64,000 bases of DNA from an uncultured Pelagibacteraceae bacterium (GTDB lineage Bacteria; Pseudomonadota; Alphaproteobacteria; Pelagibacterales; Pelagibacteraceae): NCBI GenBank assembly GCA_902598315.1, contig CACKBP010000002.1, positions 62,001 to 126,000 of the forward strand, read 5' to 3'. This document shows, piece by piece, positions 1-64,000 of this stretch (positions within the stretch are counted from its first letter, which is position 1; every line of letters begins with the position of its first letter). The notes beneath the pieces were generated by a model. That model was not told the origin of the DNA. It searched no databases and saw only the letters and a list, made by a program, of their open reading frames with translations. A program made the translations under genes and the position numbers.

Positions 1-62
1 TCTATATTGTTTTTTTGTTTAACAATTAGAAGATCTTTAAATATTGTTTTTTTAATTTTCAT
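1..62 (-). CDS. dTDP-4-dehydrorhamnose 3,5-epimerase-like protein, N-terminus only (runs off window)
   Basis: The reverse strand reads an ATG at 62 and an open frame of about 20 codons to the window edge, beginning MKIKKTIFKDLLIV. Its ATG overlaps the TGA of the preceding sugar reductase gene (ATGA at 59-62), which is the same coupling seen between the other rml genes here. The opening residues resemble the first strand of RmlC-type cupin epimerases, and position after rmlB, rmlA and an RmlD-like gene fits. Identification rests on about 20 residues plus context, so it is tentative. Confidence 0.5.
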   Translation of the reverse strand, partial: MKIKKTIFKDLLIVKQKNNI

Positions 63-757
63 CTTTTTAAAAAATTTTTCAACTTCGAAATGTTCATATC
101 TAATCTTTTAGGAAATTCCCCTTTAGAGTAAATTTTTTTTATTTTATCATTATATTTTTTAGCAAATTCGTATACAGTTTTACTTACGCCTCCTAAATTT
201 ATTAATCCCTTTTTGTGAATAATTTTTAATATTAACTTGGCAGCCTCATCTTGAAAAATAAAGTTTAATTTTACATTCGCATATGCTTTTTTATGTATAA
301 AAGGTTTTTCAGTCATGCATAATCTTATAATAAGAGAATTTTCATACATTTGAACTGCACATTCACCACCAAGTTTTGACCATGAATAGTTATTCCAAGG
401 TTTAACTGGGTCATCCTCACTATAATTGCCCCTGGTTCCTGGATACACATAACTTGTGGAGAGGTAGATTACTTTTATTTTAAATTTAGAAGCTAATTTT
501 ACAATATTGCAAGTACCTATAATATTTAAATCAATGCTTTGATTAATTTTTTTATCGTGAATTTTCATTGGTCGAGATAAACCAGCCATGTGTAGAATGT
601 ACTTTGGTTTATATCTTTTTAAATTCTTTAAAATTGAATTTTCAGACAAGATATTTAATTGATTTTTGTTTTTAAAAATAAGTTCGTGATTAGATTTTAT
701 TTTTTTAAATGTTTTTGCGAATCTACTGTTTGAACCTGTAACTAAAATTTTAACCAT
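59..757 (-). CDS. RmlD-like extended SDR, probable nucleotide-sugar reductase
   Basis: This 232-residue protein has an N-terminal Rossmann strand (KILVTGSNSRFAK), a serine-rich strand LSTSYVYPG and a YSWSK catalytic Tyr-x-x-x-Lys, the plan of extended short-chain dehydrogenases. It sits third in an rmlB-rmlA-x-rmlC-like run, where RmlD (dTDP-4-dehydrorhamnose reductase) is expected. Two things are odd: it is shorter than the usual 280-300 residue RmlD, and the glycine-rich loop reads TGSNSRFA where families have TGxxGxxG, so one or two loop glycines are replaced. It may make a dTDP-deoxysugar other than rhamnose. Its stop overlaps the next start by 4 bases and its start abuts the rmlA stop. 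Confidence 0.65.
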   Translation of the reverse strand: MVKILVTGSNSRFAKTFKKIKSNHELIFKNKNQLNILSENSILKNLKRYKPKYILHMAGLSRPMKIHDKKINQSIDLNIIGTCNIVKLASKFKIKVIYLSTSYVYPGTRGNYSEDDPVKPWNNYSWSKLGGECAVQMYENSLIIRLCMTEKPFIHKKAYANVKLNFIFQDEAAKLILKIIHKKGLINLGGVSKTVYEFAKKYNDKIKKIYSKGEFPKRLDMNISKLKNFLKR

Positions 758-1623
758 TATTTTAAAAGGGTTTTTAAATATTTTGAATATTCACAATTTC
801 CATAAAATTTTATGGATTTTTTTATATTATCTTTTTTGATCCAATTATTTTTTAAAGCTATCTCTTCAGGGCAAGCAATTTTGAAACCTTGCCTATTCTC
901 TATTGCAGAAATAAAACTTGAGGCACTGTAATAATCTTTAATATTACCAGCATCTAACCAGGCTCCCCCTCTACCAATTAACTCTGCATTTAAAAGGTTT
1001 TTTTTTCTGTATATATTTAACAGATCTATGATTTCTAATTCACCTCTATTAGATGGCCTTAGTTTTTTTGTAAATTCCATTACTCTATTATCAAAGAGAT
1101 ATAGTCCTGTAACCGCTAAGTTAGAATTAGTTTTTTTTGGTTTTTCTTTAAGCTTTACAACTTTTTTTTTTCTCACATATGCTACTCCATAATTTTGGGG
1201 ATTTTTTACAGGATGAAGAAAAATTTTTGCTCCTTTTTGAAAGTTAATATTTTTTTTTAAAATGTTTGTTAAACTTTGGCCGTAAAAAAAATTATCGCCT
1301 AGAATCAGAGCTACACTATCTTTATTAATAAATTTTTTTCCAATTATAAATGCTTCAGGTAAGCCACCTGGCCTTGATTGTTCTTTATATTCGATTTTAA
1401 GTCCTAAATTATTTTTTTCAGGAATTATTTTTCTAAATTGATTTAGATGCCCTTTGTTTACTATAATTAATATATTTTTAATTCCAGATAACATTAAAAT
1501 AGATAGTGGATAAAAAATTAATGGTTTATCATGCAGAGGCAATAATTGTTTATTTACTGCTTTAGTGATAGGCCCCATTCTAGTGCCCATTCCTCCAGCT
1601 AAAATAATTCCTTTCTTAATCAT
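757..1623 (-). CDS. rmlA: Glucose-1-phosphate thymidylyltransferase
   Basis: RmlA joins dTTP and glucose-1-phosphate to make dTDP-glucose, the entry to dTDP-deoxysugar synthesis. The 288 residues match the usual length. The N-terminal nucleotide-binding signature GGMGTRMGPIT with KQLLPLHDKP follows directly, and the LGDNFFYG and EKPKK motifs of the sugar-nucleotidyltransferase fold are visible. The ATG overlaps the rmlB stop in an ATGA at 1620-1623, so the two are probably translationally coupled. The product feeds RmlB encoded just upstream in the same transcript. Confidence 0.93.
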   Translation of the reverse strand: MIKKGIILAGGMGTRMGPITKAVNKQLLPLHDKPLIFYPLSILMLSGIKNILIIVNKGHLNQFRKIIPEKNNLGLKIEYKEQSRPGGLPEAFIIGKKFINKDSVALILGDNFFYGQSLTNILKKNINFQKGAKIFLHPVKNPQNYGVAYVRKKKVVKLKEKPKKTNSNLAVTGLYLFDNRVMEFTKKLRPSNRGELEIIDLLNIYRKKNLLNAELIGRGGAWLDAGNIKDYYSASSFISAIENRQGFKIACPEEIALKNNWIKKDNIKKSIKFYGNCEYSKYLKTLLK

Positions 1624-2633
1624 TTGTTACCTAATCTCTTAGTGAAGAGTTTTTTAGGAATACCTGAAAAAAATTTTTTATTTTCAATGTACCACTCAAC
1701 TGTTTTTATTATACCTTGGGATAAGCTAATTTTTGGTCTCCATTTTAAACTTTTTCTTATTTTATTACTATTTAAAGCGTATCTAAAATCATGTCCAGGT
1801 CTATCTTTAACATAAACAATTTTAACCTTCTTACTTATTTTAAAATTCTTTTTTTTAAATATTTTTAAAATTTTCTTTACTATAAAAACATTACTACAAT
1901 TCATCCCAGAGCCTATGTTGTATTTTTCTCCTTTTTTCCCACGAAAAAATAATTTAATTAATGCTTCACAATGATCATCAACATATAACCATTCTCTAGA
2001 GTTTTTTCCTTTGGCGTAAATAGGCAAAGTTTTGCCTTTAAGAATATTATAAATCATTTTGGGAATTAATTTTTCAGGAAACTGCCTTGGTCCATAATTA
2101 TTAGAGCAATTAGATATTAAAGCATCAATTTTGTGAGTTCTAACATATGCACTTATCAAATTATCAGATGAGGCTTTAGACGCAGAATAAGGTGAGCTCG
2201 GTCTATAAGGATACTGTTCAGAAGATCTTTTTGATCCGACAATATCTCCGTAAACTTCATCAGTTGAAACGTGAATTAATCTTATTCTTTTTTTATAATC
2301 TTTTATAGCTTCTAGGAGATTATAAACACCAAGAATATTATTCTTTATAAAATTGTAAGAATTTTCAATAGATCTATCAACATGAGTATCTGCAGCTAAA
2401 TTAAAAATCCCGTCAGGTCTAAAGTTTTTGAAAATTCTTAATAGATCATTTTTGTTATTAATATCTACTTTTTTAAAAAAATATTTTTTTGAATTTATAT
2501 CTTTCAAGTTATATTTTTGCGCTGAGTACGACAAGTTATCAATATTAAAGACTACAAATTTTTTTTTAAGAAGCATATGAATTAAATTGCTCCCAATAAA
2601 CCCGTAACCACCGGTGATAATAAATCTTTTCAT
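1620..2633 (-). CDS. rmlB: dTDP-glucose 4,6-dehydratase
   Basis: RmlB is the NAD-dependent dehydratase producing dTDP-4-keto-6-deoxyglucose. The 337-residue protein starts with the Rossmann motif TGGYGFIGSNL, then has AADTHVDRSI, the STDEVYGD strand and the YSASK catalytic motif, all typical of RmlB, and length is standard. It is the first gene of the minus-strand rml run; the promoter must lie in the short divergent gap (about 2634-2698) shared with a glycosyltransferase on the other strand. Confidence 0.94.
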   Translation of the reverse strand: MKRFIITGGYGFIGSNLIHMLLKKKFVVFNIDNLSYSAQKYNLKDINSKKYFFKKVDINNKNDLLRIFKNFRPDGIFNLAADTHVDRSIENSYNFIKNNILGVYNLLEAIKDYKKRIRLIHVSTDEVYGDIVGSKRSSEQYPYRPSSPYSASKASSDNLISAYVRTHKIDALISNCSNNYGPRQFPEKLIPKMIYNILKGKTLPIYAKGKNSREWLYVDDHCEALIKLFFRGKKGEKYNIGSGMNCSNVFIVKKILKIFKKKNFKISKKVKIVYVKDRPGHDFRYALNSNKIRKSLKWRPKISLSQGIIKTVEWYIENKKFFSGIPKKLFTKRLGNK

Positions 2634-2665
2634 CTTTAATTATGTATATTATTTATAAATTTAAG

Positions 2666-2671
2666 TATACT
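2666..2671 (+). promoter_or_regulatory. Possible -10 element for the glycosyltransferase at 2699
   Basis: TATACT lies 27 bases before the chosen ATG at 2699 and within the longer alternative reading frame that opens at 2642. No good -35 hexamer is seen at the right distance. A promoter here would make the 2642 start unlikely. Support is weak because such hexamers are common in AT-rich DNA. Confidence 0.3.
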
Positions 2672-2698
2672 CTCTATCACAATGAAGGCTTTTTTTTG

Positions 2699-3556
2699 AT
2701 GCTAATCACAAAAGAAAATTTAACAATAATAATAGTGACAATTAAAAGTCAAAAAGTAATAGAAGGTTGCTTAAATTCAATCGACCCGGATATAAAAAAG
2801 ATTGTAGTAGAAAATTCTTCTAATGAAAATTTTATAAATGAAATATCAAGCAAATATAGAAATATAGAATGCTACCTTACAGGAAAAAATTTGGGAATGG
2901 GGTCAGGTAATAATTTTGGGATTAAAAAATCAAAAACTAGATACGTAATGATACTTAACCCTGATGTAGTTTTAGACAAAAATACAATCGATGAAATTTT
3001 AAAAATATCACATAATCTAAATTTCGCGATTTTAAGTCCAATAAATAAAGATAAAAATTATCCTAATTACAAAATAAATAATAAAACAAAAATAAAAAAT
3101 AGTTTATTTGAGGTAGATAGCGTCGATGGATATGCAATGATATTAGATAAAACGAAATTTGAGAACAATTTTTTCGATGAAAAAATTTTTATGTATCTAG
3201 AAAATGATGATTTATGTCTTAGAGTAAAAAAAAAAGGAGAAAAAATTTTTGTTTATAATAAATCACTGATTTCACACTTAGGAGCTAAAGCTGTAGACAC
3301 TAAGTACTCAGATGAGATTGAATACTCGAGAAATTGGCACTGGAGTTGGTCAAAGTTTTATTTTAGGAGAAAACATTTTGGTTTAGCTATAGCTTTATGT
3401 AAAAGTCTTCCGTCTTTATTAAATTCGTTTTTAAAATTTTGCTTTTATTTTTTAATTTCAGATAAATTAAAATTTAAATCAAATTTTTATAGAGCCTCAG
3501 GCCTCTTTAATTCTATTATTAGTAAAGATTCTTGGTTTAGACCAAGATTAGATTGA
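2699..3556 (+). CDS. Family 2 glycosyltransferase (rhamnosyltransferase-like)
   Basis: The protein opens with the GT-A strand LTIIIVTIKSQ, continues with GKNLGMGSGNNFGIK and has the metal-binding region LNPDVVLD, the usual order for GT2 enzymes that move sugars from nucleotide donors onto surface glycans. I place the start at 2699 because homology begins there and the 19 extra residues of the longer frame look like read-through of the promoter region. The C-terminal third carries WSWSKFYFRRKH, closely matched by FNWSKFYFYRKN in the glycosyltransferase at 8679-9554, so the two are paralogs on opposite sides of the polyamine block. Acceptor unknown. Confidence 0.8.
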   Translation: MLITKENLTIIIVTIKSQKVIEGCLNSIDPDIKKIVVENSSNENFINEISSKYRNIECYLTGKNLGMGSGNNFGIKKSKTRYVMILNPDVVLDKNTIDEILKISHNLNFAILSPINKDKNYPNYKINNKTKIKNSLFEVDSVDGYAMILDKTKFENNFFDEKIFMYLENDDLCLRVKKKGEKIFVYNKSLISHLGAKAVDTKYSDEIEYSRNWHWSWSKFYFRRKHFGLAIALCKSLPSLLNSFLKFCFYFLISDKLKFKSNFYRASGLFNSIISKDSWFRPRLD

Positions 3557-3588
3557 TTTAATTTAATTGAAAGTATATTTAAAATTTT

Positions 3589-4476
3589 ATGTTAAAAAAA
3601 AGTAAAATTATAATAACAGGAGGGGCAGGATTTGTTGGAACTAATTTAATTAAGTTGTTTTTAAAAAAAACAAAATATAAAATTATAAGCATAGATGATT
3701 ATTCTTCAGGAAAGAAAAAAAATCATATTAAAAACCCAAGAGTCAAATATATTAAAGGTAATACAAAAAATATTTCAAAATTTATTAAGCGTCCTAATGA
3801 AATTCAATCATTATTTCACTTTGGTGAATTTGCAAGAATATATCAAAGTTTTCTTAAAATGAATCAATGTATAGAATCTAACTCAGTAGGTTCAAACTCT
3901 GTTTTCAATTTTTGTTTAAAAAATAAGATTAAATTAATTTATTCAGCGACTTCAGCATCTTTAGGAAATAAAGGAAATGATAAAAATTTATCTCCTTACG
4001 CTTTTACAAAGGCTAAGAATTTAGAGCTTTTAGAAAATTTAAAGAAATGGTTTAATTTTAAATATGAAGTGATCTATTTTTATAATGTCTATGGTCCTAA
4101 TCAAATTAGTACAGGAAGTATGTCGACGGTTATTGGAATATTTGAAGATCATTATGAAAGACGTAAACCTCTTCCAGTAGTTAAACCTGGAACACAAACA
4201 AGACGATTTACTCATATTGATGATACAATAAAAATTTGTTTTCTAGCCTGGAAAAAAAATTTATGTAGACATTATGGAATTGCTAGTAAAAAAAATTATT
4301 CAATAATTAAAGTGGCAAAATTATTTAAAACTAAAATTAAGTTTTTACCGAAAAGAAAAGGAGAAAGATTTGCATCTGCATTAACAAATAAAAATTTATC
4401 TAATAAAATATATAAACATTTTGGTAAAATAGATCTTAAAAATTATATTGAAGAGATAACTAAAAATAAAAATTAA
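3589..4476 (+). CDS. NAD-dependent sugar epimerase/dehydratase (extended SDR)
   Basis: The 295 residues show TGGAGFVGTNL at the N-terminus for NAD binding, an SATSASLG strand, and YAFTK as the Tyr-x-x-x-Lys catalytic pair. NVYGPNQ and the C-terminal FTHIDDT region are typical of UDP-glucose 4-epimerase relatives and of GDP/UDP-sugar dehydratases. Substrate cannot be assigned; surface polysaccharide synthesis is the likely role given the flanking glycosyltransferase and rml genes. Its end overlaps the apt gene tail to tail by 4 bases. Confidence 0.75.
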   Translation: MLKKSKIIITGGAGFVGTNLIKLFLKKTKYKIISIDDYSSGKKKNHIKNPRVKYIKGNTKNISKFIKRPNEIQSLFHFGEFARIYQSFLKMNQCIESNSVGSNSVFNFCLKNKIKLIYSATSASLGNKGNDKNLSPYAFTKAKNLELLENLKKWFNFKYEVIYFYNVYGPNQISTGSMSTVIGIFEDHYERRKPLPVVKPGTQTRRFTHIDDTIKICFLAWKKNLCRHYGIASKKNYSIIKVAKLFKTKIKFLPKRKGERFASALTNKNLSNKIYKHFGKIDLKNYIEEITKNKN

Positions 4477-5000
4477 TGCCCTGGAAATTCTATTAAACAA
4501 TCAGTTTTAAAACCCTTTTTTTTTAATAATTTATTTCCTGGCAGATCAAATAGATTAATAACAAAAATAAAACCTGCAACTAAACCTCCTGAAATTTCAA
4601 TTAATTTTGCTGCAGCCTCTGCTGTTCCACCCGTCGCGATTAAATCATCAATTACCAAAACTTTTTCTCCTTTATTAATCGAGTCTTTGTGGACTTCTAT
4701 AGTAGCATTTCCGTATTCTAAGGTAAAATCGACTGAAAAGGTGTCAGCAGGTAGCTTGTTTTTTTTTCTTAATAATATGAAAGGTTTATGAAGAATATAT
4801 GAAATAGCAGAAGCAAATACAAAACCCCTTGACTCAATAGCTGCAACTTTATCAAAATCAGTTTTTTTAGCTATCTCAATAATTTTATCGTTAGTAAATT
4901 TAAATGCATCAGGATTTTTTATCAAGGTTGTAATATCTCGAAACAAAATTCCCTTTTTTGGATAATCTGGAATAGATCTAATATATTTTTTTAAATCCAT
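4473..5000 (-). CDS. apt: Adenine phosphoribosyltransferase
   Basis: Apt converts adenine and PRPP to AMP. The 175 residues match the usual length; IPDYPKKGILFRDIT is the family's N-terminal signature and VLVIDDLIATGGT is the PRPP-binding motif. It is divergent from mtnP with a 44-base gap, and MtnP releases adenine from methylthioadenosine, so the two are functionally linked: Apt would recover the purine made as a by-product of polyamine synthesis encoded downstream. Confidence 0.93.
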   Translation of the reverse strand: MDLKKYIRSIPDYPKKGILFRDITTLIKNPDAFKFTNDKIIEIAKKTDFDKVAAIESRGFVFASAISYILHKPFILLRKKNKLPADTFSVDFTLEYGNATIEVHKDSINKGEKVLVIDDLIATGGTAEAAAKLIEISGGLVAGFIFVINLFDLPGNKLLKKKGFKTDCLIEFPGH

Positions 5001-5044
5001 ATTTTCGCTTCAAGTTTTAACAAAAAAGGATTAATAATTAAACA

Positions 5045-5920
5045 ATGAAAAAAAGAAAGCTTGGGATAATTGGAGGAAGTGGTCTCTATAAAATGGAGGG
5101 ATTTGAAAAAGTTAAATGGAAAAAAATTAATACTCCTTGGGGAAAACCTTCTGATGAGATTTTAACAGCTAAACTAGGTAAAGAAGAAATATGTTTTATT
5201 CCAAGACATTCTAGGGGTCATAAAATTAGTCCAACTAATATTAACTTTAGAGCAAATATTGATGCACTAAAACAATTAGGAGTTACCGATATAATTTCCG
5301 TATCAGCAGTTGGTTCTCTTAAAGAAAACTTAGAACCAGGAAAATTTGTGATAGTAGATCAATTTATTGATAGGACATTTTCAAGAATTAAAACTTTTTT
5401 TGATGAAGAAATAGTTGCCCATGTTTCAATGGCACAACCAACCAGTACTGGGCTTTCCAATTGTTGTGAGGCCGCTTTAAAAAAGTTGAGTATATCCCAC
5501 CAAGTTGGAGGTATTTATGTTGTAATGGAAGGACCTCAATTTTCAACATTAGCTGAGTCAAATTTATATAGGTCTTGGGGAGCAGATGTAATCGGCATGA
5601 CTAATATGCCTGAAGCTAAATTGGCTAGAGAAGCTGAAATTAGATATTGCACAGTAGCAATGGTAACTGATTACGATTGTTGGCATCCAGATCATGATGA
5701 AGTTGATGTAAGCATGGTTGTTCAAACTTTAATGAAAAATGCCTTTAATGCACAAAATATGATTAAAGAAGTTATTAAAATGTATAAAAATTTTTCTGTA
5801 GATAAAGATGCAGCAAATAATTGTTTAGATGTTGCAATTATTACAGACCCAAAATTAAGAACTAAAAAAACAATCAAAAAACTAAAAAATATAGCGGGAA
5901 GAGTTCTTAATAATAAATAA
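5045..5920 (+). CDS. mtnP: S-methyl-5'-thioadenosine phosphorylase
   Basis: MtnP cleaves MTA with phosphate to adenine and 5-methylthioribose-1-phosphate. The N-terminus IIGGSGLYKM, the RHSRGHKISP phosphate/ribose region, MTNMPEAKLAREAEI and TDYDCWH are present; the last two separate MTA phosphorylases from ordinary purine nucleoside phosphorylases. Length (291) is normal. It shares a 1-base TAATG junction with mtnA and is divergent from apt. The downstream order mtnA, aldolase, speDE shows that its substrate comes from spermidine synthesis. Confidence 0.93.
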   Translation: MKKRKLGIIGGSGLYKMEGFEKVKWKKINTPWGKPSDEILTAKLGKEEICFIPRHSRGHKISPTNINFRANIDALKQLGVTDIISVSAVGSLKENLEPGKFVIVDQFIDRTFSRIKTFFDEEIVAHVSMAQPTSTGLSNCCEAALKKLSISHQVGGIYVVMEGPQFSTLAESNLYRSWGADVIGMTNMPEAKLAREAEIRYCTVAMVTDYDCWHPDHDEVDVSMVVQTLMKNAFNAQNMIKEVIKMYKNFSVDKDAANNCLDVAIITDPKLRTKKTIKKLKNIAGRVLNNK

Positions 5921-6990
5921 TGAGAATAGAAAATAAAGTTTATCGAACTATTTGGTTTGAAGATAATTTAGTCAAAATAATTGATCAAACAAAATTACCC
6001 CATCAGTTTATAATTAAAGATTTAAAAACTATAAAAGATGCAATTAATGCTATTAAAACAATGGAGGTAAGGGGAGCCCCTCTTATTGGTGCTACAGCTG
6101 CATATGGCTTGGTTTTATCAATAATCGAAAAAAATGATTTATCTTTTTTAAAAAAATCAAGTGAAGATCTAATAAATTCAAGACCAACAGCGATTAATCT
6201 TAAATGGGCAGTAGATAGAATGATGAAAAAATTATCTGGAGTTAATGAAAAAGACATTCTTAAGATCGCACTTGATGAAGCAAAAGCTATTGTGGAAGAG
6301 GATGTTGGTTTCTGTAAAAAAATAGGTCTTTATGGTTTAAAAATTATTGAGGAAATTTCTAGTAAAAAAAAAGATACAATTAATATATTAACTCATTGTA
6401 ATGCTGGGTGGCTAGCAACTATAGATTGGGGAACAGCTACGTCACCAATTTATCATGCACATAAAAAAGGAATAAAAGTACATGTTTGGGTTGATGAAAC
6501 AAGACCGAGGAATCAGGGAGCTAATTTGACATCATATGAATTAAATGAAGAAGGTATTCCAAATACAATAATAACTGATAATTCTGGTGGTATTTTAATG
6601 CAAAGAGGCCAGGTTGATATGTGTATTGTTGGAACTGATAGAACTTTATCTAATGGAGACGTTTGCAACAAGATAGGAACTTATTTAAAAGCTTTATCTG
6701 CAAAAGACAATAATATACCTTTTTATGTTGCTTTACCAAGTTCAACTATAGACTGGAGCATTAAGGACCATAAACAAATTCCCATTGAAGAACGAAATTC
6801 AGAAGAATTGTCTCATTTAGAGGGAATTGATGAAAATAATAAAATTAAAAAAATAAGAATTTATCCCCAAAAAAGCAAGTCACTTAATTTAGCCTTTGAT
6901 GTAACACCTGCTAAACTAGTTACTGGTTTAATTACGGAGAAAGGTATTTGCGAAGCATCAGTTGAGGGACTGAAAGGTTTATTTAAGTGA
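5920..6990 (+). CDS. mtnA: 5-methylthioribose-1-phosphate isomerase
   Basis: MtnA converts methylthioribose-1-phosphate to methylthioribulose-1-phosphate. The eIF2B-like fold is evident; the catalytic pair falls at Cys160 (THCNAG) and Asp240 (GTDRTLSNGD), the same numbering as the Bacillus enzyme as I recall it, and RGAPLIGATAAYG lies near the N-terminus. The 356-residue length is normal. It overlaps mtnP by one base and the next gene by four, so these are one transcription unit. Confidence 0.94.
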   Translation: MRIENKVYRTIWFEDNLVKIIDQTKLPHQFIIKDLKTIKDAINAIKTMEVRGAPLIGATAAYGLVLSIIEKNDLSFLKKSSEDLINSRPTAINLKWAVDRMMKKLSGVNEKDILKIALDEAKAIVEEDVGFCKKIGLYGLKIIEEISSKKKDTINILTHCNAGWLATIDWGTATSPIYHAHKKGIKVHVWVDETRPRNQGANLTSYELNEEGIPNTIITDNSGGILMQRGQVDMCIVGTDRTLSNGDVCNKIGTYLKALSAKDNNIPFYVALPSSTIDWSIKDHKQIPIEERNSEELSHLEGIDENNKIKKIRIYPQKSKSLNLAFDVTPAKLVTGLITEKGICEASVEGLKGLFK

Positions 6991-7631
6991 GTAAATTAAA
7001 AGCCGAAGTGATAAAATATTCAAAAAAGTTAAATATCACAAATTTATCAGCTTTAAGGTCTGGAAACATCTCTGCAAGAGCAAAAGAGAAGGGAGTTCAT
7101 GGATTTTATATAACTCCATCAGGAAGAAAGTATTCAACTTTAAAACCTAAAGATATAGTTTTCGTGTCTTTAAAAGGTAATTACGATAAAAAAAAAGGTA
7201 ACCCTTCATCAGAATGGAAATTTCACCAAGATATTTATGTGAATAAAAAAGAGGCCAAAGCGATTGTTCACGCTCATTCTACGTGTGCTACAGCAGTCTC
7301 TACTCATCAAAAAGGTATTCCAGCGTTTCACTATATGGTTGCAGTAGCTGGGGGAGAAGACATTAAATGCAGTAAATATGCAACTTTTGGAACAAAAAAT
7401 CTCTCAAAAAATATAATTAAAGCTTTGAAAAATAGAACAGCTTGTTTGATTGCTAATCACGGTCAGGTTGCTTTTGGAGAAAATTTAGAAAAGACTTTTG
7501 AGCTTGCTCAGGAGATCGAAAATATTTGCCATCAATATATAAATGCCATAAGAATTGGAATACCTAAGATACTTTCGAAAAAAGAAATGAAAGTTGTCTT
7601 AGGAAAATTTAAAAATTATAAAAAAGGATAA
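6987..7631 (+). CDS. Class II aldolase, fuculose-phosphate-aldolase type; probable methylthioribulose-1-phosphate aldolase
   Basis: The 214-residue protein carries the zinc site of FucA-type aldolases: Glu76 in PSSEWKFH, His95 and His97 in HAHST, His158 in NHGQV, with the same spacing as E. coli FucA (73/92/94/155). Alone it would be called L-fuculose-1-phosphate aldolase. Its place directly after mtnP-mtnA argues for cleavage of 5-methylthioribulose-1-phosphate to DHAP and methylthioacetaldehyde, the reaction described for Ald2 of the DHAP shunt. The alternative is the dehydratase MtnB of the classic salvage pathway, but no mtnC, mtnD or mtnW/X gene is nearby. Family assignment is firm, substrate is inferred. 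It overlaps mtnA by four bases. Confidence 0.85.
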   Translation: MSKLKAEVIKYSKKLNITNLSALRSGNISARAKEKGVHGFYITPSGRKYSTLKPKDIVFVSLKGNYDKKKGNPSSEWKFHQDIYVNKKEAKAIVHAHSTCATAVSTHQKGIPAFHYMVAVAGGEDIKCSKYATFGTKNLSKNIIKALKNRTACLIANHGQVAFGENLEKTFELAQEIENICHQYINAIRIGIPKILSKKEMKVVLGKFKNYKKG

Positions 7632-7637
7632 TTTTTA

Positions 7638-8678
7638 ATGATCAAAGTTGGCGAGCACATTACCGTTGATTTTCTTGGTGTAAAAAAAGACTATTCACCT
7701 GAATTTTATGAAAAAGTTATTTATAAAATAGCAAAAGCTGCTAAGGTGGAAATATTAAACGTTGCTTCTCATAAATTTGAACCGCAAGGTTTTACTTTAG
7801 TTGCGTTGTTATCTGAAAGCCATTTTAGTTTTCACACATTTCCTGAAAGGGGTGTCATCAGTTTTGATTTTTTTACATGTGGAAAGGTGAACCCAAAAGT
7901 TGCCCTAAAAATTCTAAGAAAAGAGATTGACCATCAAAGAGTCGTAGCTAATGCTTTTGATCGAAGTAGCGTGGGTCTTTATGATGATATTTATAGCACT
8001 CCAGGCCAAAGGAAATTCTATGTGGTCAAAGATGTTTTAGAAAAATTCACTTCTAAAGTCGGTCAATTTGTTGAAATTATGGATTTAGAAGAGTTCGGTC
8101 ACGCCTTATTTATAGATCATGAAATTCAAGTAGCTGAAAAAGATGAAAAAATTTATAGCTCAAATTTTTTTAAATCCAGTTATGATTTGAGTAAAAAAAA
8201 TAACAATGTTGCAATAATTGGTGGAGGAGACGGAGGTGTTGCAAGAGCTTGTTTAGAGAATAACTCTAATTACATCGATTGGTTTGAATTAGATCCTGAG
8301 ATAGTAGATGTTTGTTATCGCCATTTACCTAAAGTTTGCTCTAAAGTTAAAAAGAGCAATAAAATAAAAACTTTTTGGGGAGATGCATTCAAAAGTATAA
8401 AAGAGATAGAGGATTCAAAATACGATAAAATTTTTGTAGATTTAAACGACGATCAATATTGCATTGATTTAGCAAAAAAAAATATGAAAGGTTTAAAAAG
8501 AATTCTAAAAAAAGGCGGCGTAATTACTGCTCAAGTCGGAAGTCAGGATAAAAAACCTAAACAAGTTGATAACTGGTGTAAGGTTTTAGGAAAAAGCTTT
8601 GGAAACGTCAAATTATCCGGTGCTTATATTCCTAGCTTTGACTGCAAATGGAATTTCGCCTCATCTATAATGAAGTAA
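7638..8678 (+). CDS. speD/speE: Bifunctional S-adenosylmethionine decarboxylase / spermidine synthase (SpeD-SpeE fusion)
   Basis: Residues 1 to about 120 form a prokaryotic SAM decarboxylase: the self-cleavage site is Glu60-Ser61 in SESHFSFHTFPE, with His66 and Cys81 at the family spacing, so Ser61 should become the pyruvoyl cofactor. From about residue 130 an aminopropyltransferase domain follows, with the SAM-binding GGGDGG at 195-200 and the acidic FVDLNDD strand. The fused enzyme would decarboxylate SAM and pass the aminopropyl group to putrescine or another diamine, releasing MTA. No frameshift is needed and both domains keep their key residues. It lies 6 bases after the aldolase gene, ending the MTA block. 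Confidence 0.92.
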   Translation: MIKVGEHITVDFLGVKKDYSPEFYEKVIYKIAKAAKVEILNVASHKFEPQGFTLVALLSESHFSFHTFPERGVISFDFFTCGKVNPKVALKILRKEIDHQRVVANAFDRSSVGLYDDIYSTPGQRKFYVVKDVLEKFTSKVGQFVEIMDLEEFGHALFIDHEIQVAEKDEKIYSSNFFKSSYDLSKKNNNVAIIGGGDGGVARACLENNSNYIDWFELDPEIVDVCYRHLPKVCSKVKKSNKIKTFWGDAFKSIKEIEDSKYDKIFVDLNDDQYCIDLAKKNMKGLKRILKKGGVITAQVGSQDKKPKQVDNWCKVLGKSFGNVKLSGAYIPSFDCKWNFASSIMK

Positions 8679-9554
8679 TCAATTTTTAGGCCTGTAAAAG
8701 GATTTTACAAAAAAAATCGCACTAAATATTCCCATTAGCTCAATAAGCCCTATCACAATAGTAAAATAATTAAATTTTATACAACCTATAAAAATTTTTT
8801 TTAAAGATTTGACAAAATTTGGTAAAATTTTCCTGATCGCATAAAAATAACTATGATTTTTTCTATAAAAATAAAATTTAGACCAATTAAAATGAAATGC
8901 TCTAGTTTTTTCAACTAAATTTTTAAATTTTAGCGGTATAGAACCAGATCCAATATGGTGAAATTTAACTTTTTTTAAAACAAAAATTTTCTTTTCATAT
9001 TTTTTTATATTTTGAGAAAAATCAATTGTCTCAAAATAAAGAAAAAAATTTTCATCAAAAGAAATTTTATTTATTATATTTTTATTAATAAGAAAGTTAT
9101 TATCAATTCTATCTACTTCAGTAATATCATATTTTTTAAATTTTTTGTTAAACGAGGAAATTTTTTTTTTTGAAAAAATTTCATAATTTTTATAAACTTT
9201 TTCTTTTTTGTAGGTTGGTGAAATAATTCCAAAATTTTTTATATTTTTAGCGCATTTAATTAAAATTTTTATAGATTTTAAACTAATATCTAAATCAGGA
9301 TTATTTAAAAAAACAAGCTTTGTTTTTGCATTTTTGATACCAAGATTATAGCTTCTTGCTAACCCAAGGTTCTGATTTGGAATTAATACTTTAACATTTT
9401 TAAATTTCTCTAATGATTTTTTTATATTAAAATCTAAAGAATTTTCAATTATAATAATTTTAAAGTTTTTAGAAAATTTTTTTATAAACTTTTTTAAAAG
9501 ATTTTGACTCTGATAAGAGCTGAAAATGATAGTTAAGTCTTTATTCATAATCAT
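8679..9554 (-). CDS. Family 2 glycosyltransferase
   Basis: A GT-A fold protein of 291 residues with LTIIFSSYQSQ at the start, NQNLGLARSYNLGIK and FLNNPDLD as the donor and metal region. The C-terminal FNWSKFYFYRKN segment pairs it with the glycosyltransferase at 2699-3556, so they are diverged paralogs. Its ATG lies inside the end of the upstream methyltransferase (14-base overlap), and its stop is immediately beside the speDE stop. Acceptor and donor unknown; surface glycan assembly is likely. Confidence 0.78.
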   Translation of the reverse strand: MIMNKDLTIIFSSYQSQNLLKKFIKKFSKNFKIIIIENSLDFNIKKSLEKFKNVKVLIPNQNLGLARSYNLGIKNAKTKLVFLNNPDLDISLKSIKILIKCAKNIKNFGIISPTYKKEKVYKNYEIFSKKKISSFNKKFKKYDITEVDRIDNNFLINKNIINKISFDENFFLYFETIDFSQNIKKYEKKIFVLKKVKFHHIGSGSIPLKFKNLVEKTRAFHFNWSKFYFYRKNHSYFYAIRKILPNFVKSLKKIFIGCIKFNYFTIVIGLIELMGIFSAIFFVKSFYRPKN

Positions 9555-10263
9555 TAATTACATTTAATAGTTCTTCATATTCAATTAAGTTCAAATAATG
9601 TTTATAATTTTGAGCATAGTCGTTAAAACTAATTTCAGAAAAATTTTTTTGATTTAATTCTAATTTTTTTCTATTTTTCCTTTTGAGAATAACTCCTATC
9701 CCTTCATCTGCATAACAACAATATGAGTCTACATTTTCTTTTGTTCTAAATTCCAAAAATGCTCTCCAAGTATCCCCATTCCAGTCAATTTGGCACCTTG
9801 GAACTGCTTGATAGTAGTAGTTTCTCGGCATGCAATCATGCAACAGAATAATCCCACCGTCTTTAAGCGCATAAAGAGAGTTTTTAATATCCCTCTTAAC
9901 TTGCTCGTAATGGTGTAATCCATCTATAAAAATTAAATTAAATTTTTCAGTATTTTTCGAAAAAAAATTGTCACTAGTATCCCTAACAGTACCTCCAGAG
10001 GTAGGATCAACGCCTATTTTACTATGACACTTAATTTGACTAAATAGTTCATTTTTAAATGTGCCAATCTCTAAGTAAGTTTTAAATTTTTTTAAATCGA
10101 TTATCTTCTGAACAATTTCAATACGATTTTTTTTAGTTTTAAATGAAATATCAATTTTTTTAGATTTATATCCTCCATTAAAATAATGAAATAAATAAAA
10201 AAATTTCATCACGTTTTTGCTTATTAATAGCCTTTGAATTTTTTTTTTCAAAAAATTTTTCAT
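9541..10263 (-). CDS. Class I SAM-dependent methyltransferase (Methyltransf_24-like)
   Basis: The 240-residue protein has motif I TYLEIGTFKNELFSQI, an FNLIFIDGLHHYEQVKRDI strand typical of O-methyltransferases of the macrocin/cephalosporin-hydroxylase-related group, and GGIILLHDCMPRNY. It probably methylates a sugar or another surface-linked small molecule, judged by the downstream glycosyltransferase with which it overlaps. Substrate cannot be read from sequence. Confidence 0.7.
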   Translation of the reverse strand: MKNFLKKKIQRLLISKNVMKFFYLFHYFNGGYKSKKIDISFKTKKNRIEIVQKIIDLKKFKTYLEIGTFKNELFSQIKCHSKIGVDPTSGGTVRDTSDNFFSKNTEKFNLIFIDGLHHYEQVKRDIKNSLYALKDGGIILLHDCMPRNYYYQAVPRCQIDWNGDTWRAFLEFRTKENVDSYCCYADEGIGVILKRKNRKKLELNQKNFSEISFNDYAQNYKHYLNLIEYEELLNVINDYE

Positions 10264-10338
10264 ACTTATTCTTAATTTATATAGTTGATTATTAATTAAT
10301 TTAATAGATGTAATTTAACTAATAGGTTAAGGTGGGAT

Positions 10339-11136
10339 ATGTTTAAAGTTTCTTGTATTCAATTGAGGTCAAATGAAAATAAAGAATATAATTTAAAAGT
10401 TACCTCTAAACTCATAAAAAAAGCTGTAAACCAAGGCACTGATTTTATAATTACCCCAGAGGTCTCTTCAGTTTTTTCTTTAAATAAAAAAAAATTATTA
10501 AAAATTTGCACCTCTATGAGAGAAGATTCTTACTTGAAAGGTATCAGAAATTTAGCAAAAAATTATAAAAAATGGATATTAATAGGATCTTTGATTATAA
10601 AAATTTCTAAAAATAAATTAGCAAACAGATCTGTTTTAATTGATAAAAGTGGCAAAGTTAGAACTTATTACGATAAAATTCACATGTATGATGTTAATTT
10701 AAGTAAAAAGGAAAAATATTTTGAATCAAAGAGTTTTAGTCCAGGAAACAAAGCAAAGACTTTCAACTTACCTTGGGGAAAGATTGGTCTAACAATTTGT
10801 TATGATCTTAGATTTCCAATTCTATATAGAAAACTGGCTAAGTCAGGATCATTATTTTTAACTGTTCCATCTGCCTTCACTGAGACCACAGGCAAGAAAC
10901 ATTGGCATTCTTTATTAAAAGCTAGAGCTATAGAAAATTTTTGTTATGTCTTCGCCCCTGCGCAGGGTGGGACACATTATAACGGAAGAAAAACATTTGG
11001 ACATTCATTAATAATTTCTCCAGATGGAAAAATATTAAAAGAGTTAAAAAAAACAGAGGGCGTGATCACAGCTGCTGTAAATCCTAAACTATCAAAAAAT
11101 CTTAGGTCAAGAATACCTAGTTTAAGGGGCGATTAA
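10339..11136 (+). CDS. Nit1-like carbon-nitrogen hydrolase, probable deaminated-glutathione amidase
   Basis: A nitrilase-superfamily amidase of 265 residues with the catalytic triad Glu41 (TPEVSS), Lys113 (YDKIHMYD) and Cys154 (TICYDLRFP). The segment SAFTETTGKKHWHSLLKARAIEN and APAQGGTHYNGRKTFGHS follow the pattern of the Nit1 branch, whose members hydrolyse deaminated glutathione as a metabolite-repair step. An omega-amidase role in methionine salvage (MtnU-type) is the alternative, since MTA genes are nearby, but the HW and AQGG features favour Nit1. It has its own divergent promoter region of about 75 bases. Confidence 0.8.
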   Translation: MFKVSCIQLRSNENKEYNLKVTSKLIKKAVNQGTDFIITPEVSSVFSLNKKKLLKICTSMREDSYLKGIRNLAKNYKKWILIGSLIIKISKNKLANRSVLIDKSGKVRTYYDKIHMYDVNLSKKEKYFESKSFSPGNKAKTFNLPWGKIGLTICYDLRFPILYRKLAKSGSLFLTVPSAFTETTGKKHWHSLLKARAIENFCYVFAPAQGGTHYNGRKTFGHSLIISPDGKILKELKKTEGVITAAVNPKLSKNLRSRIPSLRGD

Positions 11137-11532
11137 CTATTCGTAAGACTTCACTTCTTTTATATTTGATCCGAAAGCATTGTTAATTGCCAATTTAATT
11201 TTTGCTCTCTCATCGTTAAATTTGTAAACATTTCTCGCAAGTTGAATAAATTTTTCATCAAATTTATTATTTTTTTCAGCAGATCTTTTTCCGTCTTCAA
11301 TATCCCAAAGTTTTAAATTTATATTTTTTAAATCATTCTTAAAACTCAAAATTTTACTTTCATTATTAATTGATTTTTTTAAAGTTTCATTTAATGAAAC
11401 TAATTCTTTATTCACCTCTACCAATTTTTCTCTATTACTTATTTTTTCTTTTTTGATTTCTAAAATGGTAATTTTATCTAATAATTCACCAACTGATATT
11501 TCTGCCAATATTTTGTCCATTTTTTCACTCAT
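11137..11532 (-). CDS. Small coiled-coil protein, resembles DUF6165
   Basis: A 131-residue, charged, mostly helical protein. The opening EISVGELLDKITILEIKKEKI resembles the conserved N-terminus I associate with DUF6165, a family of unknown function often found next to glycosyltransferases. No signal peptide or membrane segment. It is divergent from a family 9 glycosyltransferase with a 46-base gap and abuts the stop of the amidase gene tail to tail. No function can be assigned. Confidence 0.6.
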   Translation of the reverse strand: MSEKMDKILAEISVGELLDKITILEIKKEKISNREKLVEVNKELVSLNETLKKSINNESKILSFKNDLKNINLKLWDIEDGKRSAEKNNKFDEKFIQLARNVYKFNDERAKIKLAINNAFGSNIKEVKSYE

Positions 11533-11578
11533 AATAATATTTGACTATATTAAACATTAAATATACTTCGAAATAATA

Positions 11579-12511
11579 ATGTCAAATATATTAATAATAA
11601 AGCATGGTTCTTTAGGTGATTTAATTCAAGCAAATGGAGCCATGAAAGATATAAAAAATTTTTACAAAAATAGAAAAGTATTTTTACTTACAGCTCAGCC
11701 ATATGCAATTTTTATGTCAGAATGCCCTTATTTAGATGGTGTCATTATAGATAAAAGGTTGCCTAGATGGAATTTATTTTATTTAAAAAATTTAAAAAAC
11801 AAATTAGCAAAATATAATTTTACGAAAATCTATGATTTGCAAAATTCAAGCAGAACAAAATTTTATAAAAGATTTATTTTGAAAAATATAGAATGGTCTT
11901 CTACAGAAACTTCATTAGAGCCAGGTCAAAAAAAGAGCGATTTCGATAAAGACCCTGTTCTTGATAGGATGGAAATTCAATTAAAAAAAAGTGGATTACA
12001 AACTGAATTTGTAAAAAATATAGATTTGAATTGGGCTATATCAGATATCTCTAGATTAAAAAAACAATATGCAAATGACGAATATATTTTGTTATTTCCT
12101 TTTTGCTCAAAAAAACTTCCTCAAAAAAAATGGCCTTTTTTCAAAGATTTAATTTCACGACTAAAACAAGATTATAAAAATAAATATCCAATTTTGCTAG
12201 CTCCAGGACCAGATGAAATTGACGAAGCTAATGAATTGAATGCTAAAGTAGTTTTAGATAATAATCAGCCAATTAATATTAAAACTTTAATATCTTTAAT
12301 AAGTAAGGCTAAATTTATTATTGCAAATGACACGGGACCCGCTCATATAGCTTCACATTTAGATAAAGCAGGAATTGTACTTTTTGGAAGCCATACGACT
12401 GCAAAGAAAGTGAGTATTGAAAATTTTAATTTCAAAGCACTTAGTGTTGAAAATCTAAAGAATTTGGAAGTGGAAACCGTTATTAAGAAAATAAAATCTA
12501 AATTAAATTGA
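11579..12511 (+). CDS. Family 9 glycosyltransferase (heptosyltransferase-like)
   Basis: The N-terminal ILIIKHGSLGDLIQA is the signature of the ADP-heptose:LPS heptosyltransferase family, and the C-terminal half has IIANDTGPAHIASHL and VLFGSHTTA, the donor-binding face. Length 310 is slightly short but complete. Likely role: adding heptose or a related sugar to lipopolysaccharide core. A second family 9 enzyme is encoded at 59965-60918. Its last 14 bases overlap the next gene tail to tail. Confidence 0.85.
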   Translation: MSNILIIKHGSLGDLIQANGAMKDIKNFYKNRKVFLLTAQPYAIFMSECPYLDGVIIDKRLPRWNLFYLKNLKNKLAKYNFTKIYDLQNSSRTKFYKRFILKNIEWSSTETSLEPGQKKSDFDKDPVLDRMEIQLKKSGLQTEFVKNIDLNWAISDISRLKKQYANDEYILLFPFCSKKLPQKKWPFFKDLISRLKQDYKNKYPILLAPGPDEIDEANELNAKVVLDNNQPINIKTLISLISKAKFIIANDTGPAHIASHLDKAGIVLFGSHTTAKKVSIENFNFKALSVENLKNLEVETVIKKIKSKLN

Positions 12512-13583
12512 TATATTTTTTTACAATTTTATCCCAAGCAAAGCCTTTGGAAAATTCAAAAGCATTAGCACCGAGTTCTTTATATTTTTCGTTTGATAAA
12601 ATTTTTAAGAGTGTATCGTAAATAGCATTTAAATCATTTCCATTACAAAGATATCCTGTTACACCAGATTTTATTGCATCTCCTTCACCGCCATATATTC
12701 CTCCAATTGACGGCTTCCCATAAGATGCAGCCTCAATATAAGTAATACCAAATCCCTCAACTGATTTTTTATAAACAACCGAAGGCATTACGAATACATC
12801 TGATTGTTCAAGTAAACCAACTTTTTCTTGTTCTGTGGAGCTAAAAATTAATTCGACATTTTTTTCTAAACCTAATTCTTTTCTTAATTTCTCAAGATTT
12901 TTTCTTTCATCCCCATCACCAATTGATACATATTTTAAATTTGGAAATTTTGGTAAAAGATTTTTAATTGACATTAAAATATTTTGATGGCTTTTACGCC
13001 CATCTAATCTAGAAACAGTAATTAACTTCGGTGACGCGTTACTAAAAATATTTTTAGAAAACTCTCTAGCTGTTTCACTTACATCAATAGGATAGTTACA
13101 ACCAGGATTGATGACATGAATATCTTTTAATCCAAGTTTTAAACCTAATTCCTTTGTAAATTTTGAATTTGCAATTATAAAATCTGCTTTTTCTAATGAT
13201 TTTAAAACCCTTTTATTTAAAGAAGAACCAACAGGATGATTTATCTCCTTTGAGTGAATTAAGCAAAAAGATTTTGTTTTCTTGAGGATTTCTAAATCAA
13301 TATTTTCAATACTTTTCCAATGATCAAAGAAACATGCTCTTATTTGATTTTGTTTAATAAAATCTTTGACTAAATTAGCTTTTCTATACTTTCTAAATAT
13401 TTTAAAACCTGAAATTCTTTCTATATTTAATTTAGAATTTTGATCATAAGTATTTGCGTCTTGATAATTATCTGCAAATACTTTTACTGGACCATGATTT
13501 GTAAGAGCATTAGACAAACCTTCCATGAGGTTTTGCATACCACCAAGTTCAGGAGGAAAATTTCTTGTAGAAACTAAAAACAT
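12498..13583 (-). CDS. Family 4 glycosyltransferase
   Basis: A GT-B fold protein of 361 residues: FPPELGGMQNLMEGL near the N-terminus forms the acceptor loop, LITVSRLDGRKSHQNIL starts the second domain, and FVMPSVVYKKSVEGFGITYIEAASYGKPSIGG contains the EX7E-type donor site. It is likely to extend a surface glycan using a nucleotide sugar. Start is taken at MFLVSTRNFPPE, sharing one base with the stop of the upstream thioredoxin-like gene, which suggests co-transcription. Confidence 0.85.
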   Translation of the reverse strand: MFLVSTRNFPPELGGMQNLMEGLSNALTNHGPVKVFADNYQDANTYDQNSKLNIERISGFKIFRKYRKANLVKDFIKQNQIRACFFDHWKSIENIDLEILKKTKSFCLIHSKEINHPVGSSLNKRVLKSLEKADFIIANSKFTKELGLKLGLKDIHVINPGCNYPIDVSETAREFSKNIFSNASPKLITVSRLDGRKSHQNILMSIKNLLPKFPNLKYVSIGDGDERKNLEKLRKELGLEKNVELIFSSTEQEKVGLLEQSDVFVMPSVVYKKSVEGFGITYIEAASYGKPSIGGIYGGEGDAIKSGVTGYLCNGNDLNAIYDTLLKILSNEKYKELGANAFEFSKGFAWDKIVKKYINLI

Positions 13584-14140
13584 TAATTAAACCACTTGAT
13601 ATTACATCCCATACTAGGAGTTTGCTCTTTTGGACCAGCTTGTGTTTCAGAAATCATTTTCATTGCTATTTTTAAATCACTATCTCCACCTGAAACAGGT
13701 TTTAAATCTTTAAGCTCTCTGAATCTTCCTCGATACTGAAGCTTCAGTTCCTTATTGTATCCAAAGAAATCAGGTGTGCAAACTGCACCGTACTTTCTTG
13801 CAATCTCTTGTGTTTCATCTATTAAATAATTTATCTCTCCAAAATTATTTGTTTTTGCAAATTTAATCATATTATCGAAAGAGTCTTCAGGATAATTTTT
13901 AGTATCATTAGACATAATTGCAATAGAGTTAATCCCGTCTTTTTTTAATTCGTTACAATCCTTTGCTAAATCACGAATAATAGCTTTTACGTAAGGACAG
14001 TGATTACATATGAACATAATAAGTGTAGCTTTTTCACCTTTAACATCATTAAGGGAGATTATTTTATTTTCTATTGATTTTAGTTTGAAATCCTCAGCTT
14101 TTTTTCCAAAATCGCATACTGGTGTCTTTGTTAAAGCCAT
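13583..14140 (-). CDS. Thioredoxin-fold protein, peroxiredoxin-like
   Basis: The 185 residues follow the AhpC/TSA-like fold: an N-terminal FGKKAEDFKLKSIENK segment, then FICNHCPYVKA with a Cys-x-x-Cys, and a cis-Pro region CTPDFFGY. Proteins with this CNHCPYV motif form a distinct thioredoxin-like family of about 185-190 residues of unproven role, probably thiol reductases. No signal peptide, so cytoplasmic. It is divergent from the gamma carbonic anhydrase gene and one-base coupled to the glycosyltransferase. Confidence 0.8.
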   Translation of the reverse strand: MALTKTPVCDFGKKAEDFKLKSIENKIISLNDVKGEKATLIMFICNHCPYVKAIIRDLAKDCNELKKDGINSIAIMSNDTKNYPEDSFDNMIKFAKTNNFGEINYLIDETQEIARKYGAVCTPDFFGYNKELKLQYRGRFRELKDLKPVSGGDSDLKIAMKMISETQAGPKEQTPSMGCNIKWFN

Positions 14141-14181
14141 AATATATTATAAGATAATTAATAATACATTACAGCAAATTT

Positions 14182-14685
14182 ATGATTTATGATGTTAACG
14201 GTCATACTCCTAAAATGGATCCAGACAGCTGGGTAGCTTCTAATGCAGTTATCATTGGAAGAGTTGAATTAAAAAAGAATTCTAATATTTGGTTTAATGC
14301 AACTTTAAGAGGTGATTTAGAACCAATTATTATTGGCGAGGGTTCGAACATTCAAGATGGCAGCGTAATACACACAGACCCAGGATGTCCAACTATTGTA
14401 GGAAAGGGAGTTACAGTAGGTCATATGGTTATGCTTCATGGATGTGAAATTTCAGATGATTGTATTATAGGAATAGGCTCAACTATTTTAAACAAAGCAA
14501 AGATTGGAAAAAATTGTATCATCGGAGCAAACTCATTAGTAACAGAAAATAAAGTTATTCCAGACAGATCACTTGTATTGGGAAGCCCTGGTAAAGTGGT
14601 CAGACAAGTTACAGATGAAGAAATAAAACATATCAAAGAAAACGCCAGAGACTATGTCGAAAATATTAAAAAATATAAGAAATAG
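14182..14685 (+). CDS. Gamma carbonic anhydrase-like hexapeptide protein (YrdA family)
   Basis: The 167-residue protein is a left-handed beta-helix with repeated hexapeptides (for example IIGRVELKKNSNIWFNATLRGDL) and metal-ligand histidines in VIHTDPG and VGHMVMLHGC. The family includes gamma carbonic anhydrases and YrdA/CaiE/PaaY proteins; whether this one hydrates CO2 cannot be told. Length is standard. The following gene starts 32 bases before its stop in another frame. Confidence 0.88.
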   Translation: MIYDVNGHTPKMDPDSWVASNAVIIGRVELKKNSNIWFNATLRGDLEPIIIGEGSNIQDGSVIHTDPGCPTIVGKGVTVGHMVMLHGCEISDDCIIGIGSTILNKAKIGKNCIIGANSLVTENKVIPDRSLVLGSPGKVVRQVTDEEIKHIKENARDYVENIKKYKK

Positions 14686-15463
14686 TTTTTTTTTATTTGC
14701 CATTTTATTATCAGGCTTTTCAAATTTGGATGCTAAAAACAGTAAAGATGTCTCTAATACTGAGGTAAAAAGAAAAACTATCTCTCACAAAAAAAAATAT
14801 TCTCTAACTTTAGCTAATAGCAAAGATGGTCATCCTGTAAGATCTGGAAAAAAATCTTACAGATTTGAAGTAAGATTAGGCGATTGCGGTAAAGATAGCG
14901 GACATGATGATTGTAAAAAAGATAGACAAAGAACTGAGCTTCAATTCAAAAAACATCAAATGGGTAAAAAAGATCATTGGTATTCTGCATCAATTTATTT
15001 ACCCGAAAACTATCAATCAGTAGCCCCTGTTAGAACTACTTTTGCTCAACTTTATGAAAAAGGCTGGAAACCTATTCTTATGATTACAGATAGAAGTGGT
15101 GAATGGTTAGAAGTAGGAAGAATGTGGAGTGGCGAGTATGTTGAAATGAAAAAGGCAATCAGGATAAATGATATGAGAGGAAAATGGACTGATGTACTAA
15201 TTAACGCTCGATACTCAAGAGAAGAAAATGGATTCATGAAAGTTTGGATTAATAATAAATTAATATTAAATGCTGAGAATATAAAAAATATTACACCATA
15301 CACTAAAAGAGGTGTAGGACTAGATTTTGGAATTTATCAGACATTTGTAAGCGGGTGGAAAAGGGAACATGGAGATAAACCCTATCCAAATATGGTCGTT
15401 TATTTTGATGAAGTTAATTTAGGCTCGACAAAAGAAAAAGTTACCAAAAAATTAGGGAACTAA
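14654..15463 (+). CDS. Secreted polysaccharide-lyase-like protein (heparin lyase I type fold)
   Basis: The first 27 residues form a signal peptide (basic start, hydrophobic FFLFAILLSGF, then DAK). The mature part resembles the beta-jelly-roll polysaccharide lyase family PF14099: FEVRLGDCGK, RQRTELQF, HWYSASIYLP and, near the end, VVYFDEVNLG. Members cleave or bind acidic glycans; here the enzyme would act in the periplasm or outside. Two cysteines lie in DCGKDSGHDDCKKD. Enzyme activity is not assured. It overlaps the carbonic-anhydrase-like gene by 32 bases and ends overlapping the next gene tail to tail by 12. Confidence 0.7.
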   Translation: MSKILKNIRNSFFLFAILLSGFSNLDAKNSKDVSNTEVKRKTISHKKKYSLTLANSKDGHPVRSGKKSYRFEVRLGDCGKDSGHDDCKKDRQRTELQFKKHQMGKKDHWYSASIYLPENYQSVAPVRTTFAQLYEKGWKPILMITDRSGEWLEVGRMWSGEYVEMKKAIRINDMRGKWTDVLINARYSREENGFMKVWINNKLILNAENIKNITPYTKRGVGLDFGIYQTFVSGWKREHGDKPYPNMVVYFDEVNLGSTKEKVTKKLGN

Positions 15464-16060
15464 CCAAGTAAATTTTTTCGATCCATTTAGATCGATTATT
15501 GCTCTTCGATGACCTTTTGCTGCTAAATAAAGCCACTCAATACTTTTAATTTTACATTTAATGACGCAAAAGTTTTTATAACCGGCTTCACTTTCTTCTT
15601 TAGTAAAATCAAAATTATCAAACTTATTATCTAACCCAGAGGTCGGTTTTTCAGACTCTGTTCCAGGTCCATTAGTAACCAAGTAACATTTTCTACTAAT
15701 ATGGCCAGTTTTTTCCCAAGACACTTTTGTAACATCATTATTATAATTTACTTCACATTCAGCCTTTACTCTAAGTTGTATTTTTTCTTCTTTACTATAA
15801 AATAAAATAGAGCACTTAGGATTTTTTTTTATTTTCTCAATTTTTGAAGATCTAATATCACTATGGTATTGAATAGAATTATTTTGTTGATCTGCTTTTC
15901 TAAGAACTACCACTCTACCATCAAGATCTTTATCATTTCCGCAAATAAAAACTGGAGTTCTGAATTCAGAGGATCTATCTTTGACAGCTTTCGATAATAA
16001 ATCCCAGATTTTTTTTTCAATCTCTTTTGAATCTTCGTAGTAACTGACTGTTTTTGACAC
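15452..16060 (-). CDS. Pyridoxamine 5'-phosphate oxidase-family flavoprotein
   Basis: A split-barrel FMN-binding protein of 202 residues. RTPVFICGNDKDLDGRVVVLRK and YHSDIRSSKIEKIKKNPKCSILFY match the FMN site of the PNPOx superfamily. Genuine PdxH proteins end in WKxxRLAP; this one ends KKFTWLVP, and the middle is closer to the broader Alr4036-like group, so vitamin B6 oxidation is possible but not shown. It lies 3 bases downstream of the dehydrogenase gene and is probably co-transcribed. Confidence 0.75.
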   Translation of the reverse strand: MSKTVSYYEDSKEIEKKIWDLLSKAVKDRSSEFRTPVFICGNDKDLDGRVVVLRKADQQNNSIQYHSDIRSSKIEKIKKNPKCSILFYSKEEKIQLRVKAECEVNYNNDVTKVSWEKTGHISRKCYLVTNGPGTESEKPTSGLDNKFDNFDFTKEESEAGYKNFCVIKCKIKSIEWLYLAAKGHRRAIIDLNGSKKFTWLVP

Positions 16061-16063
16061 GAT

Positions 16064-16933
16064 TTATTTTCTAAATCTTTTAATTAAACTTGAAGTATCC
16101 CATCTTTGGCCACCCATTTTTTGTACTTCACCATAATATTCATCAATTAGTTTTGTGATAGGTAAAGGTGAATTATTTTTCTTAGCTTCATCCATCGCTA
16201 TTTTTAAATCTTTTCTCATCCAATCAACTGCAAAACCATAATCAAATTTATCTTCAATCATTGTTTTATGTCTATTTTCCATTTGCCAAGATTGAGCTGC
16301 ACCTTTTGAAATTACCTCAATTACATCATGCATATTTAATCCTGCATTCATTCCAAAATTTATTGCTTCAGATAATCCTTGAACTAAACCTGCAATACAA
16401 ATTTGGTTTACCATCTTAGTTAACTGACCACTTCCTGATGGACCAAGAAGTTTAATCTTTTTACTGTAGCAATCGATTACTGGTTCAGCTTTTTTATAAG
16501 GAGCTTCATCTCCTCCAACCATTACAGTTAAAATTCCACCTTCAGCCCCCGCTTGTCCACCTGAAATAGGTGCATCCAAGAAATCAAAACCTTTTGATTT
16601 TGCTTCTTTGTAAAGTTCTCTGGCAATATTTGCTGATGCAGTAGTATTATCTACGTAGATCGCACCTTTTTTTGCAGTTTTAAATAAACCTTTGTCACCT
16701 AAAGTCACCTCTCTTAAATCATTATCGTTTCCGACACATGTAAAAATAAAATCGCAATCTTTTGCAGCATCCATTGGAGTATTTGCTATTTTACCATTGT
16801 ATTCTTTGACCCATTTTTCTGCTTTAGCTTTTGTTCGATTATAAACAGTTACATCATGACCACCTTTTGATATATAACCTGCCATAGGGTAACCCATAAC
16901 ACCCAAACCTATGAAAGCAACTTTACAACTCAT
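16064..16933 (-). CDS. Beta-hydroxyacid dehydrogenase (3-hydroxyisobutyrate/tartronate-semialdehyde reductase family)
   Basis: The 289 residues start with the NAD(P) motif FIGLGVMGYPMAGY, then have the substrate-loop SGGQAGAEGGILTVMVGG and the catalytic Lys in SGSGQLTKMVNQI, the standard order of this family. Candidates are 3-hydroxyisobutyrate dehydrogenase, GarR/GlxR, or a glyoxylate/succinic-semialdehyde reductase; sequence alone does not decide. Its ATG is only two bases from the ATG of the divergent MFS gene, so promoter sequences must lie inside coding DNA. Confidence 0.85.
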   Translation of the reverse strand: MSCKVAFIGLGVMGYPMAGYISKGGHDVTVYNRTKAKAEKWVKEYNGKIANTPMDAAKDCDFIFTCVGNDNDLREVTLGDKGLFKTAKKGAIYVDNTTASANIARELYKEAKSKGFDFLDAPISGGQAGAEGGILTVMVGGDEAPYKKAEPVIDCYSKKIKLLGPSGSGQLTKMVNQICIAGLVQGLSEAINFGMNAGLNMHDVIEVISKGAAQSWQMENRHKTMIEDKFDYGFAVDWMRKDLKIAMDEAKKNNSPLPITKLIDEYYGEVQKMGGQRWDTSSLIKRFRK

Positions 16934-16935
16934 AA

Positions 16936-18150
16936 ATGATTAACCTTTCAATAAATAAAAAAGTAATTATATTCGGATTTATATTTACATTTTTTTCAAG
17001 CTTTGGACAGAGTTTTTTTTTGGGATTGTTTAACGCACCAATTCGAAATGAACTAGGTATTACTCACGGACAATTTGGAAATATTTATGCTACTGCAACA
17101 ATATTTTCTAGTCTTTTACTTATATGGGTCGGAAAGAAAATCGATGAATATCAAATAATATATTATTCTTTTTTTGTTATTTTATTATTGTTTTTTTCAT
17201 CTTTATTTTTTTCTTTCATCAATAGCATTATTTTTTTATCAATCGGTATATTTTTAATGAGATTTTCTGGCCAAGGTTTAATGAGCCATACATCAACGAC
17301 TACAATCTCAAGATTTTTTGAAAAGTCTAGGGGGAAAGCTCTAAGTACAATTTGGTTTGGATTGTCATCTGCAGAATTTATTTTACCTGTATTAGTAACT
17401 TATCTTTTTGTAATTTATTCTTGGAGATCAGTTTGGCAAGGAATAGCAATTATCATCATCATATTTTTGCCTTTTGTAGTTTTAAATACAATTAAAAAAA
17501 TTAAATTAGATTCTAGAGAAAAAGATTTAGATCCTAAAAAAAATTTTAAAATTAAAAGCTGGAAAAGGAGAGAAGTAATTAAAGATTATAGGTTTTATAT
17601 TATCTCGCTTAACATGCTTGCGATGCCTTGGATAGCCACCGGAGTATTTGTATATCAGTCATTTATTTCAGACTCAAAAATGTGGAACATTTACACAATA
17701 CCAAAAGCATTTATGGTTTATTCGTTAGCTTCAATTATAACTTTATTTTTCTCAGGTTTTTTAGTCGATAAATTTACTAGTAGAAAATTAATTCCAATTA
17801 TGAATATACCTCTATTAATATCAATGTTTGTACTATTTTATTATCAGCATGAAATTTCGGCGTTTATTTTTTTAGGTTTAGTGGGTATTTCAAATGGATT
17901 AGCTAACGTCCTTGGGTCATCTACTTGGGCTGAAATATATGGAGTAAAATTTATTGGATCTATCAAAGCTTTGACCACAGCTTTTATGGTCTTTTCAACT
18001 GCTTTTGGAACAGCAGTATTTGGTTTGATGATAGACAATGGTTTTTCAATTGAAAATATTGCTTTTGTATCAGGCATATACATAGTTATTTCGTTATTTC
18101 TTTTAATATTAATAAGAAATAAGCTTGAACCTATTAAGCTTAGAAAATAA
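16936..18150 (+). CDS. Major facilitator superfamily transporter
   Basis: A 404-residue membrane protein with about twelve hydrophobic segments. FNAPIRNELGITHGQFGNIYA and the loop VGKKIDEYQI correspond to the first two helices and the MFS loop 2-3 motif; a second copy, FSGFLVDKFTSRKLIP, starts the second half. The tail EPIKLRK is cytoplasmic. Closest in style to nitrate/nitrite or organic-anion carriers, but substrate is unknown. The adjacent divergent dehydrogenase may act on the transported acid (inference). Confidence 0.85.
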   Translation: MINLSINKKVIIFGFIFTFFSSFGQSFFLGLFNAPIRNELGITHGQFGNIYATATIFSSLLLIWVGKKIDEYQIIYYSFFVILLLFFSSLFFSFINSIIFLSIGIFLMRFSGQGLMSHTSTTTISRFFEKSRGKALSTIWFGLSSAEFILPVLVTYLFVIYSWRSVWQGIAIIIIIFLPFVVLNTIKKIKLDSREKDLDPKKNFKIKSWKRREVIKDYRFYIISLNMLAMPWIATGVFVYQSFISDSKMWNIYTIPKAFMVYSLASIITLFFSGFLVDKFTSRKLIPIMNIPLLISMFVLFYYQHEISAFIFLGLVGISNGLANVLGSSTWAEIYGVKFIGSIKALTTAFMVFSTAFGTAVFGLMIDNGFSIENIAFVSGIYIVISLFLLILIRNKLEPIKLRK

Positions 18151-18188
18151 TTGATTTCTTAAGATTATTTGAATATATACTCTGCATC

Positions 18189-18686
18189 ATGGCAAGAATT
18201 ACCGTAGAAGACTGTTTAGAAAAAGTTGATAATCAATATGATCTAGTTTTGCTAGCCAAAGAAAGAACAGTTCAATTAAATGCCGGGGCTCCAATGTTAG
18301 TTGAAGAAGATAATGACAAACGAACAATTATATCATTAAGAGAGATTGGAGATGGAAAAATAGATGTTAAGGAAGTTGAAGCTAGCGCAATTAAAAGATT
18401 AAGAAAAGAACCAGATGAGTCTGAAGAACAAGAGGAAATTGAAGAGGAAACTAACGACGATTTTGAAAATTTATATAAAGGGCAGGTTTCTAAAAGTGGT
18501 GTAGCTATATTGCCTTCAAAAAGAACAAGAAGAATTCCTGAAGTAAAAAAACCAAGCTTGGCCGACGAAGCCCTTTCAGAGCTAAAAGCAGAGCAACCAG
18601 AGATTAAAGAAGAAAACTTAGATACAGAGGAAGCTCCTCTTGAATTAAGTGAAGAAGCACCAGCAGAAGAAAACAAATCAGAGTAG
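18189..18686 (+). CDS. rpoZ: DNA-directed RNA polymerase omega subunit with acidic tail
   Basis: The first ~75 residues are omega: MARITVEDCLEKVDNQYDLV, then LLAKERTVQLNAG and a helix ending near KRLRKEP. Omega helps fold and assemble the beta' subunit. After about residue 80 comes a long Glu-rich tail (for example ESEEQEEIEEETNDD) absent from the 91-residue E. coli protein, with a KRTRR patch in the middle. A TATACT at 18176-18181 sits only 7 bases before the ATG, so the leader may be very short. dusA follows after 3 bases. Confidence 0.9.
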   Translation: MARITVEDCLEKVDNQYDLVLLAKERTVQLNAGAPMLVEEDNDKRTIISLREIGDGKIDVKEVEASAIKRLRKEPDESEEQEEIEEETNDDFENLYKGQVSKSGVAILPSKRTRRIPEVKKPSLADEALSELKAEQPEIKEENLDTEEAPLELSEEAPAEENKSE

Positions 18687-18689
18687 ATT

Positions 18690-19673
18690 ATGAAGAAAAC
18701 TGTTTCAGTCGCACCTATGATGGATTGCACTGATAAGCACGAAATTTATTTTTTAAGTCTTATAAGCAAAAACATACATTTATACACTGAGATGATTGTA
18801 GCTAATGCTATTATAAGAGGTGACAGATCTAAACTACTTTCCTTTAAAAAAATAAATAATCCAGTTACACTTCAAGTCGGTGGGTCGAATCCAAACGAGC
18901 TTGCTGAAGCATGTAAGATTTCTGAAGATTACGGATATAAGGAAATAAATTTAAATTTAGGCTGCCCAAGTAAAAAAGTTCAAAAAAATAAATTTGGCGC
19001 ATGTCTCATGCAAGAACCAGATCTTGTAGCTAAATGTATTGAAGCAATGACTAAAGCAACTAAATTGCCTGTAACAATCAAAACAAGAATTGGTTACAAC
19101 GATGTTGAAAATTTTGAATTTTTAAAATCTTTTATTCAAACTACTAAAGATGCAGGTTCAAATAAATTTATAATTCACGCAAGAAAAGCTTTACTTAAAA
19201 AACTTACACCAAAAGAAAATCTAAATATTCCACCATTGAAATATGATTTTGTTTACAAACTGAAAGATTATTTTAAAGATGATGAGATAATTATTAATGG
19301 AGGAGTAAAAACAACAGAAGAAATTAAAAATCATTTAACAAAAGTAGACGGAGTGATGATTGGTAGAGCTATATATCACTCACCTTATTTTTTGGCAGAT
19401 ATTGAAAAAGAAATTTTTAAAAATGAAAATGTACCGTCAAGAACAGAAGTAATGGAAAATCTAATTCCTTATATTCAAGAACAAACATCAAAAGGTGTGC
19501 AGTTAAATCATATTATGAGACATACGGTTGGTTTGTTTCATGGGCAAAATGGTTCAAAAACTTGGAAACAATATCTATCTAAAAATATGTGCATAAGAGA
19601 TGCGGATTTACAAAAAGTAAATCATATTATGGATCAAGTTAGAAAAACTAATCCTGTTTCTTTAGAGAGATAG
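18690..19673 (+). CDS. dusA: tRNA-dihydrouridine synthase A
   Basis: DusA reduces uridines in the D-loop of tRNAs using FMN. SVAPMMDCTDKHEIYFL at the start, LNLGCPSKKVQKNKFGACLM with the active Cys, and INGGVKTTEEI as the flavin-phosphate site are in the family order. YTEMIVANAI and the HTVGLFHGQNGSKTWK helix are typical of the DusA branch. Length 327 is standard. It follows rpoZ by 3 bases and is followed at once by a transporter gene. Confidence 0.93.
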   Translation: MKKTVSVAPMMDCTDKHEIYFLSLISKNIHLYTEMIVANAIIRGDRSKLLSFKKINNPVTLQVGGSNPNELAEACKISEDYGYKEINLNLGCPSKKVQKNKFGACLMQEPDLVAKCIEAMTKATKLPVTIKTRIGYNDVENFEFLKSFIQTTKDAGSNKFIIHARKALLKKLTPKENLNIPPLKYDFVYKLKDYFKDDEIIINGGVKTTEEIKNHLTKVDGVMIGRAIYHSPYFLADIEKEIFKNENVPSRTEVMENLIPYIQEQTSKGVQLNHIMRHTVGLFHGQNGSKTWKQYLSKNMCIRDADLQKVNHIMDQVRKTNPVSLER

Positions 19674-19675
19674 TT

Positions 19676-20506
19676 TTGGATATCCTTTCCCAATCAGAAA
19701 TAATTTATTTAGTTTTAATAATGATTGCTACAGCAATACCTGCAGGGTTTGCGGCTGGACTTTTTGGCATTGGGGGAGGATTAGTAACAGTCCCTATATT
19801 GTTTTATATTTTCAGTTTTTCTGGAATAGAAACAGCTTATGTTATGCATTTAGCAGTAGGAACCTCATTTGGAATTATTATACCTACCTCAACAGTTTCT
19901 GTACTAACTCACCATCAACACAAAGCTGTAGATTTTAGTATTGTAAAAGGTTTTGGGTTTTTTGTTGCTACTGGAGTAATTCTAGGAACAATTTTCGCTG
20001 CAAGCTTAGAAACAAAACCTTTGATATTATTTTTTACTATAATTGTATATATTCTTGCGTTTTATTTACTTTTCTTAAAAGAAAAAGAGACAAATATAGA
20101 TATCAAAATAGGATTATTCTCAAAAGCCATTTCAGGTATTGTAAGCGGTTTTATTTCTGCACCAATGGGCATTGGTGGAGCTGTTATGAATGTACCAATT
20201 TTAAAATTTTTTGGTTATCCAATAAATAAAGCTATTGGTAGTGCAGCTGCAATTGGTTTTATTATTGCTTTATTTGGTGCAGGGGGGTTTTTAATCTCCG
20301 GCTCATACCTAGATGCTGATTTACCTTTGAGTATTGGATTTTTGAATATTCCTGCCTTTTTAGTTTTTTTTCCTATTACCGCATTCATGGCAAGACTTGG
20401 AGCAAAAGCTAGCCATAGAGTCGATAAAATGAGAATGACAAAATATTTTGGACTGTTTCTTATAGTTATTGGGACTAGATTTTTATACGAATATTTTAAA
20501 CTCTAA
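19676..20506 (+). CDS. TauE/SafE-type sulfite/organosulfonate exporter-like membrane protein
   Basis: A 276-residue protein with about eight membrane segments and two related glycine-rich stretches, AGLFGIGGGLVTVP and APMGIGGAVMNVP, which are diagnostic of the TauE/SafE family. Substrates in the family are sulfite, sulfoacetate and other anions; unresolved here. The reading frame begins with TTG at 19676, two bases after dusA stops; an ATG at 19721 would give a shorter first helix. The stop overlaps the next gene tail to tail by 4 bases. Confidence 0.85.
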   Translation: MDILSQSEIIYLVLIMIATAIPAGFAAGLFGIGGGLVTVPILFYIFSFSGIETAYVMHLAVGTSFGIIIPTSTVSVLTHHQHKAVDFSIVKGFGFFVATGVILGTIFAASLETKPLILFFTIIVYILAFYLLFLKEKETNIDIKIGLFSKAISGIVSGFISAPMGIGGAVMNVPILKFFGYPINKAIGSAAAIGFIIALFGAGGFLISGSYLDADLPLSIGFLNIPAFLVFFPITAFMARLGAKASHRVDKMRMTKYFGLFLIVIGTRFLYEYFKL

Positions 20507-21945
20507 ATTTTTTGATCATAATCTCCAATCTTTCCAGTTTTTTGTAAAAGATTATCTATAAATTCAAATATTTTTTTTTTACTCTCATTAGATTTGGTGC
20601 TCTCAGTCACAATAACTAATGAAGGCTTATTTGATGATGCTCTTATTAAGCCCCATGACCCATCCTCTAGGGAAAATCTCACACCATTAACTGTCAATAC
20701 TTCTACAATACTTTGATTATCAATTTTAATATCTTCATCTTTTAATTTCTTTACCTCTTTTACCATTTCATTAACTACTTTATATTTCTCCTCATCTTTA
20801 CAATAAGGAGCCATTGTTGGGGTTTGATAAGTTACTGGTAATGATCTTATAATTTCACTCATTTTTTTATTTTGATCTACGATGAGGCGGCAAACTTGTA
20901 TTGCTGAATTAATCCCATCATCATAACCATAACCTAAAGGTTGATTAAAGAAAAAATGCCCACTCTTCTCAAAACCTGCTAATGCTTTTTCCTTATTAAC
21001 TTTCCTTTTGATGTGTGAATGTCCGGTTTTCCAATATATAGTTTCACAATTATTTTCTTTCAAGATTTTATCATTTTTAAATAGCCCAGTCGATTTTACA
21101 TCAACGATAAATTTTGAATCCTTATGTTTACTTGAAAGATTTCTTGCAATTAGTAACCCAATTTTATCTGAGAATATTTCATTTCCTTGCTCATCTATTA
21201 CTCCACATCTATCTCCATCTCCATCAAAACCGAATCCAATATCTGCTTTATTATCTTTTACAGCTTTTGAAATAGCATGGAGCATTTCAAGATCTTCAGG
21301 ATTTGGATTATATTTTGGAAAGGACCAATCTAAATTACAATCTAATTCTATGACTTCGCATCCAATACCTTTTAAAATTTCTGGTGCAAATATTCCTGCC
21401 GTCCCGTTTCCACAAGCGACAACAGCTTTTATTTTTTTATTTATCTTATTTTTTGTAATCAAATCTTGAATATATACATTTTTAAAATTATCAATTTTTT
21501 TTAATGACCCATCTCCATTTAAAAATTTTTTATTTAAAGTAATATCTTTTAAGTTTGCCATTTCTTCAGGCGCATGTGTTAAACCTTTTTGAATACCCAT
21601 TTTCACACCTGTCCAACCGTTTTCATTATGACTAGCAGTTACCATAGCTATTGCGTCTGAGTTTAAATTAAACTGAGCAAAATAAACCATTGGAGAAAGA
21701 GACAAACCTACATCTTCAACATTACATCCAGTTGAAATCAAACCTTCAGTTAAAGCTTTTTTAATTTTCTCGCTGTAAGATCTATAATCATGACCAACTG
21801 TCACTCTAGGATTGTTTATTTTAGTGTTTTGAATGATTTGAGTTCCAAGGCCCTTGCCTAGATTAGTGATTCCCTCAATATCGATCTCTTTTTCAAAGAT
21901 CCACCTCGCGTCGTACTCTCTAAAACCATTCGGGTTGATTTTCAT
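20503..21945 (-). CDS. manB: Phosphomannomutase/phosphoglucomutase
   Basis: The 480-residue alpha-D-phosphohexomutase has the phosphoserine loop TASHNENGWTGVKMG, the metal loop DGDGDRCG, the sugar-binding GFEKSGH and the C-terminal phosphate loop RASSNKP, the four domain signatures in order. It interconverts mannose or glucose 1- and 6-phosphates, supplying GDP-mannose and glucose-1-phosphate for RmlA. N-terminal FREYDARWIF is typical of the PMM/PGM branch. Confidence 0.92.
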   Translation of the reverse strand: MKINPNGFREYDARWIFEKEIDIEGITNLGKGLGTQIIQNTKINNPRVTVGHDYRSYSEKIKKALTEGLISTGCNVEDVGLSLSPMVYFAQFNLNSDAIAMVTASHNENGWTGVKMGIQKGLTHAPEEMANLKDITLNKKFLNGDGSLKKIDNFKNVYIQDLITKNKINKKIKAVVACGNGTAGIFAPEILKGIGCEVIELDCNLDWSFPKYNPNPEDLEMLHAISKAVKDNKADIGFGFDGDGDRCGVIDEQGNEIFSDKIGLLIARNLSSKHKDSKFIVDVKSTGLFKNDKILKENNCETIYWKTGHSHIKRKVNKEKALAGFEKSGHFFFNQPLGYGYDDGINSAIQVCRLIVDQNKKMSEIIRSLPVTYQTPTMAPYCKDEEKYKVVNEMVKEVKKLKDEDIKIDNQSIVEVLTVNGVRFSLEDGSWGLIRASSNKPSLVIVTESTKSNESKKKIFEFIDNLLQKTGKIGDYDQKI

Positions 21946-22008
21946 TAGTAATAAATACTAGAGAATATAGGCATTTGTTATTAAATGTTTATTAACAAAA
22001 CTTTCCAC

Positions 22009-22037
22009 TTGCAAAATTAATCGGATGTTCTTATAAT
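22009..22037 (+). promoter_or_regulatory. Putative promoter of nrdAB
   Basis: TTGCAA at 22009-22014 and TATAAT at 22032-22037 are separated by 17 bases, a good sigma-70-type arrangement. It lies about 95 bases before the nrdA ATG, directly upstream of two NrdR-box-like sites that would overlap or follow the transcription start, a layout suited to repression. Confidence 0.55.
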
Positions 22038-22050
22038 GTTCTATTGATTT

Positions 22051-22066
22051 AGATGTTATATAGTAT
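22051..22066. promoter_or_regulatory. NrdR-box-like operator 1
   Basis: The 16-mer agatgttatatagtat agrees with the NrdR box ACACTATATATAGTGT at 11 of 16 positions by my count. Its start is exactly 31 bases before that of the second site, about three helical turns, as is usual for paired NrdR boxes ahead of ribonucleotide reductase genes. nrdR itself is not in this window. Confidence 0.6.
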
Positions 22067-22081
22067 ATTAACGTATCTGTA

Positions 22082-22097
22082 ACACAACATGTAGTTG
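22082..22097. promoter_or_regulatory. NrdR-box-like operator 2
   Basis: The 16-mer acacaacatgtagttg matches the NrdR consensus at 12 of 16 positions and overlaps an inverted repeat ACAAC-N5-GTTGT at 22084-22098. It is 34 bases before the nrdA start codon. Pairing with site 1 at a 31-base step is the main support. Confidence 0.65.
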
Positions 22098-22131
22098 TTT
22101 TGTTAACAAATCGAGTAAAAACAAGGAAAAT

Positions 22132-24081
22132 ATGAATAAAAGTGTATCATTGGCAATAGAGAAAGCTGTCGGCTCAATAAGCCAAAAAAACCAAAACGAA
22201 CTAAAGAATAACGGACCTAAGAAGCCTGATCTGTTCTCTTTATCTGGAGAGACTGAATTATTTCAAAACGAGAGGGGTATTACTATCAAGATCGATAGAT
22301 CTAGAGATGAAAATTTAACAGATTTTGGTAAAGCTACATTAACAGATAGATATTTAGGTCAAAACGAAAGTTTTCAAGATTTATTTGCAAGAGTTGCTAG
22401 CGTTTACGCTGATGATAATTTACATGCACAAAGAATTTACAATTACATAAGTAATTTATGGTTTATGCCCGCCACACCTGTTTTATCTAACGGCGGCACA
22501 GAAAGGGGACTACCGATTTCATGTTTCTTAAACGAAGCTAGTGATAGCCTAGAAGGAATCACAAATCTTTGGGAAGAAAATGTTTGGCTTGCAGCCAGAG
22601 GTGGCGGTATCGGAAGCTATTGGGGCAATCTAAGATCAATTGGAGAAAAAATAGGAAAGGTCGGAAAAACTTCTGGAATAATTCCATTCATAAAAGTAAT
22701 GGACTCTTTGACTTTGGCAATAAGCCAAGGCTCTTTAAGAAGAGGCTCAGCTGCTTGTTATTTACAAATTGATCATCCTGAAATTGAAGAGTTTATCGAA
22801 ATGAGAAGACCAACTGGTGGAGACGTAAATAGAAGATCTCTTAATTTACATCATGGTGTTTTAGTAACGGATGAGTTTATGAGAGCAGTAGAAACAGGTG
22901 GTCAATGGGCATTAAGAAGTCCTTACGATGGATCTGTACAACAAACTATACCAGCAAGAAATTTATGGATAAGATTATTGACTGCAAGAATTGAAACTGG
23001 TGAGCCTTACATCGTTTATATTGATACAGTTAACAGACAAATTCCTCAGCATCATAAGCTTGCCGGACTAAAAGTTAAAACATCTAATCTTTGTAGTGAA
23101 ATTACTTTACCAACCGGAATAGATAATGAGGGAAATCAAAGAACAGCTGTTTGTTGTTTGTCATCATTAAACTTGGACACATACGATCAGTGGAAAGATG
23201 ATCCACAATTTGTTGAAGACGTAATGAGATTTTTAGATAATGTTATGACTGATTTTATAAGTAGAGCCCCTGATGAGTTTGCTCACGCAAAATACTCAGC
23301 GATGAGAGAAAGAAGTGTTGGTCTTGGAGTTATGGGATTACACTCATACTTCCAGCAAAAAAATATTCCTTTTGGATCAGTAATGAGCAAAGTGTGGAAT
23401 AAAAAAATATTCCAGAATATTCAAGAGAAAGTTGACGAGGCTTCAAAAACTTTAGCTGATGAGAGAGGATCATGTCCTGATGCAGCAGAATATGGAATGA
23501 AGGAGAGATTTTCAAACAAAACTGCAATAGCTCCAACAGCTTCCATATCAATTATCTGTGGAGGATCTTCTCCTGGAATAGAACCTATTGCTGCCAACAG
23601 CTATACTCACAAAACACTTTCAGGTTCATTTAACGTTAGAAATAAATACCTAAAAAAGATACTTCAAAAATATAATAAAGATACAGATGAAGTTTGGTCA
23701 ACAATAACAACTAATCAAGGATCTGTATCACATTTAAATTTCTTAACAGCAAACGAAAAAGATACTTTTAAGACCGCTTTTGAAATTGATCAAAGATGGA
23801 TTGTTGAACTTGGAGCAGATAGAACACCTCACATTTCACAGGCACAGTCAGTAAATATTTTTGTTCCAGCAGATATTCATAAAAAAGAACTTCACGATAT
23901 TCATTTTCAAGCATGGAAAAAAGGTCTGAAAAGCCTTTATTACTGTAGATCCAAATCAATCCAAAGAGCTGAAAATGTAAACAATGGATCTTCAACAGAT
24001 GTGACAAAAAATGTTTACTCTGGAAAACAAGAATCAAATAATGAAAACAATAACTATGAGGAGTGTTTATCATGTCAGTAG
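22132..24081 (+). CDS. nrdA: Class I ribonucleotide reductase large (alpha) subunit
   Basis: The 649-residue protein reduces ribonucleotides to deoxyribonucleotides. The thiyl site is Asn319-Leu-Cys321-Ser-Glu323 (NLCSEI); Cys131 (PISCFL) and the Cys in AVCCLSSLNL form the reducible pair, and the tail ends CLSCQ, the thioredoxin-reducible CxxC. It is about 110 residues shorter than E. coli NrdA and lacks the N-terminal ATP-cone, so dATP activity-site feedback is probably absent and control may rest on NrdR. nrdB starts within its last codons. Confidence 0.94.
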   Translation: MNKSVSLAIEKAVGSISQKNQNELKNNGPKKPDLFSLSGETELFQNERGITIKIDRSRDENLTDFGKATLTDRYLGQNESFQDLFARVASVYADDNLHAQRIYNYISNLWFMPATPVLSNGGTERGLPISCFLNEASDSLEGITNLWEENVWLAARGGGIGSYWGNLRSIGEKIGKVGKTSGIIPFIKVMDSLTLAISQGSLRRGSAACYLQIDHPEIEEFIEMRRPTGGDVNRRSLNLHHGVLVTDEFMRAVETGGQWALRSPYDGSVQQTIPARNLWIRLLTARIETGEPYIVYIDTVNRQIPQHHKLAGLKVKTSNLCSEITLPTGIDNEGNQRTAVCCLSSLNLDTYDQWKDDPQFVEDVMRFLDNVMTDFISRAPDEFAHAKYSAMRERSVGLGVMGLHSYFQQKNIPFGSVMSKVWNKKIFQNIQEKVDEASKTLADERGSCPDAAEYGMKERFSNKTAIAPTASISIICGGSSPGIEPIAANSYTHKTLSGSFNVRNKYLKKILQKYNKDTDEVWSTITTNQGSVSHLNFLTANEKDTFKTAFEIDQRWIVELGADRTPHISQAQSVNIFVPADIHKKELHDIHFQAWKKGLKSLYYCRSKSIQRAENVNNGSSTDVTKNVYSGKQESNNENNNYEECLSCQ

Positions 24082-25079
24082 CAGAAAAAACTAAACCAAC
24101 AATAATCCAGCCTAATAAAATGGGCTTATTAGTAGAAAACCCAGTTTATAAACCCTTTAGATATCCATGGTGTTATGATGCCTGGTTAACTCAACAAAGA
24201 ATTCACTGGCTGCCAGAAGAGGTGCCCCTAGGAGATGATGTTAAAGATTGGCAGAAAAATTTATCAGTTGAAGAAAAAAATCTTTTAACACACATATTTA
24301 GATTCTTCACTCAAGCAGATGTTGAAGTAAACAATTGTTATTTAAGACACTACACAACTGTTTTTAAACCAACAGAAGTTTTAATGATGATGACAGCCTT
24401 TGCAGCAATGGAAACTGTTCACATCGCTGCTTATTCTCATCTGTTAGATACTATTGGTATGCCAGAGACAGAATATTCAGCATTTTTACAATACAAAGAA
24501 ATGAAAGATAAATATGATTACATGCAAGGTTTTGATGTTAAGTCAAAACATAACATAGCAATGACGATGGCCGTGTTCTCTGCTTTCACAGAAGGATTGC
24601 AATTGTTTGCTAGTTTCGCAATTTTATTAAACTTCCCTAGATTTAATAAAATGAAAGGAATGGGCCAAATTGTAACTTGGTCAGTCAGAGATGAAACATT
24701 GCACTGTAATTCTATGATCAGACTTTTCAGAGACTTCGTTAAAGAAGAACCTCAAATTTGGAACGATAAATTAAAAAATGAAATCTACGAAGCTTGTAAA
24801 ACAATTGTTCATCATGAAGACGCATTCATTGATCTTGCTTTTCAAATGGGTCCAATGCAAGGTTTAACGGCAGAAGAAGTTAAACAGTACATTAGGTTTA
24901 TTGGTAATAGAAGATTAGAGCAATTAGGTTTAAATCCTATTTACGATGTCAAGAAAAATCCTTTAACATGGTTAGATACAATGCTTAACGGAGTAGAGCA
25001 CATGAACTTTTTTGAAGGTAGAGCTACAGAATATTCTAAAGCATCTACAAAAGGTACATGGGGTGAGGTCTTTGCTTAA
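24072..25079 (+). CDS. nrdB: Class I ribonucleotide reductase small (beta) subunit
   Basis: NrdB carries the diiron centre and radical. Metal ligands appear as Asp in FFTQADVEV, Glu114 and His117 in AMETVHIAAY, Glu in FTEGLQLF, and Glu/His in DETLH. Tyr121 is four residues after His117, the position of the stable tyrosyl radical. I choose the ATG at 24072 over a GTG at 24063 because GAGGAG at 24058-24063 is a good ribosome-binding site 8 bases upstream. It overlaps nrdA by 10 bases. No ATP-cone is present. Confidence 0.94.
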   Translation: MSVAEKTKPTIIQPNKMGLLVENPVYKPFRYPWCYDAWLTQQRIHWLPEEVPLGDDVKDWQKNLSVEEKNLLTHIFRFFTQADVEVNNCYLRHYTTVFKPTEVLMMMTAFAAMETVHIAAYSHLLDTIGMPETEYSAFLQYKEMKDKYDYMQGFDVKSKHNIAMTMAVFSAFTEGLQLFASFAILLNFPRFNKMKGMGQIVTWSVRDETLHCNSMIRLFRDFVKEEPQIWNDKLKNEIYEACKTIVHHEDAFIDLAFQMGPMQGLTAEEVKQYIRFIGNRRLEQLGLNPIYDVKKNPLTWLDTMLNGVEHMNFFEGRATEYSKASTKGTWGEVFA

Positions 25080-25082
25080 TAA

Positions 25083-25805
25083 CTATTTTTCCCAATCGAA
25101 TTTTGGGAAGGTATCAAATACCTGAAGAACTTTATCGGACCATTGATTACATATTTTTTTGTAATCTTCATCGGATGTACTTAAACATTTAAGGTAAGAT
25201 AATTTTTTCTGATCTTTTTTATATACGGCAATATCTATTGGCGGGCCAACTGTTAAATCACTTTTGAGTGTGGAGTCCATAGATATTAATGCACATCTAG
25301 ATGCATCTCCTATCGATACATTGGGTGTTATAACTCTATCGAGTATAGGTTTTCCGTACTTTACTTCACCAATTACTAAGTAAGGTTTACTATCTGCTGG
25401 TCTTATATAATTTCCTTGAGGATAAACTAAGTATAATTCCAAATCCTGCCCTCTTATTTGCCCTCCAATAATAAATGTAGCACCTAAAACAAGGCTGTCC
25501 GTGTTTACACCGTCTGGAGATGAATGCTTAATAGTGAGTTTTCCAACATATGAAGCTATTTGTTCAAAATCTTTACATTTATTTAGATTTAAAGCGGAAT
25601 TTTCTTTAATATCTTTTTCAATGGACTTAAAAACTGCTTGAGATGTTGCTAAATTTCCTGAAGTAACTATCACAACTGTTCTGTCACCTACATCATAAGT
25701 AAGCATTTTAGAATAAATGTTTACATTATCTAAACCCGCATTTGTTCTAGAGTCAGAAGCTAATACAACACCCTCATTGGTCTTAATACCTATACAATAT
25801 GTCAT
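25083..25805 (-). CDS. Anbu, proteasome-like N-terminal-nucleophile peptidase
   Basis: The 240-residue protein begins MTYCIGIKTNEGVVLASDSRTNAG, the start of the Anbu (ancestral beta subunit) family related to HslV and 20S proteasome beta subunits. After Met removal Thr2 would be the nucleophile; Asp and Lys partners are in SDSRTN and YSKML. VVIVTSGNLATSQAVF and GDASRCALISMDSTL are also Anbu-like. Substrates are unknown. Its usual partner, a circularly permuted ATP-grasp enzyme, is encoded divergently 105 bases away, but the alpha-E and transglutaminase-like genes normally in the cluster are missing here. Confidence 0.87.
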   Translation of the reverse strand: MTYCIGIKTNEGVVLASDSRTNAGLDNVNIYSKMLTYDVGDRTVVIVTSGNLATSQAVFKSIEKDIKENSALNLNKCKDFEQIASYVGKLTIKHSSPDGVNTDSLVLGATFIIGGQIRGQDLELYLVYPQGNYIRPADSKPYLVIGEVKYGKPILDRVITPNVSIGDASRCALISMDSTLKSDLTVGPPIDIAVYKKDQKKLSYLKCLSTSDEDYKKICNQWSDKVLQVFDTFPKFDWEK

Positions 25806-25910
25806 GGTGAATTCTTATTTAAAAAACAGTAAATATTCAATTCTTAATTATCATAGCTATTATCTAATTTGTGCATTTGATAAAGCCAATAAACTATTAA
25901 GAATTATAAT

Positions 25911-27353
25911 ATGGTTAATTTGTGGAAAAAGTACGATGCTAAAAAAACTTATGATGAGTATCTAAACTCTGATCATAAGTTGCGTAGGCAAGCTGTAATT
26001 ATCTCTCACATTTTAGAGAGACATGGCATCAAAAAATTAAACGAAATTGAAAAGAACTGTGCAAGCACAATTAACGCAAGGGGAATAAATTTCCGAGTTT
26101 ATTCTTCGGGTAAAAAACTCCAAGAAAAAAAGTGGCCTTTAGATATCATTCCACGAATTATTTTAAAAAAAGATTGGGCTAAAGTTTCAAAAGGATTGCT
26201 TCAAAGGGTAAAAGCTCTCAACCTTTTTATAGACGATGTTTATAATGATAGAAAAATATTTAAAGATAATATTATTCCTGAGGAATTAGTTTTTAATTCA
26301 CCATTTTACTTAAGAGAATGTTATGGATTTTCACCAAAATATAAAGCTTGGTCCAACATTTCAGGAATTGATTTAATAAGAAATATCAATGGTGAGTTCA
26401 TGGTTCTTGAGGATAATTTAAGAGTTCCTTCTGGAGTTTCTTACATGCTTGAAAATCGAATGGTGATGAGAGATGTCTTTCCCGAATTATTTACAAAATA
26501 TAAAGTTTCCTCAGTGCATCAGTATCCAAATAAATTGTATCACTGCATGCTGGAATGCGTCCCTCGAAAAACAAGAAACCCACATATGTGTGTTTTAACT
26601 CCGGGAAGATATAATTCAGCTTATTTCGAACATAGATTTTTAGCTGAACAAATGGGTATCGCGCTTGTAGAGGGGAAAGATTTATTCGTTGAAAAAGATT
26701 TTATTTACATGAAAACTGTAACAGGCCCTATGAAAGTTGATTGTATTTATAGAAGAATAGATGATAACTTCTTAGATCCAAAAGTTTTTTATAAACATTC
26801 CTTACTAGGAGTTCCCGGTTTATTTAAATGTTGGCGTAAAGGTAATGTTGGTATTGTAAATGCACCTGGGACAGGAATAGCAGATGATAAAGCCATTTAT
26901 TCTTACGTAGATAAAATGATTAAATTTTATTTAAATGAGGAACCAAAACTAAAACAAGTTCAAACTTTTTTGTGTAGAAAAAAAATTCATAAAGATCATG
27001 TTATCGAAAATATTTCTAAACTAGTCGTAAAACCTACAAATGGATCAGGCGGTAACGGAATATTGATTGGTCCTAAAGCTTCAAAAGAAGAGAGAGAAAA
27101 TATGATTGATAAAATTAAATCTAAACCAAACGATTATATTGCTCAACCATTAGAAATTTTATCTACTACGCCAACAATATCTGAAGAAGGAATTGAACCA
27201 AGACATTTAGATCTAAGACCATTTGTCTTAACTGGTAAAAAATCTTGGGTAACAACAGGTGGACTTACTAGAGTAGCTCTTAAAAAAGGGAGCACTATCG
27301 TGAACAGTTCTCAAGGTGGTGGCTCTAAAGATACTTTAGTTATTGAAAGATAA
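25911..27353 (+). CDS. Circularly permuted ATP-grasp type 2 protein (COG2308-like)
   Basis: The 480-residue protein has the layout of circularly permuted ATP-grasp enzymes: LRRQAVIISHILERHGI, FLDPKVFYKHSLLGVPGL, then KPTNGSGGNGILIGP for nucleotide binding and the late acidic HLDLRPFVLTG. These enzymes probably form peptide bonds on small molecules or proteins and travel with Anbu, alpha-E (COG2307) and a transglutaminase-like protein. Only the Anbu partner is present. A TATAAT (25905-25910) touches the ATG, too close to serve as a normal promoter for this start. Confidence 0.85.
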   Translation: MVNLWKKYDAKKTYDEYLNSDHKLRRQAVIISHILERHGIKKLNEIEKNCASTINARGINFRVYSSGKKLQEKKWPLDIIPRIILKKDWAKVSKGLLQRVKALNLFIDDVYNDRKIFKDNIIPEELVFNSPFYLRECYGFSPKYKAWSNISGIDLIRNINGEFMVLEDNLRVPSGVSYMLENRMVMRDVFPELFTKYKVSSVHQYPNKLYHCMLECVPRKTRNPHMCVLTPGRYNSAYFEHRFLAEQMGIALVEGKDLFVEKDFIYMKTVTGPMKVDCIYRRIDDNFLDPKVFYKHSLLGVPGLFKCWRKGNVGIVNAPGTGIADDKAIYSYVDKMIKFYLNEEPKLKQVQTFLCRKKIHKDHVIENISKLVVKPTNGSGGNGILIGPKASKEERENMIDKIKSKPNDYIAQPLEILSTTPTISEEGIEPRHLDLRPFVLTGKKSWVTTGGLTRVALKKGSTIVNSSQGGGSKDTLVIER

Positions 27354-27358
27354 ATTTT

Positions 27359-28369
27359 CTAACAACCTTTAAATGATGCGTACATACTCTGTAAAAGTTC
27401 TGAGTACATACCTTTACCTTTATCTAAAGTTGCACCAAGAGGATCTAAAACACCAGTTTTAATTTTAGTGTCTTTCGCTATAGATTTTATAATAGCTGGG
27501 TTGAATTGAGGTTCTGAAAAAAGACAATTAACTTTTTCATGTTCTATTACCTCTCTTATTTCAGATAATTGTTCAGCTCCCGGTAAAACGTCTGGATTTA
27601 CCGTTAAAGCTCCAAGAACTTTAATACCAAATCTATTTTCAAAATATTGATAAGCATCATGGAAAACTACAAATCTAAGATTTCCTTTTAGATCTCTTTT
27701 AATATTTTTTGTTAAATTATCTAATTCAGACTGAGCTTTTTTAGAATTAGCTTTGTATTTAGAGCTGTTATCTGGATCTAATTTTACCAATTGATTTTCG
27801 ATTTCTTTAATAATCACTTTTGCATTCATTGGATCTAGCCAAACATGTGGATCGTGTTCTCCGTGAGCATGTTTGTCATGTCCGTGATCATCATGTTTTG
27901 CTTTTTTATGACCATGATCATCGTGTTTTTTCTCCTTGTGTCCATGTCCGTGATCGTCATGTTTCTTTTCTTTATGACCGTGTCCATGATCATCATGACC
28001 TTCAAATATATTCTTTTCTCTGAACTTAAGTTTTTTAATTCCATTCAAGTCCATTATTTCTACATTTACAGCTTTTTTAGCGATTGTATTTAATGGTTTT
28101 TCTAAGAATGCTTCCAAATCTTCACCAACCCAAATTATGAGATCTGCATTTTCAATCATTTTTGCATGTGAGGGTTTTAGGTTAAATCCATGTGGTGAAT
28201 TAAAACCGTCTACTATAAGATCTGGCTTTCCTACGCCATCCATGACGTAGCTAGTGAGAGAGTGTATTGGTTTAATAGATGTTACCACCTTTACACCAGC
28301 ATTTGCTGATGTTTTTAATCCGATAATTAAAAAAAAAGTAATTGTAAGCTTTAAAATTTTGTTTATCAT
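27359..28369 (-). CDS. znuA: Zinc ABC transporter periplasmic binding protein
   Basis: ZnuA binds zinc in the periplasm and delivers it to ZnuB. I place the start at 28369 (MINKILKLTITFFLIIG), giving a normal signal peptide ending SANA; the longer frame from 28402 would run through the Zur operators. Zn ligands are in IKPIHSL, HDPHVWLDP and HDAYQYF. Between them lies a His-rich loop (27845-28003) with about 18 His in repeated KKHDDHGHGHKE units, an acquisition loop common in cluster A-I zinc proteins. The gene is divergent from znuCB-zur. Confidence 0.93.
   Translation of the reverse strand: MINKILKLTITFFLIIGLKTSANAGVKVVTSIKPIHSLTSYVMDGVGKPDLIVDGFNSPHGFNLKPSHAKMIENADLIIWVGEDLEAFLEKPLNTIAKKAVNVEIMDLNGIKKLKFREKNIFEGHDDHGHGHKEKKHDDHGHGHKEKKHDDHGHKKAKHDDHGHDKHAHGEHDPHVWLDPMNAKVIIKEIENQLVKLDPDNSSKYKANSKKAQSELDNLTKNIKRDLKGNLRFVVFHDAYQYFENRFGIKVLGALTVNPDVLPGAEQLSEIREVIEHEKVNCLFSEPQFNPAIIKSIAKDTKIKTGVLDPLGATLDKGKGMYSELLQSMYASFKGC
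27845..28003 (-). repeat. Tandem coding repeat for the ZnuA His-rich loop
   Basis: Four imperfect units of 30-36 bases encode variants of KKHDDHGHGHKE within znuA. The DNA units are similar but not identical. They create several shadow reading frames on both strands, none of which looks like a gene. Repeat number may vary between strains. Confidence 0.75.
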
Positions 28370-28370
28370 T

Positions 28371-28383
28371 GTTATAATATAAC
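28371..28383. promoter_or_regulatory. Zur box 1
   Basis: GTTATAATATAAC, a perfect palindrome apart from its centre and the core of the well-known proteobacterial Zur operator, lies two bases from the znuA start codon. A second identical copy begins 17 bases away. Both include TATAAT, so zinc-loaded Zur would cover the -10 regions of the divergent genes. Confidence 0.85.
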
Positions 28384-28387
28384 GTTT

Positions 28388-28400
28388 GTTATAATATAAC
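28388..28400. promoter_or_regulatory. Zur box 2
   Basis: An identical GTTATAATATAAC copy, 22 bases before the znuC start codon. Together with box 1 it occupies most of the 53-base divergent gap, so both znuA and znuCB-zur are likely repressed when zinc is plentiful, and zur would be autoregulated. Confidence 0.85.
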
Positions 28401-28422
28401 ACTTTTTAAGTCAAGATTTAGA

Positions 28423-29175
28423 ATGAATAAAAATAATAAAAAAACTCTAGTTAAAGTTGAAAAGGCTGGATTAAAGATCAATGGTAAATCTTTAGTAGAT
28501 GGAGTTTCTTTCGAGGTTCGACAGGGCGAGATTGTTACATTGATAGGTCCTAATGGATCTGGAAAATCTACTACAGCTAAAATTGCATTAGGTATTCACA
28601 ATAATATCGAAGGTGTTGCGAAAAAATTTACTGATAAAATTGGTTACGTTCCTCAAAAAATATCAATCGATTGGACTTTACCAATAAGAGTTATTGATTT
28701 TATGTTTCTAACTAACGATTTAAATAACGAACAAATTAATGTTGCATTAAATCTGACAGGAGTAGAACATTTAAAGCAAAAAAATGTAAGCGATCTTTCA
28801 GGTGGCGAATTTCAAAGAGTTTTAATTGCAAGAGCAATTGCTAAAAAGCCTGAATTTTTAGTATTAGATGAACCAGTTCAAGGGGTAGATTTTAAAGGTG
28901 AAATAGCTATTTACGAATTAATTAAAAAAATTTCAGAAGAGTTTAATTGCGGAATACTCTTAATCTCTCATGATTTACACATGGTAATGTCAGCTACTGA
29001 TTACGTAATTTGTCTCAATGGACATGTTTGCTGTTCTGGAAAACCCTATGTTGTTGCACAAGATAATAGATATAAAGAATTATTCGGAGATCGTGCATCT
29101 AAAGTTCTTACTTTATATGAACATAAGCACGATCACACTCACTCTCAAGATGGAACGATTAATCGTAAAGAATAG
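28423..29175 (+). CDS. znuC: Zinc ABC transporter ATPase
   Basis: The 250-residue ABC ATPase has Walker A GPNGSGKST at 42-50, the LSGGE signature, Walker B LVLDEP and the switch His in LLISHDLHMV. KIGYVPQKISIDWTLPI is typical of metal-type ABC importers (ZnuC/ZurA). The tail has YEHKHDHTHSQDG, a small His cluster. It lies between Zur boxes and znuB, 2 bases from the latter. Confidence 0.93.
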   Translation: MNKNNKKTLVKVEKAGLKINGKSLVDGVSFEVRQGEIVTLIGPNGSGKSTTAKIALGIHNNIEGVAKKFTDKIGYVPQKISIDWTLPIRVIDFMFLTNDLNNEQINVALNLTGVEHLKQKNVSDLSGGEFQRVLIARAIAKKPEFLVLDEPVQGVDFKGEIAIYELIKKISEEFNCGILLISHDLHMVMSATDYVICLNGHVCCSGKPYVVAQDNRYKELFGDRASKVLTLYEHKHDHTHSQDGTINRKE

Positions 29176-29177
29176 CA

Positions 29178-29981
29178 ATGTTAAATGATTTTTTTATAAG
29201 AGCTTTAGTTGCAGGAATTGGTATAGCCTTAGTGACTGGACCATGCGGATGTTTTATCATTTGGAGAAGATTTTCTTTCTTCGCAGGAACTTTAGCACAC
29301 TCAGCACTATTGGGAGTTACTATGGCAGTCTTTTTTGAGATTAATATTGCTTTTGCAGTTTTTTTAATATCTGCATCTTTAGCAATCATTCTTTTACAAT
29401 TACAAAAAAAAACAAAATTACCCAATGATGCTTTATTAGGTTTACTTGCACATGCATCCTTAGCTGTTGGTCTAGTAATCTTGGGATTTCTTAGCTCAAT
29501 AAGATTTGATATTATGGGTTTATTATTTGGAGATATACTTGCTGTAAATAAAATAGACTTGATGTTTATTTGGATAGGCGGGGCGTTGATTCTCATTATA
29601 TTAAAAATTATTTGGAAACCTCTATTTGCTTCAACCGTAAATTATGAATTGGCAGAGGCTGAGGGCATGAAACCGGATAGAGCAAATGCAATATTTACAA
29701 TTCTGATGGCTGCAATAATAGCAATTTCGATAAAAATTGTAGGGCTTCTTTTAATTACCGGAATGTTAATTATACCCGCAGCAATGGCTAGAAATATTTC
29801 TAACAACCCTAAACAAATGGTTTTCTTATCAGTGGTTGTCGGACTATTATCTGTAGCGATAGGATTGTTTTCATCTTTAGAATTTAATACTCCATCTGGA
29901 CCTTCAATTATAACTGCAGCTTTAATACTTTTTTGTTTTTCACTTATTAAGTTTAAAAAATATTCTGAATTGAAAAAATAA
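29178..29981 (+). CDS. znuB: Zinc ABC transporter permease
   Basis: ZnuB is the membrane channel for zinc, here 267 residues with about eight helices. The family pattern is visible in GPCGCFIIWRRFSFFAGTLAHSALLG, AHASLAVGLVILG and the conserved region YELAEAEGMKPDRANAIF. It follows znuC by 2 bases and precedes zur by about 22. Confidence 0.93.
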   Translation: MLNDFFIRALVAGIGIALVTGPCGCFIIWRRFSFFAGTLAHSALLGVTMAVFFEINIAFAVFLISASLAIILLQLQKKTKLPNDALLGLLAHASLAVGLVILGFLSSIRFDIMGLLFGDILAVNKIDLMFIWIGGALILIILKIIWKPLFASTVNYELAEAEGMKPDRANAIFTILMAAIIAISIKIVGLLLITGMLIIPAAMARNISNNPKQMVFLSVVVGLLSVAIGLFSSLEFNTPSGPSIITAALILFCFSLIKFKKYSELKK

Positions 29982-30003
29982 TGTTTAATTGGTAAATTAT
30001 ATA

Positions 30004-30399
30004 ATGGCACAAGCACAAACACTTTCTAGAAATCAACAAATTGTCTTAAATATTATTGAAAAAGCAAAGGGGCCTTTAAAAGCTTACTCAATACTTTTTA
30101 ATGTACAAAAAAAAGGAATCAACGCACCTCAACAAATTTATCGAGCTTTAGATAAGCTGATTGAAATAGGCAAAATTCATAAAATTGAAAGTAAAAATGC
30201 TTTTGTTGCATGTAGAAGTTCAGATTGTGAAATTTCAAAAGCAACAGCATTTTCGATTTGTGAAAGTTGTGAGATGGTCGATGAAATCAGTGATACCAAA
30301 CTTTCAAAATATTTATCAGGCTTTAATAAGAAAGGAATGAAATTTAAAAGATTTAATTTAGAATTTTTTGGAATTTGCAAAAAGTGTAAAAAAGATTAG
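30004..30399 (+). CDS. zur: Fur-family zinc uptake regulator
   Basis: A winged-helix Fur-like repressor. QQIVLNIIEKAKGPLKAYSILF is helix 1-2, then PQQIYRALDKLIEIGKIHKIES as the recognition helix and wing. Zn-structural cysteines are in CESCEMV and FGICKKCKKD. I use the ATG at 30004 (MAQAQTLSRN) rather than an upstream in-frame start at 29989. Last gene of znuCB-zur, with Zur boxes at the promoter, implies self-repression in zinc sufficiency. Confidence 0.9.
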   Translation: MAQAQTLSRNQQIVLNIIEKAKGPLKAYSILFNVQKKGINAPQQIYRALDKLIEIGKIHKIESKNAFVACRSSDCEISKATAFSICESCEMVDEISDTKLSKYLSGFNKKGMKFKRFNLEFFGICKKCKKD

Positions 30400-30484
30400 A
30401 TCCCCTCAAAAAAATTTCTGCGACAATACTCTCTTTTCATTAATATTTTTTATAATTTAATATAATTACAACAGAAGGATGATT

Positions 30485-31426
30485 ATGAAATTATTAAAAA
30501 CATTAATAACTATAGTTTTTGTTTCAACATTAAGTTTATCAATTAATGCGAAAGAAATAAAAATGGGTAAAGCCGATTGGGATACTGGTTATTTCCAAGC
30601 TGAGGTTTATAAAAAAGCATTAGAAAAAATGGGTTATAAAGTTACCGGCCCAACTGTTATGAAACCACAGGTATTTTATGTTGCGGCAGCAGCAGGAGAT
30701 ATGGATCTTTGGGTTAATGGATGGTTTGGAAATCATGACTCATACGTCAAAGAGGCAATGGGTAAGGTTAAACCTGTTGGTTTCGTTGCAAAAAGTGGTG
30801 GCTTGCAAGGTTACTTAATAGACAAAAAAACTGCAGACAAATTTAATATTAAATCTGTCATGGATATAAAAAACCATGCCAAGGAGTTCGACTCAAATGG
30901 TGATGGAAAAGCAGATATGGTTGCTTGCCATCCAGGATGGGGTTGCGAAAAAATTATATCAAAACATTTTGAAGAGCTTGGTTTAGGTGAATTTATTAAT
31001 CCAATAAAAGCAGATTATTCAGCCGCCATGGCAGATATAATTTCAAGATATAAAAATGGTAAATCAGTATTATTTTATACTTGGACTCCGAATTGGACAG
31101 TAGGAACTTTAAAATTAGGTGAAGATGTAGTTTGGATCGAAGCTCCTTTTAGCGAAACAAAAGTTGTAAGTGTACCAAATGCAACAAAGTCAAAACTTAA
31201 TATGGGATTTGGTGTGAACGACATTAGACCAGCTGCAAATGTTGATTTTTTAAAAGCTAATCCAAAAGTAGAAAAGTTTTTAAAAAAAGCATCTATACCT
31301 TTAGCTGATATTGCTGCTCAGAACTTGAAGATGAACAAGGGTGAGAAAAGTGAAAAAGCAATAAAGAAACATGCTGAAGAGTGGATAAAAGCAAATCAAA
31401 AAATTTTTAATAGTTGGATAAACTAA
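30485..31426 (+). CDS. proX: Glycine betaine/proline betaine ABC binding protein, copy 1
   Basis: A ProX-type periplasmic binding protein, signal peptide at 1-22 (LLKTLITIVFVSTLSLSINA). Residues of the quaternary-amine site are expected in DLWVNGWFG, HPGWGCE and YTWTPNWTVG. DSNGDGKADM is also present in E. coli ProX. I choose the second ATG (30485) because AGAAGG sits at 30473-30478, right beside the first ATG at 30479. About three quarters of the residues match copy 2. No ProV ATPase gene is next to it. Confidence 0.9.
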   Translation: MKLLKTLITIVFVSTLSLSINAKEIKMGKADWDTGYFQAEVYKKALEKMGYKVTGPTVMKPQVFYVAAAAGDMDLWVNGWFGNHDSYVKEAMGKVKPVGFVAKSGGLQGYLIDKKTADKFNIKSVMDIKNHAKEFDSNGDGKADMVACHPGWGCEKIISKHFEELGLGEFINPIKADYSAAMADIISRYKNGKSVLFYTWTPNWTVGTLKLGEDVVWIEAPFSETKVVSVPNATKSKLNMGFGVNDIRPAANVDFLKANPKVEKFLKKASIPLADIAAQNLKMNKGEKSEKAIKKHAEEWIKANQKIFNSWIN

Positions 31427-31448
31427 GAATAATTTAGCAAATAAGAAA

Positions 31449-31472
31449 ATATGCGCACTCACGTGCGCATAT
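31449..31472. other. GC-rich hairpin between the two proX genes
   Basis: A perfect 10-bp stem ATATGCGCAC / GTGCGCATAT with a TCAC loop stands out in AT-rich DNA. It lies 23 bases after copy 1 stops and 83 before copy 2. There is no T-run right after it, so it is not a textbook terminator; a transcript-end stabiliser, partial attenuator or a protein site are all possible. Confidence 0.6.
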
Positions 31473-31554
31473 AAGACATATCTCACTTTTTAGTTGTATT
31501 ACGGTTACATTAAAATTCTATACATGTTAAAATTTATTAAATTTAGGAGGGAAA

Positions 31555-32496
31555 ATGAGATATTTAAAACATTTAGTATCAATAATTACAGCTCTTACTA
31601 TTAGTAGTGCTGTATTTGCCAATGAGATCAAAATGGGTAAGGCAGACTGGGATACGGGTTATTTTCAGGCTGAGATCTATAAGGCGGCTCTTGAGAAAAT
31701 GGGTTACAAAGTTTCAGGCCCAACTGTAATGAAACCTCAAGTGTTTTATGTAGCAGCAACATCAGGTGATGTTGATTTATGGGTAAACGGCTGGTTCGGT
31801 ACTCATGATGGTTACATATCAGAGTCTAAAGGAAAGGTAAAACCAGTTGGTTATGTAATGAAGGGTGGAGGAGCCCAAGGTTACTTAATTGATAAAAAAT
31901 CAGCAGATAAATTTGGTATCAAAAGCGTAATGGATATCAAAAAACATGCCAAAGAGTTTGACTCAAATGGAGATGGAAAAGCAGACATGGTTGCTTGCCC
32001 TCCAGGCTGGGGTTGTGAAAAACAAATCACAAAACACTTTGATGAACTTGGATTAGGTGAATTTATCAATCCAGTAAAAGCAGACTACTCGGCTTCAATG
32101 GCAGATGCAGTGTCTAAGTATAAAAATGGAAAATCAATTCTATTTTATACATGGACTCCTAATTGGACTGTTGGTGCTTTAAAACTTGGTAAAGACGTAG
32201 TTTGGATTGAAGTTCCATACAGTAAAACAAAACCTACTAAGATCGCTAATGCTACAAAGTCTAAAGTAAATTTAGGTTTTGGTGCTGATGACATTAGACC
32301 AGCAGCTAACGTAGATTTTCTTAAAGCAAATCCAAAGGTAGAAAAAATGCTTAAAAAAGCCTCAATACCTCTTGGAGACATTGCTGCTCAGAACTTGAAG
32401 ATGAACAAGGGTGAGAAAAGCGAAAAAGCTATTAAGAAACACGCAGCTGAGTGGATAAAAGCTAATCAAAGTACGTTTGATAGTTGGATCAAGTAA
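31555..32496 (+). CDS. proX: Glycine betaine/proline betaine ABC binding protein, copy 2
   Basis: A second ProX, 313 residues, with its own signal peptide (IITALTISSAVFA) and a strong AGGAGG site (31545-31550). The same aromatic site segments are kept: DLWVNGWFG, PPGWGCE, YTWTPNWTVG. Differences from copy 1 cluster in the signal peptide and in loops such as KSGGLQG/KGGGAQG and EAPFSETKVVS/EVPYSKTKPTK, which may shift ligand range. It is followed by proW after 18 bases. Confidence 0.9.
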   Translation: MRYLKHLVSIITALTISSAVFANEIKMGKADWDTGYFQAEIYKAALEKMGYKVSGPTVMKPQVFYVAATSGDVDLWVNGWFGTHDGYISESKGKVKPVGYVMKGGGAQGYLIDKKSADKFGIKSVMDIKKHAKEFDSNGDGKADMVACPPGWGCEKQITKHFDELGLGEFINPVKADYSASMADAVSKYKNGKSILFYTWTPNWTVGALKLGKDVVWIEVPYSKTKPTKIANATKSKVNLGFGADDIRPAANVDFLKANPKVEKMLKKASIPLGDIAAQNLKMNKGEKSEKAIKKHAAEWIKANQSTFDSWIK

Positions 32497-32514
32497 AGGT
32501 TCAGGTTAATTTTA

Positions 32515-33366
32515 ATGAGTTTAAAATTAGCCCCATCAGATTACGAAATATACATTCCAATAGGTGAATGGATAGAAGGAAATATTAAAGAGTGGCTGTT
32601 TGAACAAAGGCCACTCTTTAAAAAAATTTCAGCACCTATAGACACTGTATTAAATAGTTTAGACTCTCTTTTTAATTTTATTCCTTTTCCAATAATACTT
32701 TTAATATTTGTAATTTTTGCTTATAGGACAAATGGAGTTAAATTTGCAATATTTTCATTTTTAAGTTTACTTTTTATTGATCTTGTCGATCTTTGGTCAG
32801 AAAGTATGACCACATTAGCAATGATTTTTACTGCTGTATTATTTTGTATGTTAATAGGAATTCCTCTTGGCATCATTGCTTCAAGAAGTAATACTTTTGA
32901 AATTATTTTACGTCCCATACTCGATATAATGCAAACAATACCAAGTTTCGTTTATTTAATTCCAGTGGTTATGCTTTTTGGAGTTGGTTTAACTCCTGGA
33001 GTTGTTGCTACAATTATATTTGCTTTACCACCAATTATTCGATTAACAAATTTAGGCATTAGACAAGTTGGTAAAGGATTTAAAGAAGCAGGATCAAGTT
33101 TAGGACTTACAAAATTTTTAATTCTTATTAAAATTGAAATTCCTTTGTCTTTAAAAACTATAATGGCAGGAGTTAACCAAACATTGATGCTTGCATTGTC
33201 GATGGTAGTTATCGCAGCTCTTATTGGTGCTGGAGGGCTAGGCTTAACTGTATATATCGCCCTGGGGAGACTTGATGTTGGCTCAGCAGTTATTGGTGGA
33301 ACAGGGATTGTAATTTTAGCAATAATTTTAGATAGAATTACGCAAAAAATAATTAAATCACACTAA
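32515..33366 (+). CDS. proW: Glycine betaine/proline betaine ABC permease
   Basis: ProW is the membrane subunit of the betaine importer. The 283 residues open with IPIGEWIEGNIKEWLFEQ, a family feature, then helices including FCMLIGIPLGIIASRSNTFE and the cytoplasmic coupling region FKEAGSSLGLTKFLILIKIEIPLSLK. Length is shorter than E. coli ProW (354) but complete at both ends. The ATPase gene (proV) is absent from this window; it must be elsewhere or another ATPase must serve. Confidence 0.9.
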   Translation: MSLKLAPSDYEIYIPIGEWIEGNIKEWLFEQRPLFKKISAPIDTVLNSLDSLFNFIPFPIILLIFVIFAYRTNGVKFAIFSFLSLLFIDLVDLWSESMTTLAMIFTAVLFCMLIGIPLGIIASRSNTFEIILRPILDIMQTIPSFVYLIPVVMLFGVGLTPGVVATIIFALPPIIRLTNLGIRQVGKGFKEAGSSLGLTKFLILIKIEIPLSLKTIMAGVNQTLMLALSMVVIAALIGAGGLGLTVYIALGRLDVGSAVIGGTGIVILAIILDRITQKIIKSH

Positions 33367-34266
33367 AGCTTTTATTTTTTTAATATGTTTTGGAGTAATT
33401 TCGCAACATCCTCCAATGATTTTTGCTCCCTTGCTCTTTAATTTTTTACAAATTTCAAGGAACTTTTTGGGAGTGAGATCTTTTCTTTTTCCAAGCTGAA
33501 CTTTGGGATTATTCGAGTCTGGTTTCCATCCTGGCGGAATATGTTCAAAAGCATTTATCTTAAACCCGAATGGGACTTTAAGTTTTTTCGCATCTTTTAT
33601 TACTTCATTAAGATCCTCAAATGAAACACAAGAGGCCATAATTCCAATGGGTTTATGTTTTTGAACTTTTTTTGCAACAGTTATAAATTTTTCACCTGAG
33701 GGCAACAATCCCTTACTCCTAATGTGGATACCGACTAAAATTTTTTTCTTGTATTCTTTAATAGCACTCAAACCCAATGAACACTCTTTCCAACTGCTCA
33801 TTACATCTAAATAAAAGAAATCAACATATGGATTGAGATATTTTGCTTGAGATCTAAAACTTTCTTTTATAAACTTTAGATCCTTTCCAAGATCAGCAAA
33901 ATAAGTAAAATTTTGGGGTGGCAAACTTCCAGCAATCAAAACTTTTTTCTTGGAGATACCCACGGCTTTTTTTGCCAGTTTTCCTGCTAGAACATTCAGA
34001 TTTTTATATTCTTTTACTAAATCATTTTCGATGAGTCTTCTTTTTCTGCTACCAAAGCTATTTGTTACAATCACCTCTGCTCCGGCTTTAATAAAATCTA
34101 AATGAGTTTTGACGACTGTCTTATGGTATTTGCGATTATACAAAGCTGAGGCTCCCCACAAAGTTCCGTGAGGTTTCACACCTCTATTTAGGAGTTCCTG
34201 CCCCATACCGCCGTCCAAAATTCTTGTTGTTTGAAAAAAATGATTATCCAAAAATTTCAATTCCAA
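33358..34266 (-). CDS. Homocysteine S-methyltransferase family protein
   Basis: A TIM-barrel methyltransferase of 302 residues with ILDGGMGQELLNRG at the N-terminus, TNSFGSRKRRL, and zinc-binding Cys in MASCVSF and at Cys287-Cys288 (IIGGCCE). It would make methionine from homocysteine with a methyl donor such as S-methylmethionine or betaine. Location beside ProX/ProW betaine uptake makes a betaine donor attractive, but that is inference. It overlaps proW tail to tail by 9 bases and lies downstream of prpB-prpC and a small membrane gene. Confidence 0.82.
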   Translation of the reverse strand: MELKFLDNHFFQTTRILDGGMGQELLNRGVKPHGTLWGASALYNRKYHKTVVKTHLDFIKAGAEVIVTNSFGSRKRRLIENDLVKEYKNLNVLAGKLAKKAVGISKKKVLIAGSLPPQNFTYFADLGKDLKFIKESFRSQAKYLNPYVDFFYLDVMSSWKECSLGLSAIKEYKKKILVGIHIRSKGLLPSGEKFITVAKKVQKHKPIGIMASCVSFEDLNEVIKDAKKLKVPFGFKINAFEHIPPGWKPDSNNPKVQLGKRKDLTPKKFLEICKKLKSKGAKIIGGCCEITPKHIKKIKALV

Positions 34267-34429
34267 AAAAAGTAGAAAGAAGAATTACAATCGCAAATAT
34301 TGCAAACCACATAAACCATTGGGATGCCACTTTAACCAAAGAACCTTTATCTATCCCTTTCCAAGGCATAAATGTGTATGTAGCCAGCGTAACTAAAATT
34401 AAAAATAAAAGTAAATTCGTTAAAGTCAT
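34244..34429 (-). CDS. Small two-helix membrane protein
   Basis: A 61-residue frame whose ATG abuts the stop of the prpC gene (TAGATG) and whose end overlaps the methyltransferase start by 23 bases. It contains two clear hydrophobic stretches (LLLFLILVTLATYTF and FMWFAIFAIVILLSTFF) with a short charged loop between, KGIDKGSLVKVA. Tight placement on the same strand supports a real gene. I do not recognise a family. Confidence 0.6.
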   Translation of the reverse strand: MTLTNLLLFLILVTLATYTFMPWKGIDKGSLVKVASQWFMWFAIFAIVILLSTFFGIEIFG

Positions 34430-35554
34430 CTATCTTTGGTTAAGTAACATTACTTCTCTTACTTCAGCACCCCTGTATTTAGACAAAGGTCTTATAAGTT
34501 TATTCGAAGCGTGTTGTTCCATTATGTGAGCGGACCAACCAGTAATACGAGACATTACAAATATTGGTGTGTAGAAATCTATATCGATACCCATCATGTA
34601 ATAAGTTGGACCACATGGAAAATCTACATTTGGATGGATATTTTTTCTTTGTAGCATCACCTTTTCTAAAATTTCATACATTCTCGTATATTTTTCTTTT
34701 TTTAAAAGCTTAGCTACTTTAAACATATAGTGTTTCATTGTTGGCACTCTCGAGTCTCCAGTGCGGTAAACTCTGTGCCCAAATCCCATTACTACCTTTT
34801 TTTTATTTAATGCATTTTCAATCCAAGCTTTTGCTTTTTCAGGTTTACCAATTTCTTTCATCATATGCATCACCGCTTCATTTGCTCCACCATGTAATGG
34901 CCCTTTTAAAGAGGCTATAGCCCCAGTTATTGCACCATGTAAATCAGATAAACTTGATGTAATTGTTCTTGCTGTAAAAGTCGAAACATTGAAACTATGT
35001 TCAGCGTATAATATTAACGATATATCAAACGCTCTTACAATTTCTTTATCAGGAACTTTATTAAACATCATTTTAAAGAAATTTTCTGAAAAAGATAATT
35101 TATTACTTGGAGCAATGATTGACTTTCCTTTTCGTGTTCTGAAATAAGCAGCAACAGCTGTAGGTGTTTTAGCAAATATTCTCATTGCTTTTCTCATGTT
35201 TGCTTTTGGAGAATTGTCTTTTGTGTCCTTATCTTCTAATGCCATTAAACTTACACAAGTTCTAATTACATCCATTGGATGAGCGTTTCTAGGCATTTTT
35301 TTAATATCATTTAATACTTGTTTAGAAAGTTTTCTTTCTGATCTTTCTTGCTTAATAAATTTTTTCAGCTGACTTTTGTTAGGGAGCTCTCCATTAAGCA
35401 CTAAATATGCAACTTCTTCGAAATCGCATTTATCACAGAGCTCTTGTACTGTGTAACCTCTATAAGTTAAGGCACTGAGTTCTGGAACCACATGTGAAAT
35501 TGTAGTTTCATCAACTACTATACCTAATAAACCTTTTTTAACTTCTTCACTCAT
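34430..35554 (-). CDS. prpC: 2-Methylcitrate synthase / short citrate synthase
   Basis: The 374-residue protein is the short citrate-synthase type: GLLGIVVDETTISHV at the start, LPLHGGANEA-like LKGPLHGGANE, MGFGHRVYRTGDSR, and the Asp-loop NVDFPCGPTYY, with His-His-Asp catalytic residues. PrpC joins propionyl-CoA and oxaloacetate. Assignment as methylcitrate rather than citrate synthase rests on prpB just upstream (1-base overlap). No prpD is beside them. Confidence 0.87.
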   Translation of the reverse strand: MSEEVKKGLLGIVVDETTISHVVPELSALTYRGYTVQELCDKCDFEEVAYLVLNGELPNKSQLKKFIKQERSERKLSKQVLNDIKKMPRNAHPMDVIRTCVSLMALEDKDTKDNSPKANMRKAMRIFAKTPTAVAAYFRTRKGKSIIAPSNKLSFSENFFKMMFNKVPDKEIVRAFDISLILYAEHSFNVSTFTARTITSSLSDLHGAITGAIASLKGPLHGGANEAVMHMMKEIGKPEKAKAWIENALNKKKVVMGFGHRVYRTGDSRVPTMKHYMFKVAKLLKKEKYTRMYEILEKVMLQRKNIHPNVDFPCGPTYYMMGIDIDFYTPIFVMSRITGWSAHIMEQHASNKLIRPLSKYRGAEVREVMLLNQR

Positions 35555-36456
35555 TATTCATGTCCTTCAGTAGAAAAATCTGTGATTTTCTTATCAGATG
35601 TATTGTACTTCTCATATTCTACTAACTCGTACAACCTTTTTCTAGTCTGCATTTTGTCCATAACATTATTCTGATGTCCATCTTTAAATATTGATTTAAG
35701 ACCTAATTCAACGTTTTGCATTGCCAACCTTTGTGTTGTCACAGGATAAATAACTAAATTATAACCTAAATTTTCTAATTGAGATCTATTTAATAATTTA
35801 GATTTACCAAATTCTGTCATGTTAGCTAACAAATACCCATTTGATATTTTTCTTACTTTTTCAAACTCTTTCTCATCTCTCATTGCTTCTGGAAAAATCA
35901 TGTCTGCACCAGCATCTTCATAAGATTTAATTCTATCTAATGTTTTATCAATACCTTCTACAGTATTTGCATCAGTCCTTACTATAATTAAAAAATTTTT
36001 ATCTTTTCTGGCATTTACCGACTCTTTAATCTTTTTAACCATTTCATCTTTTGAAATAAGTTCTTTGTTATCTAAATGACCACATCTTTTTTCAGCTATT
36101 TGATCTTCTATGTGGCAACCAGCTAAACCTTTTTCCTCAAAAGTTATTATTGTTTTTTTACAATCCTTAAACCCTGTATCTGCATCCACTATGGTAGGCA
36201 GGTCAGTCACTCTTGATATTTGATTGGCTCTGTAACTTACTTGATCTAAGGTTGTTAATCCTATGTCTGGTAGTCCTAGATCATTGGACATTACACCGCC
36301 TGATATATAAACTCCATCAAATCCAATTTCAGCTATGAGCTTTGCACACAAAGGATTATAAGCACCTGGGAATCTAAGAAGTTTTTTTGATTGTAAATTT
36401 TTTACAAATTCTAATCTTTTTTCAGTACTATTCTTTTTTGTAAAGTGCATCTGCAA
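35554..36456 (-). CDS. prpB: 2-Methylisocitrate lyase
   Basis: PrpB splits methylisocitrate into pyruvate and succinate. The 300 residues have FPGAYNPLCAKLIAE, the PIVDADTGFK-like segment TIVDADTGF for Mg binding, IEDQIAEKRCGHLDNK with the catalytic Cys (KRCGH is the PrpB/isocitrate-lyase signature), and IIVRTDANTVEG. It is first in prpB-prpC. With prpC it would burn propionyl units, for instance from DMSP-, odd-chain- or amino-acid breakdown (inference). Confidence 0.9.
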   Translation of the reverse strand: MQMHFTKKNSTEKRLEFVKNLQSKKLLRFPGAYNPLCAKLIAEIGFDGVYISGGVMSNDLGLPDIGLTTLDQVSYRANQISRVTDLPTIVDADTGFKDCKKTIITFEEKGLAGCHIEDQIAEKRCGHLDNKELISKDEMVKKIKESVNARKDKNFLIIVRTDANTVEGIDKTLDRIKSYEDAGADMIFPEAMRDEKEFEKVRKISNGYLLANMTEFGKSKLLNRSQLENLGYNLVIYPVTTQRLAMQNVELGLKSIFKDGHQNNVMDKMQTRKRLYELVEYEKYNTSDKKITDFSTEGHE

Positions 36457-36493
36457 AGTTTATATTAAAGAGATAAATAAAAATCAAAGGCTA

Positions 36494-37093
36494 TTATTTA
36501 ATAAGAATAAATATACCGGTTAATACCAACAAAAATGCTAAAACATATTCTATAATTTTTTTTGTTTTAATATCTCTTACGAATTTTCTTAATCCACTTC
36601 CAAAAAAAGCCCAAAGACTGATGGTGGGAAAACATATTACTGCAGCAGTAATAGTAACAAATGCAACTCCTATAAAAATATTTTCCTCAGTTGGAAAAAA
36701 ACCTGATGCAACAGTAACCGCAATCGACCAAGCTTTTGGATTTATAAATTGAAATAATGAAGCTTCGTAAAATCTTAGCGGTCTTCCAGTTTCTTTTTTT
36801 ACCATAGAAAATGAGCCTATCATTTTCCACCCCAAGTAAAGCAAATAAATAAAACATAAAATTTTCATGTAGAATTGCACTTGAGGATAAATTAAAAATA
36901 AGTTTGCCAAACCAAAACAGGTAAGTCCAATTTGAAAAATATGACCTAAAGGTATCCCAATCAAATGTGGCAATGTTCTTAAAAATCCAAACTTCATACC
37001 TGATGCTGTAAGCATTGCATTATTTGGACCTGGAGTAAAAAACATTGTAAAATAAAAAGTTGCCAAAGCTGAAAAAAGAGCAAAAGTTATCAT
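36494..37093 (-). CDS. LysE/RhtB-family amino acid exporter
   Basis: A 199-residue protein with about six hydrophobic helices. FFTPGPNNAMLTASGMKFGFLRTLPHLIGIPLGH is the family signature in order, followed by FQFINPKAWSIAV. Such proteins export homoserine, threonine, lysine or similar amino acids; substrate unknown. Its start overlaps the phosphatase gene by 4 bases, so it ends the operon. Confidence 0.85.
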   Translation of the reverse strand: MITFALFSALATFYFTMFFTPGPNNAMLTASGMKFGFLRTLPHLIGIPLGHIFQIGLTCFGLANLFLIYPQVQFYMKILCFIYLLYLGWKMIGSFSMVKKETGRPLRFYEASLFQFINPKAWSIAVTVASGFFPTEENIFIGVAFVTITAAVICFPTISLWAFFGSGLRKFVRDIKTKKIIEYVLAFLLVLTGIFILIK

Positions 37094-37752
37094 AAATACT
37101 TTTCAATAATTTTTTCAAAATTTACAAAATTAGATATTAATTCATCGTGTTTAATTTCTTTTTCAGTTTTTTCCGTGTACCCGTCTTTAACTAACACAAA
37201 TGGTAATTTAGCATTATAAGCTGACAAAGCATCAACCTCGCTATCACCAATCATTATTGTTTTTTTTAAATCACCACCTATTATTTCAACAACATCTGTT
37301 AGATGCCTAGGGTCAGGTTTGTTAAATGCAAATGTATCTGAACCAGCAACATATTCAAAATATTTATACATATCTAATTTTTTTAACAAATCTATTGCTA
37401 ATCTTTCTTGTTTATTTGTACAAACTGCTAATGAAATATTTTCTTTTTTAGCCCATTTAAAAAACTCTAACACCCCATCTAAAGGTAAACTTTTACGGTC
37501 TATATTTTTGGAATAATAATCAAGAAATTCTCTGGTCATTTCTTTTTTTAACTTTTCATTTTTAATTTCCTCTTTAAAAGATCTTTGCATCATTACCCAT
37601 GCTCCTCGTCCCGCTAAAGATTTAATATCCTCTAAATTTTTTTCTTTGTGGCCATACTTCTTCATTACATGATTATGTGCTGCCATTAAATCTGGAGCTG
37701 TGTTTACAATTGTTCCGTCCAAATCGAAAAGAATTGTGAAAATTTGTTTCAT
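37090..37752 (-). CDS. gph: HAD-family phosphatase, phosphoglycolate-phosphatase-like
   Basis: The 220 residues have HAD motif I FDLDGTIVNTAP, motif II VCTNKQ, motif III Lys in NKPDPRHL and motif IV MIGDSEVDALSA, with a C1-type helical cap from about 15 to 80. It is closest in plan to Gph (2-phosphoglycolate phosphatase), which removes the DNA-repair and oxygenase by-product phosphoglycolate, but HAD substrate specificity is hard to read. It overlaps both neighbours by 4 bases. Confidence 0.8.
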   Translation of the reverse strand: MKQIFTILFDLDGTIVNTAPDLMAAHNHVMKKYGHKEKNLEDIKSLAGRGAWVMMQRSFKEEIKNEKLKKEMTREFLDYYSKNIDRKSLPLDGVLEFFKWAKKENISLAVCTNKQERLAIDLLKKLDMYKYFEYVAGSDTFAFNKPDPRHLTDVVEIIGGDLKKTIMIGDSEVDALSAYNAKLPFVLVKDGYTEKTEKEIKHDELISNFVNFEKIIEKYL

Positions 37753-39773
37753 TTTTTAAGTTTAAAAACCATAATAGAGTCTCCGAAATTTACTAAATCC
37801 GGATAACCTTTTTTTAAAGAGTAGCTACCTGTCGCGTTTATTAAAATGAATTGTTCATTATTGATTTGATAAGTCACGGGTGGGCTAGAACCTATAAAAG
37901 GCAAATCATATGACCATAATTCCTTACCGTCTTCTGCATCAAATATTCTAAATTTTTTATCTAACGTACCGGTAGCTAATATAATTCCAGACTCAGTGCC
38001 AGTTACTCCGCTGTAATTTTCAGTACCAGTAAGATCTATACCTTTTTTAGTAAGCTCAGGATATTCTCCAAAAGGCACTTGCCATTTTATTTTTCCGTTT
38101 TTTAAATTTAAAGCTGATAATGTACCCCATGGTGGTTTAGAACCAGGAAAACCGTTTTGATCTTTTAATCTTTTAAATTTACTTGTGTATTTATAATAAG
38201 GAGGGGGAGAAAATTTTTTTCTATTAGCAATTTTTACTTCTGCCTCCCAAGCTATATTAGATGAGGATACGTATAGAAATTCATTTTTTAAATCATAGGA
38301 GCCACCGGGCCACTCAGCACCACCATGAAAATTAAATTGAATATTTTTTTTTCCTAATTCATAAGGTTGAAAAAAACCATAGTTATAATTTTTTATTTTA
38401 TCTAATATATAATCTCTACTTTCTTTACTTATATTAGTAACTTCTTTTAAACTAAAAATTTGTTTTGCAAATGGCTCAGGAGATTTTACAAGAGGTTGAT
38501 AAAAATTTGTTTTTTCACCAGGCAACTTTGAAATAGGAGCTTTTTTTAAATTGAAATCAAATAATGGTTTGCCTGAAGTTCTATCTAGTACAATTGTATT
38601 ACCTAATTTTGTCAAAGCTATAACAACGTCCACTTTTTTATTTTTTTTTGTAATCGAACCTAAAATTGGTGGAGCAGGTATATCTAAATTCCAAATATCA
38701 TGCCTGACTTCTTGAAAATCCCATAATTTTTTTTTATTTTTTATGTCTATCGCAACAATTGAGTTTGCATAATTATTTTTTCCAGGTCTATTTACACCGT
38801 TGAAATAGAAACCTGCATTTCCAGTAGTCACATATGCTATTCCTCTTTTTTCATCTAGAGAAAAACCACCCCATGGGTTTCCTCCGGAAGAGTCATATCT
38901 TTTACCACCATTCCGACCTTTTACTTCTTTACTTAAAATAAATTTCCATAATAAATCACCATTATCAAGATCATAAACCTCTAAAGAGGGCTTGGATGTT
39001 GTTAAAATTAAATTTTTTTCAAATATTGCCGGAGAAGTAATTGAAGGTCTGTTTAATCTTACAATACCATTTTTACCAAAAGATTTTATTTTTTTGCCGT
39101 TATTTGCATTAAGAACTATAAGTTTTTTATAAGATGAAAAAACTATTCTTGCCGGCTGAATATTATTTTTTTCTAGGTAAAGCATTCCTCGTCTAGGGGA
39201 ATTATCTTCTAATTGAAATTCCCAAACCAATTTTCCTGTCGCTGCATCTAATGCTATTATCTTTTTATTTGAACTTGCTATAAAAATTTTCTTATCAGCA
39301 ACTAAAGCATTAGATTGAATATCGTAATTAGGTTTACCCTTAATTTTATATTCCCATGCAAGATCTAAATTATTAAGGTTTTCCTTATTTATTAATTTCA
39401 AACTAGAGAATCTATTAGAAGCATGTCCACCATAGTTTCTTTTCCAATCTTTACCAACATTGTCTATTGGATAAAGATTTTCAGAAAATATATTAGTTTT
39501 TTTTATAACTTTACTATCGGGTAGTTGATCCCTTTCATCTAAATTAATAAAATAGTTTTTATTTTTTTCACTTATTGTGTATAGACCGTAGGCATATAGA
39601 TCATCAAGGTATCTCATCAATTTTTTAGTTTGAGGGTTTCTTATATTACTTATGTTCCATGTAATTAAATCTCTGTTAATTATTTTAGAGTTAATTGAAA
39701 ACATATCTAATACAGCATAGGAAAATATAATTAATACAAGGATAAGAATTATTTTTAGAGTTTTTTTAAACAT
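37749..39773 (-). CDS. PQQ-dependent dehydrogenase, membrane-anchored quinoprotein
   Basis: The 674-residue protein has one N-terminal membrane helix (ILILVLIIFSYAVLDM) and then an eight-bladed propeller with repeated Trp-docking-like strands (for example IALDAATGKLVWEFQ, LLWKFILS, KKLWDFQEV, GKELWSYDLP). WGGFSLDEKRGIAYVTTGNAG and HDIWNLDIPAPP resemble quinoprotein glucose/alcohol dehydrogenases. It would oxidise a sugar or alcohol in the periplasm and pass electrons to quinone. No PQQ-synthesis genes are in this window. It starts an operon with gph and lysE-type genes. Confidence 0.82.
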   Translation of the reverse strand: MFKKTLKIILILVLIIFSYAVLDMFSINSKIINRDLITWNISNIRNPQTKKLMRYLDDLYAYGLYTISEKNKNYFINLDERDQLPDSKVIKKTNIFSENLYPIDNVGKDWKRNYGGHASNRFSSLKLINKENLNNLDLAWEYKIKGKPNYDIQSNALVADKKIFIASSNKKIIALDAATGKLVWEFQLEDNSPRRGMLYLEKNNIQPARIVFSSYKKLIVLNANNGKKIKSFGKNGIVRLNRPSITSPAIFEKNLILTTSKPSLEVYDLDNGDLLWKFILSKEVKGRNGGKRYDSSGGNPWGGFSLDEKRGIAYVTTGNAGFYFNGVNRPGKNNYANSIVAIDIKNKKKLWDFQEVRHDIWNLDIPAPPILGSITKKNKKVDVVIALTKLGNTIVLDRTSGKPLFDFNLKKAPISKLPGEKTNFYQPLVKSPEPFAKQIFSLKEVTNISKESRDYILDKIKNYNYGFFQPYELGKKNIQFNFHGGAEWPGGSYDLKNEFLYVSSSNIAWEAEVKIANRKKFSPPPYYKYTSKFKRLKDQNGFPGSKPPWGTLSALNLKNGKIKWQVPFGEYPELTKKGIDLTGTENYSGVTGTESGIILATGTLDKKFRIFDAEDGKELWSYDLPFIGSSPPVTYQINNEQFILINATGSYSLKKGYPDLVNFGDSIMVFKLKK

Positions 39774-39858
39774 TATAAATTAAGATTTCCATTAGGTATT
39801 AAAAAGTAACAAATTGTGAATTATTTTTCATTTTAGATAATATAAATACTTAAAAATT

Positions 39859-40527
39859 ATGAACAAGAGTAAATTAAAAACTTCAGAGACGTACAGAATC
39901 AAACAAGAGATATTAAGGGCTAAAGCATTGAACAAAGGCGTTAAATTAATTGCACCTGAGACAATTTATTTATGTTCCGATACTATTTTTGGTAAAAATG
40001 TGACAGTAGAACCTTACGTTGTGATAGGACCGAAAGTAAAAATTGGAAGTAATTCAGTAATAAGATCTTTCTCTTATTTAGAAGGCACTCACATTGAAAA
40101 AAATGTTTCGATAGGCCCTTACGCAAGACTAAGATCAGGAACTAATATTAAATCATTTGCAAAAATAGGAAATTTTGTTGAAACAAAAAAATCAAAGATT
40201 AGTAGCAATACAAAAGTAAACCACCTTTCTTATATAGGTGATACAATTATTGGTAAAAATTCAAACATCGGAGCAGGTACGATTACTTGTAATTACGATG
40301 GCAAAAAAAAATCAAGAACTATAATTTCTGATAAAGTTTTTGTGGGATCAAATTCCTCATTAGTGGCACCAATTAATTTAAAAAGCGGGAGTACAGTTGG
40401 GGCGGGATCAGTAATTACAAAAAACGTAAATAAAAATTCTCTTGCAATTACTAGATCACAACAAATTGAAGTAAAAAACTTTAATAGGAAAAAAAAAAAT
40501 GTGCGGAATAATAGGCATAGCAAGTAA
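39859..40527 (+). CDS. GlmU acetyltransferase domain only (glucosamine-1-phosphate N-acetyltransferase)
   Basis: The 222 residues align with the C-terminal half of GlmU: helix RIKQEILRAKALNKGVKLI, hexapeptide beta-helix, then PYARLRSGTNI (Arg92 region), VNHLSYIGD with the catalytic His122, GAGTITCNYDGKKK for acetyl-CoA and the end IVxxR-like ALAITRSQQ. The uridylyltransferase half (about 230 residues, LAGGxGTRM) is missing, and 85 bases upstream show nothing of it. It would acetylate GlcN-1-P for UDP-GlcNAc; another protein must do the UTP step. It overlaps glmS by 29 bases. Confidence 0.85.
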   Translation: MNKSKLKTSETYRIKQEILRAKALNKGVKLIAPETIYLCSDTIFGKNVTVEPYVVIGPKVKIGSNSVIRSFSYLEGTHIEKNVSIGPYARLRSGTNIKSFAKIGNFVETKKSKISSNTKVNHLSYIGDTIIGKNSNIGAGTITCNYDGKKKSRTIISDKVFVGSNSSLVAPINLKSGSTVGAGSVITKNVNKNSLAITRSQQIEVKNFNRKKKNVRNNRHSK

Positions 40528-42316
40528 TAGACCAGTTTCTACAAATATAATTAACTCTCTTAAAAAATTAGAATATAGGGGCTATGATTCTGCAGGAATA
40601 GCAACTATTACTGATGGTTATATAAATGAGAAAAAGTGTTCGGGTAGAGTTGATGAGCTTCAAAAAATTTTATTAAAAACTCCATCAAATGGCAATATAG
40701 GAATTGGACATGTTCGGTGGGCAACACACGGTATTCCAAGTATAGTCAATGCTCATCCACACTCATCTGATGCAGTTTCAGTTGTGCATAACGGGATTAT
40801 TGAGAACTCTGATGAAATTAAAAAAAATTTAGAGACTAAAAATTTTAAATTTAAATCTCAAACTGATACTGAAGTGATAACTTTATTAATTACAGAGGCT
40901 TTAAATGACTCTAAACCACTTGAAGCTGTTTTTAAAACATTAAAAAAATTGAAGGGTAGTTTTGCTTTAGGAATAATATTTAAAAATTATGAAAATATTA
41001 TAATCGGTGCAAGAAGAGGAAGTCCTCTTGCAGTGGGATATTCAAATGATGAAAATTTTTTAGGATCAGATTCATATGCTCTAAAGTCTATGACAAATAA
41101 AATTTCATATTTAGATGATGGAGAGCTCTGTGTTTTAACAAAAGATAACGTAGAATTTTTTAATCAAAATAAAAAAAAAATTAATAAAAAAATACATTTA
41201 GTTTCTGAGGATTTAAATACTTCCGAGAAAGGAAATTTTAAAAATTTTATGTCTAAAGAAATTTCTGAACAACCGATTACCGCAAAAAAATGTGTAAGCG
41301 AGTATGTTGATAAAATAAAAAAAGATATAAATATTTATAATTTTCCAATTAAGCCAAGTGAAATAAATAAGATAGTTTTAATAGGTTGTGGAACAGCATA
41401 CCATTCTTGTTTGGTAGCTAAATATTGGTTTGAAGAAATTACAAGTATTGAGGCTGAAATTGATGTAGCCTCTGAGTTTAGATATAGGAACTTAAAGCTA
41501 AATGAAAAGAACTTATATGTATTCTTATCTCAGTCTGGCGAGACAGCAGATACTTCGGCAGCACTAGACATTTGTAAAAAAAATAAAGTAAAAACTTGCG
41601 CGATTGTGAACGTTGTAGAAAGCACAATTGCTAGAAATGCCGATTGGGTTTTACCTATTCACGCAGGACCAGAAATTGGAGTAGCCTCAACAAAAGCCTT
41701 TTTAGGCCAATTAATTGTTTTATTTATTCTTTGTTTAAAACTTTCCTTTATGAGAAAAGATATTAATAAAGAATTTTATAATTCAAAAATTGATGATTTA
41801 ACTAAACTTCCAGATGAAATTAACAAGTGTTTAAAATCTGAAACTAATATTCAGCTAATGGCAAAAGAATTTTTAGATGCTAATGGCTCAATGTTTTTAG
41901 GTAGAGGATTTTCATATCCAATTGCTTTAGAGGGTGCTTTAAAATTGAAAGAACTTTCATATTTACATGCAGAAGGTTATCCTGCAGGTGAAATGAAACA
42001 TGGCCCTTTAGCGTTAATTGAGGACGGATTACCCGTAGTTGTTATTGCTCCAAAAGATAAATATTTTGAAAAGACATTATCTAATATGCAAGAAGTTATT
42101 GCTCGAGGAGGCAAAATATTTTTTTTCACAGATAATAAAAAAAAATCAATAAGTGAAAATATAAGGTTCGGTTTAAGAGTTCCCTTTTTAGATAATTTAT
42201 TTTCGCCAATATTATTAACTGTTCCACTTCAACTATTAGCCTATCATGTAGCTTTATTAAAAAATTGCGATATTGATAAACCTAGAAATTTGGCAAAGTC
42301 AGTTACTGTTGAATAA
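40499..42316 (+). CDS. glmS: Glutamine-fructose-6-phosphate aminotransferase (isomerizing)
   Basis: GlmS makes glucosamine-6-phosphate from fructose-6-phosphate and glutamine. Cys2 (MCGIIGIASN) is the glutaminase nucleophile, GHVRWATHG and NGIIEN follow, then two SIS domains with CGTAYHS, SQSGETADT, STKAFLGQ, and the ending KPRNLAKSVTVE (the usual C-terminus). Length 605 is normal. It follows the GlmU half in the same operon, so the amino-sugar steps are coupled. Confidence 0.95.
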   Translation: MCGIIGIASNRPVSTNIINSLKKLEYRGYDSAGIATITDGYINEKKCSGRVDELQKILLKTPSNGNIGIGHVRWATHGIPSIVNAHPHSSDAVSVVHNGIIENSDEIKKNLETKNFKFKSQTDTEVITLLITEALNDSKPLEAVFKTLKKLKGSFALGIIFKNYENIIIGARRGSPLAVGYSNDENFLGSDSYALKSMTNKISYLDDGELCVLTKDNVEFFNQNKKKINKKIHLVSEDLNTSEKGNFKNFMSKEISEQPITAKKCVSEYVDKIKKDINIYNFPIKPSEINKIVLIGCGTAYHSCLVAKYWFEEITSIEAEIDVASEFRYRNLKLNEKNLYVFLSQSGETADTSAALDICKKNKVKTCAIVNVVESTIARNADWVLPIHAGPEIGVASTKAFLGQLIVLFILCLKLSFMRKDINKEFYNSKIDDLTKLPDEINKCLKSETNIQLMAKEFLDANGSMFLGRGFSYPIALEGALKLKELSYLHAEGYPAGEMKHGPLALIEDGLPVVVIAPKDKYFEKTLSNMQEVIARGGKIFFFTDNKKKSISENIRFGLRVPFLDNLFSPILLTVPLQLLAYHVALLKNCDIDKPRNLAKSVTVE

Positions 42317-42317
42317 T

Positions 42318-42731
42318 ATGTCAAAAAAGTTTGAAGTTATGGTTTTATCTTGCATAGATCCAAGATTTCAATCTATTGTTTATAATTATTTAAAAAAAAA
42401 AAATTTAAAGGGGAAATACAGTAGCTTTACTGTAGCTGGCTCAGCAATTGGGGTAACTGAAATGAAGTTTAAAAAATGGCACAAAACTTTTTGGGAAAAT
42501 CTTGATATTTCAATTAAACTTCATAAAATTAAAAAATTGATTGTAGTGAACCACAGAGACTGCGGAGCTGCAAAAATTTTAAATAAAAAAAAAGATTTTA
42601 ATGATTTAATTGAAACTAAAATACATGAAGACTCTTTTAATAAAATTAAAAAAACTTTTAAAAAAAAATACCCCAATCTGAGGATTGAAACAATTTTAAT
42701 GTCTTTAAGTAAAAAAGTTGAGAAATTTTGA
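42318..42731 (+). CDS. Small beta-carbonic-anhydrase-like protein
   Basis: A 137-residue protein with the zinc-site pattern of beta carbonic anhydrases: VMVLSCIDPRF (Cys, Asp, Arg) and VVNHRDCGA (His-x-x-Cys). It is shorter than real beta-CAs (about 190-220) and has long Lys-rich inserts. The ATG at 42318 is one base after the glmS stop; the earlier in-frame ATG (42273) lies in glmS and gives an odd MINLEIWQ leader. It may be a CA-fold relative of unknown reaction. Confidence 0.75.
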   Translation: MSKKFEVMVLSCIDPRFQSIVYNYLKKKNLKGKYSSFTVAGSAIGVTEMKFKKWHKTFWENLDISIKLHKIKKLIVVNHRDCGAAKILNKKKDFNDLIETKIHEDSFNKIKKTFKKKYPNLRIETILMSLSKKVEKF

Positions 42732-42758
42732 TTTATTGGGTTTTTTAAGCCAATAAAT
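42731..42758. terminator. Hairpin after the beta-CA-like gene
   Basis: Perfect 9-bp stem ATTTATTGG / CCAATAAAT with a T-rich 10-base loop directly overlapping the last base of the stop codon. It is AT-rich and lacks a strong 3' T-run, so termination is possible but unsure; it separates glmS's operon from the DAHP synthase gene. Confidence 0.4.
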
Positions 42759-42814
42759 TAACATTCATACTTGGAAAAATTCAATTTGCAATATATATAT
42801 ACTTTAAGTTGAAT

Positions 42815-44191
42815 ATGAAAAAATGGAATTTAAATAGTTGGACAAAATACCCTGTTAAACATTTACCAGTTTACGAGGACAAGGAGGAATTAAATTTAGT
42901 TCTAAGCAAAATTAAAAAGTATCCACCTTTAGTATTTGCTGGTGAATCAAGATCTCTGAAGAAAGCTTTAGCTCAAGTTGTTGAAGGAAAAGCTTTCTTG
43001 TTGCAAGGTGGAGACTGTGCTGAAAGTTTTGCCGAATTTCATCCTGATAACATCAGAGACACTTTTAAAGTTATTTTACAGATGTCTTTAGTTTTGACCG
43101 CGTCTGCCTCAGTGCCAGTTGTAAAAGTTGGAAGAATTGCTGGTCAATTTTCAAAACCTAGAAGTGCTCCAACTGAAAAAAAAGAAGGTAAGGAACTTCC
43201 AAGTTATCTTGGAGATAATATTAATGGCATGGAATTTACTAAGAAAGCAAGAGTCCCAGACCCAAAAAGATTATTTAGAGCTTACTCTCAATCGGCATCA
43301 ACACTAAATTTATTAAGAGCTTTCTCACAAGGAGGATTTGCAGATTTAAGACAGGTCCATTTGTGGAATTTAGGATTTATTAAAGATAAAACAAAAGGTA
43401 AATACAAGGAAATAGAAGATAAAATAAGTGATGCATTGGCTTTTATGGAAGCATGCGGAATAAATTCAGATAATAATCGAAGGTTAAGAACAGTTAATTT
43501 TTATACATCACACGAAGCCTTACTGTTGCCTTTCGAAGAGTCTATGACAAGAGTCGATTCTACCACTGGTGAATTTCACGACACATCAGCTCACTTTGTT
43601 TGGATTGGAGACAGAACAAGACAACCTGACGGTGCTCATGTAGAGTTCTGTAGAGGTATAAAAAATCCGATAGGTCTTAAATGTGGCCCATCTTTAAGTT
43701 CTGATGAACTTATAAAACTTTGTAATATCCTTAATCCAGAAAATGAACCTGGAAGAATAACATTAATTTCAAGATTTGGAGCCGATAAAGTTGAGAAATT
43801 TTTACCAAATTTAATTAAAGCAGTTAAAAAAGAGGGATTAAAAGTAGTTTGGTCTTGTGATCCAATGCATGGGAATACTATAAAAGCTGCAACTGGTTTT
43901 AAAACAAGAACTTTTGATAGCGTCGTGAAAGAAGTAAGAAACTTTTTTGCAGTTCATCAAGCTGAGGGAACTTACGCAGGAGGCTTGCACATAGAAATGA
44001 CAGGACAAGACGTTACTGAGTGTACGGGTGGAGCACAAAAAATATCTGATAAAGATTTGTCAAATAGATATAGAACTCACTGTGATCCAAGGTTAAATGC
44101 CAATCAAGCATTAGAATTAGCTTTCTTGATATCTGACGAAATAAAGAAAAACTCAAAAATATCAAATAAAATTATTCAAGCCGCGTCTTAA
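42815..44191 (+). CDS. Class II 3-deoxy-7-phosphoheptulonate (DAHP) synthase
   Basis: The first enzyme of the shikimate pathway, joining PEP and erythrose-4-phosphate. The plant-type class II features are clear: [15 protein letters not shown], the [14 protein letters not shown] segment with metal Cys, [31 protein letters not shown]-like [13 protein letters not shown], and [17 protein letters not shown] at the end. I start at the ATG at 42815; an in-frame TTG at 42809 adds MN only. Length 458-460 is normal. Confidence 0.93.
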
Positions 44192-44213
44192 TAATTATTG
44201 TAATTATTAAGAC
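44185..44213. terminator. Perfect 13-bp hairpin at the end of the DAHP synthase gene
   Basis: GTCTTAATAATTA pairs with TAATTATTAAGAC around a TTG loop; the stop codon at 44189-44191 is inside the left arm. No 3' T-run follows. It may mark the 3' end of the transcript or slow termination; nadE follows after 32 bases with an AGAGGTAAGG ribosome site. Confidence 0.45.
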
Positions 44214-44244
44214 CAAACCTTAAAAGAGAGGTAAGGTATTAATT

Positions 44245-44982
44245 ATGGATGTAAAAAAAAGAGCTAAAATTATCACTGATTGGATCAATAACTATTGCGA
44301 TTCTGCCTCGTATAAGCCGAAAGCATTAATAGTTGGAATTTCAGGCGGGATTGACTCATCCGTCGTAAGTACTTTATGTGCAAATACTGGCCGTAAAACA
44401 ATTGTGTTAACAATGCCAATTAAACAAATTAAGTCACAACATGATCTAAGCTTATTACATGCTAAGTGGTTAAAAGAAAAATTCAAAAATGTTGAGCACC
44501 ATCTGCTTGAGATGGATAAAATTTTTAATTCATTCACTAAAGTTTTGAATAAATTTGATAATGATCATGGCTATGCAAATTCTAGAGCAAGGCTAAGAAT
44601 GGCAACTTTATATCAAGTTGCAGCAGCAAATAATGGGATTGTGGTGGGAACTGGAAACAAAGTTGAAGATTTTGGTGTTGGTTTTTATACTAAATATGGT
44701 GATGGAGGAGTTGATATATCTCCAATAGCTGATTGTACGAAAACACAAGTTTGGGAACTTGGGAAATATCTTGGAGTATCAGATGATATAATAAACACTC
44801 CACCCACTGATGGTTTGTGGGATGACGGTAGAAATGATGTTCAGCAACTTGGTATGAGCTATGAGGATCTTGAAAAAGCAATGAGTGATAAAAATGATCC
44901 TAACTATAAAAAATATTTAGAAATAAGAGAGAAAAATCTACACAAGATGAACCCTATACCAGTTTGCAAATTTAATGAGTAA
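44245..44982 (+). CDS. nadE: NAD synthase, ammonia-dependent
   Basis: NadE amidates nicotinic-acid adenine dinucleotide. The PP-loop GISGGIDSSVV binds ATP, and GTGNKVEDFGVGFYTKYGDGGVD is the NaAD-site loop. At 245 residues it has no glutaminase domain, so free NH3 is the nitrogen source. It overlaps cysS by 8 bases (44975-44982). Confidence 0.93.
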   Translation: MDVKKRAKIITDWINNYCDSASYKPKALIVGISGGIDSSVVSTLCANTGRKTIVLTMPIKQIKSQHDLSLLHAKWLKEKFKNVEHHLLEMDKIFNSFTKVLNKFDNDHGYANSRARLRMATLYQVAAANNGIVVGTGNKVEDFGVGFYTKYGDGGVDISPIADCTKTQVWELGKYLGVSDDIINTPPTDGLWDDGRNDVQQLGMSYEDLEKAMSDKNDPNYKKYLEIREKNLHKMNPIPVCKFNE

Positions 44983-46324
44983 TCTTCATTTAACAAATAC
45001 ATTATCAAGAAAAAAAGAAGTATTTAAGCCAACTAATATAAAAAAAATTTCTTTATATGCCTGCGGACCAACAGTTTATGATAGTCCGCACGTTGGTAAT
45101 GCGCGAAGTTTAATAGTATTTGATATTCTTTTTAGAGTTTTAAAATCACTTTATGGTTCAAGTGTTATATACGTCAGAAACATTACGGATATAGATGATA
45201 AAATAATTGAAGCATCCAAAAAAGATAAAAAGAATATTAGTGATGTAACCAAAGATATTACAAAAATATTTCATGATAATTGCAAGAGTTTAAATTGTTT
45301 GGAGCCCTCTTTTGAGCCAAAAGCCACTGAACATATTAAAGAGATGATTGATATGTCATCTTCTCTAATTTCAAAAGGGTTTGCTTACGAAAATCAAGGT
45401 CACGTTTATTTTGCTGTGAATTCATTTAAAGATTACGGAAAATTATCAAATAAAAATCTAGATGAATTAAAATCTGGAAGTAGAATAGAAATATCAAATC
45501 TTAAAAAGAATCCAATTGATTTTGTTTTATGGAAACCTTCTTCCAAAGAAGACCCTGGTTGGGAATCTCCGTGGGGCAGAGGTAGACCAGGATGGCATTT
45601 AGAATGTTCAGTTATGAGTGAAAAATACTTAGGAAAAAGTATAGATATTCACGGCGGTGGTATTGACTTAATTTTTCCACATCATGAAAATGAAATAGCT
45701 CAATCATGCTGCAACAATAATACAAAAAAATTTGCTAATTATTGGGTACATAATGGTTTTGTTACAATCAATAAGGAAAAAATGTCGAAATCTTTAGGGA
45801 ATATTATCACAATTTCGGAGGCTGTTAAAAAATATTCTGGTCAAGTTGTGAGGTTAGCTCTCTTAAGTGCTCACTATAGTCAACCGCTCGACTGGAATGA
45901 GGATCTTTTAATGAGTCAAAAAAAAGTGTTGGATAAATGGTACAATCTTTACTCTGATGAGCACAGTGAAATTTATTTAAAGCCTGACGAGACTTTACTT
46001 GACGATTTAAATACTCCTGGATTTATTGCAAAGATCCATGAATTATATAATGCTGCGATTAAAGGAGATAATGAAAAAAAATTAAAATTTAATAAAGCTT
46101 GTAAATTAATAGGTTTATTTGATGTTACAAAAAAAGAGTGGGAAAACTTTAAAAAAAACCAAATTGAGATATCGGAGAGCTTCATTAAGGAAAAAATAAA
46201 TGAGAGAAGTAACGCGAAAAATAACGGAGATTTTGACTTAGCTGATAAAATAAGAGATGAGCTTTTGTCAAAAGGAATTTTAATAGAGGATCTTAAAGGT
46301 AAAACAATCTGGAAATACAAATGA
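44975..46324 (+). CDS. cysS: Cysteinyl-tRNA synthetase
   Basis: A class I synthetase of 449 residues. CGPTVYDSPHVGNARS has a zinc Cys and the HIGH-like site, WHLECSVMS and HHENEIAQS hold other zinc ligands, and KMSKSLGN is the KMSKS loop. FDLADKIRDELLSKGILIED is the C-terminal anticodon-side helix. The start is the ATG at 44975 inside the end of nadE; cimA begins at the last 4 bases. Confidence 0.95.
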   Translation: MSNLHLTNTLSRKKEVFKPTNIKKISLYACGPTVYDSPHVGNARSLIVFDILFRVLKSLYGSSVIYVRNITDIDDKIIEASKKDKKNISDVTKDITKIFHDNCKSLNCLEPSFEPKATEHIKEMIDMSSSLISKGFAYENQGHVYFAVNSFKDYGKLSNKNLDELKSGSRIEISNLKKNPIDFVLWKPSSKEDPGWESPWGRGRPGWHLECSVMSEKYLGKSIDIHGGGIDLIFPHHENEIAQSCCNNNTKKFANYWVHNGFVTINKEKMSKSLGNIITISEAVKKYSGQVVRLALLSAHYSQPLDWNEDLLMSQKKVLDKWYNLYSDEHSEIYLKPDETLLDDLNTPGFIAKIHELYNAAIKGDNEKKLKFNKACKLIGLFDVTKKEWENFKKNQIEISESFIKEKINERSNAKNNGDFDLADKIRDELLSKGILIEDLKGKTIWKYK

Positions 46325-47925
46325 GCAAAGAAAAGATATATATATTTGATACAACTCTACGAGATGGCGCACAAACAGAAGGCGTAGATTTCTCCATAGA
46401 AGATAAAAATAAAATAGCTAAAGTTTTGTCTGACTTAGGAGTTGATTATATAGAAGGGGGCTGGCCTGGAGCTAACCCAGTCGATACAAAATTTTTCTCA
46501 AACCCACCGAAGATGCCAAATACATTATTTACTGCTTTTGGTATGACGAAAAAAACTGGACGCAGTGCAAATAATGACCCGGGACTTGCTTCTCTGATCA
46601 ATGCAAACACACCGGCAGTATGTGTTGTTGGAAAATCATGGGATTTTCATGTCAAAGTTGCATTAGGAATTAAAGACGATGAAAATTTAGAAAATATTAG
46701 AGAAAGCGCTAAACATTTTGTAAAAAATAAAAGAGAATTTTTATTTGATGCTGAGCACTTTTTTGATGGATATAAATCTAATCCAGAATATGCTCTTAAT
46801 TGCTTAAAACAAGCATATGATAATGGAGCAAGGTGGGTAATATTGTGTGATACAAATGGTGGTACCCTACCTAATGAAGTTAGAGAAATTGTATATAAAG
46901 TTTCAAAAGTAATTCCAGGTAAAAATTTAGGTATACACGCGCATAACGATACCGAAAATGCAGTAGCAAATTCTTTAGCAGCTGTTGAGTGCGGTGTTCG
47001 ACAAATCCAAGGTACTATAAATGGTTTAGGAGAAAGATGCGGTAATGCAAACTTAATGTCAATTATTCCTAGCCTATGTCTTAAAAAAACTTTTAGTGAG
47101 AAATTCGAGGTTAATATAAAAAAAGAAAAATTATCTTCATTAACTGAATGTTCAAGATTATTGGATGAAATTCTTAATAGAAAACCAAATAAGAATATGG
47201 CTTATGTTGGTGCCTCAGCTTTTTCGCATAAAGGAGGTCTTCATGTTTCAGCAGTGAAAAAGGATCCAAAAACTTATGAACATGTCAATCCTAAAGATAT
47301 TGGAAACCATAGAAACATAATAATTTCAAATCAATCAGGTCGATCGAACATTTTATCTAGATTAGAAAAATATGGGGTAAAAATTGATTCAAAAGATCCT
47401 AATGTTCAAAAAATTTTAGATGAAGTAAAAGACAGAGAATTTAGTGGCTACTCATATGATGGTGCTGATGCATCCTTTGAGTTATTAGCTAATAGATTAT
47501 TAGGTAAAGTGCCAGAATATCTTAAAGTGAAAAGTTATGATGTTAATGTTTCTAAAGCAGAGAAAATTAAGACTAAAGCTAGTGTAATATTTATAATTGA
47601 TGGAAAAGAAATAGAATGTCATGGCGAAGGTAACGGACCAGTTAATGCTTTGGATAACGCAATTAGGACAAATTTTAAAAAAGTGACAAAATACTACAAC
47701 TATTTTTCTGATTTAAAGCTCCTAGACTATAAAGTAAGAATTTTAAATACCGGTACTGAAGCTACGACAAGAGTGCTAATTGAAAGCACAGATAAGTTAG
47801 GAATTAGCTGGTTCACTGTAGGTGTTTCACCAAATATTATAGAAGCTTCTTTTAAAGCATTGATTGATAGCTTAGACTATAAGTTATACAAAGAAAAAGC
47901 TCCTGCAAATTTAAATGCAAAATAA
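46321..47925 (+). CDS. cimA: (R)-Citramalate synthase
   Basis: CimA makes citramalate from pyruvate and acetyl-CoA, opening threonine-independent isoleucine synthesis. FDTTLRDGAQTEGVDFSIEDK is the catalytic start of the LeuA/CimA family and EGGWPGANPVDTKFF is the CimA pattern rather than LeuA. HAHNDTENAVANS, GERCGNANL and a C-terminal LeuA-dimer regulatory domain (from about residue 400) are present. Length 534 is normal. The next gene starts 11 bases before its stop. Confidence 0.93.
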   Translation: MSKEKIYIFDTTLRDGAQTEGVDFSIEDKNKIAKVLSDLGVDYIEGGWPGANPVDTKFFSNPPKMPNTLFTAFGMTKKTGRSANNDPGLASLINANTPAVCVVGKSWDFHVKVALGIKDDENLENIRESAKHFVKNKREFLFDAEHFFDGYKSNPEYALNCLKQAYDNGARWVILCDTNGGTLPNEVREIVYKVSKVIPGKNLGIHAHNDTENAVANSLAAVECGVRQIQGTINGLGERCGNANLMSIIPSLCLKKTFSEKFEVNIKKEKLSSLTECSRLLDEILNRKPNKNMAYVGASAFSHKGGLHVSAVKKDPKTYEHVNPKDIGNHRNIIISNQSGRSNILSRLEKYGVKIDSKDPNVQKILDEVKDREFSGYSYDGADASFELLANRLLGKVPEYLKVKSYDVNVSKAEKIKTKASVIFIIDGKEIECHGEGNGPVNALDNAIRTNFKKVTKYYNYFSDLKLLDYKVRILNTGTEATTRVLIESTDKLGISWFTVGVSPNIIEASFKALIDSLDYKLYKEKAPANLNAK

Positions 47926-48643
47926 ATTTGGTTTCATTTTAATTAAACCTCAATTAGGTGAAAACATTGGTGCGTGCGCACGTTCAATGAAAAATTTTGG
48001 GTTTAATAAATTATATATAGTTGCACCAAAATTTTCTTTTCCCAATCATAAGACAAAAGTAACCTCTGTAGGTGCTTACGATATAATTAATAAGACTAAA
48101 GTTTTTGATAACACTGAGTCAGTAATAAAAGAATTTGATATCATATTTTCTTTTAGTGCTAGAAGAAGAGATATAAATAAAAAACATATCACGATGAAAG
48201 ATTTTTTTGAAATTTTAAAAAAAAGGAAAAAAACAAATATAGGCTTAATGTTTGGACCTGAAGCTTCAGGTCTTTCAAATAAAGATATATCCTATTCAAA
48301 TTTTATTTTGCAAATTCCAACATCAAAGAAATTTAAATCTTTAAATTTATCTCATTCAGTAACAGTAACCTGTTATGAAATATTTAAATTCTTGAATGCC
48401 AATATTTTTAAAAAAAAAGGAAAAAAAATTAAGATTTCGTCTAAAAATAAGATTTCCACTTTTGTAAAACATTTAATTAAAATCTTAGAAACAAAGAAAT
48501 TTTTTCTTCCTGAGGAAAAAAAACAATCAATGATACTTAATATTTATAATTTGATTTATAGATTAGAACCTAATGACAAAGAATTAAGGATTTTGGCCAG
48601 TATTATTAGCTCTTTAAGTAAAAAAACCATAATTGACAAATAA
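47915..48643 (+). CDS. trmJ: tRNA 2'-O-methyltransferase, TrmJ-like SPOUT family
   Basis: A SpoU/TrmJ-type methyltransferase of 242 residues. ILIKPQLGENIGACARSMKNFGF is motif 1, GLMFGPEASGLSNKDI motif 2 and LNLSHSVTVTCYEIF motif 3 of the trefoil-knot fold. TrmJ methylates position 32 of the tRNA anticodon loop. The C-terminal helical tail is typical of TrmJ. The promoter for rpsD begins in its last codons. Confidence 0.85.
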   Translation: MQNKFGFILIKPQLGENIGACARSMKNFGFNKLYIVAPKFSFPNHKTKVTSVGAYDIINKTKVFDNTESVIKEFDIIFSFSARRRDINKKHITMKDFFEILKKRKKTNIGLMFGPEASGLSNKDISYSNFILQIPTSKKFKSLNLSHSVTVTCYEIFKFLNANIFKKKGKKIKISSKNKISTFVKHLIKILETKKFFLPEEKKQSMILNIYNLIYRLEPNDKELRILASIISSLSKKTIIDK

Positions 48644-48660
48644 TCTTGAAACCTTATAAA
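48633..48660 (+). promoter_or_regulatory. Putative promoter of rpsD
   Basis: TTGACA at 48633-48638 (perfect -35) and TATAAA at 48655-48660 are 16 bases apart, with the predicted start about 48667 and the ATG at 48677. The -35 lies in the last codons of trmJ. This is the best sigma-70-like promoter in the window and fits a highly expressed ribosomal protein. Confidence 0.65.
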
Positions 48661-48676
48661 CACAAAACTAGAAAAA

Positions 48677-49294
48677 ATGACTAAAAGACTAAAATCAAAG
48701 CATAAAGTTGACAGGAGATTAAGAGCTAATATATGGGGGAGACCTAAAAGTCCTTTCAATTCTAGAGCATATCCTCCGGGTCAACACGGTCAAAATAAAA
48801 AAGGCAAACCAACTGATTATGGAATTCAATTACAAGCAAAACAAAAACTGAAAGCTTATTATGGTAATATTAACGAGAGGCAGTTTAGAAATATTTACAG
48901 AAAAGCATTGTCAAAAAAAGGGGACACCACAGAGAATCTTATAGCTTTACTTGAGAGCAGATTAGATACAGTAATTTATAGAGCCAAATTTGCACCAACT
49001 GTTTTTTCAGCAAGACAAATAATCAATCATGGCCATATTAAAGTTAATAAAAAGAAAGTTAATATCTCAAGCTATACTGTTAAAGACACAGACTTAATCG
49101 AAATAAGTGAAAAATCAAAAAAATTAACTATCATAGACGGATCGTTACAAAATAAAGAGAGAGATGTTCCAGAGTATATCCAGCTTGATGATAAAAATAA
49201 AACAGCTAAACTTGTAAGGATCCCAAAATTTTCTGAGGTTCCTTTTCCAGTAGTGATGGAACCAAATTTAGTTATTGAATATTATTCTAGATAA
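48677..49294 (+). CDS. rpsD: 30S ribosomal protein S4
   Basis: S4 nucleates 30S assembly. [24 protein letters not shown] is the alphaproteobacterial-style start, and the S4 RNA-binding domain [32 protein letters not shown] is clear. 205 residues, normal. It has its own promoter, apart from the ribosomal protein operons, as in many alphaproteobacteria. Confidence 0.95.
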
Positions 49295-50035
49295 TTGAAT
49301 TTCTTCAGTCTTTTCAAAAGAAAACTTCTTTATAAATTTAAAAATAAAATAAATATTGATACAGATGCAGTAGTTGAAAAAAATTTAGACAAGCTATTTT
49401 TCATTTATGGTAGCGATAAGTCAAATAAATTTAAAGCTAAAAAAAAAATAATAAAAGGCCATGGTTTTAGCAAATTCTATACAAAATATTTAAAAAAATT
49501 TAGGTTCAAAAAAATAAATATATTGGAAATTGGATCATATTCTGGTGCTTCTGCAGCAGCTTTTAAAAAATATTTTGCGAATAGTAGCGTGACTTGTCTA
49601 GATATTAATATTTCTAATTTTAAATATTCATCAAAAGATATAAAAGTTTTTGGTGTGGACATTAAAAAAAGAGAAAATGTGATAAAATTAATTTCAAATA
49701 GGGGTAAAAAAAAATATTATTATGATTTAATCGTAGATGACGGTTCTCACAATTTAAGCGATATTTTATTTGCATTTAATTATTTATTTAGATTTTTAAA
49801 TAAAGGAGGATTTTACGTAATTGAAGATTTTAAATTTCCTAACTACTACAATTATAATAATGATATAGATGATATATTCGTTGATAAAATGATAGAGAAC
49901 TTAAAATTAAGAAAATTTTTCCCTTCAAAATTAATTTCAAGAAAATCACAAAGATATTTTCATAATAATATTCAAAGTATTTACACGCATAAGGGAAAAT
50001 TGAAAAATTCTGATATTTGTTTTATAAAAAAATAA
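49295..50035 (+). CDS. Class I SAM-dependent methyltransferase
   Basis: The 246 residues include LFFIYGSDKSNKF, the motif I strand INILEIGSYSGASAAAF and DLIVDDGSHNLSDILFAF, a set seen in sugar O-methyltransferases and cephalosporin-hydroxylase-like proteins. It starts with TTG directly after the rpsD stop (no gap) and no clear ribosome site, so it likely rides on rpsD transcription by re-initiation. Substrate unknown; the membrane glycosyltransferase follows 4 bases later. Confidence 0.7.
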   Translation: MNFFSLFKRKLLYKFKNKINIDTDAVVEKNLDKLFFIYGSDKSNKFKAKKKIIKGHGFSKFYTKYLKKFRFKKINILEIGSYSGASAAAFKKYFANSSVTCLDINISNFKYSSKDIKVFGVDIKKRENVIKLISNRGKKKYYYDLIVDDGSHNLSDILFAFNYLFRFLNKGGFYVIEDFKFPNYYNYNNDIDDIFVDKMIENLKLRKFFPSKLISRKSQRYFHNNIQSIYTHKGKLKNSDICFIKK

Positions 50036-50039
50036 TTAA

Positions 50040-51617
50040 ATGAGTATTAATAATTTAACAAAACATTCTTTTAATTATTTTATTATATTTTATATAATTC
50101 TAATTTCGCTCCTTTCCTTAAATGTGGGTATCACACATGATGAAGTACATAATCTAGAAGTTTGGAAAATTAAATCAAAGATTTATTCTAATTTTTTATT
50201 CAATACAGATTATGAAATAATATTCCCCGATGCTGGCATGCAATATTACGGTATTGGATTTCATATATTTTCATATCCATTCGAATTATTTATTAAGAAT
50301 ATTTTAGTTTTTTTTGATTATTCTGATGAAGGTATTTTGTTAATATCTAAACATCCTTCTATAGTTATTATTTTTGCTATTTCTGGAGTATTTTTTAGAA
50401 ATATTGTATTTTTAATTACAAAGAATAAATTTTATTCAAATATAACTGCTGTATTTTATTTAGTTTATCCCTATATTCTTGGCCATAGTTTATTTAATTT
50501 TAAAGATATCCCTTTCATGTCTTTATGGGTTATCTGCACCTATTTATTGATGGTAATAACAAAGAAATTACACAATAAAGAAAAAATATATTTTTTAGAA
50601 TTATCGACTTTTGCGTTCTTAACTGCTTTTCTTTTGTCGATTAGAGTTTCAGGCATTTTAATTTTTATAGAATATTTTATATTTATTATTTTCGTCATAC
50701 ACTTTTCAAAAATTGAAATTATTGATTTTATAAAATCTATTTTTAATAAATTTTTAATTTTTTTATCTATTTTCATAATGTCATTTTATCTTTTGCACCC
50801 AAGTTTTTGGGGAGATCCTTTAAGTTTACTTGAAGCCTTTAAATATATGAGCAAACACATTCAAACTGTTTGTACAGTTACCTTTGGTACGTGCATGAAA
50901 GCTCAAAATCTTCCATCCTCGTATATACCTCTATGGTTATTAATTAAATTACCAATTTTAACTCTACTAAGTTTTTTATTATTTCCGGTTGTAGAAAAAA
51001 AAATATTTTCCAAGAATTTGAACACTATATTTATTGGACCACTTATTTTGACACCATGTTTAATTGTTTTTTTATTAATTATTTTCAATGTAAATTTATA
51101 CGATGAGTTAAGGCAAATTTTATTTATAGTTCCTTTAATATTTTTAGCATCCTTTTCAGTATTATTTTTTTTCTCAAAAAAAATTTCTCAATATTTAATT
51201 ATCTTTTACATTTTTTTCTTTTCAATACAAAATATCCAAATTTTTCCTTATAACTATCTATGGCTCAATAATTTTTCTTTTTTCACTAAAGTTTCAAATA
51301 CTTTTGAACTTGATTATTGGGGTTCTTCCACAAAAAAACTTTCTAATTATTTTAAATATAATATACATAATAAAGATGAATGTATAATATCTAATAGAAA
51401 TCATGGAATTAAAACACTTCTAAACAAAGAACATGTTTGTTTTATAAATTTTAGAGACCTACATAAAAAGAATAAAAGACCGTTTTATATTGCCCTTACT
51501 GAAAGAGCTTTAAAAAAAGGTATACCTAATAATTGTGAAAATATATTAAACGAATACTTTACAATGAATTTTTCAAGAGAAAAAATTGTAGTTGCAAAAA
51601 TTTATAAGTGTACTTAG
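50040..51617 (+). CDS. GT-C membrane glycosyltransferase (GT39/ArnT-like)
   Basis: A 525-residue protein with about ten membrane helices. The first periplasmic loop starts NVGITHDEVHNLEVW; the HDE acidic motif after helix 1 is the lipid-phosphate-sugar-binding site of GT-C enzymes. LGHSLFNFKDIPFMSLW is also typical of this family. It probably moves a sugar from a polyprenyl carrier to a surface acceptor, lipid A or protein. C-terminal 80 residues are soluble and hold several Cys. Confidence 0.75.
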   Translation: MSINNLTKHSFNYFIIFYIILISLLSLNVGITHDEVHNLEVWKIKSKIYSNFLFNTDYEIIFPDAGMQYYGIGFHIFSYPFELFIKNILVFFDYSDEGILLISKHPSIVIIFAISGVFFRNIVFLITKNKFYSNITAVFYLVYPYILGHSLFNFKDIPFMSLWVICTYLLMVITKKLHNKEKIYFLELSTFAFLTAFLLSIRVSGILIFIEYFIFIIFVIHFSKIEIIDFIKSIFNKFLIFLSIFIMSFYLLHPSFWGDPLSLLEAFKYMSKHIQTVCTVTFGTCMKAQNLPSSYIPLWLLIKLPILTLLSFLLFPVVEKKIFSKNLNTIFIGPLILTPCLIVFLLIIFNVNLYDELRQILFIVPLIFLASFSVLFFFSKKISQYLIIFYIFFFSIQNIQIFPYNYLWLNNFSFFTKVSNTFELDYWGSSTKKLSNYFKYNIHNKDECIISNRNHGIKTLLNKEHVCFINFRDLHKKNKRPFYIALTERALKKGIPNNCENILNEYFTMNFSREKIVVAKIYKCT

Positions 51618-51874
51618 TTTAAATTAATTTCTTTTTTGATTTTGATTATGAAGTCTTTGATTAGCTCTCTCTCTTCCTCGTCTAAATAATTTTCTTTCTC
51701 ATTGGCTTTTTTTATCTCTTTTTTTAAAGAGCTAATTATTTTTTTTCGTCCTTCCTTTGATCCAAAGGTGTCAATTTTATCATTTATTTGTGAAATTTCT
51801 TTACCGATGGTGAATTCGAATATTACTATTATCGCAATTACTGCAATTATAGTTTTGTAAATATATTGTCTCAC
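51614..51874 (-). CDS. Small membrane-anchored coiled-coil protein
   Basis: An 86-residue frame starting 1-4 bases from the grxD stop (ATGA overlap). It has one N-terminal hydrophobic segment (IYKTIIAVIAIIVIFEF) then a charged helix rich in Lys/Glu. It ends the purine run. It overlaps the GT39-like gene tail to tail by 4 bases. No family recognised; the tight coupling to grxD suggests it is real. Confidence 0.65.
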   Translation of the reverse strand: MRQYIYKTIIAVIAIIVIFEFTIGKEISQINDKIDTFGSKEGRKKIISSLKKEIKKANEKENYLDEEERELIKDFIIKIKKEINLN

Positions 51875-52191
51875 TTAATTATTTCTTTTTCTATTAAAAA
51901 TTTTTTTAATTCTTCTTTGTCAAACATTTCTTTAACTATGTCACAACCACCAACAAATTCTCCTTTAATATACAATTGAGGAATAGTGGGCCAGTCACTA
52001 AAATCCTTAATGCCCTGTCTTAGATTTTCATCTTCTAAAACATTAATACCTTTAAAATTTACTTTTAAATGCTTTAAAATATTAGAGACGGTCATTGAAA
52101 ATCCACATTGAGGTGAGTCAGGTGTACCTTTCATAAATAAGCAAACCTCATTATTATTAATCAGATCTTTAATTGTATTTTTGATTTCCAT
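51871..52191 (-). CDS. grxD: Monothiol glutaredoxin
   Basis: A CGFS-type glutaredoxin of 106 residues (Cys29-Gly-Phe-Ser32), with KGTPDSPQCGFS and WPTIPQLYIKGEFVGGCDIV giving the glutathione site. It carries or transfers [2Fe-2S] clusters and pairs with BolA, encoded just before it (overlap by 1 base). Confidence 0.95.
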   Translation of the reverse strand: MEIKNTIKDLINNNEVCLFMKGTPDSPQCGFSMTVSNILKHLKVNFKGINVLEDENLRQGIKDFSDWPTIPQLYIKGEFVGGCDIVKEMFDKEELKKFLIEKEIIK

Positions 52192-52421
52192 TATGCTCCT
52201 TCAGTTGTGATTGATAATGCGTGTAGTTCTCCACCCATTTTCCCTTTTAATGATTTATAAACTAATTTGTGTTGTTCAATTTTATTCATATTATTAAAGG
52301 TTTTTGAAGTTATTTTAGCAGAATAGTGGTTATTATCTCCCATCAAGTCTTTAATCTCAATAATTGCATCTGGAATCGCTTCTTTAATAAGTTTTTTTAT
52401 TTCTTCAACAGGCATTGGCAT
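52191..52421 (-). CDS. bolA: BolA-family protein
   Basis: A 76-residue BolA/YrbA-type protein: IKKLIKEAIPDAIIEIKDL, NHYSAKITSKTFNNM, QHKLVYKSLKGKMGGELHALSI, including the His that co-binds an Fe-S cluster with GrxD. It shares a TAATG junction with purL and a 1-base overlap with grxD. Confidence 0.93.
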   Translation of the reverse strand: MPMPVEEIKKLIKEAIPDAIIEIKDLMGDNNHYSAKITSKTFNNMNKIEQHKLVYKSLKGKMGGELHALSITTEGA

Positions 52422-54601
52422 TAATATGACTTATACCATTGATTATTAATTTTAAATAGGTCATTTATGCTTAATTTCATTTCACCCTCAATTTCAAAAT
52501 AATCCTTTTGAGTGTTTCCAATGTTTTCATAATATATATTACTATTTTTTAGCAGCTTAACAGTATCATTTAGGTTTTCCTCTTTTATTTCCAACAAATA
52601 TCTTCCCTGATCTTCTCCAAACAAATATTGAGTTAAATTTCTTAAATTTTTTTGCTTTTCAATTTTTAAGCCATATTTTGATCCAATTGACATTTCACTT
52701 AGAGCTACTATTAGTCCGCCTTCAGAAACATCATGAGCTGATTCAACTAAATTTTTATTTATTAAAGTTAATACCATTTCTCCATTATTTTTCTCATTTT
52801 TTAGGTTAACTGTAGGTGGATTTCCCTCTAAGATATAATAGTTTTCTCTTAAGAAGCAGCTTTGTTCTATATGACCAAAGGTTTTTCCCAACAAAATAAT
52901 AAAACTATTTTCATTCTTGAAATGATGTCCAATGGTTTGATTACATTTATTTATTAAACCAACGCCACCAACAACTGGTGTAGGAAAAATATTTTTTTGA
53001 TTTGTTCCATTATAAAAGGAAACATTTCCTGATACGACAGGATAATCGAGAAATTCACAAGCTTCTTTAATACCTTGTAAGCATTCAGTAAACTCACCCA
53101 TAATCTCTTTTTTTTCAGGGTTCCCAAAATTTAAACAATTAGTAATTGCTAAAGGCTTAGCGCCAACTGAAATTAAATTCCTCCAGTTTTCACAAACTAT
53201 TTGTTTTCCACCAGTTATTGGGTGAGATTTACAATAGTTAGCAGAGGAGTCTACTGTGACTGCTATAGCTTTATTTTTTTTATGTATTCTTATAACTGCA
53301 GCATCTGAACCTGATCTTTGTACAGTATCACACATTACCATTTGATCATACTGTTCAGTAACCCATCTTTTACTGGAATTATTTGGAGATGATAAAATTT
53401 TAATTAATGCGTCTTCAATTTTAATTTTTTTAAGACTTTTAATGTCAATTTTGTCATTATTAATTTTTTTTTTTACCCATTTTCTGTCGTAGATTGGAGC
53501 ATTGGAGGATAAAGCGTCTATTGGAATTTCACCTACCAATTTACCTTCATATTTGAGTGTTAAGTTCTTAGACTCAGTTGTTTTTCCAATTATTACAAAA
53601 TCTAAATCCCATTTTTTAAAAATATTTCTTGCATAATTTTCTTTACCATCCTCTAATATTATTAGCATTCTCTCCTGGCTTTCGGATAACATCATCTCGT
53701 AAGGCGTCATATTTTCTTCTCTACAAGGAACTCTTTCTAATTCTAATTCTATTCCTAACGATCCTTTTGATGCCATTTCAACACTAGAGGAAGTTAAACC
53801 AGCAGCACCCATATCCTGGATTGCGATTATAGAATCGTCTCTCATAAGTTCTAAACAAGCTTCCATAAGTAATTTTTCTGTGAAAGGATCACCAACCTGA
53901 ACAGTTGGTTTTTTTTCCTCGGTATCCTCATTGAACTCTGCTGATGCCATCGATGCTCCATGAATTCCATCTCTACCAGTCTTTGATCCTACATAAACTA
54001 CTGATTTATTTATTCCTTTAGCTTTTGAATAAAATATTTTATCTTTTTTTACATGACCAACAGCCATAGCATTAACTAAAATATTTTCGTTGTATGTTTT
54101 ATTAAATTTAGTTTCGCCCGCAACAGTAGGGATACCTATACAGTTGCCATAACCACCGATACCTGAAACCACTCCGTTTAATAGACTTTTAGTTTTAGGG
54201 TGTGAAGGAGATCCAAAATGAATAGAATTTAATAAAGCGATTGGTCTAGCTCCCATTGTGAATACGTCTCTAAGAATACCACCAACTCCAGTGGCAGCTC
54301 CTTGATAGGGTTCGATGTAAGAAGGATGATTGTGACTTTCAATTTTAAAAACAATTGCATCATCCTCACCTATATCTATTACGCCAGCGTTTTCACCAGG
54401 ACCTTGAATTACCTGTTTACCTTTTGTGGGAAGTTTTTTTAAATGTAATCTTGACGATTTATATGAGCAATGTTCATTCCACATGGCAGAAAAAATCCCT
54501 AACTCAAGCAAATTGGGATCTCTTTTCAATAATTTTTGAATTCTTTCATATTCAGACATCTTTAATCCATGTCGTTCAATAATTTTATTAGTAATTTTCA
54601 T
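52421..54601 (-). CDS. purL: Phosphoribosylformylglycinamidine synthase, large subunit
   Basis: The 726-residue small-type PurL is used with separate PurS and Pur[16 protein letters not shown] and [10 protein letters not shown] near the start, then [19 protein letters not shown] and [16 protein letters not shown], and the late [15 protein letters not shown] region, all match. It is next to purQ by 4 bases, so the complex subunits are made together. Confidence 0.95.
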
Positions 54602-54605
54602 TAAG

Positions 54606-55283
54606 TTAATTAAGCAAGCTTGAAAATAAATTTATTCCATCAGTGTTAGAAACATAATTGTCAATCATTCTTTCAGGGTGAGGCATCATTCCTAATATAT
54701 TTTTGTTAGAATTATAAATGCCTGCAATGTTTTCTAAAGCACCATTTGGATTAGATTGTTCATTCACATTGCCACTTTCATCACAATATTGGAATGCTAT
54801 TAAATTATTATTTTTCAAATCTTTTAAATGATCAGAGTTTGTAAAATAATTTCCCTCATTGTGTGCGATGTTAATCTTTAAAACTTGATTTTTTTTGTAG
54901 TTAGATGAAAATTTTGTTTTATTATTAATTACTTTGATGTTTACATCTTTATTTATAAACTTTAAATTTTTATTTCTTAGTAGTGTTCCTTTGAGCAGTC
55001 CTGTTTCTGTTAATATTTGAAAACCGTTACAGATCCCTAGTACTAGACAACCAGCGTTTGCGGATTTAATGACTTCATTAATTATCGCTGACTTACCGGC
55101 TATTGCGCCTGATCTTAAATAATCTCCATATGAAAATCCTCCAGGTATAACTATTAAGTCAGATTTTGGTAAAGTTGTTTCCTTATGCCAGATCATCTGG
55201 TTTTTAAATTCCATTTTATTTAAAGCAACGGCAATATCCCTATCGCAATTAGATCCGGGGAATACAATAACACTTGATTTCAT
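54606..55283 (-). CDS. purQ: Phosphoribosylformylglycinamidine synthase, glutaminase subunit
   Basis: PurQ is a class I glutamine amidotransferase, here 225 residues: [30 protein letters not shown], the nucleophile in [10 protein letters not shown], and MPHPER with the His-x-Glu pair. It feeds ammonia to PurL. It begins at 55283 where purS stops, sharing one base. Confidence 0.95.
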
Positions 55284-55522
55284 TACAATTTATCAATTTT
55301 ATAATTTTCTATGATAAGGTTTACTAATAGCTTTTCACACATTTCATTTATTTTTTTTTCTGCAGTTTTTGGGTCTTTTTCATCTATATCAATTTCAAAA
55401 AACTTTCCTTGCCTTATACTTTTTAAATTATTCATTCCTAGATTTGTAAGAGTGTTCTGAACAACATTGCCTTGTGGATCTAATACATCTTTTTTAAGCG
55501 TAACTGTTACTGAGAATTTCAA
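55283..55522 (-). CDS. purS: Phosphoribosylformylglycinamidine synthase, PurS subunit
   Basis: PurS is the small structural partner of the PurL-PurQ complex. FSVTVTLKKDVLDPQGNVVQN is the typical start and the length of 79 residues is normal if translation begins at the TTG at 55522, one base after the purC stop. An ATG at 55573 would add 17 residues inside purC that look unrelated to PurS, so I prefer the TTG. Confidence 0.88.
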   Translation of the reverse strand: MKFSVTVTLKKDVLDPQGNVVQNTLTNLGMNNLKSIRQGKFFEIDIDEKDPKTAEKKINEMCEKLLVNLIIENYKIDKL

Positions 55523-55523
55523 T

Positions 55524-56315
55524 TTATTTTTTCTTGAATTTAATTGGTATAGTTTTTCCGAAATTAACCTCACTTATATTCGTTTCTTCGGGCATTATTC
55601 TTAATCTTCTCGCAACCTCTTGATATGCCTGGATAATGTTACCTAAATCTTTTCTAAATCTATCTTTATCTAATTTTTTTTCAGTTTTTACGTCCCATAA
55701 TCTACATGTATCAGGGCTAATTTCGTCAGCTAAAACAATTTCTTTTTTTTCTGCATCTTTATTCCAGGCTTTCCCATATTCAATTTTAAAGTCGACAAGT
55801 TTAATATCTATAGCTCTAAACATGCCCGTTAAGATATCGTTAATTCTCAGTGTTAATTTATCAATTAATTTTATTTCTTTTTCATCAGCCCAACCAAATG
55901 AAAAAATATGTTCTTTTGAAATAAGAGGATCTTTCAATTGATCATTTTTATAGCAATACTCTAATAAAGGTTTTTCAAGCACTGTACCCTCGGGAATGCC
56001 TAACCTTTTCGTAAGTGAACCTGTAGCTATATTCCTAACAATAAATTCTACTGGAAAAATTTCAGCCTTTCTTATTAATTGCTCCCTCATATTAAGCCTT
56101 TTAACTAAATGGGTCTTTATCCCACATTGCGATAGGTTTGTTAAAATATATTCTGAAATTCTATTATTTAATACTCCTTTGCCTTCAACTTTAGCTTTTT
56201 TTAAATTATTGAATGCAGTGGCATCATCCTTGAAGTGTTGAATTAATAAATTTTTATCTTTCGTTTCATAAATTATTTTTGCCTTTCCTTCGTATAATTT
56301 ACTACCTTTATTCAT
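55524..56315 (-). CDS. purC: Phosphoribosylaminoimidazole-succinocarboxamide synthase
   Basis: SAICAR synthetase, 263 residues. LYEGKAKIIYETKDKNLL, VKRLNMREQLIRKAEIFPVEFIVRNIATGS and LADEISPDTCRLWD are the family motifs in order. It is tucked between purB (4-base gap) and purS (1-base gap) in the purine run. Confidence 0.95.
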   Translation of the reverse strand: MNKGSKLYEGKAKIIYETKDKNLLIQHFKDDATAFNNLKKAKVEGKGVLNNRISEYILTNLSQCGIKTHLVKRLNMREQLIRKAEIFPVEFIVRNIATGSLTKRLGIPEGTVLEKPLLEYCYKNDQLKDPLISKEHIFSFGWADEKEIKLIDKLTLRINDILTGMFRAIDIKLVDFKIEYGKAWNKDAEKKEIVLADEISPDTCRLWDVKTEKKLDKDRFRKDLGNIIQAYQEVARRLRIMPEETNISEVNFGKTIPIKFKKK

Positions 56316-56319
56316 GTGA

Positions 56320-57618
56320 TTACTCTTTTTTTAGACTTCTTCTAAAAATTATATTAATTTTTTTGGTATGATAACTAAAATTAAATAATTTTTTTAGTTT
56401 ATTAACAGGTATTTTTCCTATTATTTTTTTATCTAAAACAATTTTATCAAAAAACGAAGTATTTTCTCTCCAAGCGTTCATAGCATTTTTTTGAACTATT
56501 CTATAAGCCTCTTCTCTTGAAAATCCTGAATTAGTCAATTCAAGCAAAACTCTTTGTGAAAAAAATATCCCATTAGTAATATTCATATTTTTAAGCATTT
56601 TCTTCGGATAAATATTTAGATTTTTTACAACATTATTTAATCTAGCTAAGGCAAAATCTAGCGCTATTGTTGAATCGGGGCCAATATTTCTCTCAACAGC
56701 TGAATGAGAAATATCTCTCTCATGCCAAAGAGCTACATTTTCCAATGAAGGGATTACACTTGATCTTATTAATCTAGCCAAACCTGTTAAGTTTTCACTT
56801 AAAATTGGATTTTTTTTATGTGGCATTGCAGAAGATCCTTTTTGTTTTTTACCAAAAAATTCTTCCACTTCCAAAACCTCAGTTCTTTGAAGGTGCCTTA
56901 TTTCAGTAGCGAGTCTCTCTATGGAACTAGCAATTATTCCAAGTGTTGAAAAAAATTGAGCATGTCTATCTCGTGGAATTACCTGAGTGGAAATGGGTTC
57001 GACATTCAGTTTTAACTTTTTTGCAACGTAACTTTCAACTTTTGGATCCACATTTGCAAATGTACCAACAGCTCCAGAAATTGCACATGTTGAGATTTCA
57101 TAAATAGAATTTTTCAGCCTTTTCTTATTTCTTAAAAATTCTTGATAGAAGGTTAACATTTTCAAACCAAAAGTAGTTGGCTCAGCATGAATACCATGAC
57201 TTCTACCAATACATAGAGTATATTTATGTTTTAAAGCTTGACGTTTAATTGAGACAAGCAACTGATCTATATCCTTCAATATAATATTACCAGATTGTTT
57301 AAGCTGTATATTAAAACATGTATCCAACACATCAGATGAAGTCATGCCTTTATGAAGATATCTAGCTTCTTTACCGACTTTTTCAGTAATAGATGTTAAA
57401 AAAGCTATCACATCATGTTTTACTTTTTCTTCAATTTGTAAAATTCTTTTAACATCTAGCTTTGCTTTTGACCTGATTTTTTTAGAAACCCCTTTTGGAA
57501 TAATTTTTAATTTTTCCATTGCTTCAGAAGCAGCTAACTCAATATCTAACCATATTGAATATTTGTTTTTATCTTCCCAAATTTTTTTTATTTCTTTTCT
57601 AGAATATCTTTCAATCAT
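56320..57618 (-). CDS. purB: Adenylosuccinate lyase
   Basis: A fumarase-superfamily lyase of 432 residues: GMTSSDVLDTCFNIQ, GRSHGIHAEPTTFG, and the signature loop GSSAMPHKKNPI with catalytic Ser. It makes AICAR and AMP. Start ATG shares one base with the map stop. Confidence 0.95.
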   Translation of the reverse strand: MIERYSRKEIKKIWEDKNKYSIWLDIELAASEAMEKLKIIPKGVSKKIRSKAKLDVKRILQIEEKVKHDVIAFLTSITEKVGKEARYLHKGMTSSDVLDTCFNIQLKQSGNIILKDIDQLLVSIKRQALKHKYTLCIGRSHGIHAEPTTFGLKMLTFYQEFLRNKKRLKNSIYEISTCAISGAVGTFANVDPKVESYVAKKLKLNVEPISTQVIPRDRHAQFFSTLGIIASSIERLATEIRHLQRTEVLEVEEFFGKKQKGSSAMPHKKNPILSENLTGLARLIRSSVIPSLENVALWHERDISHSAVERNIGPDSTIALDFALARLNNVVKNLNIYPKKMLKNMNITNGIFFSQRVLLELTNSGFSREEAYRIVQKNAMNAWRENTSFFDKIVLDKKIIGKIPVNKLKKLFNFSYHTKKINIIFRRSLKKE

Positions 57619-58367
57619 TAATTTTTTGATAATGTAAAAATTTCACAGCCATCTTTGGTTACACCAATAGTATGTTCAAATTGTGCAGACAATGATTTGT
57701 CTTTTGTTACTGCGGTCCACCCATCAATTAAAGTTTTAGTCTCATACTTTCCCATGTTAATCATGGGTTCGATTGTAAAAATCATTCCAGTTTTCACCTT
57801 TTCACCTGTTCCTTTCTTACCATAGTGTAATACATTCGGCTCTTCATGAAATTTCTGACCAATTCCGTGTCCACAAAAATCTTGAACAACTGAAAAACCT
57901 CTTGCCTCAACATAGTTTTGTATTTCTGCGCCAATATCTCCTAAGCAAACATCATCTTTAATAATTTTGATTGCATTCATCATTGCATTATATGTTGTCT
58001 TGATTAATTTTTGCGCTTTAATTGAAACTTCTCCAATTTCAAAAGTCCTACTTGTATCTCCATGCCAATGATTTTTGAGAGCGGTGACATCGACATTAAC
58101 AATATCACCTTCTTTTAAAACTTTATCTGAAGGTATTCCGTGACAAACTACGTGATTTGCTGATGTACAGCACGATTTAGGAAAACCCCTGTAGAAAAGA
58201 GGGGCAGAGTAAGCACCATGATCATTTAAATATTCATAACATAAATTATCAATTTCATTAGTTCTTATTCCAGGTTTTATAATTTTGGCAACTTCATCTA
58301 ATGCTCCTGCAGCTATTAAACCAGCTACTCTTGTTTTTTCAAAGGCTTCTTTATAATTTTCATTCAT
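57618..58367 (-). CDS. map: Methionine aminopeptidase, type I
   Basis: Map removes N-terminal Met. The metal ligands lie in VNVDVTALKNHWHGDTSRTF (two Asp), DFCGHGIGQKFHEEP (His), TIEPMI (Glu) and QFEHTIG (Glu). Length 249 is standard for type Ia. It begins one base before the sfsA stop. Confidence 0.95.
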   Translation of the reverse strand: MNENYKEAFEKTRVAGLIAAGALDEVAKIIKPGIRTNEIDNLCYEYLNDHGAYSAPLFYRGFPKSCCTSANHVVCHGIPSDKVLKEGDIVNVDVTALKNHWHGDTSRTFEIGEVSIKAQKLIKTTYNAMMNAIKIIKDDVCLGDIGAEIQNYVEARGFSVVQDFCGHGIGQKFHEEPNVLHYGKKGTGEKVKTGMIFTIEPMINMGKYETKTLIDGWTAVTKDKSLSAQFEHTIGVTKDGCEIFTLSKN

Positions 58368-59062
58368 TAAATTTTGAATTTTATTTTACGATTTAGTTTT
58401 ATTCCTTTTGTAGAAAATTTACAATCATAGCAAAGTATTTTTAATTTTTTTTTAACAGCTTTTGTCAATAATTCACAATATTCAGGATCAATATCTTTAG
58501 CTATCTCAAATTTATTACAATCATCTCTTTGAATTACAAAAAGCAGATAAATTTCATAACCTTTTTTCTTAGCATTAAGAAGCTCCCGAACATGTTTTAA
58601 ACCTCTGGAAGTAATAGCATCAGGGAACTCCGCTAAACCTTTCTCTCTTGAGAGAGTTACATTTTTTACTTCTATGAAGGATTTCATTTTTCTTTGAGTT
58701 ACTAAAAAATCAAACCTAGTATTTTTGCCGAATTTTATCTCTTGTTTGAGTTCATCTATAAGAGTAAAATCCTTAATCATCTTTTTGTTGAACGCCTCTA
58801 AGACTATTTTATTTGTTAAGTGGGTGTTTATACCTACTTTTGATTTTTGATCTTCTATTATCTGTAAAGTATATTTGAGCTTTCTTTTTGGATTATTTGA
58901 CTTACTTAACCAAACTCTATTCCCTCTTTTTAACAAACCCATCATGGAACCAGTATTTGGACAGTGGGCGGTAACTATTTTATTACTTATTTTAACATCC
59001 ACAAAAAAACGTTTGTATCTTTTTATGAGTTCACCTGATATTAATCTTTTTTCAAAGTTCAT
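58367..59062 (-). CDS. sfsA: SfsA-family DNA/sugar-fermentation-stimulation protein
   Basis: A 231-residue SfsA: LISGELIKRYKRFFVDV start, AHCPNTGSMMGLL, KNTRFDFLV, FIEVKNVTL as the nuclease-like core (Asp and Glu-x-Lys) and FPDAITSRGLKHVREL. Function is uncertain in the family; the core resembles PD-(D/E)XK nucleases. It heads the minus-strand run and is divergent from the CinA-like gene by 16 bases. Confidence 0.92.
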   Translation of the reverse strand: MNFEKRLISGELIKRYKRFFVDVKISNKIVTAHCPNTGSMMGLLKRGNRVWLSKSNNPKRKLKYTLQIIEDQKSKVGINTHLTNKIVLEAFNKKMIKDFTLIDELKQEIKFGKNTRFDFLVTQRKMKSFIEVKNVTLSREKGLAEFPDAITSRGLKHVRELLNAKKKGYEIYLLFVIQRDDCNKFEIAKDIDPEYCELLTKAVKKKLKILCYDCKFSTKGIKLNRKIKFKI

Positions 59063-59078
59063 ATATAATTAATAATCT

Positions 59079-59834
59079 ATGAAGAAAAAAAAGAAAGTAA
59101 ATGCAGCAATTTTAATAATTGGTAATGAGATTTTATCAGGCAGAACGCAAGACAAAAATATTGCGTTTATATGCAATTGGCTAAACTTAAACTGCGGTAT
59201 AACTGTTGCTGAAGTAAGAATTATACCTGACGTTGAAAAAAAAATAATTAGTAGTATTAGGTTATTATCAACTAAATTCAATTACGTTTTTACTACTGGC
59301 GGCATTGGCCCAACGCATGATGATATCACTGCTCAATCTATTGCTAAGGCTTTCAAAGTTAAATATGGATACCATAAAGAAGCATTCAAAATATTAGAAA
59401 ATTACTATGGCAAAAAAAAATTTAATGATGGAAGAAAAAAAATGGCAAAAATGCCCAAAATTTCAAAGTTGATTTTGAATCCTTCAAGCGCCGCTCCAGG
59501 ATTTATAACTAAAAATGTCATCTCTTTACCTGGAGTCCCATCAATTCTAAATTCAATGATTGAAAATTGTAAAAAATATTTGGTTAAAGGTTTAAAAGTA
59601 CATAGCAAAACAATCAATCTTTTCACTGTAGAAAGTAACATATCTAAACAATTAGAAAATATTCAAAAAAAATATAAAAAATTCGTAGACATAGGAAGTT
59701 ATCCTTTTTTTAGACTCGGAAAAATTGGAGTTTCTATCGTTTCAAGATCTACATCTAAAAAAAAGTTAGCACTAGTTAGTAAAGATTTAATTAAAGTTAT
59801 CAAATTAAAAAAAATTAAAATTCTAAAAATTTAA
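59079..59834 (+). CDS. CinA N-terminal-like/MoaB-type protein
   Basis: The 251 residues match the molybdopterin-binding-like domain of CinA (COG1058): AAILIIGNEILSGRTQDKNI, FTTGGIGPTHDDITAQSIA, and AAPGFITKNVISLPGVPS. The C-terminal PncC (NMN deamidase) domain is absent, as in many alphaproteobacteria. Its role is probably nucleotide or pyridine-nucleotide cleaning rather than competence. Confidence 0.88.
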   Translation: MKKKKKVNAAILIIGNEILSGRTQDKNIAFICNWLNLNCGITVAEVRIIPDVEKKIISSIRLLSTKFNYVFTTGGIGPTHDDITAQSIAKAFKVKYGYHKEAFKILENYYGKKKFNDGRKKMAKMPKISKLILNPSSAAPGFITKNVISLPGVPSILNSMIENCKKYLVKGLKVHSKTINLFTVESNISKQLENIQKKYKKFVDIGSYPFFRLGKIGVSIVSRSTSKKKLALVSKDLIKVIKLKKIKILKI

Positions 59835-59841
59835 GTCTAGC

Positions 59842-59961
59842 TTAGAATTTAGAAATAAAAAAATCAAAAAAATAAATAGAATTTGATAATACGAAAGCAA
59901 AGGAAACAATTGAGATAAGTAGGACAATTATTATATAATATTTTTTATTCTCATATTTCAT
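59842..59961 (-). CDS. Possible 39-residue membrane peptide
   Basis: A short frame beginning ATG at 59961, three bases after the stop of the glycosyltransferase on the same strand. It has a basic start (MKYENKKYY) and one hydrophobic segment (IIIVLLISIVSFAFVLS), then an aromatic tail. It fills the only gap between the CinA-like gene and the glycosyltransferase. A chance ORF in AT-rich DNA is possible. Confidence 0.4.
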   Translation of the reverse strand: MKYENKKYYIIIVLLISIVSFAFVLSNSIYFFDFFISKF

Positions 59962-59964
59962 TAT

Positions 59965-60918
59965 TTAAATCAAACTTAAAACTTCATCAACTTCTATTGA
60001 ATTTATATCTTTAGAATTATGGGTCTTCTTACTATCTAAAATTTTGGTAAATTTGTTTTTTGGTGCAAATTTGCTCGAATTCGTAGGACCAAATAATACT
60101 ATCATTGGAATATTAGATAAAGCCATCATATGCATAATACCATTATCAATTGAAACAGCAGTATTTAATCTAGCAGCTAAAGCTGTAACAAGAGCCGGGC
60201 AAGCTAATTTAGAATTTAATTCTGGAAATAATGCGGAAGGAACCTGACTTTTGATCTTCTCAATTAATTCAATTTTATCCTTTTCAATAAAAAAAACTGG
60301 AACTTTATTCTTTGAGATTATTTTGTTTGCTAAAGACGTAAATTTATAAATTGACCAACTTTTTTTTCTATATTCATTCCCTTGTGTAATTGAAAAACCT
60401 ACATAGTTCGAGTTTGGAAGCAATTTTTTAGCCTCAGAAAGTATTTCTCTTGATAATTTGTTAACTTTAAACTCTGTTTCAATGACATCTTCTTCAAAAA
60501 ATAAACTTAGATTTTCTAAATGATTAGAGGAATAATTTTTGTTTTTTTTTGAGCAAAAAAATCCTTTTAAAGTCATTGAGTAAAAATTGTTATGAGGAAT
60601 TTTTTTTAAAATTATTGTATTTCTTAATTTGGTTTGTAAATCAATAATTAAATTAAATTTACCTATTGACTTATTATTTGCTCTATTTTTTGTAAGTAAT
60701 AAGTGCCACCACCTAAAACCAAAATATTTTAGCCCCAAATCAAAAGTTTCTAATTGAATGTTATATTCTTTTAATTTTCCATTAAAATGATTTGTGTGGG
60801 CTCCTAAATAATAAAACTTTGTTTTTTTAAAATGACTTTTAAGACTTAATATTAGAGGAAATAATTGAATTGAGTCTCCAAGACCCCCTCCAGAATTATA
60901 TAATAAGATTTTTTCCAT
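59965..60918 (-). CDS. Family 9 glycosyltransferase (heptosyltransferase-like)
   Basis: The 317 residues begin ILLYNSGGGLGDSIQLFPL, the family 9 signature, and the donor face is VSIDNGIMHMMALSN with IVLFGPTNSSKF. It likely transfers heptose or another sugar to lipopolysaccharide core. It differs from the enzyme at 11579-12511 in most loops. It is directly before the tRNA-Leu fragment and mini-island. Confidence 0.85.
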   Translation of the reverse strand: MEKILLYNSGGGLGDSIQLFPLILSLKSHFKKTKFYYLGAHTNHFNGKLKEYNIQLETFDLGLKYFGFRWWHLLLTKNRANNKSIGKFNLIIDLQTKLRNTIILKKIPHNNFYSMTLKGFFCSKKNKNYSSNHLENLSLFFEEDVIETEFKVNKLSREILSEAKKLLPNSNYVGFSITQGNEYRKKSWSIYKFTSLANKIISKNKVPVFFIEKDKIELIEKIKSQVPSALFPELNSKLACPALVTALAARLNTAVSIDNGIMHMMALSNIPMIVLFGPTNSSKFAPKNKFTKILDSKKTHNSKDINSIEVDEVLSLI

Positions 60919-60987
60919 AAGATAAATATACTTTATAAGATTTAAATAATAATATAAATGTCATATACATATTACAAAAAAATTAAT

Positions 60988-61028
60988 GTGCCCTCGTGGT
61001 GAAATTGGTAGACACAAAGGACTTAAAA
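60988..61028 (+). repeat. Left copy of 41-base tRNA-Leu direct repeat (island boundary)
   Basis: The 41 bases 60988-61028 are identical to 62874-62914. They cover the 5' end of tRNA-Leu(UAA) through the anticodon loop. This is the left boundary of a 1.85-kb segment holding two genes. After it the sequence no longer matches any tRNA. Confidence 0.9.
60990..61028 (+). pseudogene. 5' half of tRNA-Leu(UAA), truncated
   Basis: From GCCCTCG through the D-arm to the anticodon loop ACTTAAAA, identical to the intact gene at 62876, then broken: the variable arm, T-arm and acceptor 3' strand are missing. It cannot fold as a tRNA. Confidence 0.9.
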
Positions 61029-61240
61029 CACCAGGGATTCACATTTCTTATTGTCTCGGACAGTCTCAGGTAGTCTCAAAACATTATCAATCTTAACTTT
61101 CTTATTTAACCTTTCAATTAACATTAGAAATCAAGACAAATTAATTTGTGTAGACTAGGTGCAAACTAGGAGACAGAAAGGGAAAATTTGGTAAGATTAT
61201 TTATTGAAAAAACTTTTAAAATATAAATAAGGAGGTTGAT
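61029..61240. other. Island left end with GTCTC array and repeat
   Basis: No gene is seen in these 212 bases. GTCTC occurs at 61053, 61063 and 61073 (exact 10-base period). Then comes a 35-base element (61152-61186) repeated at 62771-62805 with three differences. A strong AAGGAGG at 61229-61235 serves the next gene. The right half is plain AT-rich DNA. A binding-site array for an integrase or regulator is possible. Confidence 0.6.
61152..61186. repeat. Island inner direct repeat, left copy
   Basis: The first 22 bases (61152-61173) are identical to 62771-62792 and the next 13 match with three differences. The core contains ACTAGG twice, 11 bases apart (actaggtgcaaactagg). The pair encloses both island genes inside the tRNA repeats, so the island has nested borders. 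Confidence 0.85.
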
Positions 61241-61555
61241 ATGGGAATACTAGTCAAAGGTGAAATTACAATTACTAAAGGATTTAAAACATGGAAAGAG
61301 ATGGTCTATGCGCAGGATGGAAAATTAAAAGAGCATGGAATAAAATTTGTTTTTGCAGGCACACAAAAAGATGACCCGACAAAACTTCATACAGTAATGC
61401 AATTTCCAAACATGGAAGCACTCCAAGCTTTTAAGGATGATAAAGAACTTGCTGAGAAAAGAAAGGAAGCTGGAGCTGTTTTAGAAACTGCTGTAATGAC
61501 TCCAATGTCAGATGAGCATCTTGCTAACTATCCAGATGCATATATTAAAAATTAA
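61241..61555 (+). CDS. Small DUF3764-like protein (island cargo)
   Basis: The 104-residue soluble protein starts GILVKGEITITKGFKTWKEM and contains FVFAGTQKDDPTKLHTVMQFPNMEALQAF, followed by a helix and ETAVMTPMSDEHL. The pattern of strand-helix-strand with KDDP and a final T-V-M-T strand resembles the small DUF3764 family and, more loosely, dimeric alpha/beta-barrel proteins. Function unknown. It has an unusually strong ribosome site and abuts the next gene with no gap. Confidence 0.75.
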   Translation: MGILVKGEITITKGFKTWKEMVYAQDGKLKEHGIKFVFAGTQKDDPTKLHTVMQFPNMEALQAFKDDKELAEKRKEAGAVLETAVMTPMSDEHLANYPDAYIKN

Positions 61556-62746
61556 ATGAAAAAACTTCTAATGATCATAGTTCTGGGTTTTTTGTGGAGC
61601 ACCACCTTAATTGCAACACCACCAAAAAATAAATGGTCTCCTTCGTTAGAAAGATGGAAGAAGGATTTTCCAAAAGCAGAATACCCTCCTAATGATTGCA
61701 AGTTTTGCACAGAAAGACACGATTATTGGGCTCATGGCTATTACCGTAAAGCAAGTTTGAAAAATAGAGATCACAAAAATAATGGAGGGTTAAAAAGAAT
61801 TGTAATACAACCAGCAAAAAAAACAATCAGACCAATTAAAAAAAATATAAAACCTCTTCCAAAAGAAATTTATGATTATGTATATTACAGAGATATCTCT
61901 AGTTTGATGGTATTTGATAAAGGAGAATTAATTCACGATTGGAAAAGAGATTATATTTTTAATAACAAACCTATAAATGGTGAGTCTAGGAGCAAATCAA
62001 TAGTTGGTGTTGCTGCTTTAAAAATGGCTTGTCAAAATATTTTAGATTTAGATAAAACTCATGGTGATTACTCTCCAGAAATTAAAGACTCATTTTATGG
62101 CCATGTAAAATTAAAAGACTCCTTAAATATGTTGGCTAGAGATCAATTTGTAATAAATTATAATATTTTAAAGGAAACACACAGAAAGAAATCTGACTTA
62201 ACAACTATTCTTAATAAGCACCCTAAAAAATTAGAAACAGAAGGACCAAAAGAATTTAAATACTCAAATCCTAATACTGATTTAATAACATTAGATATGA
62301 TCAATGTATTAGGAGGAAAAAAGAAGTTTGCTAAATGGTTTCAAAAAAATATTTCAGAAACTGCAGGTTTTGAGTCAAAGGGTAAAATATTATTAGACAA
62401 AAAGGGAGTTCCAATATCATCGTCATCTATCATGCTTACTAGAGAAGATTGGCTAAGGTTTGGAATATACGTTATTGAATTAATGAAGGATAAAAACTCT
62501 TGTGAGGCAAAAAAGTTACAAGAGGCTTTTAAGAATGCCGTTCCCACTAAGAAAAAATTTGCTCCTAAATATGCAATGTTCTTTTGGTTAAATGGGTATA
62601 ATGTAGAAAATTTAGTTCAAATGAGAGGACACGGTTTAAGACTATCTTTAATTGATTGGAAAAATGACAAAATAATTCAGACGAATGGTTTTGCTATTAG
62701 TTGGAAACCTCAAGAATTAGTAAATCTTGTTTGGAAACAAAACTAA
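61556..62746 (+). CDS. Secreted serine hydrolase, beta-lactamase/penicillin-binding fold (island cargo)
   Basis: A 396-residue protein with a signal peptide (LLMIIVLGFLWSTTLIA, about 1-20). Catalytic motifs of the class C beta-lactamase/6-aminohexanoate hydrolase group are present: Ser144-Arg-Ser-Lys147 (SRSKS), Tyr236-Ser-Asn238 (KYSNPNTD) and a late RGHGLRL. An N-terminal CKFC pair (Cys48/Cys51) and a basic linker (about 79-102) precede the catalytic part. It may act as an esterase, amidase or peptidase in the periplasm; not necessarily antibiotic resistance. It starts directly at the preceding stop. Confidence 0.8.
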   Translation: MKKLLMIIVLGFLWSTTLIATPPKNKWSPSLERWKKDFPKAEYPPNDCKFCTERHDYWAHGYYRKASLKNRDHKNNGGLKRIVIQPAKKTIRPIKKNIKPLPKEIYDYVYYRDISSLMVFDKGELIHDWKRDYIFNNKPINGESRSKSIVGVAALKMACQNILDLDKTHGDYSPEIKDSFYGHVKLKDSLNMLARDQFVINYNILKETHRKKSDLTTILNKHPKKLETEGPKEFKYSNPNTDLITLDMINVLGGKKKFAKWFQKNISETAGFESKGKILLDKKGVPISSSSIMLTREDWLRFGIYVIELMKDKNSCEAKKLQEAFKNAVPTKKKFAPKYAMFFWLNGYNVENLVQMRGHGLRLSLIDWKNDKIIQTNGFAISWKPQELVNLVWKQN

Positions 62747-62770
62747 CTTATTGTCCTGTAAAATATGGGA

Positions 62771-62805
62771 AGACTAGGTGCAAACTAGGAGATAGAGACG
62801 GAAAA
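62771..62805. repeat. Island inner direct repeat, right copy
   Basis: Matches 61152-61186; first 22 bases identical. It lies 24 bases after the serine hydrolase stop and 68 before the tRNA-Leu repeat. The rest of the region 62747-62873 shows no gene. Confidence 0.85.
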
Positions 62806-62873
62806 TAATTTTTTTTTACTTCTTCAAAACTCTTGTGTATTAATATATTAACAATAACAACAAAAATAACGAC

Positions 62874-62914
62874 GTGCCCTCGTGGTGAAATTGGTAGACA
62901 CAAAGGACTTAAAA
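62874..62914 (+). repeat. Right copy of 41-base tRNA-Leu direct repeat
   Basis: Identical to 60988-61028, continuing here into the full tRNA-Leu gene. It marks the right border of the mini-island. Confidence 0.9.
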
Positions 62915-62961
62915 TCCTTGCCCTTTTGGGAGTGCCAGTTCGAGTCTGGCCGAGGGCACCA
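62876..62961 (+). tRNA. tRNA-Leu(UAA)
   Basis: An 86-base class II tRNA. Acceptor GCCCTCG pairs with CGAGGGC (62951-62957), discriminator A, then encoded CCA at 62959-62961. D-loop TGGTAGACAC, anticodon loop ACTTAAAA with TAA, long variable arm (CCTTGCCCTTTTGGGAG region) and T-loop GTTCGAGTC are all in place. It decodes UUA/UUG, the main Leu codons in AT-rich DNA. Confidence 0.96.
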
Positions 62962-62972
62962 AAAGTTTAAAA

Positions 62973-64000
62973 ATGAACCAAGAATCTATTCTCATAGTTT
63001 TTAAGGATAAAAAAAAAATAACAAAAAACCAAGATTTTTGGATTGATAAATTCAAAAAACAATACATTGTTCATCATTTATTTTTGTATGATTTTTTACA
63101 TTTAACAAATAAAAAAATAGCTGAATTAGTAAACAGCAAAATTAAAAATCACAACATCAACATTATTTTATTTGAGGGAGACCACATGTCTCTTATAGAT
63201 TATAACTTTATAAAAAATATTAACAATGATGTAAAAAAAGGTTCTTTTTTAGGAGATGATTCTGTTTGGCATCAAGTAAATCTTATAACAGCTAGTGCAT
63301 GTGACTTTGTTTTAACTGATCCTGTAAGTGCGTATAAATTTGAGGAACTAGGGATAAGAAGTATTTTTTCACCAGTTGAAGGGAACAATAATATATTTAA
63401 AGACTATAAAAACAAAAAAGAGATTGATGTTTTGTTTTTTGGCAGAGATAAAACTGATAGAAATGATTATCTTAGAATATTGGAAGATAACAAAATAAAA
63501 TATTTATCTGTAAATCCATATATGGAAATTTCAGATACAATAGAAAAATTAGCTATATTAATAAATAAATCAAAAATTGTAATTAATATTTCAAAATCTT
63601 TAAATGGTAATAGATTTTTCAATCCAAGTTCAAAATTTAAATTTGGATATTATTTTAAAGGAAGACCATTAATGGTTGGATTGTGTAAAACCTTATGTAT
63701 TTCTGAATATTCTATATCTAATGAAATTTTATATTCAGATAATGAATTACCAATGTTTAAAAATAAAGATGATTTTATTAAGTTGGTAAAGCTTTATCTA
63801 TCTAATAGTAAAAAATTAGAAGATGCTACTAAATTATTTCATGAAAGATCACTAAAGTATGCAGATGATAATTATATTGAAATTTTAAAAAATTTTTTTG
63901 ATAAAACTGACAAAACTAAAATAGATAAAGTTTCTATACCATTTTGGTATTATATAATTTCATTAAAACAGCATTTCAGACTCAGATCTAAATTAAACCA
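62973..64000 (+). CDS. Glycosyltransferase-like protein, N-terminal part (runs off window)
   Basis: An ATG at 62973, 11 bases after the tRNA, opens a frame of 342 complete codons to the window end with no stop. Visible features: IILFEGDHMSLID, WHQVNLITASACDFVLTDP, IDVLFFGRDKTDRNDYLRIL and INISKSLNGNRFFNPSSKFKFGYYFKGRPLMVGL. This order (two Rossmann-like halves, then a donor-site helix) resembles GT-B proteins of the CgeB/GT1-like kind. Function probably surface glycan assembly. The C-terminus is not visible. Confidence 0.7.
   Translation, partial: MNQESILIVFKDKKKITKNQDFWIDKFKKQYIVHHLFLYDFLHLTNKKIAELVNSKIKNHNINIILFEGDHMSLIDYNFIKNINNDVKKGSFLGDDSVWHQVNLITASACDFVLTDPVSAYKFEELGIRSIFSPVEGNNNIFKDYKNKKEIDVLFFGRDKTDRNDYLRILEDNKIKYLSVNPYMEISDTIEKLAILINKSKIVINISKSLNGNRFFNPSSKFKFGYYFKGRPLMVGLCKTLCISEYSISNEILYSDNELPMFKNKDDFIKLVKLYLSNSKKLEDATKLFHERSLKYADDNYIEILKNFFDKTDKTKIDKVSIPFWYYIISLKQHFRLRSKLN

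Follow-up and report, generated by a model that had tools for sequence, protein, structure and literature searches.

We conclude that positions 60988-62961 of the 64-kb stretch of Pelagibacteraceae DNA that we analyzed (the window) are a site-specific integrative element, and that its attachment core is a 41-bp repeat of the 5' half of a tRNA gene, up to the anticodon loop. Between the attL and attR cores there are two cargo genes and no integrase, the ends of the element match the attP of satellite-like elements, empty sites exist in congeners, and near-identical copies are present in divergent genomes. It is likely that 60988-62914 is a non-autonomous, site-specific integrative cassette that occupies the tRNA-Leu(UAA) gene of a SAR11 bacterium and that it is mobilised by a satellite integrase; the mobilising step is the part that we infer.

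SAR11 are among the most abundant groups of bacteria. Their genomes are small and streamlined, and their pools of flexible genes are large. To our knowledge, the movement of their flexible genes is poorly known. The element that we describe is a concrete vehicle for such genes: it has defined ends, one target site, and a candidate integrase, there are clear cases of recent transfer, and the tRNA-Leu(UAA) site is occupied in most of the sampled genomes. Who moves the flexible genes of SAR11 becomes a testable question, at the bench, in single-cell reads, or in virome reads.

The element and its target site

The duplication of the 5' half of tRNA-Leu(UAA) that an earlier note on this DNA had described is real: the 41 bases at 60988-61028 (the attL core) and at 62874-62914 (the attR core) are identical, and a perfect repeat of half a tRNA cannot be chance. 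Only the right copy continues into a full tRNA, as the note had stated, and ARAGORN places the only tRNA gene of the window, tRNA-Leu(UAA), at 62876-62961 (+ strand, as are the other parts of the window's element given below). A fragment of 23-41 bp of this tRNA recurs beside tRNA-Leu(UAA) in many relatives. The core ends in the anticodon loop, which in the intact gene is flanked by the anticodon stem (AAGGA-CTTAAAA-TCCTT). A stem-flanked anticodon loop is the usual layout of a crossover site for tyrosine integrases. As an aside, the variable arm of tRNA-Leu(UAA) has three forms among SAR11 genomes (CCTTTTGGG, CGCTTGCGG, and CATTTATGG).

In place of the 3' half of the tRNA, the attL core is followed by a conserved block (61029-61052, CACCAGGGATTCAC...) with GGATTCAC at +7, which is common to other cassettes and to the circular contigs L057, L089, and L098. 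Next are three GTCTC repeats with an exact spacing of 10 bp (61053-61077, starting at 61053, 61063, and 61073). These are candidate arm sites for an integrase, and their offsets from the core (+25, +35, and +45) are also found in L057, L089, L267, and L283. There is a second, inner repeat that is absent from the earlier note: AGACTAGGTGCAAACTAGGAGA occurs at 61152 and 62771, near both ends of the element. The left inner arm (61152-61188) consists of tandem 11-bp units, AGACTAGGTGC-AAACTAGGAGA with the tail CAGAAAGGGAAAAT, at a position of about +125 that is fixed across elements. The right inner arm (62771-62807), fixed at -105, is AGACTAGGTGC-AAACTAGGAGA with the tail TAGAGACGGAAAAT, so its variable letters are those of the left arm. 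A promoter-like block, TTTACT-N17-TATTAA (62815-62843), is a candidate replacement promoter for the tRNA. It is conserved in the consensus of 34 right ends of type RE1 and 59 of type RE2, and in both of these main types the block can be read as TTTACT-N17-TATTAA or TATAAA. Its function is our reading of the letters, because a generic scan for sigma-70 promoters missed the block and found nothing above chance.

The two genes between the cores are co-oriented, and neither is an integrase, in agreement with the note. Gene 1 (61241-61555, 104 amino acids) is an open reading frame that matches DUF3764 (PF12594, E = 1.1e-7). Gene 2 (61556-62746, 396 amino acids) has a signal peptide by eye (MKKLLMIIVLGFLW), the motif S144-x-x-K147, and a weak match, below the cutoff, to the beta-lactamase-type serine hydrolases (PF00144, E = 0.0014). 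Neither gene has a match in PHROG. Copies of gene 2 that are at least 97% identical are present in nine other genomes, among the 397 genomes of the family, and gene 2 is absent from the viral contigs that we searched. Predicted structures of the satellite integrase and of gene 2 had pLDDT of 43 and 34, which is too low for use. We also noticed that the first 44 or so bases of gene 2 (61556-61600, which encode the signal peptide) occur in more than 100 SAR11 genomes without the remainder of the gene, as if this segment were shuffled between genes. Another cassette (L283, 1902-7075) has at least six pilin-like genes with near-identical N-termini (FTLIELLVVVAIIGILAAVGVVAYNGY), and it also carries a DUF3764-like gene that is similar to gene 1 of the window.

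Three congeners (G015, G022, and G010, at loci L050-L052) have empty sites, in which the flank is joined directly to the tRNA and the end of the GT9 gene is 63-69 bp upstream of it. At this chromosomal position, the order in congeners is a cinA-like gene, the GT9 gene, tRNA-Leu, and then either an NAD-kinase-like gene or a glycosyltransferase. The empty arrangement that the note had proposed to look for (GT9, tRNA-Leu, glycosyltransferase) is that of L052 in G010. The note had taken it as contrary to its reading if every relative carried the same arrangement or if no empty site were known, which these congeners exclude. When we compared the window's flank to the left of the repeat with the tRNA-proximal upstream regions of the empty sites in G015, G022, and G010, the identities were 90.2%, 88.7%, and 95.9%, respectively (the last over 98 aligned bases). 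The DNA that immediately precedes the window's tRNA aligns poorly with these upstream regions (73-74%, with gaps). So it is the DNA enclosed by the left repeat and the intact tRNA that is foreign, and the region upstream of the tRNA is element DNA. This bears out the suggestion that, with the 5' half doubled, the element supplied the tRNA with a new 5' region; both the 5' half of the intact gene and its upstream region are derived from the element.

A family of cassettes and their recent transfer

There are about 50 different cassettes at tRNA-Leu(UAA) in the Pelagibacteraceae, and they have ends in common beyond the tRNA fragment. We collected 56 distinct stretches with two cores, of which 52 have a recognisable left end; after deduplication there were 48 distinct arm windows. 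Other relatives have different genes at this tRNA, bounded by the same fragment of the 5' half. The left end has a GGATT-like motif at about +7, GTC repeats at +25, +35, and +45, and a tandem pair of 11 bp at about +125. The right end has the matching pair of arms at -105, followed by a conserved block that lies 30-70 bp upstream of the tRNA. We sorted 110 distinct intact tRNA sites by their right ends: 34 were of type RE1, 59 were RE2, 1 was of the satellite type, 5 looked native, and 11 were unclassified. The resulting occupancy of 94/110 is approximate, because the sites (deduplicated) were found via the tRNA core, by an exact 23-mer or by homology, with a few found via the ends, and because the classes are based on patterns. 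Within the genus, all of the right-end matches that we fetched were at tRNA-Leu(UAA) genes or fragments and none were at other tRNAs.

The cassettes range from 0.7 to 8 kb. Their cargo genes of at least 100 amino acids point overwhelmingly from left to right (122 on the + strand versus 8 on the - strand, including those of the satellite L057). The distance between the core and the first start codon is most commonly 170-180 bp. The cargo includes restriction-modification genes, SHOCT proteins, pilin-like proteins, a transporter, proteases, and many unknowns. Many of the first cargo genes open with a similar stretch that encodes a signal peptide, and the proteins themselves are unrelated. When we searched the cargo with hmmsearch for integrases, using satellite and phage/Xer profiles, the cassettes had none, and the only strong match was in the satellite L057. 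One cassette (L114, 2621-7522) has apparent type I restriction-modification genes, so the tRNA-Leu site also moves defence genes.

Some of these cassettes are nearly identical in genomes that are not. G023 and G006 (L046 and L048) have cassettes of 4,989 bp that are 99.96% identical, while outside the cassette the left flanks of these genomes are 78.75% identical and the downstream genes are 83.08% identical. Similarly, the cassettes of the window and of G025 are 99.13% identical, as compared to 77% for a 3.5-kb block of core genes from the same two genomes, and their surroundings are different to the left as well as to the right. The window's cassette has therefore moved recently, and near-identical cassettes in divergent genomes are hard to reconcile with a remnant that is fixed in place. 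The note's description of a non-autonomous integrative element or tRNA-anchored cassette is supported, and its alternative term, "remnant," is less fitting.

The units of the inner arms usually have the form ACT[A/G/T]G with five variable letters after it; ACCAG and CTCG are less common. The variable letters differ from one element to the next, and within an element its two ends agree. The elements are not fully independent of each other, so the figures for this agreement are not strict probabilities: with arms found by motif (33 distinct pairs), the mean identity of an element's own ends was 0.82, versus 0.52 +/- 0.03 if ends were shuffled within right-end type, and none of 20,000 shuffles was as high; with fixed windows that do not depend on the motif (48 elements), it was 0.846 versus 0.662 +/- 0.013; and control windows gave a null result (0.530 versus 0.531). 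For the integrated satellite L271 and for the second cassette of L283, their own ends matched better than did any of 52 others, and the first cassette of L283 was near the top. The match was weaker for the satellites L098, L089, and L267, which had a moderate match to their own end and for which the own end was not the best. The protein that binds these arm pairs is most likely an integrase, through its arm domain, or an excisionase. If they are binding sites for a protein that is needed at both ends, this would explain why the variable letters agree within an element. Arm matching within elements is also an unusual natural covariation data set for the specificity of recombinases or excisionases.

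Several elements whose arms do not match look composite. For example, L222 (2,142 bp) contains an internal arm whose letters are nearly those of its right end, and in L133 and L244, a different left end is joined to the window's gene 2. This suggests that cassettes may fuse at their arms.

The shared ends and the internal arm remnants in composite elements also resemble homologous fusions, and SAR11 recombines readily. So it could be that cassettes spread by homologous recombination after the uptake or transduction of host DNA, with the cores and ends as short homology anchors and with an integrase that no longer acts; nearly all of the carriers do lack an integrase. We consider this unlikely. 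Identity falls from 99.96% to about 79-83% outside of the cores, perfect homology at the edges extends for only about 40 bp, and the outer ends and their arm pairs are conserved and keep constant distances, as in an attP.

Candidate integrases and the proposed mechanism

The note had suggested a search for an integrase that targets this tRNA in relatives, and such integrases exist, in an integrated element (L271) and in circular contigs (L057, L089, and L098). The contigs are from a viral collection, are 7.7-9 kb long, and appear to be circular because of their terminal direct repeats (99, 123, and 99 bp for L057, L089, and L098, respectively). Each has one core, then GTC repeats and arms at the same offsets as in the cassettes, and then a tyrosine integrase of 544-548 amino acids and a primase. 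The integrase of L057 matches PHROG integrases (E = 4e-20) and PF00589 of Pfam (E = 5e-5). L057 also carries a RusA-like gene, its primase matches DUF5906, and we recognised no structural phage genes in it, including capsid, which is why we call these elements satellite-like. This is a working label, and they are not known to have a helper phage. In the SAR11 single-cell genome AG-903-K07 (L158/L271), a 7.7-kb element of this kind, with the same ends and an open integrase gene, is integrated between a 5'-half fragment and an intact tRNA-Leu, and the neighbourhood is that of the window's tRNA-Leu locus. G301 (L283) has a tandem array at the same core, made up of two cassettes and one integrase-bearing element. 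The profile of the satellite integrase matches just 4 of the 397 genomes of the family, so the cassettes far outnumber the satellites. There were no matches in 61 close relatives or in G000 (83% complete). A partial integrase of the satellite type also lies near two tRNA-Cys genes (G158 C21, L284), hinting that a related clade of integrases may use another tRNA.

We propose that the cassette would be acted on by the tyrosine integrase of a related satellite of this family, one that resides in the same cell or infects it. The integrase would work in trans, or in cis after accretion. The cores would recombine within the 7-nt anticodon loop, and the circle (right arm, core, GTC repeats, and left arm) would be the attP; we did not see an excised circle of an integrase-free cassette. 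The paired inner arms would probably be the binding sites of the protein needed at both ends. After integration, the left end would keep the stub of the 5' half, and the right end would restore the tRNA with the element's 5' half. Integration on the 5' side would separate the tRNA from its native promoter, which TTTACT-N17-TATTAA at the right end would replace. By bringing its own 5' half and promoter, the element might ensure that this essential tRNA stays expressed.

The mobilising integrase might instead be that of a pelagiphage. In HTVC105P and the related phage S35-C6, the 40-bp core lies 84 bp past the integrase gene, and the core of HTVC105P matches that of the window at 40/40 positions. 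However, the flanks of the phage core lack the GTC repeats and the inner arms, both of which the satellites share with the cassettes, so a phage integrase seems quite improbable. A degenerate pattern for the left end of the cassettes had no matches in viral contigs. We did come across a 5.1-kb contig from IMG/VR (L069, 3062-5129) that links a T4-like phoH gene with two SHOCT cargo genes, a right end of type RE2 with the arm ACCTG-TACA, and the tRNA-Leu core. This could be a myophage that carries a cassette, and hence a possible transfer vehicle, or it could be a chimeric assembly.

There is very little chance that the element is what is left of an old, dead prophage or satellite that became fixed at this site. 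It does lack a recombinase, and the only match to PF00589 in its genome is a protein of 320 amino acids, which is Xer-like in size. But it retains matching arms, and copies that are 99% identical in divergent genomes with differing flanks largely refute this idea. Finally, a local tandem duplication of the 5' half of the tRNA with host genes between the copies would account for the direct repeat itself, and it is refuted by the empty sites, the varied cargo at one site, and ends that are foreign to the host flank.

Mobilisation by a satellite integrase is the reading that we prefer for the window's cassette. More tentatively, there may be a family-wide exchange at tRNA-Leu(UAA) across SAR11, in which rare satellites would move integrase-free, promoter-restoring cassettes, the hypervariable paired arms would be an identity tag that chooses the integrase or excisionase, and cassettes would fuse at their arms to give multi-gene units. 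We find this broader picture possible, and we would not yet count on it.

Comparison with known systems

The open-access literature that we searched contained no prior description of these SAR11 cassettes, though one may exist elsewhere. By function only, there is an analogy to integron cassettes without an integrase, or CALINs (PMC11389934): both are integrase-less, co-oriented, in tandem at one site, and presumably mobilised in trans. The cassettes described here have a tRNA core and ends like those of a tyrosine-type attP instead, with several genes per cassette. Attachment at tRNA-Leu is known from the HTVC019P-type pelagiphages and from T7-like cyanophages (PMC3861242, PMC8776855, PMC6811365). 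In the pelagiphages, as in our element, the attP is identical to part of the host tRNA-Leu (for HTVC105P, the 40-bp core), but the window's element has no phage genes or integrase between its att sites, and the phages' arms differ from the ends of the cassettes.

PICMI are minimal phage satellites with int, alpA, and prim genes located together, and they are found at fis (PMC10803314). L057 and L271 are similarly small, encode both an integrase and a primase (the latter with DUF5906 in L057), and have no recognised capsid gene. They differ in that they are at tRNA-Leu instead of fis, and AlpA is suspected only by eye, with no profile match. The window's cassette has none of the three genes. 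Tycheposons are marine elements that target tRNAs, that carry cargo or are satellites, and that have a tyrosine recombinase (as described in PMC10872708). Our satellites resemble them, as they do the PICMI. A tRNA gene borders the window's element as well, but, compared by description, it lacks the hallmark tyrosine recombinase and the other hallmark genes.

CIMEs are defined as decayed ICEs or IMEs that lost their integration genes and kept attL and attR (PMC5704250). Likewise, the window's element keeps its cores (at 60988 and 62874) and its conserved ends while genes for integration and transfer are absent, and in L283 there is an array with an integrase-bearing relative. However, the relative here is like a phage satellite: the nearest integrase-bearing relatives have integrase, primase, and RusA-like genes and no recognised conjugation genes. 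Also, the cassettes (0.7-8 kb) form a large, recurring family with paired arms that are specific to each element.

Additive flexible genomic islands with repeats of tRNA fragments have been described in Actinomarinales (PMC7771536) and in Methylopumilus (fGI-2, PMC10872708). These too are small cassettes at tRNA genes in streamlined aquatic bacteria, with direct repeats of part of the tRNA, and they vary between close relatives. In Methylopumilus, it is the 3' end of the gene for the tRNA that is repeated (PMC10872708), while the cassettes at tRNA-Leu(UAA) use the 5' half. They also differ in that we can describe their full ends, we have a probable source for the integrase, and very recent transfer can be seen.
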